NCBI GenBank assembly: GCA_949295785.1
Contig: CASFMJ010000082.1
Location: 1-36,517, forward strand
Reading direction: 5' to 3'
DNA from: an uncultured Bacillota bacterium
GTDB lineage: Bacteria; Bacillota; Clostridia; Peptostreptococcales; Anaerovoracaceae
DNA: 36,517 nt
Of this stretch, positions 1 through 36,517 are shown one piece after another. A program made the translations under genes and the position numbers. Within the stretch, counting starts at the first letter, position 1. Each line of letters opens with the position of its first letter. Below the pieces are notes generated by a model that was not told the origin of the DNA, ran no database searches, and saw nothing but the letters and a program-made list of their open reading frames with translations.

Positions 1-1
1 A

Positions 2-34
2 GAAACCGAAGAAACAAAAGATGCTGCCAAGTAA
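2..34 (+). CDS. C-terminal end of an unidentified upstream gene (partial)
   Basis: An open frame entering from the left edge reads ETEETKDAAK and then TAA at 32-34. The codons are ordinary for this genome, and a rho-independent terminator hairpin begins inside the last codons, which is a typical gene end. The charged Glu/Lys/Ala tail is too short to identify a family. Only this tail is visible, so the call rests on the stop codon combined with the terminator. Confidence 0.4.
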   Translation, partial: ETEETKDAAK

Positions 35-53
35 TACGCCTGGCAGCTTTTTA
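23..53 (+). terminator. Rho-independent terminator of the upstream gene
   Basis: A perfect 7-bp stem, GCTGCCA (23-29) with TGGCAGC (41-47), encloses an 11-nt loop and is followed by a T-run from 48. The left arm overlaps the stop region of the partial upstream gene. Confidence 0.75.
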
Positions 54-60
54 ATTTATG

Positions 61-203
61 TCAATACACGAGTGGTTTACCGTTTACCATCATTTGACCA
101 GTAATGTCCCAACAGACTGTTGATAAATTCTTTGCGCTAAGGTGTCATTTTTCTTTGTCTTACCATAAAAATATCCTTCTGGATTAATATTTATTTTAAA
201 CAT
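61..203 (-). pseudogene. Possible frameshifted remnant of a small gene
   Basis: On the minus strand, 203-90 encodes a 37-residue frame starting MFKININPEGYFYGK with no Shine-Dalgarno. A second frame, 144-61, ends in DITGQMMVNGKPLVY followed by TGA. The two frames overlap and could be joined by one frameshift between about 90 and 144. Both read as plausible protein, unlike the surrounding AT-rich DNA. No family is recognised, and short open frames occur by chance, so this is a weak call. Confidence 0.2.
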
Positions 204-332
204 CAATACAAGAGGATATATACTACATATCTAGTTTACACAAAATTTATTACAGCCTCTTAGAAAACTTAAAAATTAATGCTTTTTATGAATATAAAAC
301 CTTAATTTTAATACGCAGTTTTCACAATGTGA

Positions 333-341
333 TGATAATAT
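333..341 (+). promoter_or_regulatory. Candidate extended -10 element upstream of the LCP gene
   Basis: TG-A-TAATAT fits an extended -10 (TGnTATAAT-like), 46 nt before the LCP start. No convincing -35 box lies 16-18 nt upstream, so the call depends on the extended motif alone. Confidence 0.25.
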
Positions 342-386
342 AAACTGTGTATTTCAATTAAAACTATCATTAAAAGGGGAATTGGT

Positions 387-1826
387 GTGAAAGAAACAGG
401 AAAAAGAAAAAAAACAGCTGCAAATATACTGACAGTTTTATTTCTCCTGTCAGAAGTGATTTTTTTAGTAATGATACTGACATCAGGAATATTTGCTTCA
501 AAATATCTGATATTTGCCGGCTGTATACTTCTTGTCATGACCGCCGTGACGCTTTTGCTGGTACGTTCTGCAAAGGGAAGAAGAAAAGCAGGATATGTTC
601 TTGCTGTTTTCTTTTCCGCTATACTTGCTTTTGGCAGCTATTATCTTTACAGTACAGCGGATCTTTTCGGGGAAATATCCGGAGAGGACAAGCAGGCAGA
701 AGATTTTTACGTGGTGGTTCTTAAAGACGGAAGTTACGAATCTATTGACGATATTGCGAAACATACTGTATATATAACGTCCGGCCAATCAGATTCATAT
801 GAAGCGGCAAAAGATAAGCTGAAGGAAGAATTTAAGGTCGAATATGAGACTGCCGGAGACTATATTTTGCTGGGACAGAAACTCATATCAGAAGACGGAG
901 CAGAACATGATGAGATAATTTATCTCAGCAGCATAAATTATGAAATGATATGCGAAACTGATACATCATTTAAAGATTCTACTAAGATACTTGATACGGT
1001 ATCAATAGAAGTAGAAAATACTGATGTGGCAAAACCGGCCAATGTGACGGGAGAATCCTTCAATGTATATATCAGTGGAATCGACACTTTCGGCAGCATA
1101 GATAAAGTTGCAAGAAGCGATGTGAATATGATTATGACAGTAGATCCGGTAAACAAAAAGATATTGCTCACATCGATTCCCAGAGATACTTATGTCACAC
1201 TTCATTCTTATGGGGCAAAGGATAAGCTGACTCATTCGGGAATATACGGAATAGATGAGACAGTTAAAACTGTTGAAGACTGGCTTGGAATAGACATTAA
1301 CTACTATCTGAGAGTCAATTTTACCACCCTTGAAGATGTGGTGAATGTAATAGGCGGAATAGATGTAAATTCTGAATATTCGTTCACTTCTTCAGTAGGT
1401 AATTACAGCTTTGTAAAAGGGGTAAATCACCTGAATGGGGAGGCGGCATTATGTTTTGCAAGGGAAAGATATGCCTTTGCTTCCGGAGATTTTCAGAGAG
1501 TTAAAAATCAGCAGCTTGTAATTGAAGGCATCATAAATAAGCTTATGAGCAACAAGAGCCTTCTGGTTAAATACCCACAGCTTCTTGGTGCTGTCAAGGA
1601 TAAGGTAAAAACCAACATGTCTGACAAAGAAATATCAGCACTGGTAAAGATGCAGCTGGACGATATGAGCGGATGGGATATCCAGATGCAGTCCATAACC
1701 GGAACCGGAGCCATGAGAGTGACTTATAGCGGAGGAAGCGGCAATCTGTCAGTGATAATACCGGATGACAGTTCAGTGTCGTCTGCTGTAACAAAAATAA
1801 AACAGATGAGTCTGAAAGAATCTTAA
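387..1826 (+). CDS. LytR-CpsA-Psr (LCP) family cell-wall glycopolymer ligase
   Basis: LCP enzymes sit in the cytoplasmic membrane and transfer teichoic acid or other glycopolymers from an undecaprenyl-phosphate carrier to peptidoglycan. The 479-residue product has three N-terminal hydrophobic segments (about 13-36, 40-59 and 68-88), then a poorly conserved extracellular region. The LCP domain starts near residue 224 with FNVYISGIDTFG. Its family signatures are ARSDVN, SIPRDTYV (near 263) and FARERYAFASGDFQR with KNQQ (near 357-377), whose Arg and Asp residues bind the lipid pyrophosphate. Translation starts at GTG 387, preceded at 372-380 by AAAAGGGGA. The gene is monocistronic and convergent with dapA. 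The three-segment membrane anchor is more than the single helix of classic LCP proteins. The exact substrate cannot be told. Confidence 0.9.
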   Translation: MKETGKRKKTAANILTVLFLLSEVIFLVMILTSGIFASKYLIFAGCILLVMTAVTLLLVRSAKGRRKAGYVLAVFFSAILAFGSYYLYSTADLFGEISGEDKQAEDFYVVVLKDGSYESIDDIAKHTVYITSGQSDSYEAAKDKLKEEFKVEYETAGDYILLGQKLISEDGAEHDEIIYLSSINYEMICETDTSFKDSTKILDTVSIEVENTDVAKPANVTGESFNVYISGIDTFGSIDKVARSDVNMIMTVDPVNKKILLTSIPRDTYVTLHSYGAKDKLTHSGIYGIDETVKTVEDWLGIDINYYLRVNFTTLEDVVNVIGGIDVNSEYSFTSSVGNYSFVKGVNHLNGEAALCFARERYAFASGDFQRVKNQQLVIEGIINKLMSNKSLLVKYPQLLGAVKDKVKTNMSDKEISALVKMQLDDMSGWDIQMQSITGTGAMRVTYSGGSGNLSVIIPDDSSVSSAVTKIKQMSLKES

Positions 1827-1835
1827 CAGAATATC

Positions 1836-1893
1836 AAAGCCCGGAATATTTTTTAGGGTCTATGCTTATAGAACCTTCATTATTCCGGGCTTT
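1836..1893. terminator. Bidirectional terminator between the LCP gene and dapA
   Basis: Thirteen paired bases, AAAGCCCGGAATA (1836-1848) with TATTCCGGGCTTT (1881-1893), give A-runs and T-runs on both sides, so the hairpin can end transcription from either direction. The 32-nt interior can extend the stem: GGGTCTAT near 1856 pairs with ATAGAACC with one mismatch. Confidence 0.85.
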
Positions 1894-1899
1894 TGCCTG

Positions 1900-2778
1900 T
1901 CATATCAGGCCGAATTCCTCAAGCACATCGTATACCATGTACTGGGTTTTGTTGGAAGGAGGACACATCGGAAGCCTGTATTCCAGATTACACATTCGCA
2001 TAATATTAAGGGCTGATTTTACAGGAACAGGGTTTACCTCAGTAAAAAGAGCATCAATAAGAGGCTTTATAGCCACTTGTTCTTTTCCTGCTTCAATATA
2101 TCTGCCGTTTAAAAAGTCTCGTGTCATCTTTGAGAATCTTGCAGGGATAATATTTGAAACCGTGGAGATACAGCCTGAACCTCCCAGTGACATAATGGGG
2201 ATAGTCTGATCATCATTTCCCGAATACAGGTCAAAGTGATCATTAACACAGGCGGCAATCTGGCATATCTGCGAGATGTTTCCGGAAGCTTCTTTTATAC
2301 CACATATATTTGGATGTTCTGAAAGCACAGAGACGACAGAAGGTGATATATTCACACCGGTCCTTGACGGAACAGAATACATTATTACAGGTATGGAAAT
2401 ATCATCTGCGATTTTTTCGTAGTGAGATATAAGTCCGGGCTCTGTACATTTGTTGTAATATGGAGTAACCACAAGAAGACCGTCTGCTCCGGCATCTTCC
2501 ATACCTTTTGACAGATCAGCCGATGCAGCTGTATTGTTGGTGCCTGAGCCGGCGATGACAGGAACCCGGCCATCCGTCAGATCCACTGCAAATCTTGTCA
2601 GCTGTATTTTTTCCATGACAGATAAGGTGGAAGCTTCTCCGGTGGTACCGCAGACTACAAGCGCGTCTATTCCCTGGCTTATCTGCCATTCTATAAGTTT
2701 TCCCATGGAAACATAATCAATTTTTCCATCTTTAAAAGGAGTGATGAGAGCCGTCGCAGCTCCTTTAAATAATGACAC
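1900..2778 (-). CDS. dapA: 4-hydroxy-tetrahydrodipicolinate synthase
   Basis: DapA condenses pyruvate with aspartate semialdehyde, the first committed step to diaminopimelate and lysine; in spore formers the pathway also supplies dipicolinate. The roughly 292-residue product matches the usual family length. It carries the CGTTGEAST substrate loop, the tyrosine segment IMYSVPSRTGVN, the Schiff-base lysine in GIKEASGN (about Lys162) and YSGNDD. I place the start at GTG 2778 (reading SLFKGAATALITPF). The first GTG, at 2787, lies only one base from the AAAGGA Shine-Dalgarno, whereas the second is 10 nt away. It is divergent from asd, the gene for the preceding enzyme, so two consecutive steps share one intergenic control region. 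Confidence 0.95.
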   Translation of the reverse strand: MSLFKGAATALITPFKDGKIDYVSMGKLIEWQISQGIDALVVCGTTGEASTLSVMEKIQLTRFAVDLTDGRVPVIAGSGTNNTAASADLSKGMEDAGADGLLVVTPYYNKCTEPGLISHYEKIADDISIPVIMYSVPSRTGVNISPSVVSVLSEHPNICGIKEASGNISQICQIAACVNDHFDLYSGNDDQTIPIMSLGGSGCISTVSNIIPARFSKMTRDFLNGRYIEAGKEQVAIKPLIDALFTEVNPVPVKSALNIMRMCNLEYRLPMCPPSNKTQYMVYDVLEEFGLI

Positions 2779-2816
2779 AGTACACACGTCCTTTCATAGA
2801 ATAATACTGTCGGATT

Positions 2817-2846
2817 ATTATATTCATTAGCTTCTATTTTGTTGAA
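2817..2846 (-). promoter_or_regulatory. Candidate dapA promoter
   Basis: On the minus strand, a perfect -10 TATAAT (2822-2817) is preceded after 18 nt by a weak -35 TTCAAC (2846-2841). The -35 overlaps the -35 of the opposing asd promoter. Confidence 0.5.
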
Positions 2847-2870
2847 ACTTCAATTAAAAAGTGATAAAAT
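2842..2870 (+). promoter_or_regulatory. Promoter of the asd operon
   Basis: TTGAAA (2842-2847), a 17-nt spacer, then TAAAAT (2865-2870). TG at 2862-2863 gives an extended -10. The ten bases GTGATAAAAT also occur in the alaS promoter (25232-25241). Confidence 0.75.
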
Positions 2871-2925
2871 AAATTGTTATGAAATGTTTTATGAGAAAAT
2901 AATAAATATATGGTGAGGTAATTTT

Positions 2926-4017
2926 ATGAGTGAAAAATTAAAGGTAGGTATTCTAGGCGGAACCGGAATGGTTGGACAGAGATTTATTTCTCTTCTGGAA
3001 GACCATCCATGGTTTGAGGTGACAGCAATTGCTGCGTCGGGACGCAGTGCCGGCATGACATATGAGGATGCTGTAAAAGATCGCTGGAAGATCGAAAAGC
3101 CTATGCCCAGGGCCGTTAAAAATATTAAAGTAATGAACGTGAATGATGTGGAAAAGGTGGCTTCATGTGTGGATTTCGTTTTCAGCGCTGTGGATATGAG
3201 CAAAGATGAGATCAGAGCCATAGAAGAAGCATATGCGAAAACTGAGACACCTGTAGTGTCAAATAACAGTGCCCACAGGTGGACAGAAGATGTGCCCATG
3301 GTTATACCTGAAATAAATCCTGAACATTTTGATATAATAGAAGCTCAGAAAAAACGCCTCGGTACAAAACGAGGATTCATTGCAGTAAAACCTAACTGCT
3401 CCATTCAGAGTTATGTGCCTGCCCTTGAGGCATGGAAAGAATTTGAACCATATGAGTGCGTGATAACCACTTATCAGGCTATTTCCGGTGCAGGAAAAGA
3501 TTTCAGATCATGGCCTGAGATGGTTGAAAACGTCATACCTTTCATAAGCGGTGAGGAAGAAAAGAGCGAGCAGGAGCCTTTGAAAATCTGGGGAAAGGCA
3601 GATATAAAAGCAGGTAAGATAATAAAAGCAGCAGAGCCTGTGATAACATGTCAGTGTATCAGAGTACCTGTTCTTAACGGTCATACTGCTGCAGCATTTG
3701 TAAAATTCAGAAAGAAGCCTACAAAAGCGCAGCTTATCGAAAAGCTGGAAAATTATGAAGGATTTCCGCAGATAGAAAAACTTCCGATGGCTCCCAGGCA
3801 GTTTATAAAATATTTTGAAGAAGATGATCGTCCTCAGGTCAAGGCTGATGTGGACAGAGACAAGGGCATGGGTATATCCATCGGAAGATTGAGAGAAGAC
3901 AATGTATACGACTTTAAGTTTATAGGTCTTTCTCATAATACAATAAGAGGTGCGGCAGGGGGAGCCGTGCTGTGTGCAGAGACACTCAAAGCGAAGGGAT
4001 ATATTAATAAAAAATAA
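2926..4017 (+). CDS. asd: Aspartate-semialdehyde dehydrogenase, archaeal/fungal-type
   Basis: This enzyme reduces aspartyl phosphate to aspartate semialdehyde with NADPH, the branch point to lysine/diaminopimelate, threonine and methionine. The 363-residue product starts with the nucleotide-binding motif GILGGTGMVGQR, has the catalytic cysteine in KPNCSIQS (about Cys158), and carries VPVLNGHTAAAFV. The insert pattern and the opening LLEDHPWFEVTAIAASGRSA are those of the archaeal/fungal-type subfamily rather than the enterobacterial type. The start is ATG 2926 with GAGGT about 8 nt upstream. It is the first gene of a run of six plus-strand genes and is divergent from dapA, which uses its product. 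Confidence 0.93.
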   Translation: MSEKLKVGILGGTGMVGQRFISLLEDHPWFEVTAIAASGRSAGMTYEDAVKDRWKIEKPMPRAVKNIKVMNVNDVEKVASCVDFVFSAVDMSKDEIRAIEEAYAKTETPVVSNNSAHRWTEDVPMVIPEINPEHFDIIEAQKKRLGTKRGFIAVKPNCSIQSYVPALEAWKEFEPYECVITTYQAISGAGKDFRSWPEMVENVIPFISGEEEKSEQEPLKIWGKADIKAGKIIKAAEPVITCQCIRVPVLNGHTAAAFVKFRKKPTKAQLIEKLENYEGFPQIEKLPMAPRQFIKYFEEDDRPQVKADVDRDKGMGISIGRLREDNVYDFKFIGLSHNTIRGAAGGAVLCAETLKAKGYINKK

Positions 4018-4029
4018 GGAGACGAGATT

Positions 4030-4866
4030 ATGTCATATATTGAAGCTGTAGTTTTAGGACTTGTACAGGGACTGGCAGAATTTTTACCCATAAGCAGTTC
4101 AGGTCACCTTGCGCTGCTGCAGCAGTGGTTTGGTATAAAAGAAGACAGTGTCCTTCTGTTTGCCGTACTTCTTCACGTAGGTACACTGATTTCGGTTTTC
4201 ATCGTTTACTGGAAAGATATATGGGAACTGATAGTTGAATTGTTTTTAACTATAAAAGATCTCTGTACAGGCAAAGGCCTGAGACTTGAGGAAAGGCCGG
4301 TGAGAAAACTTGGAGTAATGATCATAGTGGCTACAATACCTACAGGTATAATAGGACTGCTGTTTAATGATTTCTTTAACGGTCTGTATAATTCTGTGAT
4401 ACCCATAGGAGCAGGTCTGATAATAACAGGATTCCTCCTGCTTATTGCCGAGAAAACAGGGCATTCCACGAGAGGAATAAAGCAGATGAATTACAGAAAT
4501 GCGCTCTTTATAGGTACAATCCAGGGTATTGCCATATGGCCGGGAATTTCCCGTTCCGGTTCTACCCTTTTTGGCAGTCTGATGTGCAATCTGGACAGAA
4601 AATTCGCTGTAAAATTCGTATTCCTGATATCCATTCCATCCATATTGGGATCTGCCATACTGGAAGCACCTGACGCCATAAAGAGCGGTATGGCGGGAAC
4701 AGATATGGGACCTGTAATTGCAGGAATGGCTGTTGCTGCCATATCAGGCTTTGTAGCCATAAAGACCATGATAAAAATTGTTTCAGATAAAAAACTCAGC
4801 TACTTTTCATATTATGTATGGCTGCTGGGTGCAATAGTGATAGGATACGGGATTTTCTTCGCATAG
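4030..4866 (+). CDS. uppP: Undecaprenyl-diphosphate phosphatase (bacitracin resistance)
   Basis: UppP (BacA) dephosphorylates undecaprenyl pyrophosphate, recycling the lipid carrier for peptidoglycan and other wall polymers; higher dosage gives bacitracin resistance. The 278-residue protein is almost entirely hydrophobic. It has both family motifs: GLAEFLPISSSGHLAL (about 13-28), with the catalytic Glu and Ser residues, and PGISRSGST (about 170-178). The start is ATG 4030 with AAGGAGA about 8 nt before it, 12 bp after asd stops, so it is probably co-transcribed. It works in the same wall-precursor supply as asd (diaminopimelate) and the neighbouring LCP ligase. Confidence 0.95.
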   Translation: MSYIEAVVLGLVQGLAEFLPISSSGHLALLQQWFGIKEDSVLLFAVLLHVGTLISVFIVYWKDIWELIVELFLTIKDLCTGKGLRLEERPVRKLGVMIIVATIPTGIIGLLFNDFFNGLYNSVIPIGAGLIITGFLLLIAEKTGHSTRGIKQMNYRNALFIGTIQGIAIWPGISRSGSTLFGSLMCNLDRKFAVKFVFLISIPSILGSAILEAPDAIKSGMAGTDMGPVIAGMAVAAISGFVAIKTMIKIVSDKKLSYFSYYVWLLGAIVIGYGIFFA

Positions 4867-4902
4867 AAGGAAATCCTGAATAATTAAGAAAGGATTTGCC
4901 AT

Positions 4903-7536
4903 ATGGCGGGAAAAAAGCGAGGCCCGGGTCGACCTCCCGGATCGGGAAACAAGAAAAAGAATACCGCATCATCAGCAGGTTCACGTGCTAAAACCAGGGC
5001 TAAGGAGATACAGTCAGAAAAAAAAGCCGACAGACGCGTAATGGATGAGATATGGTCTATAATATCCATTGCCCTTGGAATTTTCTTAATTGTTGCTCTG
5101 TTTACAAATGGAGCAGGACAGCTTGGACATATGATAGGAGACTGTCTGAAAGGCCTTTTTGGATTTATGGCTGATATTCTGCCTTTTTATCTGATAATTT
5201 TCGGTGTACTTCTTTTTTCCAGGAAGACCGTATCAATTTCAGTCAGGACCGTGCTCCTTCTTTTTCTTCTGTTGCTGATGCTTGCAACTATGAATTCCGT
5301 CAGATTTGCTGATGACGCATCCGGCTCTCTGCTTTCAGTGAAAATGTTGAAAGATTTTTATTCTTCAGGAGTCGCACTCGAAAGCGGAGGATTCTTCGGA
5401 ATGATACTTTCCACGCTTCTGATCAGGTGGCTGGGTGTAGCAGGGTGCTGGATATTTTCCCTGGTGGTGACGGCCATATGTCTTCTTCTTATAATAAACA
5501 CTCCTGTCTCAAGATTTATCTCCAAAATAGGAGATAAGATTGAAGAACGTAAACTTGCAAAACAGCATGCGTATCTGGATTCAGAAAGTAATATGACTGA
5601 AGAAGGAAATCAACTGTCTGTAAAAGATATTGATAAAGCAGCAGAAACACGGCATGATGCAAATTCCAGAGACGAGAAAATAAAAATCATTGACGGAAGC
5701 AAGCCGTATCAGAGCATGGAAACTGCAAAAGAACCCGATAAGATCAAAACTGATCTGAGAGTTCCGTTAAATAATCCGGTCCATGAAAAAAACAGCGTTC
5801 TCAGATATATGAAAGACGATTCTCTGTTTGACCGCAGTGAAACTTCGGGAGGCATGGGTCTTGAAGAAATTTCAGATTTCGGTTCCGGATACGGATTGGA
5901 TGGGTACAGTACGCATACAGGTATAGGCCTTGGCCTTGAACCATCAGAGCCGCTCACAGAAAGCAAAGGTTTAAAAAATGAACCGGAAGAAGAACCGGTT
6001 TCTCGAAACATCACCTCTGAAGAGAAAAAAATCTCAAACAAAGAAGCCAGAGAAGCTATGCTTTCCAGTGAAGAAATCAATACGGTGCGAGTAAAAAAAT
6101 ACAGAAAACCTTCTGTGAGTCTTCTGGAAAAACCCACGGCGGGAGCCAGAACCAACAGCAGACTTCTTACTGAAAAGGCACAGAAACTGGAAGAAACTCT
6201 GAAGAATTTTCATGTGGATGCAAAAGTTATGCAGGTTACTCAGGGACCTACGGTGACACGATATGAAATACAGCCTGCGGTAGGAGTAAAGGTCAGCAGT
6301 ATTGTGCGTCTTGCAGATGATATTGCACTGAATCTGGAAGCAAAAAGTATAAGAATAGAGGCTCCGATACCCGGTAAAGCAGCTGTAGGCATTGAAGTTG
6401 AAAATGATGCAGTGACCATGGTACATATAAGAGAGATAATCGACTCGAAAGAGTTTAAAGAAAGCAAGTCGAAAATCACTTTTGCAGTAGGAAAGGATAT
6501 AAGCGGCAAAGCCATAGTTGCAGATCTTAAAGCCATGCCGCACCTTCTTATTGCCGGTTCCACAGGTTCAGGAAAATCAGTATGTATAAACGGCATCATT
6601 ACCAGCCTTCTTTATAAAGCCGATCCCGATGAGGTGAAGCTGATTCTTGTTGACCCTAAAGTAGTCGAGCTTGGTAATTACAATGGTATACCTCACCTTA
6701 TGATACCGGTGGTTACCGATCCGGGCAAAGCGGCAGCTGCTCTCAACTGGGCTGTTGCAGAGATGACAGACAGATATAAAAAGTTTGCAGAAGAAGGCGT
6801 AAGAGATCTGGAGTCATATAACGAGTATATGCGTGCCAATGAAGAACCTGATAAGATAATGCCTCAGGTAGTAATAATAATAGATGAACTGGCAGATCTT
6901 ATGATGGCGGCACCTTCCCAGATAGAGGAATCCATATGCAGACTGGCACAGATGGCCAGAGCAGCCGGGATGCATCTTATCGTTGCCACCCAGAGACCTT
7001 CCGTAGATGTTATAACCGGTGTGATCAAAGCCAACATACCGTCAAGGATAGCCTTTGCTGTTTCATCTCAGGTGGATTCAAGAACCATACTCGATATGCA
7101 GGGTGCAGAAAAGCTGGTGGGAAAGGGCGATATGCTGTTTAATCCCATGGGGATGGGAAAGCCTGTCAGGATACAGGGCGCATTTATCTCAGACAGCGAG
7201 GTTAATAAAGTCATAGAGTTTGTCAAGGAGCAGGTGGAAGAAAATAATTATGACATGGATATACTGTCCAGAATAGAGAGAACTGATGCTTCTGATGCAG
7301 ATGACGATACTGATGAACTTATGACAGATGCCATAGACCTGGTGGTTAAAAGCGGACAGGCATCTGTGTCCATGCTTCAGAGACGATTCCGCATAGGATA
7401 TAACAGGGCCGCCAGGATAATGGATATGATGGAAGCAAGAGGTATAGTCGGACCGCAGGATGGAAGCCGTCCCAGACAGGTTCTGCTTACAGAAGGAGAG
7501 CTTGCCTCTATGAAAGAAGATACGGAAGGGATCTGA
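4903..7536 (+). CDS. ftsK: DNA translocase FtsK/SpoIIIE
   Basis: A membrane-anchored hexameric motor that pumps chromosomal DNA across the division septum, and in spore formers into the forespore. The 877-residue product begins with a Lys/Gly-rich cytoplasmic stretch and about four transmembrane helices (residues about 50-200), followed by a charged low-complexity linker to about 410. The motor follows: alpha/beta domain, Walker [10 protein letters not shown] (552-560), Walker [12 protein letters not shown] (656-666), and the [12 protein letters not shown] segment. The C-terminal winged-helix gamma domain (about 805-865; [18 protein letters not shown]) reads the polar KOPS/SRS sites. The start is ATG 4903, with AGAAAGGA upstream. 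Whether it serves vegetative division, sporulation or both cannot be decided; the short linker suggests SpoIIIE. Confidence 0.95.
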
Positions 7537-7538
7537 AT

Positions 7539-8861
7539 ATGAAAGTATATATGGAGACTCTCGGATGTCCCAAAAATTTCAACGATACGGAAACCGCTAA
7601 AGGGATAATGAGCAGTGAAGGCATTGAAATTACAGATAATATACAGGATTCAGATGTAATGATACTGAACACCTGCGGATTTATAAATGATGCCAAAAAA
7701 GAGTCAATAAACAGAATTTTTGAACTTGCTCAGTATAAGAATGCCCATCGAAAGCTTATAGTTTCGGGCTGTCTTTCGGAAAGATACTCACATGATCTTT
7801 TTGAAGAAATGCCGGAAGTAGAATGCTTTATCGGTGTAAACGAATATGACAGGCTTCCGGAAATACTAAAAGATATAGAAAATAAAACCTGCACAGGCCG
7901 TCACGATTTTGTGAGCGGAAAAGTGCATAGGCAGCTTGAAGTCAAACCGCGCATGCTGGATAACAATCCGTATTCGGCCACCATCAAGATAGCAGAAGGC
8001 TGTGATAACAGATGTGCATACTGTGTCATCCCGGATATAAGAGGCCATTTCAGAAGCAAGAAAATTGAGGATGTGGTAAATGAAGCCGTATGGCTTGCCG
8101 AAAAAGGCTGTAAGGAACTCATACTTATCGCTCAGGATGTAACACATTACGGTACAGATCTGTATGGCAAACCAGCTCTTGCACAGCTTCTCAGAAAGCT
8201 GTGCCGTATAGAAGGTATACAGTGGATAAGGCTCATGTATTGTTATGACGACCGGATTACAGATGAACTTATACAGGTAATGAAAGAAGAACCTAAAATA
8301 TGCAGATATATAGATATTCCCATTCAGCATTCATCTGATTCCGTTCTTAAACGGATGAGGAGAAGATCCACATCAGAATCCATCAGAGAAACTGTTTCAA
8401 GACTCAGGAAAGCAATGCCTGATATTCATATCAGAACAACTCTGATAGTGGGATTTCCGGGAGAAACAGAAGATGATTTTGAGAAACTGCTTGATTTTGT
8501 AGAAGAAATGAAGTTCGCACGTCTTGGAGTTTTCGCATATTCACAGGAAGAAAATACTCCGGCAGGCATTATGGAAGATCAGATTCCTGAAGAAGTAAAA
8601 GAAAAAAGACTGGATGCCGTCATGCGCTGCCAGATGGATATTTCCCTGGAAATGAACCGTGAAAAAGTGGGAAATATATTTGAGGTACTGGTTGAATATG
8701 AAGAAGAAGAAGGAACGTATATAGGCAGGACACGTTATGATGCCCCTGAAATAGATAATTCAGTAATATTCACATCAGACAGGAAACTTTATCCGGGAAA
8801 TATAGTTAATGTCCTTATAAAAGACGCATTTGATTATGATCTTACAGGTATGGAGGTATGA
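7539..8861 (+). CDS. rimO: Ribosomal protein S12 methylthiotransferase RimO
   Basis: A radical-SAM enzyme that adds a methylthio group to a conserved aspartate of ribosomal protein S12. The 440-residue protein has three cysteines of the UPF0004 domain (in TLGCPKN, NTCGF and SGCLSER, ligands of the auxiliary cluster), the radical-SAM CxxxCxxC at Cys155/159/162 (CDNRCAYC), VGFPGETEDDF, and a C-terminal TRAM domain (about 375-440). GCPKN after the first cysteine distinguishes RimO from MiaB and MtaB. The start is ATG 7539, two bases after the ftsK stop, with GGAAGGG supplied by the end of ftsK, so the two are likely translationally coupled. Confidence 0.94.
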   Translation: MKVYMETLGCPKNFNDTETAKGIMSSEGIEITDNIQDSDVMILNTCGFINDAKKESINRIFELAQYKNAHRKLIVSGCLSERYSHDLFEEMPEVECFIGVNEYDRLPEILKDIENKTCTGRHDFVSGKVHRQLEVKPRMLDNNPYSATIKIAEGCDNRCAYCVIPDIRGHFRSKKIEDVVNEAVWLAEKGCKELILIAQDVTHYGTDLYGKPALAQLLRKLCRIEGIQWIRLMYCYDDRITDELIQVMKEEPKICRYIDIPIQHSSDSVLKRMRRRSTSESIRETVSRLRKAMPDIHIRTTLIVGFPGETEDDFEKLLDFVEEMKFARLGVFAYSQEENTPAGIMEDQIPEEVKEKRLDAVMRCQMDISLEMNREKVGNIFEVLVEYEEEEGTYIGRTRYDAPEIDNSVIFTSDRKLYPGNIVNVLIKDAFDYDLTGMEV

Positions 8862-8864
8862 GAG

Positions 8865-9395
8865 ATGAATTTACCAAACAAGCTGACTATTGGAAGAGTT
8901 ATTGCAGTGCCGTTTTTCATCGGTGCATATTATTTCGGCTGGTATCTTCTGGCTTTTATAATATTCGTTGCGGCATCTCTTACAGATATGCTCGATGGAA
9001 AAATAGCAAGAAAATATAATCTTGTTACAAACTTCGGCAAGATAATGGATCCGCTGGCTGATAAAGTCCTTGTGTATTCGGCCATATGCCTTATGATACC
9101 TTTATATGTGCCGGCATGGATGCTGATTGTGATTCTTGCAAGAGAATTTACGGTCGCAGGTATGAGGACTGTGGCAGCTTCAGAAGGCATTGTCATAGCG
9201 GCAGGTATGAGCGGAAAGATTAAAACCGTACTCCAGATGATTGCCGTATGTCTTCTGCTTCTGGTTCCGGCCGTACCGTTTTTCCTGCCGCTGTGGTACG
9301 TTGCCCAGGCATTCTTATGGGCGTCGCTTATTATGACTGTTTATTCTGGTGCAGAATATGTTATCCGCAATAAGCAGGTTTTTTCAATGAAATAA
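8865..9395 (+). CDS. pgsA: CDP-diacylglycerol-glycerol-3-phosphate 3-phosphatidyltransferase
   Basis: PgsA makes phosphatidylglycerol phosphate, the first step to phosphatidylglycerol and cardiolipin. The 176-residue membrane protein carries the complete CDP-alcohol phosphotransferase motif DG-x2-AR-x8-G-x3-D-x3-D, from MLDGKIARKY through GKIMDPLADK (residues about 43-66), and several hydrophobic helices. The start is ATG 8865, with GGAGGT in the last codons of rimO; only three bases separate the genes. The order pgsA-cinA-recA is common in Firmicutes. Confidence 0.94.
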   Translation: MNLPNKLTIGRVIAVPFFIGAYYFGWYLLAFIIFVAASLTDMLDGKIARKYNLVTNFGKIMDPLADKVLVYSAICLMIPLYVPAWMLIVILAREFTVAGMRTVAASEGIVIAAGMSGKIKTVLQMIAVCLLLLVPAVPFFLPLWYVAQAFLWASLIMTVYSGAEYVIRNKQVFSMK

Positions 9396-9404
9396 GAGGA
9401 TAGT

Positions 9405-10652
9405 ATGAAAACCGCAATACTTACAGTGGGAACAGAAATTCTTTTCGGGCAGATCGTAAATACCAATGCCGCATATCTTTCACAAAAACTCAACGAACTG
9501 GGATTTGATGTGATGTATCATTACAGCGTTGGCGATAACCCCGGAAGACTTGAAGAACTGATTCATCTTGCATTCAGAGACTGTGACATGATACTTACCA
9601 CGGGAGGACTGGGTCCCACTCAGGATGATCTTACAAAAGAGACAATTGCAAAAGCCATGGGCGACAGGATAATCGTAAACGATGATGCTATGAAAGCGCT
9701 GAAAGATCATTACGAAAAGTCCAAAAGACCGATGACAGAAAACAATCTTAAACAGGCATATATGCCGGAAAGCGCTATAATGCTCCCAAATGATCAGGGA
9801 ACAGCTCCGGGATTCTGGCTTGAAAAAAACGGCCGTATCATTGTATCCATGCCAGGGCCTCCAAGAGAAATGAAAAACATGTTTGAAAAAGAGGTTTTGC
9901 CCAGACTGGAAAAAAAGCAGGACAGCGTCATATATTACCGGATACTCAGGACATTCGGAATTGGTGAATCCAAGATGGAGACAGTGCTTCTGCCGCTTAT
10001 AGATAAACAGACAGATCCTACGATAGCCACCTATGCCAAAGAAGGTGAGTGCAGCCTCCGGATAGCATCCAAAAGAAAAACTTTAACAGAAGCAGAAAAA
10101 GCTGTAGACGAAATGACTGGTAAGGTTATGGACATAATCGGACCTTATGTATATAGCAAAGATGATGAGAATCTGATTGATGTAGTGGGAAATTTACTTG
10201 TTTCTAAAGGCATAACCGTTTCCTGTGCAGAATCATGTACAGGCGGACTTTTTGCCGGAACATTGATAAATTATCCGGGAATTTCAGCAGTTTTTGAAAG
10301 AGGCCTTGTAACTTACAGCAACAGAGCCAAAATGGAGGAACTGGGTGTAAAAAAGGAGACTCTTGAAAAATATGGAGCGGTTAGTCCCCAGACTGCTGCA
10401 GAAATGGCCGAAGGCCTCGAAAAAAAGACAGGATCGGATATCTGTATTTCTGTTACCGGAATTGCCGGCCCTGATGGAGGGACAGAAGAAAAACCTGTAG
10501 GTCTCATTTATATCGGGGTAAGATGGAAGGGCGAAACTCAGGTAATAAAAACTGATGGAAGAAATGTCAGCAGGCAGTGGAACAGAAATTATGCTGTTTT
10601 AAATATGCTCCATATTTTATATAAACTGGTCAGGGATGATCAAGACAGATAA
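9405..10652 (+). CDS. cinA: CinA-family nicotinamide mononucleotide deamidase / competence-damage protein
   Basis: The 415-residue protein has an N-terminal MoCF-like domain (residues about 1-170; TVGTEILFGQIVNTN, TGGLGPTQDDLT), linked in the family to ADP-ribose pyrophosphatase activity. The C-terminal CinA domain (about 255-412; SCAESCTGGLFAG, SVTGIAGPDGGT) deamidates NMN for pyridine-nucleotide recycling. The start is ATG 9405 with AGAGGA upstream, 9 bp after pgsA. In competent Gram-positives cinA is often co-expressed with recA; here recA has its own promoter 100 bp downstream, though read-through is possible because no strong terminator is seen between them. Confidence 0.93.
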   Translation: MKTAILTVGTEILFGQIVNTNAAYLSQKLNELGFDVMYHYSVGDNPGRLEELIHLAFRDCDMILTTGGLGPTQDDLTKETIAKAMGDRIIVNDDAMKALKDHYEKSKRPMTENNLKQAYMPESAIMLPNDQGTAPGFWLEKNGRIIVSMPGPPREMKNMFEKEVLPRLEKKQDSVIYYRILRTFGIGESKMETVLLPLIDKQTDPTIATYAKEGECSLRIASKRKTLTEAEKAVDEMTGKVMDIIGPYVYSKDDENLIDVVGNLLVSKGITVSCAESCTGGLFAGTLINYPGISAVFERGLVTYSNRAKMEELGVKKETLEKYGAVSPQTAAEMAEGLEKKTGSDICISVTGIAGPDGGTEEKPVGLIYIGVRWKGETQVIKTDGRNVSRQWNRNYAVLNMLHILYKLVRDDQDR

Positions 10653-10753
10653 AATCAATATTTTTAATAATGTAAAAACTTATATTGACAAAGAGTAAGT
10701 GAGCATGTATTATGTATTTACATAAATTTCCATATAAATTTTACCAATTTTCC

Positions 10754-10782
10754 TTGACCGGTGTCGCAAAATAAGGTAATAT
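10754..10782 (+). promoter_or_regulatory. recA promoter
   Basis: TTGACC (10754-10759), a 17-nt spacer, then TAATAT (10777-10782), 36 nt before the recA start. An SOS operator lies directly downstream, around the expected transcription start. Confidence 0.75.
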
Positions 10783-10790
10783 AAAAGAAA

Positions 10791-10802
10791 GAACAAATGT
10801 TC
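10791..10802 (+). promoter_or_regulatory. LexA-type SOS box of recA
   Basis: GAAC-AAAT-GTTC is a perfect inverted repeat matching the Gram-positive SOS box core (GAACNNNNGTTC). It sits 8 nt after the -10, where a bound LexA repressor would block initiation. This predicts DNA-damage induction of recA. Confidence 0.85.
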
Positions 10803-10818
10803 GCAAAGGAGAGAAGGT

Positions 10819-11943
10819 ATGGCTGCAGATAAGTCAGATAAAAAAGTCGAGAGAAAAACTGATAATTCCGAGAAAGATAAGGCTCTTGAGGCTGCGCTGT
10901 CACAGATACAGAAGCAGTTCGGCAAAGGAGCCATAATGAAGCTGGGAGATAAAGGTGCTCAGATGAATGTGGAGGCCATTTCCACCGGTTCCATAAGCCT
11001 TGATGTGGCCACCGGCATAGGAGGTGTGCCGCGAGGAAGGATTGTAGAAATATTCGGACCTGAATCTTCCGGAAAAACCACACTGACCCTGCATATAGTT
11101 GCAGAAGCCCAGAAGAATGGAGGCAAGGCTGCATTTATTGATGCTGAGCATGCACTCGACCCGGTATATGCTAAAAATCTGGGTGTGGATGTTGAAAACC
11201 TTCTGGTGTCACAGCCCGATACAGGAGAACAGGCTCTGGAAATATGTGATATGCTTGTCAGAAGCGGCGCTCTTGACGTAGTGATAATCGACTCGGTTGC
11301 GGCGCTTGTTCCAAAAGCCGAGATTCAAGGTGAGATGGGTGACGCCCATGTAGGACTTCAGGCAAGGCTCATGTCCCAGGCTTTGAGAAAGATAACAGGA
11401 AGCATAAACAAATCAAACACCTGTGTTATTTTTATAAACCAGCTCAGAGAAAAAGTCGGTGTGATGTACGGAAGCCCCGAAGTCACCACAGGAGGAAGAG
11501 CTCTCAAGTTCTATTCATCCATGCGTCTGGATGTAAGAAAAGTTGAGACAATAAAGCAGGGAGACAACATTTTAGGTAACCGCACCAAGGTTAAAGTCGT
11601 TAAAAACAAGGTGGCTCCTCCTTTTAAACAGGCTGAATTCGATATAATGTATGGAGAAGGCATATCCAAAGAAGGAGACATCCTTGATTCTGCTGTGGCT
11701 GCCAAGATTATTGACAAGGCAGGATCATGGTACAGTTATAATGGAGAAAGAATCGGACAGGGTAGAGAAAATATAAAGGTCTATTTCAAAGAACACCCTG
11801 AAACAGTACAGGAAATTGAGAAAAAAATCATAGATCTTATGAAAAATGAAGGTGAATCCGAAAAAGAACCTGATGTTTCAGAAGAAGAATTTTCTGAAAT
11901 AATGGATATGATAATAGATGAAGACGGAGTGATTATAGAATAA
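10819..11943 (+). CDS. recA: Recombinase RecA
   Basis: RecA forms filaments on single-stranded DNA, catalyses strand exchange and triggers LexA self-cleavage. The 374-residue product has a charged N-terminal lead of about 20 residues, then the core: [18 protein letters not shown], Walker [10 protein letters not shown] (about 80-88), [19 protein letters not shown], the L1/L2 loops around [17 protein letters not shown] and [10 protein letters not shown], and an acidic C-terminal tail. The start is ATG 10819 with AAAGGAGAG 7-8 nt upstream. The N-terminal lead is longer than in E. coli but not unusual for Clostridia. The promoter and SOS box at 10754-10802 indicate autoregulation through LexA. 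No convincing terminator follows it. Confidence 0.97.
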
Positions 11944-12048
11944 CAGTATCAGTTATATAGGATATTGCTTTAGGAATTAAACATATATTCCTGATAATCT
12001 GCTGACAATAAAAATCACGATTTTAGAAGAGTATTTTTACGAAAACCC

Positions 12049-12077
12049 TTGACATTGAGCCGTTTTAATGGTATCAT
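12049..12077 (+). promoter_or_regulatory. rplU-rpmA promoter
   Basis: A consensus TTGACA (12049-12054), a 17-nt spacer, then TATCAT (12072-12077). Transcription should start near 12084, leaving a leader of about 80 nt before rplU. The perfect -35 fits a highly expressed ribosomal gene. Confidence 0.8.
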
Positions 12078-12084
12078 ATCCGAG

Positions 12085-12160
12085 TTGAGCCGCGCAGAAT
12101 GGGTAAAAAGTGATTGTATATCCACCCACAATGGCGAGACTGGATAGAGGAGGAAAAATT
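12085..12160 (+). promoter_or_regulatory. Probable L21 leader (autoregulatory 5' UTR)
   Basis: An L21 leader is known upstream of rplU-rpmA in low-GC Gram-positives. Here the untranslated region holds competing helices: TGGGT (12100-12104) with ACCCA (12124-12128); ATTGT (12113-12117) with ACAAT (12128-12132); and TATCCA (12119-12124) with TGGATA (12141-12146). The last helix ends just before the AGGAGG ribosome binding site. They cannot all form together, which suits a binding-dependent switch. Assignment to the Rfam family is by position and layout; no covariance model was run. Confidence 0.5.
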
Positions 12161-12163
12161 TTT

Positions 12164-12685
12164 ATGTACGCAGTAATAGAAACAGGCGGCAAACAGTACA
12201 GAGTACAGGAAGGTGACGTTATCACAGTTGAGAAACTGGACGCTAATGTAGGTGATACAGTAGTATTCGACAAAGTTCTGGTACTTAACGACGACAAAGA
12301 ACTTAAAGTCGGTACACCTTATCTTCAGACAGGCGTATCAGCCAGCGTAGTAGAAAACGGAAAGGGAGATAAAGTAATTATCTTCAAGTATAAGGCAAAG
12401 AAAGACTACAGAAAGAAACAGGGTCACAGACAGCCTTATACAAAAGTGCAGATTGAATCTTTAACCGGAGAAGCCAAAAAAGCTGCTCCAAAGAAAGAAG
12501 CACCTAAGACTGAGGCTGTTGCCGATGTAAAAGAAGAAGTTAAAGAAGCTAAACCTGCAAAGAAGGTTTCTGCTTCGATGAAAAAAGACGAGCTGATTGC
12601 TTTTGCCAAAGAAAACAATATCGCTATCGATGAAAAAGCTACAAAAGCTGTTATAATCGAAGCTATAGAAGCGGCACTGAAGTAA
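12164..12685 (+). CDS. rplU: 50S ribosomal protein L21 with a C-terminal extension
   Basis: Residues 1-103 are a standard bL21, a 23S rRNA-binding protein ([17 protein letters not shown] at the start, [17 protein letters not shown] near the end). The start is ATG 12164, with AGGAGGAAAAA just upstream; an in-frame GTG at 12110 would lie inside the leader and has no ribosome binding site. The protein then continues to 173 residues. The extra part is an Ala/Lys/Glu/Pro linker (104-137) followed by a small predicted helical module (about 138-173; [29 protein letters not shown]) resembling SAP, LEM-like or Rho-N helix-extension-helix folds that often bind nucleic acid. The codon use of the tail matches the rest of the gene. 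L21 identity is certain; the module assignment is by eye. Confidence 0.95.
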
Positions 12686-12715
12686 TCTGTCAATAGAAAT
12701 AAGGAGGCGAGAGTA

Positions 12716-12976
12716 ATGGCAAGTAAAAAAGGTGTAGGTAGCTCAAAAAACGGTCGTGACTCCGAGTCCAAACGTCTTGGACTTAAAGCCGGAGACGGTC
12801 AGTATGTAAGCGCCGGCAGCATTCTTGTAAGACAGAGAGGAACAAAATTCCACCCAGGAAATAATGTTGGCATCGGCGGAGATGATACTCTCTTTGCCAA
12901 GATAGATGGAGCTGTCAAATTTGAAAGAAAAGACAGAAACAGAAAGCAAGTGAGCGTTTATCCTAAAGAAGCTTAA
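12716..12976 (+). CDS. rpmA: 50S ribosomal protein L27
   Basis: bL27 reaches towards the peptidyl-transferase centre. The 86-residue product opens directly with [19 protein letters not shown] and contains [14 protein letters not shown], so it is complete. The start is ATG 12716 with AAGGAGG about 8 nt upstream. It lacks the short N-terminal peptide that most Firmicutes L27 carry and that the Prp (YsxB) cysteine protease removes. No prp gene lies in the 30-bp gap after rplU, where it usually sits. Confidence 0.96.
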
Positions 12977-12982
12977 TAATCA

Positions 12983-13014
12983 GCCCTGTAATTTTGCAGT
13001 TACAGGGCTTTTTT
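12983..13014 (+). terminator. Rho-independent terminator of rplU-rpmA
   Basis: GCCCTGTAA (12983-12991) pairs perfectly with TTACAGGGC (13000-13008) around an 8-nt loop, followed by six T residues. Confidence 0.92.
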
Positions 13015-13058
13015 ATAAAAAACTGAGCACAATAAAATAAGAAATAGAGAAGCTGTAA

Positions 13059-14372
<1,314 letters not shown>

Positions 14373-14404
14373 TCATATATCCGCCATGTAAATGAGTATT
14401 ATAT

Positions 14405-14432
14405 GAGGGCAGGACTTTCCTGCCTCTTTTTC
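14405..14432 (+). terminator. Rho-independent terminator of obgE
   Basis: GCAGGA (14409-14414) and TCCTGC (14418-14423) form a hairpin with a CTT loop, lengthened by GAG/CTC with one bulged G, and followed by a T-rich run. Confidence 0.75.
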
Positions 14433-14495
14433 TTTGTAAAATTCAGTCTTTTTTAAGATTTTTCTCATAAAATTTCTATATATGAGGAGGATCGC

Positions 14496-15011
14496 ATGAA
14501 AAGATATGGAGATAAATTATTGATTCAGGCGGTAATATGTCTGACGTTATTTGCCGCTGTCAGGATGAGTGCAGTGCTGGATGGTGAAATCACAGGAGAA
14601 ATAAAAGACTATATAAAGGTACAGTTTGAGAAAAACTATACGGTCGAGGACATAAGAAAAGCAGGAGATATGCTGGCAGGAAAAATCAGGGAGACTCCTG
14701 CCACTATAGCTTCGGTAATAACTCGGGCCAATGAGGCAGGTGAATTTGGAACGCCAATAAACAAGAATGATAAAGATACCATAAAGACTGTACATGCAGT
14801 GGGCGACGGAGAGATAATATATGCAGGTATCGAAAAAGATATGGGAGTCTGTATAAAGATCAGTCATGGAGAAAAGACCTCAGTTTATGGTAATCTGTAT
14901 ACCCTTACCGCTGTTACCGGTGAGAAGGTGAAGAAGGGTGATGTAATAGGCACTTTTGATGAAAACGGTGAAAAAGAATTTTATTATCAACTTAAAGACT
15001 CTGTGGTATAA
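14496..15011 (+). CDS. Membrane-anchored degenerate LytM/M23-like protein, SpoIVFA- or SpoIIQ-like
   Basis: The 171-residue protein has an N-terminal hydrophobic segment (about 9-27), a charged spacer, and a C-terminal LytM-like beta domain from about 95 (VGDGEIIYAG, ISHGEKTSVYGNL, VTGEKVKKGDVIG). True M23 peptidases bind zinc through HxxxD and HxH motifs. Here the first is absent, and the final HLHFE-type strand reads EFYYQLKD, so the zinc site is lost and the domain should be non-catalytic. Degenerate LytM proteins with one membrane helix act in sporulation: SpoIVFA anchors the sigma-K protease complex, and SpoIIQ joins the intermembrane channel. spoIVFA lies near rplU-obg in Bacillus, which favours that comparison, but no spoIVFB follows. 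The start is ATG 14496 after GAGGAGG. Confidence 0.6.
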   Translation: MKRYGDKLLIQAVICLTLFAAVRMSAVLDGEITGEIKDYIKVQFEKNYTVEDIRKAGDMLAGKIRETPATIASVITRANEAGEFGTPINKNDKDTIKTVHAVGDGEIIYAGIEKDMGVCIKISHGEKTSVYGNLYTLTAVTGEKVKKGDVIGTFDENGEKEFYYQLKDSVV

Positions 15012-15064
15012 TTAACTGTCAGATAAAATACCATGCTGATAAATTCCGATGGAAGGTGAATTTT

Positions 15065-15604
15065 TTGAGAAAACGTATAACCATAGAAGAAATAAACAAA
15101 CTGTATGAAAATTTTAAAACACCAGACAGGGTCAGGGCGCATTGTGCGGCGGTATCTGATACTGGTGTAAAAATAGCAGAAGAACTTAACAGACATGGAT
15201 ATCATCTCGATACTGTTCTCATAGAGAGAGCCGGACTTGCCCATGATGTGGCAAGAACATGTGAATCACATGATATAATCGGCTGGGAGACATTAAAAAG
15301 AGCCGGATATGAAGATGAAGCAGAAATAATCAGGGTACATATGAGATATCCTGAATTTAACCCTGTGGACAAGCTCAACGAGTGTGATATAGTGTGCCTT
15401 GCTGACAGAATAGTTAAAGAAGATAAATATGTGGGTCTTGATGAAAGAATAGATTATATAATCAAAAAAGCCGCAGGAGACACTGATGCTATATGCCAGA
15501 TACTGAAGAATAAGGAAAAAATAAAAATTCTTATAGATCAGATTGAAAAAATAATCGGCATTTCTTTTGACAGGCTTTTAAAAGGAGGAAGTAATGAAGC
15601 TTAA
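15065..15604 (+). CDS. HD-domain protein, predicted metal-dependent phosphohydrolase
   Basis: The protein of about 179 residues carries the HD pattern: a first His in RVRAHCAAVSD, a His-Asp pair in GLAHDVAR, His in IRVHMRYP and Asp in CLADRIVKED. Most HD proteins hydrolyse phosphoesters, often of nucleotides; the substrate here is unknown. I place the start at TTG 15065, since the Shine-Dalgarno GGAAGG (15051-15056) overlaps the upstream GTG at 15056 and is 8 nt from the TTG. It is not clearly YqeK, and yhbY and nadD, which usually separate obgE from yqeK, are missing. Its end overlaps the next gene by 11 bp, so the two are coupled. Confidence 0.7.
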   Translation: MRKRITIEEINKLYENFKTPDRVRAHCAAVSDTGVKIAEELNRHGYHLDTVLIERAGLAHDVARTCESHDIIGWETLKRAGYEDEAEIIRVHMRYPEFNPVDKLNECDIVCLADRIVKEDKYVGLDERIDYIIKKAAGDTDAICQILKNKEKIKILIDQIEKIIGISFDRLLKGGSNEA

Positions 15605-17435
15605 CAATAAACTGGAAGAAATGCTGAAACAGGTTGAAAAACCCGGACGATATATAGGCGGAGAAGTAAATTCCATAGTAAAAGATGCCGAGGAAAAACT
15701 TGCTTTTGCTTTTCCTGATTTATATGAAATAGGAATGTCATATTTAGGCATGCAGATATTATATAACGCCGTAAATAAAAGAGATAAACTGAGCTGTGAA
15801 AGAGTTTTTTCACCGGCACCTGATATGGAAGAGCTGATGAGAAAAGAAAACTTTCCTCTTTTTACTCTGGAAACCAAAACTTCCCTTAAAGAAATGGACA
15901 TAATAGGATTCACTCTCCAGTATGAAATGTCTTTTACAACAATCCTCAATATGCTTGAACTGGCCCAGATACCTGTTCTGTCTGACGAAAGAGATGACAG
16001 CTATCCAATAATAGCCGCAGGAGGCCCTTGTGCATTTAATCCGGAACCACTGGCCGATTTCATAGATATATTTCTGATAGGCGACGGAGAGGAACTTCTT
16101 CCGGAACTTATGGAACTCCATCTTGATTGTAAAAAACGTGGACTGACAAAAAAAGAATTTCTTGAACGAGCCTGTAATATTACCGGTGTTTATGTTCCGT
16201 CATTTTACAGTCCGGAATATTCAGAAGATGGAACGATAAAAAAATTATGTAAACTCAATGAAGCTGCACCGGATACAGTAAAAAGATGTATACTTGCAGA
16301 TATTGAAAATGCCGATTTTCCTACGGAGCCGGTCATACCTCTGATTGAGGCTGTTCATGACAGATCAGTTGTTGAGACTTTCAGGGGATGTACAAGAGGC
16401 TGCCGGTTCTGTCAGGCCGGAATGATATACAGACCGGTCAGAGAACGAAGTAAAGAAAGAATAATGAGTCTTGCATCGGATCAGATCGCATCTACCGGAA
16501 ACGATGAACTCTCACTTCTTTCACTTTCGACCAACGATTATTCCCGGTTTGAGAGTCTTGCGCTGGATCTTATGGACTGGTGCGGAACTCATAATGTGTC
16601 TCTCTCCCTTCCATCTCTGAGAATAGACAGATTTGCTTTTGAAGTACTGGGGAAAATACAGGAATATAAGAAATCAGGCCTTACTTATGCACCTGAGGCA
16701 GGAACCCAGAGATTGCGGGATGTTATAAACAAAGGTGTAACAGAAGAAGATATATATACGTCTGTAGAGCAGGCAATTTCACTGGGATGGAAACACATAA
16801 AACTGTATTTTATGATAGGACTACCCACAGAGACCGAAGAAGATCTGGATGGTATTGCAAAGATTGCTGCAGATATAATAGAAATAAATAAACGCTACAA
16901 CGGTCCTAAGGGAGGCAGATTCAGGTTAACAGTCAGCGTTTCCAATTTTGTTCCAAAGGCTGACACTCCATTTCAGTGGGAACCTCAGAATACGCCTGAA
17001 GAATTCATGAAAAAACATATGTATCTTGAAAACCGTCTGAAAATAAAAGGTGTGACTTTTAATTATCATGACAGCTTTACCAGTATATGTGAGGCAATAA
17101 TTGCCAGAGGTGACAGAAGAGTAGGAAGAGCTATAGCCAGAGCCCACAGTCTGGGGTGCAGACTGGATGGATGGACGGAGTACTTTTATCCGGAAAAATG
17201 GGAGCAGGCTTTCCGTGAAAGTGGTATTTCTCCTGAATTTTATGCTTTCAGAAAACGTCATGCGGATGAGATACTGCCATGGGATCATATCGATTGCGGC
17301 ATAAGTAAGAAATTTTTCAGCAGTGAGAGAAAGAAAGCTTATAAAGAACTTGTAACATGCGACTGCAGATACGGATGCAGAGGATGTGGAATTAACAGCA
17401 TGACAGAGTGCAGACTGGAGGGAATATATGGCTGA
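15594..17435 (+). CDS. TIGR03960-family radical SAM protein with B12-binding-like N-terminus
   Basis: The 613-residue protein has an N-terminal region resembling a B12-binding/Rossmann fold (AFPDLYEIGMSYLGMQILY, GGPCAFNPEPLADF, IGDGEELLPEL). A radical-SAM core follows with CxxxCxxC at Cys266/270/273 (FRGCTRGCRFCQAG), LSLPSLRIDRF, YAPEAGTQRLR and FMIGLPTETEEDL. The C-terminus is cysteine-rich (CDCRYGCRGCG), which may bind a second cluster. The family is widespread in Clostridia next to a DUF2344 partner, as here, and its substrate is not known to me; an RNA or ribosome-related role is sometimes inferred because the pair often lies beside rng and rplU. The start is ATG 15594 after AAAGGAGGAA. 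Confidence 0.88.
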   Translation: MKLNNKLEEMLKQVEKPGRYIGGEVNSIVKDAEEKLAFAFPDLYEIGMSYLGMQILYNAVNKRDKLSCERVFSPAPDMEELMRKENFPLFTLETKTSLKEMDIIGFTLQYEMSFTTILNMLELAQIPVLSDERDDSYPIIAAGGPCAFNPEPLADFIDIFLIGDGEELLPELMELHLDCKKRGLTKKEFLERACNITGVYVPSFYSPEYSEDGTIKKLCKLNEAAPDTVKRCILADIENADFPTEPVIPLIEAVHDRSVVETFRGCTRGCRFCQAGMIYRPVRERSKERIMSLASDQIASTGNDELSLLSLSTNDYSRFESLALDLMDWCGTHNVSLSLPSLRIDRFAFEVLGKIQEYKKSGLTYAPEAGTQRLRDVINKGVTEEDIYTSVEQAISLGWKHIKLYFMIGLPTETEEDLDGIAKIAADIIEINKRYNGPKGGRFRLTVSVSNFVPKADTPFQWEPQNTPEEFMKKHMYLENRLKIKGVTFNYHDSFTSICEAIIARGDRRVGRAIARAHSLGCRLDGWTEYFYPEKWEQAFRESGISPEFYAFRKRHADEILPWDHIDCGISKKFFSSERKKAYKELVTCDCRYGCRGCGINSMTECRLEGIYG

Positions 17436-18105
17436 AAAATATTACATCAAGTTCAGCAAAGATGGTTTTGCAAAATATACTTCTCATTTAGATCTTCTGC
17501 GTCTGTTTAAAAGAGCATTCAGGAAAACGGGAATAGATCTTAAATATTCTGAAGGGTTTAATCCTCATCCAAGAATCAGTTTTGCTCAGCCGCTGTCACT
17601 GGGGTATGCAGGAGCAGAAGAACTTCTTGAATTTGAAACTGACACTGAGAATGATCCCGTAAAGATGGCTGAACAGCTTAATCCTGTTATGCCCGAAGGA
17701 ATTAGGATAATAGGCTGCGGAAAACTTTCCGCAGGTGTAAAATCTCTGGCAGGAGAAGCAGAAAGCGCATCATATACAGTAATTATTCCATATCATATAT
17801 CGGAGAATATTGATATTATATTGAACGGATATATGTCGCAGGGTAAGATACTGGCATGGAAAAGACAAAAAAAAGACAAGAAGATGGTTCAGATCGATAT
17901 AAAAAATATGATCAGGGACATAACTGCTTCGACAGACGGCCGGAATATATATCTTGATATGAATCTGGATTGTGGCAGCGTTTCTAACTGCAGCCCTGAA
18001 CTGGTCATATCATCTTTCTGCGATTTTAGCCATTTTAATATTCCTCGCCACACCATCAGCGTAAAAAGAAATAAAATCTTTTTTTACAATAATTTACAGA
18101 TATAA
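17428..18105 (+). CDS. TIGR03936/DUF2344 radical-SAM-linked protein
   Basis: This 225-residue protein belongs to the family that always accompanies, or is fused to, TIGR03960 radical-SAM proteins. Family features are YYIKFSKDGFAKYTSHLDLL at the start, then FKRAFRKTGIDLKYSEGFNPHPRISFAQPLSLGYAG. Its start, ATG 17428, lies 8 bp inside the radical-SAM gene, with GGAGG about 7 nt upstream; this implies translational coupling and a stoichiometric complex. The biochemical role is not established. The RNase G gene usually found next to this pair is absent here. Confidence 0.87.
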   Translation: MAEKYYIKFSKDGFAKYTSHLDLLRLFKRAFRKTGIDLKYSEGFNPHPRISFAQPLSLGYAGAEELLEFETDTENDPVKMAEQLNPVMPEGIRIIGCGKLSAGVKSLAGEAESASYTVIIPYHISENIDIILNGYMSQGKILAWKRQKKDKKMVQIDIKNMIRDITASTDGRNIYLDMNLDCGSVSNCSPELVISSFCDFSHFNIPRHTISVKRNKIFFYNNLQI

Positions 18106-18106
18106 G

Positions 18107-18135
18107 TTGACACTTACATTATTTTGCTGTAAAAT
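18107..18135 (+). promoter_or_regulatory. comEA promoter
   Basis: Consensus TTGACA (18107-18112), a 17-nt spacer, then TAAAAT (18130-18135), directly after the DUF2344 stop. The TTG of this -35 box is in frame with comEA and could be mistaken for a start codon. Confidence 0.8.
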
Positions 18136-18157
18136 TTTTACAAAGGGGTGCAAAATA

Positions 18158-18802
18158 ATGAATAACACAGATATTAAAAAAATCTTCGATCAGATCAGAG
18201 AGCAGTTAACTCTCCATTCTGACAAGATAAAAAAAGCAGCCCTGCCTGTTGTGGTATCGGCTGCTCTTTTATTTTTCTGGATCTTCGGAGCTGATGACGG
18301 AGAAAAAGTCACATCTGAAACTGATGAACAGAATCTCATAGTGCAGCAAGAGGCGACAGAGGAAATTCCGGAACAAGAGAAAGCTGAGAACATTTATATC
18401 GATATAAGCGGCTGTGTTAAAAATCCAGGCGTATACCAGGTTCAGCAGGGCACAAGAATATTTCAGGTTATAGAAAAAGCCGGCGGTCTTGCAGATGGTG
18501 CAGACACAGAAAGTCTGAACAGGGCAGAGGTGGTTACTGACGGACAGAAAATAGTTATTTATGCCAAAGGAGAAGACAATGCTTATCCGGGGAATGATGA
18601 CGAGCAGGAATCTAAGATTAATATAAACAGTGCAGATTCCCAGAGACTTCAGGACGTACCGGGTGTAGGTCCTGCCACAGCAGAAAAGATTATCCGTTAC
18701 AGAGAAGAAAACGGATTTTTCAGTTCTGTTGAAGATCTGCTGAATGTCAGCGGCATTGGTGAGAAAACCCTCGAAAATATGAGAGAGTACATAACTGTAT
18801 AA
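18158..18802 (+). CDS. comEA: ComEA-family DNA-binding competence protein
   Basis: ComEA is a membrane-anchored double-stranded DNA receptor for natural transformation. The 214-residue protein has a hydrophobic helix (about 28-45; LPVVVSAALLFFWIFG), an acidic spacer, an SLBB-type domain (IDISGCVKNPGVYQV, IEKAGGLADGADTESLNRA), and a C-terminal helix-hairpin-helix pair (ININSADSQRLQDVPGVGPA, IIRYREENGFFSSVEDLLNV, GIGEKTLENM). The start is ATG 18158 with AAAGGGGTG 8 nt upstream. In Bacillus comEA is followed by comEB and comEC; here sporulation genes follow instead, so any ComEC channel must lie elsewhere. Confidence 0.92.
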   Translation: MNNTDIKKIFDQIREQLTLHSDKIKKAALPVVVSAALLFFWIFGADDGEKVTSETDEQNLIVQQEATEEIPEQEKAENIYIDISGCVKNPGVYQVQQGTRIFQVIEKAGGLADGADTESLNRAEVVTDGQKIVIYAKGEDNAYPGNDDEQESKININSADSQRLQDVPGVGPATAEKIIRYREENGFFSSVEDLLNVSGIGEKTLENMREYITV

Positions 18803-18842
18803 ATTTTTCCTTCTTTGTAAATAATAGTCACGAGGTGATTAT

Positions 18843-19286
18843 ATGTTTACACGGCAAAAGAAAAATTACAGAGTTTTTGTATACTCTCTGCTGGTCGTAA
18901 CTTTATGTCTGCTTATTGCAGCACTTCTATGGCCAAAAGACAGTGTACCTGAAGAAAACAGAGTGAATGCTCAATCTGAAACAGAAGAAAAACCTTCAGA
19001 AGCTGAAAATGAAAATGAACCTATAGAAAAAGATCCGCAGGTAAGTGGAGAAATACAGCAAAATGAAGACATGAGTCAGAATTCACAGTCATATTATATT
19101 GTTAGGAAAGATGGCGACAGCATCTGTGTCTTTTTCTGCAGCGAAGACGGCAGTGAAGTAAAACTGGAAGAAACAGAAATCTTGTATGATCTTCTTCCTG
19201 CCGAAGATCAGAAAGCATTTGAAGAAGGTATAAGAGCAGAGGGACAGGAAGAACTGGCGGCACTTTTGCAGGACTTTGAAAGTTAG
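18843..19286 (+). CDS. BofC-like C-terminal domain protein, predicted SpoIVB regulator
   Basis: The 147-residue protein has one N-terminal transmembrane helix (about 10-29), an acidic low-complexity linker (about 35-78), and a C-terminal domain of about 65 residues. The pattern there (YYIVRKDGDSICVFFC, LEETEILYDLLPAEDQ, EEGIRAEGQEELAALLQDFE) resembles the BofC C-terminal domain. In Bacillus, BofC is exported from the forespore and holds back the SpoIVB protease that starts sigma-K activation. The gene ends 9 bp before spoIVB, which fits an inhibitor-protease pair. The family match is by eye; the location is independent support. The start is ATG 18843 with GAGGTGA 5 nt upstream. Confidence 0.6.
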   Translation: MFTRQKKNYRVFVYSLLVVTLCLLIAALLWPKDSVPEENRVNAQSETEEKPSEAENENEPIEKDPQVSGEIQQNEDMSQNSQSYYIVRKDGDSICVFFCSEDGSEVKLEETEILYDLLPAEDQKAFEEGIRAEGQEELAALLQDFES

Positions 19287-19295
19287 GGGAACTTG

Positions 19296-20360
19296 ATGAG
19301 AAAAAACATAAAAAAAGCAGCATGTCTTTTCTGCATTACTCTCGTAATCATAGGCACAGCAGGTATAATATATGAAAAAAACAGACAGCATGTGGAAACT
19401 CTGGAAGTTGTCAGTGAAAAGGTGCTTATTCCCGGAGGTCAGTCAGTAGGTATTAAAATGGACGTTAAGGGAGTGCTTGTTGTGGGACTGGAAGAACTAG
19501 AAACTGAACAAGGTGTCGTCAGTCCGGGATATGAAGCAGGCATACAGATCGGAGACATGATACTCTCGATCAACGGTCAGGAAGTATATTATGCGGATGA
19601 AGTAACACAGATAGTTGAAAATTCAGAAGGAAAGATAAGAATAGAGGTATATTCAAAAGGAAGCGAAAAAGAATATACGGTGCAGCCGGTAACAGAGCTT
19701 GATACAGGCAAAAGAAAAATCGGAATATGGGTGAAAGAAAAGATAGCCGGAATAGGAACTCTTTCCTTTTATGACCCTGATAACAATGTCTTTGCGGCGC
19801 TTGGACATGGAATATACGAAAGCAAGACAGAAACGCTGCTTAAAGCAGGAGATGGAAAACTGCTGAGGACCCAGGTAAGTTCCATTAAAGAAGGTGAAGC
19901 AGGAATTCCCGGGGAAATAAGAGGCATCTTTTACGAATATGAGCAGCCTCTGGGTAAAGTGAAAAAAAACTGCAGTTACGGCATTTACTCAATAGGAACT
20001 GATACATCATTTGCTCAGACATCAGAACCTGTGGTAATGGCTACTCAGGATCAGATAGAAGAAGGCCCGGCTACTATCCTTACAACAATAAGCGGTGATA
20101 AGGTTGAAAGTTTTGATATAGAGATAACTAAAGTCAACAGGCAGAAAGAAGCAGACGGCAAGGGACTTGAGATAGAGGTCACCGACAAGAGACTTCTTGC
20201 ATATTGCGGCGGAATAGTACAGGGAATGAGCGGAAGTCCCATATTACAAAACGGAAGAATCGTTGGAGCTGTTACCCATGTTTTTGTAAATGATCCCACA
20301 AAAGGTTATGGAATATTTGCCGAGTGGATGGTAGAAGAAGGAAGAACTTTGACACAATAG
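19296..20360 (+). CDS. spoIVB: SpoIVB serine peptidase
   Basis: SpoIVB is the forespore-secreted S55 protease that cleaves SpoIVFA and so triggers pro-sigma-K processing in the mother cell. The 354-residue protein has an N-terminal membrane or signal segment (about 8-24), a PDZ domain (VVSPGYEAGIQIGDMILSIN), and the S55 domain: GIGTLSFYDP, His171 in AALGHGIYE, GMSGSP (310-315) and VTHVFVNDPTKGYGIF. All expected catalytic motifs are present. The start is ATG 19296, 5 nt after AGGGGA; the TTG at 19293 is too close. The spoIVB-spo0A order is conserved in endospore formers. Its substrate SpoIVFA may be the degenerate LytM protein at 14496-15011. Confidence 0.95.
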   Translation: MRKNIKKAACLFCITLVIIGTAGIIYEKNRQHVETLEVVSEKVLIPGGQSVGIKMDVKGVLVVGLEELETEQGVVSPGYEAGIQIGDMILSINGQEVYYADEVTQIVENSEGKIRIEVYSKGSEKEYTVQPVTELDTGKRKIGIWVKEKIAGIGTLSFYDPDNNVFAALGHGIYESKTETLLKAGDGKLLRTQVSSIKEGEAGIPGEIRGIFYEYEQPLGKVKKNCSYGIYSIGTDTSFAQTSEPVVMATQDQIEEGPATILTTISGDKVESFDIEITKVNRQKEADGKGLEIEVTDKRLLAYCGGIVQGMSGSPILQNGRIVGAVTHVFVNDPTKGYGIFAEWMVEEGRTLTQ

Positions 20361-20398
20361 AGCACAAAATATGGTATCGGCTCGAAACAAGTAGCAAT

Positions 20399-20426
20399 TT
20401 GAATAAAAAATATCTCACCATAAAAT
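20399..20426 (+). promoter_or_regulatory. Candidate spo0A promoter
   Basis: TTGAAT (20399-20404), a 16-nt spacer, then TAAAAT (20421-20426) in the 138-bp gap between spoIVB and spo0A. A TTGACA at 20349 could be a second -35 but has a poor -10. I found no convincing sigma-H promoter or 0A box. Confidence 0.5.
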
Positions 20427-20498
20427 GTGGATTTGTATTACACTTAGACTGCAAATTTAAAAAAATGACAAAATCTTTGTGTGTACAGGAGGGAAAAA

Positions 20499-21311
20499 AT
20501 GAAAAAGATAAAAGTCGGAGTAGTGGACGATAATATTGATTTTTGTGAGGTAGTGCATGAATACCTTAAAAAACAGGATAACATCGATGTGATTTTTACA
20601 GCTCCTGATGGAGTAAAAGCAATGGAATATCTTGAAGCAGAAGATAAATGTCCGGATATTCTTATACTGGATCTTATAATGCCTCATATGGATGGCTTTG
20701 GCGTACTGGAATCACTTAACAGCACCAAATTGAAGAAATATCCACGTGTTATCGTGGCGTCTGCTGTGGGACAAGATTCCATGATACAAAAAGCTATGGC
20801 TTTAGGCGCTCAGTATTATCTGGTAAAACCAATAAATCTGACACTTCTGGTAAAAAGAATAAACCAGCTGGTCAATGCTTCCGGCGGAGGAATAAATACA
20901 GATACAGCAGATAATAATCTGAAAAAATCTCTGGTCATGAAAGAATCATTACTTAATAATGATCTTGAAATAGATATAACAAATCTTATTCATGAAGTCG
21001 GAGTTCCTGCACATATCAAAGGGTATCAATATCTGAGAGACGCTATAACACTTGTGGTAGAAAATATGGACTATCTGAGCGCAGTTACAAAAGAACTTTA
21101 TCCTGCTATTGCAAAAATGAACAATACTACACCAAGCAGAGTAGAAAGAGCAATACGCCATGCCATAGAAATAGCATGGAACAGAGGAAAACTGGAAACG
21201 CTGGATGCACTGTTCGGCTATACGGTAAAAACTGACAAAGGAAAACCCACCAACAGTGAGTTTATAGCAATAATAGCAGATAAGCTGAGACTTGAAAGAA
21301 AAGTAGGCTGA
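20499..21311 (+). CDS. spo0A: Sporulation master regulator Spo0A
   Basis: Spo0A is the response regulator whose phosphorylation commits the cell to sporulation. The 270-residue protein has a receiver domain with acidic pocket Asp10/Asp11, phospho-acceptor Asp58 ([12 protein letters not shown]) and the Lys in YLVKPINL. The Spo0A-specific C-terminal DNA-binding domain follows (about 150-268; [41 protein letters not shown]). Key residues are intact. The start is ATG 20499 after AGGAGGG with 5 nt spacing; an in-frame GTG at 20481 precedes the Shine-Dalgarno and is excluded. No kinase gene is adjacent, as usual in Clostridia. Confidence 0.97.
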
Positions 21312-21354
21312 TAAAATCTGATAAAAATATGCCTTTTCGTAAGCATAGGATTGG

Positions 21355-21363
21355 TGTTATAAT
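21355..21363 (+). promoter_or_regulatory. Extended -10 promoter of the YnzC-like gene
   Basis: TG-T-TATAAT is a perfect extended -10 element, 38 nt before the start codon. The region 17 nt upstream (TTTCGT) is a weak -35. Confidence 0.55.
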
Positions 21364-21401
21364 TATACGGTAAAAGTATTGTACAAGGAGCCGAAACTCA
21401 T

Positions 21402-21590
21402 ATGATAACACAGGAAATGATAGACAGAATAAATCAGCTGGCACGTAAGAAAAAAACAGAAGGGCTTACTGAAGAGGAGAAGAAGGAGCAGAAAATATTA
21501 TATAGAAAATACATAGACGCCTTCAAAGAAAATCTCCGCTTTCAGCTGGATATGATAGAAGTTGTGGAGCCTGAAAAACAAGAAAATTAA
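21402..21590 (+). CDS. DUF896/YnzC-like small protein
   Basis: The 62-residue protein matches the YnzC family layout: helix 1 with RINQLARKKKTEGLTEEEK, a short turn, then helix 2 with EQKILYRKYIDAFKENLRFQL. This is a two-helix cytoplasmic protein of unclear function. In Bacillus, ynzC sits in the SOS-induced yneA operon; here no yneA or lexA is adjacent and no SOS box was found. The start is ATG 21402 with AAGGAG 11 nt upstream. It has its own promoter and terminator. Confidence 0.8.
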   Translation: MITQEMIDRINQLARKKKTEGLTEEEKKEQKILYRKYIDAFKENLRFQLDMIEVVEPEKQEN

Positions 21591-21599
21591 TACTATTAG

Positions 21600-21632
21600 G
21601 ACCGAAATTCTGACATGTTTTTCGGTCTTTTT
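21600..21632 (+). terminator. Rho-independent terminator after the YnzC-like gene
   Basis: GACCGAAA (21600-21607) pairs with TTTCGGTC (21620-21627) around a 12-nt loop and is followed by five T residues. Confidence 0.85.
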
Positions 21633-21684
21633 ATTGTAGAGTAATAAGAAAGGGGGAATTTAACAAAAGAAAAAGGGGGATACC

Positions 21685-22134
21685 ATGAGGAAAAAAAGCA
21701 GAGGAATCAAGATAATACTGATATTTGTTATTATTGCCGCGGCGACTGTCAGCTTCGTGTTTGCTTCATCATTTGGTGAAAAAGAGACTGTAAAAGAACT
21801 GATTTCATTGAGAACAGATATTTTAGGCAGGTTCTACGGGGGAGAAATTGAAAAAGATGATGCTGTTGAGATGATTAAAAAAATAGAATCAGGACATCTT
21901 CTGAAAGAAGATCTGCAGAATATAGACCTTTATTTTCAGACAGATATAGAACAGGTAAGAGGTTATTCGTTTGAGGATATAATAATAAGACAGTCTGATG
22001 AAGATATGATCTGCGCCGACGTTACCATGAAATGGGACTCGGAAGGAATAGCCGGAAGTGAGACATTTTCCGCTACATACAATGTGATCTGCTACAAAGA
22101 TGAAGATGACTTTAAACTGGTACAATTTTTTTAG
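21685..22134 (+). CDS. Membrane-anchored protein of unknown function
   Basis: No family is recognised. The 149-residue product has a basic start (RKKSRG), one hydrophobic helix (about 9-26; IILIFVIIAAATVSFVFAS) that could be a signal anchor, and an extracytoplasmic acidic domain with alternating charged helices and, at the C-terminus, beta strands (MICADVTMKWD, TFSATYNVICYKDEDDFKLV). The ending resembles small NTF2-like or lumazine-type beta sheets, but this is only an impression. The start is ATG 21685 with AAAAGGGGGA 4 nt upstream. It lies between the terminator of the previous gene and the nifS promoter, so it is probably transcribed alone. Confidence 0.65.
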   Translation: MRKKSRGIKIILIFVIIAAATVSFVFASSFGEKETVKELISLRTDILGRFYGGEIEKDDAVEMIKKIESGHLLKEDLQNIDLYFQTDIEQVRGYSFEDIIIRQSDEDMICADVTMKWDSEGIAGSETFSATYNVICYKDEDDFKLVQFF

Positions 22135-22160
22135 TAAAATGTTTAATTTTGGCGGTTTTT

Positions 22161-22169
22161 TGGTATAAT
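22161..22169 (+). promoter_or_regulatory. Extended -10 promoter of nifS-nifU-mnmA
   Basis: TG-G-TATAAT is a perfect extended -10, 33 nt before nifS. The -35 candidate TTTAAT (22142-22147; 16-nt spacer) is weak. Confidence 0.65.
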
Positions 22170-22201
22170 ATTTAGGATAAACATAAAGGAGCAGCAGTCA
22201 C

Positions 22202-23371
22202 ATGAGAAAAGTATATTTAGATTATTCAGCAACAACTCCTGTCAAAGAAGAAGTTTTAAAGGAAATGATACCATACTTTACGGAAAAATTCGGAAATCCG
22301 TCAAGCTTATATGATATAGGTCTTGAGTCAAAGGATGCTGTAACTCATGCAAGAGAACAGGTGGCAGCCCTTATAAATGCAAGACCTCAGGAGATATATT
22401 TTACCGCAGGCGGTACTGAAGCAGATAACTGGGCGGTATTCGGAACAGCTGAAAAATTCAAGGAAAAGGGAAACCACATAATAACCACAAAAATCGAGCA
22501 TCATGCCATGCTTCACTCTTGCGCTTTCCTTGAAAAAGAAGGTTTCGATGTTACTTATCTTGATATAGATAAAGACGGGTTTATAGACCTCAGACAGCTG
22601 GAAGAAGCCATAACCGAAAAGACAATACTTATCAGTATAATGCTGGTGAATAATGAGATCGGAACCATTGAACCCATCAAAGAGGCGGCGGCCATTGCAA
22701 AAAAACATGGAGTTCTGTTTCATACAGACGCAGTCCAGGGTCTTGGCAACGTTGCCATTGATGTAAAGGACATGGGCGTAGACATGATGTCTGTATCTTC
22801 CCATAAGATATACGGCCCAAAAGGATCCGGAGCACTCTATATAAGAAAAGGCGTGAATATTGACAATTACATGCACGGCGGAGGCCAGGAAAACCGCAGG
22901 AGAGCAGGCACAGAAAACCTTGCCGGTATTGTAGGTTTCGGAAAGGCAGCCCAGCTGGCAAGAATAAATTTTGACAAGCATGTGGAGCACTGCTCTAAAG
23001 TAAGAAACCATCTCAAAGATAGAATACTGGCAGAAATACCTGACACATTTGTCAACGGAACAATGGACAAAAGACATCCGGGTAATCTGAATATAACTTT
23101 TAAATATATAGAAGGAGAATCCATATTGCTTCTTCTGAATCAGTTCGGAATAAGTGTCTCTACAGGTTCGGCATGTTCATCTGCTTCTCTTGAGCCTTCT
23201 CACGTTCTTTCAGCTCTGGGAGTGCCTGTTGAAATGATACACGGAACAGTCAGATTCACTGTAGGAGATTTCACCACCATGGAAGATGTGGATTATGTAG
23301 TTGATAATCTGAAAACTATAGTTGCAAAACTCAGAGAAATTTCATCAGTAAACGCAAAGAAAGGTTGGTAA
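22202..23371 (+). CDS. nifS: Cysteine desulfurase, NifS/IscS class
   Basis: A PLP enzyme that takes sulfur from cysteine and passes it as a persulfide to scaffolds and tRNA-modifying enzymes. The 389-residue protein has FTAGGTEADN, HHAMLHSC, the PLP lysine in SSHKIYGPKGSGA, and the persulfide cysteine at Cys325 in STGSACSS, whose short loop is that of group I NifS/IscS enzymes. The start is ATG 22202 with AAAGGAG 10 nt upstream. The next gene starts 5 bp after its stop. No iscR precedes it, so regulation by an Fe-S repressor is not evident. Confidence 0.95.
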   Translation: MRKVYLDYSATTPVKEEVLKEMIPYFTEKFGNPSSLYDIGLESKDAVTHAREQVAALINARPQEIYFTAGGTEADNWAVFGTAEKFKEKGNHIITTKIEHHAMLHSCAFLEKEGFDVTYLDIDKDGFIDLRQLEEAITEKTILISIMLVNNEIGTIEPIKEAAAIAKKHGVLFHTDAVQGLGNVAIDVKDMGVDMMSVSSHKIYGPKGSGALYIRKGVNIDNYMHGGGQENRRRAGTENLAGIVGFGKAAQLARINFDKHVEHCSKVRNHLKDRILAEIPDTFVNGTMDKRHPGNLNITFKYIEGESILLLLNQFGISVSTGSACSSASLEPSHVLSALGVPVEMIHGTVRFTVGDFTTMEDVDYVVDNLKTIVAKLREISSVNAKKGW

Positions 23372-23376
23372 CTTTT

Positions 23377-23823
23377 ATGGCTTTATATAATGACATAGTA
23401 ATGGATAATTTTCTTAATCCCAAAAATGTAGGAGAACTTGAAAATCCTGATGGGACAGGCGTATACGGCAGTCCGGTCTGTGGAGATATGATGCAGATAC
23501 AGATTAAAGTCGATGAAAATGAAAAAATAACCGATGCAAAATTCAAAACTTTCGGCTGCGGCAGCGCTATTGCTTCTTCAAGTATGGCTACATCCATGAT
23601 AATAGGTAAAACTGTGGAAGAAGCACTTCAGCTTACCAACAAGCAGATAATCAATGAACTGGGAGGATTGCCGCCTGTAAAGGTACATTGCTCTGTACTG
23701 GCAGACAAAGCTATAAAAAACGCCATATACGATTACGCTCAGAAAACCGGAAAGCATTATGCAGCACTTGAAGGATATGATCCTGAAGCAGATGAGGATG
23801 ATGAGCATGGTGAAGAAGAATAA
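23377..23823 (+). CDS. nifU: Iron-sulfur cluster scaffold, NifU/IscU type
   Basis: This scaffold builds Fe-S clusters from sulfur supplied by NifS. The 148-residue protein has the three cluster ligands Cys35 (GSPVCGDM), Cys61 (FGCGSAIASSS) and Cys105 (VHCSVLADKAI). It is the IscU-like single-domain form with an acidic tail (EADEDDEHGEEE), without the C-terminal thioredoxin-like NifU domain. I place the start at ATG 23377; the in-frame TTG at 23365 would start inside the nifS stop region and abuts the AAAGG. It overlaps mnmA by 17 bp. Confidence 0.94.
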   Translation: MALYNDIVMDNFLNPKNVGELENPDGTGVYGSPVCGDMMQIQIKVDENEKITDAKFKTFGCGSAIASSSMATSMIIGKTVEEALQLTNKQIINELGGLPPVKVHCSVLADKAIKNAIYDYAQKTGKHYAALEGYDPEADEDDEHGEEE

Positions 23824-24850
23824 CAGAGTATTGCTTGGTTTAAGCGGCGGAGTGGACAGCACTGCCGCCGCTTTGTTATTGAAAGAAAAGGGCTTTGATG
23901 TAACCGGCTATTATTTTGATGTTACAGGAAAAAACCGGGAAGGACTAAAAGAAGCAGAAGAAACTGCAAAACAGCTGGAAATAGAGCTGATAACAGAAGA
24001 TGTATCTGAAGAGTTTTCCAGTAAAATAATAAAATATTTCTGCAATGAGTATATGAATGGACGTACACCAAACCCTTGTATAATGTGCAATCCGGAGATA
24101 AAATTCAGAAAGCTCCTTCAAAAGGCAGATGAAAGAAATATTTTTCATATAGCTACAGGCCATTACAGTCGTATATTTTTTGATAGAAAAAATGATGCAT
24201 ATTTTGTAAGAAAAGGCGCAAACTTAAAAAAAGATCAGTCATATATGCTGTACAGACTGGGACAGAATGTACTCAGCCGGGTTATATTCCCTCTGGGAGA
24301 GTTTAGCGACAAAGAACAGATAAGAAACATAGTAAAAGAGAAAAAAATTAAAAACGCTGATAAGAAGGATAGTCAGGAGATATGTTTTATCAGTGGTGAT
24401 TATAAATCATATATAAAAAAAATGGGATATATTCCGGAAAAAGGCGTATTTAAAGATAAAAAGGGAAATATTTTAGGGGAAAATGAAGGAATAATAAACT
24501 ATACTGTGGGACAGCGTAAAGGTCTTGGTATTGCCCTTGGTAAACCGGCTTTTGTTGTAAAGATCGATCCCGATGAAAACTCAGTGACTCTTGGAGAGGA
24601 TAAAGATCTTTTAAAAAAAGAAGTTATCTTTGAGGATTGTTTTTTTGCAGCAGATAATCCGGAAAATTATGAAGATGTGCCACTGAAGATAAAAATAAGA
24701 TATTCGGCTTCAGAAGCAGATGGATACATTAAAGTTTACGATAAAAAAATTATCGCAACCTTTAAAAACGCCCAGCGTGCTATGACTCCCGGGCAATCTG
24801 CTGTATTTTACCATGAAGATATAGTAATAGGCGGTGGGATAATAAAATAA
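23807..24850 (+). CDS. mnmA: tRNA 2-thiouridine(34) synthase MnmA
   Basis: MnmA thiolates the wobble uridine of tRNA-Lys, -Glu and -Gln using sulfur from a cysteine desulfurase. The 347-residue protein has the PP-loop LSGGVDSTAAALLL, catalytic Cys94 in NPCIMCNPEIKF, Cys193 in SQEICFISGDY, and a C-terminal beta-barrel with VGQRKGLGIALGKP. The start is ATG 23807, 8 nt after GAGGA; an ATG two codons earlier at 23801 is only 2 nt from it. The coding sequence overlaps nifU by 17 bp, so desulfurase, scaffold and thiolase are translated as one unit. The protein is slightly shorter than E. coli MnmA. Confidence 0.92.
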   Translation: MVKKNNRVLLGLSGGVDSTAAALLLKEKGFDVTGYYFDVTGKNREGLKEAEETAKQLEIELITEDVSEEFSSKIIKYFCNEYMNGRTPNPCIMCNPEIKFRKLLQKADERNIFHIATGHYSRIFFDRKNDAYFVRKGANLKKDQSYMLYRLGQNVLSRVIFPLGEFSDKEQIRNIVKEKKIKNADKKDSQEICFISGDYKSYIKKMGYIPEKGVFKDKKGNILGENEGIINYTVGQRKGLGIALGKPAFVVKIDPDENSVTLGEDKDLLKKEVIFEDCFFAADNPENYEDVPLKIKIRYSASEADGYIKVYDKKIIATFKNAQRAMTPGQSAVFYHEDIVIGGGIIK

Positions 24851-24916
24851 CTTCTATTATATTCTTGTAATATATCGGCGCTTTTTTCAGATAATAATTC
24901 TGAAAGGAGTGATCAT

Positions 24917-25126
24917 ATGTATAAAACAGCAGTTACAATGACAGCGCTTGCTGTAATAGGTACAGCAGCAGCCGTTGCATACGGATGTATGAAGCCTTCG
25001 GCTAAACAGCAGCTGAAGCGTGATATGAAAAATACCGCAAAAGATATGGCCGGTGTAAGAGACGAAATGGTCAATGTAGGTCAGGATGTGACTGACATGG
25101 CCAGAAATGTCATCGATCAGATGTAA
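24917..25126 (+). CDS. Small helical membrane protein of unknown function
   Basis: The 69-residue protein has one hydrophobic N-terminal helix (about 5-24; VTMTALAVIGTAAAVAYGC) and a charged helical remainder with spaced hydrophobics (LKRDMKNTAKDMAGVRDEM, VGQDVTDMARNVIDQM), like YtxH-type small proteins. No named family is certain. It has an excellent ribosome binding site (AAAGGAGTGAT) before ATG 24917 and a terminator after it, so it is a real gene. Cys24 does not fit a lipobox well. Confidence 0.7.
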   Translation: MYKTAVTMTALAVIGTAAAVAYGCMKPSAKQQLKRDMKNTAKDMAGVRDEMVNVGQDVTDMARNVIDQM

Positions 25127-25154
25127 ATTTCCAATATTAATAAGCAGATAATTT

Positions 25155-25199
25155 ATGCTTCTTTTTCCATAGCCTTTTCATGGGGAAAGAAGCATTTTT
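25155..25199 (+). terminator. Rho-independent terminator after the small membrane protein gene
   Basis: ATGCTTCTTTTTCC (25155-25168) pairs with GGAAAGAAGCAT (25184-25195), with small bulges in the left arm, and is followed by T residues. Confidence 0.75.
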
Positions 25200-25212
25200 C
25201 CGTTGATTTCAA

Positions 25213-25241
25213 TAGACTTTTGGCCTGCATTGTGATAAAAT
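25213..25241 (+). promoter_or_regulatory. alaS promoter
   Basis: TAGACT (25213-25218), a 17-nt spacer, then TAAAAT (25236-25241) with an upstream TG (extended -10). It lies only 27 nt before the alaS start, leaving no space for a T-box leader. Confidence 0.6.
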
Positions 25242-25268
25242 AAAAAATTGTTCAGGAGGAAAACATAT

Positions 25269-27887
25269 ATGGAAAAATTAGGTTTAAATGAAATAAGAAA
25301 AATGTTCAGAGATTTTTATATAAGTAAAGACCATTATGCGGCCAAGAGTGCATCACTTATTCCCAGAGATGATAAGAGCCTTTTGATAATAAATTCCGGT
25401 ATGGCACCTTTAAAAAAATATTTTGCAGGTGTTGAAACACCACCGTCAAAACGCATGACCACATGTCAGAAATGCATAAGGACAGGTGATATAGACAATG
25501 TAGGGATAACTGCCAGACACGGAACCTTTTTTGAAATGCTGGGGAACTTTTCTTTTGGCGATTATTTTAAGAAAGAATCCCTCACATGGGGTCTTGAATT
25601 TATGACGGAATGGCTGAAAATGCCGTTCGATAAAATATGGGCCACCGTATATCAGGATGACGACGAAGCAGTAGAAATCTGGAAAAGCCTCGGAATGCCT
25701 GAAGAAAGAATCGTAAGACTGGGAAAGGATGATAACTTCTGGGAAATAGGTCTTGGCCCATGTGGACCATGCTCAGAACTGTATTTTGACAGGGGACCTG
25801 AATATGGCTGCGGTAAAGATACCTGCAGGCCCGGATGCGACTGTGACAGATATCTTGAATTCTGGAATCATGTTTTTACCCAGTTCTCCAAAGAAGAAGA
25901 CGGTTCCTACACTCCTCTTGAGCATCCCAATATAGACACGGGCATGGGACTGGAACGAATAGCATGTATAATGCAGGGAGTGGATTCGATATTTGATATA
26001 GACACCATACGTCATATTTTAGACGGAGTAGTGGCAAAATGCGGTGTTGAGTATAAGGACGGACAGGCAGAAACTGATGTTTCCATAAGAATCATAACAG
26101 ATCACCTCCGTTCAATGACCTTTATGATAGCAGACGGAATAATGCCCGGCAATGAAGGCAGAGGATATGTACTGAGAAGACTCCTGAGAAGAGCAGCCAG
26201 ACACGGCAGACTTCTGGGAATAACAGGTCCATTCCTGAAGGAACTGTCAGAAAAGGTTATTGAAGTATCAGGAGAAGCATATCCTGAACTGGTTGAAAAG
26301 AGAGAATATATTCAGAAAATAATCAGTGTGGAAGAAGAAAAATTTGCTTCTACCATAGATCAGGGAGAAACCATAATATCAGAATATATTGATGAACTGA
26401 AAAAACAGAACAAGACAGTCCTTGACGGAGAAAAAGCCTTCAGGCTTTATGATACCTATGGCTTCCCGTTGGAACTGACAGAAGAAATTCTTGCTGAAAA
26501 CGGCATGAAAGCGGATACAGCAGGTTTTGCCCAGAACATGCAGAAACAGAAAGAACAAGGCAGAAGATGCCGTAAAAATACCGAATGTGAAGCATGGAAA
26601 GAAAATAAAAATCTTGCCAATGTTCCGGAAACAATTTTCGAAGGATATGAGTCGCTTTCATGTAAAGCCAAGATCTTGGCAATAATAGATGAAAATGGTC
26701 TGATTGATTATGCCGGAGCCGATAAAAATGTGAGAATACTTCTGGACAGGACAGTATTTTACCCGGAAGGAGGAGGACAAGTCTCCGATAAAGGAATTAT
26801 GTCAACCGAAACAGGTGAAATAAATGTCTTTTCTGTGGAAAAAAATGACAGAGTAATTGCACATTGCTGTGAGATAACCGATGGAAGCGTTAAGGTGGGA
26901 GATACGGTAACATGTTATGTAGATGTTTTAGCAAGAAACTGCACTGCCAGAAATCATACAGCCACTCATCTGCTCCAGAAAGCGCTGAGAGAGGTTCTCG
27001 GCACTCACGTGCAGCAGGCAGGTTCCAGTGTAAATCAGGACATATTAAGATTCGATTTCAGCCACTTTGAACAGGTTACGGAAAAACAGCTCATTCAGGT
27101 TCAGGACAGAGTGAATGAGAAAATTAATCTTTTCCTTCCTGTGACTGCAACTGAAATGTCTATGGCAGATGCAAGTAAAGAGGGCGCAATGGCTCTGTTT
27201 GGTGAAAAATACGGTGATATTGTAAGAGTTGTTAAAGCCGGAGACTGGTCTTGTGAACTTTGCGGCGGTACACATGTTCATAATACAGGTGAAATAGGCG
27301 CTTTCAAGATTATATCTGAAAGCGGGATCGCTTCAGGAGTGAGAAGAATTGAAGCTGTTACAGGAACCGGAGTTTTGAAGGAGTCATTAAAGGCCGACAG
27401 GATAATCGCAGAAACTGCTGAATCTCTGAAGACAGTAAAGTCTGCCCTTAAAGACAAGGCCGCTTCTATGGCGGAAGAACTGAAAACTCTAAGAAAAGAA
27501 CTTGAAGAAATAAAAAAAGCCGCTATGGGAGATCAGGCAGAAGTTTTAATAGATTCTGCCGAAGAAATCAATGGTATTAAGCTTATAACAAAGACTTTTG
27601 AAGGTTGTGACATAAGTGAACTTCGCAGCCTTTCAGATGATATAAAAGCTTCATCGAAGAATATCTGCATGGTGTTTGCTTCAGTAAACGGTACAAAAGT
27701 AACCTTCCTTGTTTCTCTTACCGACGATGTAGTAGAAAAAGGTTACAATGCAGGTAAGATGATAAAAGAAATTGCTGCGGCCTGCGGAGGCGGCGGAGGA
27801 GGAAAAGCCGATATGGCTCAGGCCGGAGGAAAAGATCCTTCAAAAATTAATCAGTCCTTTGATGTTGCTAAAAAACTATTATCATAG
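25269..27887 (+). CDS. alaS: Alanyl-tRNA synthetase
   Basis: AlaRS charges tRNA-Ala and edits mischarged Ser and Gly. The 872-residue product has full family length. It has the class II catalytic core (INSGMAPLKKYFAG, CIRTGDIDNVG, ARHGTFFEMLGNFSFGDYF, RSMTFMIADGIMPGNEGRGY), the editing domain with zinc ligands HTATH (563-567) and Cys662, Cys665, His669 (CELCGGTH), and a C-terminal domain with an unusual glycine-rich run (CGGGGGGKADMAQAGGKD) typical of the oligomerisation region. The start is ATG 25269 with AGGAGG 9 nt upstream; a TTG-initiated extension at 25248 would precede that site. It leads the conserved alaS-ireB-ruvX cluster. Confidence 0.97.
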   Translation: MEKLGLNEIRKMFRDFYISKDHYAAKSASLIPRDDKSLLIINSGMAPLKKYFAGVETPPSKRMTTCQKCIRTGDIDNVGITARHGTFFEMLGNFSFGDYFKKESLTWGLEFMTEWLKMPFDKIWATVYQDDDEAVEIWKSLGMPEERIVRLGKDDNFWEIGLGPCGPCSELYFDRGPEYGCGKDTCRPGCDCDRYLEFWNHVFTQFSKEEDGSYTPLEHPNIDTGMGLERIACIMQGVDSIFDIDTIRHILDGVVAKCGVEYKDGQAETDVSIRIITDHLRSMTFMIADGIMPGNEGRGYVLRRLLRRAARHGRLLGITGPFLKELSEKVIEVSGEAYPELVEKREYIQKIISVEEEKFASTIDQGETIISEYIDELKKQNKTVLDGEKAFRLYDTYGFPLELTEEILAENGMKADTAGFAQNMQKQKEQGRRCRKNTECEAWKENKNLANVPETIFEGYESLSCKAKILAIIDENGLIDYAGADKNVRILLDRTVFYPEGGGQVSDKGIMSTETGEINVFSVEKNDRVIAHCCEITDGSVKVGDTVTCYVDVLARNCTARNHTATHLLQKALREVLGTHVQQAGSSVNQDILRFDFSHFEQVTEKQLIQVQDRVNEKINLFLPVTATEMSMADASKEGAMALFGEKYGDIVRVVKAGDWSCELCGGTHVHNTGEIGAFKIISESGIASGVRRIEAVTGTGVLKESLKADRIIAETAESLKTVKSALKDKAASMAEELKTLRKELEEIKKAAMGDQAEVLIDSAEEINGIKLITKTFEGCDISELRSLSDDIKASSKNICMVFASVNGTKVTFLVSLTDDVVEKGYNAGKMIKEIAAACGGGGGGKADMAQAGGKDPSKINQSFDVAKKLLS

Positions 27888-27941
27888 TATAATTCAAATT
27901 AGTTGGAAATTGCTTCTGAATATTAAAGGAAGGGGTAAGTG

Positions 27942-28184
27942 ATGGATAAAAATACAAAGATGTTCGATTCTTTTAAAGCGCAGAAGACTAATAAACAGAT
28001 TGTCAGAGAAGTATATGAGTGCCTTAAAGAAAAAGACTACAATCCGATAGATCAGCTTGTAGGTTATATAATAACCGGAGACCCATCTTATATAACAAGC
28101 TACAATAACGCCCGGACTCTTATAAAGGGCGTTGACAGAGATGAACTGGTAGCTGAGATGCTAAGAACATACATAGAAGTGTAA
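27942..28184 (+). CDS. ireB: IreB family regulatory phosphoprotein (DUF965)
   Basis: The 80-residue protein is the IreB/YrzL family: MFDSFKAQKTNKQIVREVYE, EKDYNPIDQLVGYI, SYNNARTLIKGVDRDEL. In Enterococcus faecalis IreB is phosphorylated by the Ser/Thr kinase IreK and restrains cephalosporin resistance. The N-terminal threonine (Thr18 region) where phosphorylation occurs is present. The start is ATG 27942, 6 nt after AAAGGAAGGGG; the adjacent GTG at 27939 is less likely. It lies between alaS and ruvX as in most Firmicutes. Confidence 0.9.
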   Translation: MDKNTKMFDSFKAQKTNKQIVREVYECLKEKDYNPIDQLVGYIITGDPSYITSYNNARTLIKGVDRDELVAEMLRTYIEV

Positions 28185-28194
28185 AAAAATCATT

Positions 28195-28230
28195 ACGGGC
28201 GCAGACTTTTATGCCTGACGCCCGTTTTTT
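28195..28230 (+). terminator. Rho-independent terminator after ireB
   Basis: ACGGGCG (28195-28201) pairs with CGCCCGT (28219-28225), extended inside by CAG/CTG, and is followed by a run of T. It separates ruvX from alaS-ireB at least partly. Confidence 0.88.
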
Positions 28231-28258
28231 ATTTTGTTGAGATAAAGAAAGGAAAAAA

Positions 28259-28687
28259 ATGAGAAAAATAGGACTGGATGTAGGTGATAAAACTGTTGGA
28301 ATTGCGGTATCAGACCCGTTAGGATTTACGGCTCAGGGAATAATGACACTGGAAAGAGTAGGCATAAGAAAGGACACGACAAAAATAATCGAATTTATAA
28401 AAGAATATCAATGTGATACTGTTGTAATCGGTCTTCCTAAAAAACTTGACGGAACGGACAGTCCTCAGACAGAAAAAGTATATGAATTCAGGAAAATGCT
28501 TGAAAACAAGCTTCGAAGCATGGGAATGAAAAATGTTGAGATAGAATGGCAGGATGAAAGGCTTACCACAGTCATGGCAGAAAAAGTTCTCATTGATGCT
28601 GATGTGTCAAGGGCAAAAAGAAAAAAGGTAATAGATAAACAGGCTGCTGTGATCATACTTCAAAGTTATCTGGACAGAACAAAATAA
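28259..28687 (+). CDS. ruvX: Holliday junction resolvase-like protein RuvX/YqgF
   Basis: The RNase-H-fold YqgF/RuvX protein has been linked to pre-16S rRNA processing and to Holliday junctions. The 142-residue protein has the first acidic strand KIGLDVGDKTVGIAVSD, VVIGLPKKLDGTDS, EWQDERLTT, and KRKKVIDKQAAVIILQSYL. All three acidic residues typical of the fold are present. The start is ATG 28259, 6 nt after AGAAAGG. The DUF1292 gene that usually follows ruvX is missing; a strong terminator ends the cluster here. Confidence 0.93.
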   Translation: MRKIGLDVGDKTVGIAVSDPLGFTAQGIMTLERVGIRKDTTKIIEFIKEYQCDTVVIGLPKKLDGTDSPQTEKVYEFRKMLENKLRSMGMKNVEIEWQDERLTTVMAEKVLIDADVSRAKRKKVIDKQAAVIILQSYLDRTK

Positions 28688-28730
28688 TAAAAAATCGTTA
28701 TTCAACTATAAAAATGTTATGTAAACCAAA

Positions 28731-28768
28731 AACGCTAAAAATTTCCTCTTTTTTTAGCGTTTTTTTTT
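28731..28768. terminator. Strong terminator after ruvX
   Basis: AACGCTAAAAA (28731-28741) pairs perfectly with TTTTTAGCGTT (28751-28761) and is followed by a run of T. The A-run to its left also makes it work on the minus strand. It marks the end of the conserved gene block. Confidence 0.9.
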
Positions 28769-28797
28769 ATTACACCCCCCTTATGTTTATGGTTTTA

Positions 28798-28806
28798 TGA
28801 TATAAT
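28798..28806 (+). promoter_or_regulatory. Extended -10 promoter of the chaperone-like/adhesin operon
   Basis: TG-A-TATAAT is a perfect extended -10 element. The downstream leader is 85-90 nt of AT-rich sequence. No good -35 is visible. Confidence 0.6.
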
Positions 28807-28895
28807 ACGTTTTATTATTCATAGATACGTTTTTATATTTATAGACAAATTTTAATGTGAACATAATTTTTGAAAGGTTATACAGGGCTTTTTTT

Positions 28896-29570
28896 ATGAA
28901 CGTACACAAAAAAAGAAAACTCTTATATATTGTTATCCTTATACTTATAGTATGCTGTATGGTTGGAGGATATTATGCCTTCAAACCTGTAACGGGAATA
29001 CCTTACAGCATTAAAAAAATAGAAAAATTTATAGAATTACCTGATTATGAGAAGATTATTTCTCAGGAAGGGGATGTTTCAGATAAGAACCGGCAGAATT
29101 CTGTATGGAACAAGATTGTCGCCCAGACAGCTGTTAAGAAATATCCCAGGTCTGATCTGAAAAAACATAAAGAAAACGCAGATGATTATTATAGAGAATT
29201 AGCAAGAAACTTCGGATATGGCGATGATATTGAAAAGTTTTTAGAAGAAAAACTTTCGACTACAGCGGAAGACTACGAAAGTCTTCTTGAAAATTATGCC
29301 AAATCTTCGCTTAAGGAGCAGCTTATTGTATATGCCATCGCATTGGAAAGAAACATTGATTTGACTGAAAAAGAATATCAGAAGTATCTTGACAAGTATC
29401 TGAGTGATGCTGGAATGACTGAAGAAAAATATGAAGAGACATTCGGAGTCACCATATATGAGTATGCTGAATCAAAAAATTTAAAAACATCAATACTTAA
29501 AGAGAAAGTGTTTGAAAGTATATTTAATAATTCCGGAGACAGCTCCGGAGAGAGTACGGAGGAAAAGTGA
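28896..29570 (+). CDS. Membrane-anchored protein resembling the trigger-factor C-terminal chaperone domain
   Basis: The protein of about 224 residues has a basic start (NVHKKRKLL), one transmembrane helix (about 8-28; LYIVILILIVCCMVGGYYAF), and a long charged helical domain outside the membrane. The segments DDYYRELARNFGYGDD, SLKEQLIVYAIALERNID, LTEKEYQKYLDKYLSDAG and LKTSILKEKVFESIF follow the helix order of the trigger factor C-terminal/SurA-like chaperone fold. No prolyl isomerase domain is present. It ends in a Ser/Gly/Glu tail. I prefer ATG 28896; GTG 28857 has no ribosome binding site, and the site before 28896 (AGGG) is weak. Its stop overlaps the adhesin start. A role in folding or exporting the adhesin is inferred. 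Confidence 0.6.
   Translation: MNVHKKRKLLYIVILILIVCCMVGGYYAFKPVTGIPYSIKKIEKFIELPDYEKIISQEGDVSDKNRQNSVWNKIVAQTAVKKYPRSDLKKHKENADDYYRELARNFGYGDDIEKFLEEKLSTTAEDYESLLENYAKSSLKEQLIVYAIALERNIDLTEKEYQKYLDKYLSDAGMTEEKYEETFGVTIYEYAESKNLKTSILKEKVFESIFNNSGDSSGESTEEK
29532..29549 (+). other. GC-rich hairpin just upstream of the adhesin ribosome binding site
   Basis: TCCGGAG (29532-29538) pairs perfectly with CTCCGGA (29543-29549) around an ACAG tetraloop. It sits inside the end of the chaperone-like gene, 9 nt before the GGAGG (29558-29562) of the adhesin. There is no T-run, so it is not a terminator. It could affect RNA processing or adhesin translation. Confidence 0.55.
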
Positions 29571-32500
29571 TGGAAAAGGGAAATGCGGGAAAGAGATTAA
29601 TATCGTTTATACTGGTGATGTCAATGGTAATCACCAATTTTGCCACTTCACTGGCAACGGCATTTGCCAATGATGCAATAAACTATGAAGTGAATCTCAG
29701 ATTCACACCAGATCCGGAAGAAGTGGAAATAGGAGGAGAGGGTAATTATACTTTGTATGCCACCACGGCTCAGAGTGAACAGCCGGAAGATTATTTCCTG
29801 AAGATTGCCCTGCCTGCTGATTCGATACAATATCTTCAGGGTTTCACACAAGATACAGGTTCAGAAAAGCCTCATTTTGAAACTGGTGAGGGCAGTGTAT
29901 TTGTAAGTGATTCATCGGATCGATTGAGGTTATTTGTACCAGCGGACGGCAGAAAACCTTATCTTTATTTCACAATGAAAAACGGCGACACATATACAAC
30001 CAAGGTTAACTTTAAAATGCCGGAAGGTACAAGTTCACCATATACCATACAGATGAGTGAAAGCGATCTCTCTGCCGTATATGTTACAGGCAGCCAGCTG
30101 GTTGGAAATTTTGTCACAGAAACAGGAAACATGAGTTTTAATACCCACTTTGACTGGAATGATGTGAAAAAGACTGTAACGCCGGAATCGGTATCCGTGA
30201 GCGCTGCAGGTAAAATGAACCAGAACATAAAATATACCGTTTCTGCTGACAGAACCAGACCTGCAGATGCGTTGTATATCGGTATGTTCACCAAGTACAT
30301 AACCATAACCGATACCGTTACTCTGCCTGCATCTGCCACATTCACAGACGGAGATGTCACCATTGAGGGATCAGGTGGTACATGGAATATAAAGGCAGGA
30401 GAAACTATTATTGCTACAGTTGTGCAGAAAGGAACAGGAGAAGATATTTCTGTTCAGTTGACTGATGCATCCATATCTCCTGATAAGAAAACTCTGACTT
30501 TCAAATATACTCAGAACACAGTATATAATGACAATCCTTCTGCATATGTAAAAGTAATGACACATCCTTCTTTTGAAGTCACTCTTATGGGAGAGGGAGT
30601 TAAAATAGATGCTGAGGCCGTTTCGGCTGAACAGACTATAGTAAATAAAGCTGACTTTGAGGCTGTTTCATGGGATGAAAGTATGAAGGATCAAAGCAGC
30701 GCTCAGGTAAGCACCAGGATCACCGAGCCTGTGCCCGGTTTTGCAGTGAAAAAAGAAGCGTCGACTTCATACAATGAAGATGGCTCCATGATTGTGGATT
30801 ATACCATAACTGTAGAGAACACAGGCGCAGTCGTCTTAAACAATCTTACCATCACCGATAATGTTCCTTCAAATCTGGAAATAATAGAAAAAGGTGATGC
30901 AAGCCAGTCTGACAACACATTGTCATGGACTGTGAATCTGCCTGTAGGAGGAAAAGTCTCCAAGACATTCAAGGCGAAGGTAAAAGAAGGAGTTGAAGAT
31001 GGTACTTCAATAAAGAATACAGCCACGGCTACCTATGATGATATAACAAAAAATGGCGAGGCAACCATAACATACAAGGAGCCGGATCCTGATCTTACTC
31101 TGACAAAAACTGCATATAATTCAGATAACCGTTTGGTAAATTCTGACGGGTCAGTGTATAAGGGTGAGACCATCAAATATGTGATAGACGCAAAATATAA
31201 CGGAATGGCTTCTGATGCAGCTTTAGCGTCTCTTATAGACAAGCTGCCCGATGAAGTTGAATATGTAAGCGCCAAGGCATACCTTACATCAGCGCCTGAT
31301 GCTGAACTGGGCATTACATATGATAAGGCATCACATGAAGTGCGCCTTACCGACAGTACTTCCGTAGCCAGTGGACAGATAATCAGACTGGAAATAACAG
31401 TAAAGGTAAAGGAAGATACCAGTGCTTTTACGATTACAAATAATGCATCGGCTTCTTTAAACAACGGCGTAAAGGCAGATGCAGAACACACGACTAAAAT
31501 CAGAGACAGAGAGCCTATCTTTAATGTTAAAAAGACTGCTAAAAGGGTAAATGAAGGAGATGTAAACAGCGATATTGAGCTGGTACCGGTTGATGGCGGG
31601 GATGATAGCGGAAAGTATAAGGCTTCATATACCATAACACTGGAAAACACCGGCGATCCTTATTATAAGGAGGATGCAGGCACAATCACCGACACCATGT
31701 CAGGAGGTCTGCAGCCTGCTCTTGACGTTACTCAGACGACAGGACAGATAAAGGCCATAGCTAAAAAAGGTAACGGTGAGCCGGTGGAAATAACAGGCAC
31801 CTGGGTAAAGAATGAAAAGGAGGAACTTAGTCAGCCTGAGTACATAATAACCTGGGAAATTCCTTTTTCTCTTGGAACAAAAGAAACTTTCCAGATATCA
31901 TACGATGCTTTTGTAGATATGGGAAATTTTGATGAGGGAGACCATCTGAGAGGAATTTCCTTAGCAAACACAGCCTCTACTTATACTGACACATCTTCAA
32001 CAGTAGAAGGAGAAGTAAAAACTGTAATAACAGCTGATAAGGCTATATCAAAAATCAACGGTGAAAATGCTTCAGATCCTGACCACAGTGCTATTCATGC
32101 CAGAGATTCCATAACCTATACTCTTAAGATTTCCAATTCAGGAAACAGATCAACTTATATTCAAATAAAGGATCTGCTGCCTCAGGGTAATGTAAGTCAT
32201 GTCTGGAACAGCGACAATGTAAAAACTAAAATAATATCAGGAAAGGCAATAAAATCGTTCGAATCTGTTATAAAACCACCTATTGCCGGAGCTGCAAACT
32301 ATACGCTGACATGGATAGACAGCAGCGGTAATGATTTGATTAAAATTGAAGCAGGAGAGTTGATTGAAATTGAGGTTACTCTTAGTTTTGGCGATACGGT
32401 GGAAGAATTCAGAAAAGCATTTGGTGGTATCAGTCAGACTGAAAACACTTTAGATGTAATATATGCTGATAGATATTCAGAAACCGACAGCGATGGAAAT

Positions 32501-35500
32501 AAAGAGTGGATTGACACTGTAACCCATACTCCAGAATTCAGTGAAATGACTCTTTCAAAGACCACTGACAGAGATTATGCATACAGAGGTGGAGAAGACG
32601 TAATATATACATTGAGCGATTTTTATGCTACAACCCCAAAAGACTCGCTTTATCTAACAGATGATCTGTCAGAGACCAACGAATATCTTGACTTTAAATC
32701 AGTATTTACAGGTCAGGTTGACATAACTTTATCTTCGGAGAAAGTGACCACATATCCTCTTACTGTGTCTGCCAAGACGTCGGGGGGAGAAACTGTGGAA
32801 AAAACAATTCCGGATATTTCAGCCTCCGGTGAGACTCTCACATATGAACAGCTTATTGCAAGAGCCGGCATAGAAGAAGGCTCTGTCATAACAAAGCTTA
32901 AATGGGATTTCGGTCATCTGGATAAAATGGAAGTAACAAAGCCTGTGGTTTTAACCATGACGGCAAAAGATGGAATAACTGCCAGAAATATCCCCAATAC
33001 CGCAATGGTTGATTATAACGGAAGCATGAACAAGACCGTTGTGGCAGAAATTGATATATATCCTGACGATCAGCTGGTAAAGACGGCTCATACCGAGTCG
33101 GGCGATCTGCCGCAGACCAGTGACGACAGCCTCAAACCCGGAGACACTGTATCATTTAATATCCAGTACAGAAATTACAGTGATGCTGCAGAAGATCTGT
33201 CTGAAAGAGTGTTTACAGATTACATGTCAGTAAAAGGTGTGGAGCCGGGAGACTACGATGTTACATTTGTGCTCTATGACAGCAAGGGAGAAAAGATAAA
33301 GGAAGAAACCCTTGCAGGTGCATATAAAGTCACAGAGTATGATATAAATTCAGAAACAGCGAAAAAAGCATCTTTTACAGCGCCTAACGGATTTTCTCTT
33401 TCACCTGTCACAGAAGGTGACGGAAAAGCAAGGCTTGAAATAACATATTCCGTAAAACTCAGTGATGCATTTAAAGACAGTACGGCAGATTTCAATAAAG
33501 ACAAGAATGAAAACTGGGGAATCACTGAAGATAATACCTTATCCGATTCTCCGGAAAACATGTATATGCTCCACAACAGAGTCGTGACAGTAAAAGGCGA
33601 CGATACTTACATGGGCGAAACCGGCTACTATTATCATGAAGGCAGCAACAAGCTGATGATAAGAAAGAGCGTGCTGGGATATACGAATTTAATGGGATTC
33701 TCAACATGGGGGAAAAAAGCATTAATTGGGGAAGAAATCATGAAAAGTAATTCTGTCGGATATATTCAAGGCCGCTATGTTGACCGCTCCGATTGTGACG
33801 ACTTGCTTTACTGGATGCCCCAAATTGCGAATACAGACTATTTTAATGGTGCTATAAGATATGGCATGATAATCGCAAACGATAAAAACAGTAAAGAACC
33901 TCTTGTAGTAGATAGAATTGAAGATCTTGTACCGGATAATGTATGGTTTGATAAGTCGATGAGTTACTTTAAAGTGCAAGCATATATACATTTGCCGTCA
34001 CAAAGTAATTCAAAGATTGCAGAAGCTTTATGGAGTGGATATAGATATGGATATACTTCATGTGCAGTACCTGGAAAACCTGATACAATTTCTGTAACTA
34101 ATTTGACACCTAGTAAAATTGTAGGCATTTCAACACAAAAGCTGTATGACGATTCAGATCTTTTTGGTCAGATAATGGCGATACCTGATGAATACAGTTT
34201 CAAAGGATATAATTTAAATATTCCTGATAATAATATTGATACTAATGATACAAATAAAGTAAAATTTGATTTCCATAATTATAACAGTAGCTCAGACAAC
34301 CTTGTTCTTGATCCGGGTGAATGTGCAGTCATAATGTATATGGTGGCTATAGACAGGCCCGATGTAGAGCCGGAAAAATATACCAATACAGCTACTCTAT
34401 ATGTAAAAGATGGTACATATACCGAGGAATTCCAGGCTATGGAAGACCTGTCCGGCTTTAAAAGCAAAATTGCTCCGCAAAACGAAGAGAAAGGGGTAAA
34501 ACATAACGACGGCACTTTTGAAAAAATAAGCGAAAATGCTTTTACTACCCAGGTAAGTTCTTATCCTGTTTTTGTAAGCGCCGGCATAGCAAAGAAAGCT
34601 TCTGCAAGGATATCACCTGCTGCTGATCAGAAGTGGGATGAAAACACCACCATAAGTCAGCTGGCTGGCGGAACGCGGGATACCAATGTTTCCGGCCTCG
34701 AATTTAATGATGTGGCCGAATTTGAGATAACCGTATCCAATACAGCCGCTACTCCTCTGAAGGATTACACACTAAAAGATTTGCTGCCGTATCCGTATGA
34801 AATCATTACCGAAGAGGTGGGCGGAAAAACTGTAGTAGCTAAAACCTCAGATGGCAAAAACATATACGGCACCGTATCGGATAATCCCGAACCGGAAAAA
34901 TCAGGCATATCACAGACCATAACCATGAAGGGTTCCGAACAGGATGACCAGGGCTCAGCTGATAATAATCCGATGTACATTGCCGGAAAGGGCACAAAGG
35001 TTATAAAGGTTTATGCACGATATGCCGACAGCGAAAAGAAAAGTATAGATTACATAAACAGAGTCGAGTTTTATCCTGATGTCACAAATAATTTTGTGTT
35101 AACTTCAGGTGAAGCAATCTATGACAGCGATGAAAAACTCATAGGAGGAGGCGATAACGCTACGATCCGTCCTTCATATTCCTTCGGATCAGGCTCTGTC
35201 CTTGCCATAGACAGCAATGACCAGCATGCCACAGGAAATGATGATCCCAATACGGTGGAAGCTGACTTTGCCGGAGACAAGGTTCTCTATACCATGAGAG
35301 TCACCAATGACAGTTCAACTCCATATGAGAACCTCGTACTTATTAACAATCTGCCTGCCATTAACGACATAGGCGTCGTAAATGCAAAGACGTCTAAAGG
35401 AAGCCAGTTTGGCGTTGATCTTGCTTCCGATGAAGAACATGAATACCTTACAAAGGGAGTTGTTGCCGAATATCAGATAGTTGGTATAGGTGAAGAACCT

Positions 35501-36517
35501 TCAGATGATGCATGGATAAGCGCAGATGAACTTATTTCTGTAACCTCTGTAAAAAAACCTGATGGGTATTCAATTGAGGAGTGGGCTGGAGCAGAAAGCA
35601 GTGAATGGACGACTTTCGAAGAAGCACAGGAACGAACCAGCGCACTAAGATTTGCACTGCCTGACTCTCTTCCTGGAGGCAAGCAGCTTCTCGTAAGGTT
35701 TACAGGAATAATAGACGATACCGCTGATCCCGGAGAAATAGGCTATGATGCTTTCGGATATGCATTTACATCCGATGACAGATACTATGCAGAGCCTGTA
35801 AAAGTAGGTGTGAAGATTAGTGATACCAGTATCTCAGGAACAAAGATCTGGGATGATGAAAACAATATATTAAGGCCATCTCCCGAGAACACACCAATAA
35901 TTTTATATAAGAGTGTAAACGGAAGCGAGCCTGAACCGGTTCCCGATGCAAAGATAACATGGATCAATACTGATGGTAATGAATGGACCTTTGAATTTAC
36001 TGGCCTGAGAAAGACAGAAAACGGACAGCCCATAACATATACCGTATCCGAAGGAAATATTCCCGGATATACGCCATCAGTAACTGAAAACGGTGACGGA
36101 ACATTTACTGTTACAAATACTTTAGTGAACACTATTGATCTTGAAGGAACCAAGACATGGAAGGATGATCAGTATACTACACGACCCAAATCTGTAGAAC
36201 TTAAGCTGATGTCAAGAACCGAAGCCACAGCAGGAGCAGGAGACTATCCGGAAGAATACACAGATGTCGAAAACGCTCCGCAGCCTCAGTGGAATACGGA
36301 TAATGCAGATATCTGGACATACAAGTTTACAGGTCTTCCTGCTGAAACATCAGACGGAAGAGCCATACAGTACAAAGTTGTTGAAATGCCTGTGGAAGGC
36401 TATGAATCCACCGATGACGGAAACGGCAACTTCACCAATACTGCTTCCGCAGTTACAGAAATCTCTGTAATCAAACAGTGGCAGGATAATAATGACCGGA
36501 TGCAGATGAGACCTGAT
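29570..36517 (+). CDS. Giant secreted repeat adhesin with DUF11-like and Cna-B domains (3' end beyond window)
   Basis: The frame is open without a stop for 2316 codons and runs off the right edge. It starts at ATG 29570, overlapping the previous stop by one base, with GGAGG 7 nt upstream. Residues 1-33 are a signal peptide (basic start, ISFILVMSMVITNFATSL, then ATAFA before ND). After an N-terminal beta-rich region (34-385) come roughly nine domains of the DUF11/conserved-repeat type (VDYTITVENTG, LTITDNVPSNLEI), starting near residues 391, 507, 650, 819, 993, 1166, 1361, 1670 and 1871. Then come Cna B-type domains (2089-2184, 2190-2295, third started at 2296). Such proteins are sortase-anchored surface adhesins; the anchor motif is expected outside the window. 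Cysteines are almost absent. Confidence 0.85.
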   Translation, partial: MEKGNAGKRLISFILVMSMVITNFATSLATAFANDAINYEVNLRFTPDPEEVEIGGEGNYTLYATTAQSEQPEDYFLKIALPADSIQYLQGFTQDTGSEKPHFETGEGSVFVSDSSDRLRLFVPADGRKPYLYFTMKNGDTYTTKVNFKMPEGTSSPYTIQMSESDLSAVYVTGSQLVGNFVTETGNMSFNTHFDWNDVKKTVTPESVSVSAAGKMNQNIKYTVSADRTRPADALYIGMFTKYITITDTVTLPASATFTDGDVTIEGSGGTWNIKAGETIIATVVQKGTGEDISVQLTDASISPDKKTLTFKYTQNTVYNDNPSAYVKVMTHPSFEVTLMGEGVKIDAEAVSAEQTIVNKADFEAVSWDESMKDQSSAQVSTRITEPVPGFAVKKEASTSYNEDGSMIVDYTITVENTGAVVLNNLTITDNVPSNLEIIEKGDASQSDNTLSWTVNLPVGGKVSKTFKAKVKEGVEDGTSIKNTATATYDDITKNGEATITYKEPDPDLTLTKTAYNSDNRLVNSDGSVYKGETIKYVIDAKYNGMASDAALASLIDKLPDEVEYVSAKAYLTSAPDAELGITYDKASHEVRLTDSTSVASGQIIRLEITVKVKEDTSAFTITNNASASLNNGVKADAEHTTKIRDREPIFNVKKTAKRVNEGDVNSDIELVPVDGGDDSGKYKASYTITLENTGDPYYKEDAGTITDTMSGGLQPALDVTQTTGQIKAIAKKGNGEPVEITGTWVKNEKEELSQPEYIITWEIPFSLGTKETFQISYDAFVDMGNFDEGDHLRGISLANTASTYTDTSSTVEGEVKTVITADKAISKINGENASDPDHSAIHARDSITYTLKISNSGNRSTYIQIKDLLPQGNVSHVWNSDNVKTKIISGKAIKSFESVIKPPIAGAANYTLTWIDSSGNDLIKIEAGELIEIEVTLSFGDTVEEFRKAFGGISQTENTLDVIYADRYSETDSDGNKEWIDTVTHTPEFSEMTLSKTTDRDYAYRGGEDVIYTLSDFYATTPKDSLYLTDDLSETNEYLDFKSVFTGQVDITLSSEKVTTYPLTVSAKTSGGETVEKTIPDISASGETLTYEQLIARAGIEEGSVITKLKWDFGHLDKMEVTKPVVLTMTAKDGITARNIPNTAMVDYNGSMNKTVVAEIDIYPDDQLVKTAHTESGDLPQTSDDSLKPGDTVSFNIQYRNYSDAAEDLSERVFTDYMSVKGVEPGDYDVTFVLYDSKGEKIKEETLAGAYKVTEYDINSETAKKASFTAPNGFSLSPVTEGDGKARLEITYSVKLSDAFKDSTADFNKDKNENWGITEDNTLSDSPENMYMLHNRVVTVKGDDTYMGETGYYYHEGSNKLMIRKSVLGYTNLMGFSTWGKKALIGEEIMKSNSVGYIQGRYVDRSDCDDLLYWMPQIANTDYFNGAIRYGMIIANDKNSKEPLVVDRIEDLVPDNVWFDKSMSYFKVQAYIHLPSQSNSKIAEALWSGYRYGYTSCAVPGKPDTISVTNLTPSKIVGISTQKLYDDSDLFGQIMAIPDEYSFKGYNLNIPDNNIDTNDTNKVKFDFHNYNSSSDNLVLDPGECAVIMYMVAIDRPDVEPEKYTNTATLYVKDGTYTEEFQAMEDLSGFKSKIAPQNEEKGVKHNDGTFEKISENAFTTQVSSYPVFVSAGIAKKASARISPAADQKWDENTTISQLAGGTRDTNVSGLEFNDVAEFEITVSNTAATPLKDYTLKDLLPYPYEIITEEVGGKTVVAKTSDGKNIYGTVSDNPEPEKSGISQTITMKGSEQDDQGSADNNPMYIAGKGTKVIKVYARYADSEKKSIDYINRVEFYPDVTNNFVLTSGEAIYDSDEKLIGGGDNATIRPSYSFGSGSVLAIDSNDQHATGNDDPNTVEADFAGDKVLYTMRVTNDSSTPYENLVLINNLPAINDIGVVNAKTSKGSQFGVDLASDEEHEYLTKGVVAEYQIVGIGEEPSDDAWISADELISVTSVKKPDGYSIEEWAGAESSEWTTFEEAQERTSALRFALPDSLPGGKQLLVRFTGIIDDTADPGEIGYDAFGYAFTSDDRYYAEPVKVGVKISDTSISGTKIWDDENNILRPSPENTPIILYKSVNGSEPEPVPDAKITWINTDGNEWTFEFTGLRKTENGQPITYTVSEGNIPGYTPSVTENGDGTFTVTNTLVNTIDLEGTKTWKDDQYTTRPKSVELKLMSRTEATAGAGDYPEEYTDVENAPQPQWNTDNADIWTYKFTGLPAETSDGRAIQYKVVEMPVEGYESTDDGNGNFTNTASAVTEISVIKQWQDNNDRMQMRPD
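30741..35350 (+). repeat. Block of DUF11-like repeat domains in the adhesin
   Basis: Each unit opens with a strand carrying a conserved lysine (FAVKKEAS, LTLTKTAY, FNVKKTAK, MTLSKTTD, QLVKTAHT, LMIRKSVL, AGIAKKAS). It contains a YTITVENTG-like strand and usually closes with an Asn-Thr-Ala strand (NTATATYD, NTASTYTD, NTAMVDYN, NTATLYVK). This Lys/Asn spacing is that of self-forming isopeptide bonds known in Gram-positive pili and adhesins. The units differ too much to be recent duplications. Confidence 0.65.
33690..34300 (+). other. Segment of deviating composition inside the adhesin gene
   Basis: Across about 200 codons the base composition drops to very AT-rich (the line 34201-34260 is mostly A/T) and glutamine is written CAA five times out of six, against CAG almost everywhere else in the gene. 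Most of the protein's rare cysteines fall here (SDCDD, YTSCAVPG, PGECAV). The frame is intact. This suggests recombination that replaced or inserted one domain. Confidence 0.6.
35834..36517 (+). repeat. Tandem Cna B-type domains at the adhesin 3' end
   Basis: Two full units and the start of a third: ISGTKIWDDENN ... FTVTNTL (2089-2184), LEGTKTWKDDQYTTRP ... NFTNTA (2190-2295), ISVIKQWQDNN ... MRPD (2296 to the edge). They share a K-x-W opening, RP about ten residues on, the W-x-(F/Y)-x-F-TGL strand, YTVSE or YKVVE, and closing TNT. Cna-B domains act as stalks holding the adhesive part away from the wall. Confidence 0.85.

Follow-up and report, generated by a model that had tools for sequence, protein, structure and literature searches.

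Gene order and boundaries at the ruvX locus

The window analysed here, 36,517 nucleotides in length, is a complete contig (G000:C82) of a 1.89-Mb genome in 117 contigs. The gene order at the locus is alaS, ireB, ruvX, a terminator hairpin, an extended −10 element, an open reading frame (ORF) for a 224-residue protein and an ORF for a giant adhesin-like protein. The features, all on the forward (+) strand, are as follows.

28728..28764, +, intrinsic terminator hairpin 3' of ruvX with a 14-pair stem, a 9-nt loop and a T tract (−15 kcal/mol, z = −6.0, 0/200 shuffles equally stable)
28798..28806, +, perfect extended −10 element TGATATAAT, predicted promoter of the pair
28896..29570, +, 224-residue ORF, membrane protein with a single transmembrane (TM) segment and a Trigger_C domain (ORF, Pfam, profile, structure and hydropathy)
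28917..28982, +, N-terminal TM segment, about residues 8–29, with KKRK before it (hydropathy and sequence; predicted N-in/C-out)
29064..29525, +, trigger-factor C-terminal/SurA-like helical domain, residues 57–210 (PF05698, E = 4.4e-10; profile against 8p7x, 1.1e-5; 2nsa, probability 1.00)
29558..29562, +, Shine-Dalgarno sequence GGAGG of the adhesin, within the 3' end of the chaperone-like gene and 7 nt upstream of the ATG
29568..29572, +, TGATG stop/start overlap with one base (29570) in common (TGA 29568–29570, ATG 29570–29572)
29570..36517, +, secreted adhesin-like protein of at least 2316 residues (ORF; five DUF11 stretches and two Cna_B domains), running off the contig
35831..36442, +, the two Cna_B domains, with Lys (GTKxW), Glu (YxVxE) and Asn (TNT) (sequence pattern)

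The two genes are adjacent, overlap by one base, are bounded by the terminator and the promoter-like site, and are presumably co-transcribed. The hairpin had been missed by a pattern scanner because of its 9-nt loop, and a −35/−10 scan for a promoter of the pair gave no signal above chance. The preliminary description had given the pair its own promoter after a strong terminator; the terminator was upheld, while the promoter now takes the form of a predicted extended −10 element. It had also placed the stop of a one-helix membrane protein on the very base where the adhesin starts, which is exactly what we observed. Coupled translation, proposed on that ground, is possible but not required, since the adhesin has its own Shine-Dalgarno sequence. 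Of the 28 junctions listed in the window 5 are overlapping, an ordinary arrangement here, and, given also the adhesin's own ribosome site, the overlap by itself is weak evidence. The GC content is 34% in the chaperone-like gene, 41% in the adhesin gene and 40% in the window; the small gene is slightly AT-richer but the adhesin gene is not, so that GC content is uninformative on horizontal transfer. The extended −10 motif TGNTATAAT occurs nine times in the window (1–36517) against 2.5 expected, a number reached in 0/100 shuffles, and may represent a common promoter type in this genome.

The adhesin frame is open to the contig end, so its C-terminus lies out of view and 2316 residues is a minimum; a search of the other contigs of the same genome did not find the missing part. 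Besides the DUF11 and Cna_B domains, Pfam detected a DUF7507 match. The Lys/Glu/Asn pattern of the Cna_B domains is one that we take to be of the kind forming an internal isopeptide bond. Isopeptide bonds of Cna_B domains form spontaneously. The suggestion that the small protein assists their maturation found no support, as nothing in the analysis points that way.

The 224-residue protein and its relatives

Hydropathy analysis of the small protein gave a single hydrophobic segment (best 19-residue window from residue 9, mean Kyte-Doolittle 2.53) and no second one. The pattern search for a lipobox was negative, leaving room for a non-canonical one at C20/C21. Trigger_C was the sole Pfam match above the cut-off; neither an FKBP_C match, present in the paralogue described below, nor a parvulin (rotamase) domain was found by Pfam. 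The GFRxGxxP motif of the ribosome-binding domain is absent, the N-terminus being the TM segment, and model TIGR00115 was matched only at positions 267–409, far under its cut-off. With the ribosome-binding and PPIase domains tested and absent, the protein is not trigger factor proper.

A plain phmmer search of the Protein Data Bank (PDB) with the 224-residue protein returned chance matches only, and a family profile was needed. The profile of 57 family members matched trigger factor at 1.1e-5 and, more weakly, the Thermotoga maritima trigger factor domain and LIC12922. The AlphaFold model has a mean pLDDT of 85.6, and in Foldseek its best matches were the trigger factor C-domain 2nsa (probability 1.00) and 3gty (0.99), followed by MPN555, LIC12922 and chloroplast trigger factor, with SurA-like proteins lower in the ranking. 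The E-values were weak (0.03 at best), yet the leading matches were all of one kind. The most conserved residues of the family, Y83, P84 and Y99, are retained. On these sequence and model comparisons the outer part of the protein is a Trigger_C (SurA-like) domain, and it is predicted to face away from the cytoplasm. The resemblance to the trigger-factor C-terminal domain, without a PPIase, and the chaperone-like fold that the preliminary description had expected were thus both borne out. MPN555 and the isolated trigger factor C-domain (1zxj, 2nsa) likewise have this helical fold and lack a PPIase domain. The former comes from Mycoplasma and the latter is an excised domain, neither with such an anchor, whereas the 224-residue protein combines a membrane anchor with an exported neighbour.

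The same genome encodes a 392-residue lipoprotein with FKBP_C and Trigger_C domains (L002:886-2064), so that the small protein is an extra copy beside a general FKBP+Trigger_C lipoprotein encoded elsewhere. Of the 350 genomes of the bacterial family, 196 contained matches to the small protein, nearly all within open frames of at least 360 residues, and most of the FKBP+Trigger_C relatives fetched sit just upstream of nrdR. Trigger factor homologues that lack the N-terminal domain are known and still assist refolding, and 209 of the 238 Firmicutes genomes with several trigger factor homologues are Clostridia (PMC11559001). The 224-residue protein shares with these homologues, and with the FKBP+Trigger_C lipoproteins, the C-terminal chaperone domain, a membrane anchor and a predicted location outside the cytoplasm. 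It differs from the lipoproteins in lacking the FKBP domain and the arm helix, in having a TM segment in place of a lipobox, and in having an adhesin as its neighbour and not nrdR.

The alignment shows neither an FKBP domain nor the arm helix in front of it in the small protein, as in the short forms of genus g52 described below. The best reading is that the small protein derives from the family's extracytoplasmic FKBP+Trigger_C proteins through loss of these two parts. Its branch on the C-domain tree is long (1.2–1.4 changes per column), so that its place there is tentative. A recent duplication of the lipoprotein of its own genus was weakly rejected on that tree (p-AU 0.031 and 0.012); the segment 'FIELPDYEKI' resembles the 'YITLPDYDSF' that precedes FKBP in the lipoproteins of the genus, and such an origin may still hold. 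A single clade of all FKBP-less forms was neither shown nor rejected (p-AU 0.21–0.29). Scans of genome contigs, viral contigs and plasmids yielded no close relatives.

The long branch, the missing FKBP domain and arm, and the occurrence in one genome only would all be expected of a decaying duplicate, that is, an internally deleted FKBP+Trigger_C gene with no function. We consider such decay highly improbable: the reading frame is unbroken, the model predicts the fold with confidence, Y83, P84 and Y99 are kept, and an equivalent short form is conserved in two other genera.

Distribution of the pairing and overlap with GH25 muramidase genes

The association with adhesins did not extend to other genomes. 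Only one of the six short-form genomes, among 350 genomes of the family, has an adhesin as neighbour of the short membrane form, and it is the present one. The short form is absent from five congeners. Four of these have a readable ruvX locus, and none carries the pair downstream of ruvX; in three, convergent zinc-ribbon and LysM genes come immediately after ruvX, and in the remaining one other genes do. In the window genome, contig C58 has these zinc-ribbon and LysM genes close to its end. Together these arrangements suggest joint gain or loss of the two genes here, the pair having the appearance of an accessory insertion at the ruvX locus. No Trigger_C gene was found upstream of the adhesin relatives in four other genomes (G112, G199, G143 and G345), of the 215-residue adhesin copy in the same genome described below, or of the Cna_B protein of a congener (G001). 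Likewise, no FKBP-bearing homologue among those read lies beside an adhesin, and among the matches listed in the order and class samples no adhesin neighboured a short membrane form; those listed from other families are nearly all full length. A general association of the short form with adhesins was accordingly rejected on distribution: adhesin-free homologues are the rule, and adhesin relatives occur without the gene. The first of these is an outcome that the preliminary description had itself named as counting against its proposal.

To search the family for comparable proteins we made a profile of the short forms, and six genomes formed the top of the matches listed. These encode TM+Trigger_C proteins of about 205–224 residues, and comprise the present genome, three of genus g51 and two of genus g52. 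In all five of the others the gene begins within the 3' end of a gene for a secreted GH25 muramidase, with an overlap of about 20–29 bases and, at the junctions printed, a AAGGAGGTAAG-like ribosome site in the GH25 tail. The secreted proteins have approximately 480 residues, and the GH25 match was 6e-26 to 6e-30 in the three tested. The loci are as follows.

L158:6951-8988, GH25 gene overlapping a TM+Trigger_C gene
L159:7371-9408, the same arrangement
L160:5058-7119, the same arrangement
L034:4676-6746, the same arrangement
L037:3420-5493, the same arrangement
L035:6368-7330, longer FKBP-less form (318–320 residues), whose long N-terminus, ahead of the TM segment, is rich in lysine/glutamate
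L038:7422-8378, longer FKBP-less form as at L035

The main new finding is that the short form recurs in overlap with the gene for a secreted GH25 muramidase, and no description of such a gene pair was found in the papers searched. Since the other five short forms all overlap a GH25 gene, coupling to an exported protein recurs and the client differs; in each genome with a short membrane form among the matches listed, that form is linked to an exported wall protein. The architecture is the same in the g51/g52 pairs and in the window, and in both the gene overlaps that of a secreted protein. In g51 and g52, however, the client is a GH25 enzyme encoded upstream, whereas in the window it is an adhesin encoded downstream. 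A common clade with the GH25-coupled forms was neither shown nor rejected (p-AU 0.29), so the recurrence may represent one event or two. The longer FKBP-less form of g52, which keeps the arm helix, is a counter-example, as its gene is not closely packed with one for an exported protein.

These distributions bear on whether the small protein is a general extracytoplasmic chaperone paralogue with many clients that lies beside the adhesin by chance, the junction reflecting compact packing. Such a reading would accommodate the FKBP homologues, which are mostly beside nrdR and in no case read beside an adhesin, as well as the adhesin relatives that manage without a Trigger_C gene and the frequency of overlapping junctions in the window. 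On the other hand, the remaining short membrane forms are not scattered but all overlap the gene of one exported protein, the pair has its own terminator–promoter boundary and is missing as a unit from congeners, and a general paralogue is already present in the genome. On balance we regard a chance neighbour as possible but rather doubtful. The dedicated adhesin chaperone of the preliminary description does not carry over to other genomes; what gained support is the broader association of a membrane chaperone with an exported client, with five GH25 overlaps in two genera.

A putative substrate-dedicated holdase

The gene order, the overlap, the Trigger_C fold, the lack of a PPIase domain, the anchor and the recurrence of the short form, observed or predicted as set out above, together lead to a holdase reading. 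We give roughly even credence to the proposal that the 224-residue protein is a membrane-tethered, PPIase-less holdase dedicated to the adhesin. In such a scheme the small protein would be made from the adhesin's transcript, if the two are indeed co-transcribed, just ahead of the adhesin itself. It would be positioned beside the Sec exit on the outer face of the membrane, where it would bind unfolded adhesin segments as they emerge. Aggregation or degradation would thereby be held off until the tandem Ig-like domains fold, and the folded adhesin would pass on to the wall. The small protein would act exclusively on the adhesin and may influence its export. In published work, N-domain-lacking trigger factor homologues from Myxococcus failed to keep GAPDH from aggregating (PMC11559001), a result that counts against strong holdase activity. 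The missing arm helix and the restriction of the adhesin pairing to one genome also speak against the proposal.

The membrane-bound protein could instead serve assembly or delivery and not folding, its Trigger_C arms acting as a docking site from which the adhesin or the GH25 enzyme is passed to a sortase, a complex or the wall. In favour are the expected site of action of both kinds of client, the cell wall, the general protein-binding cradle that the fold forms, and the two sortases of the genome. Both sortases are nevertheless on other contigs, no sortase or pilus gene lies beside the pair in the available sequence of the locus, and no specific docking motif is known, so that we judge a delivery role unlikely.

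The preliminary description knew of no such pair; dedicated gene pairs for a folding factor and its exported substrate are already represented by PrtM/PrtP of Lactococcus (PMC3307742) and by the foldase/lipase pair LipH/LipA (PMC9638971). PrtM resembles the holdase proposed here in being a membrane-attached extracytoplasmic folding factor encoded with one large surface protein, but it is a parvulin-type lipoprotein, whereas the 224-residue protein has Trigger_C without a PPIase and a putative client. The likeness to LipH lies in the N-terminal membrane anchor, the outer chaperone domain and a gene beside that of the client; LipH differs in belonging to another family by sequence, in acting in the Gram-negative periplasm and in having a proven client. 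Conserved linkage to one client of the PrtM/PrtP or LipH/LipA type was not observed, the adhesin link being present in one genome and the GH25 link in five. On this comparison the 224-residue protein falls outside the PrtM and LipH families and matches only their logic.

It is tempting, though we advance this only tentatively, to see the short forms as a new class of trigger-factor-C-only membrane holdases in one clostridial family, assigned by gene overlap to single wall proteins (GH25 in two genera and the giant adhesin here). To our knowledge, few folding helpers are known for the export of very large multi-domain surface proteins in Gram-positive bacteria. The gene arrangements suggest the assignment of stripped-down chaperones to one exported client each; if this is true, client-specific chaperones would arise through domain stripping of trigger-factor-type proteins. 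The adhesin pair and the GH25 muramidase pair provide two ready client pairs for direct testing.

Surface-protein genes also occur elsewhere in the genome. Contig C43 (L090) carries a pilus-like cluster of a 1548-residue surface protein, a 520-residue LPETG pilin-like protein and a sortase. In the window genome a sortase gene also comes after the histidine-utilisation (hut) genes, and in G199 an adhesin relative is located downstream of hut genes (the two loci being L091:2778-9929 and L066). On contig C37, a second copy of the adhesin N-terminal domain (L064:6828-7475; 51–53% identity) follows spoIIIAH and runs for 215 residues before a stop. It is followed at the end of the contig by a signal-peptide-like start (MRERVKKLFVLLLILSVVFSGINNIFTL), so this locus probably holds an adhesin remnant and a further adhesin-like gene.
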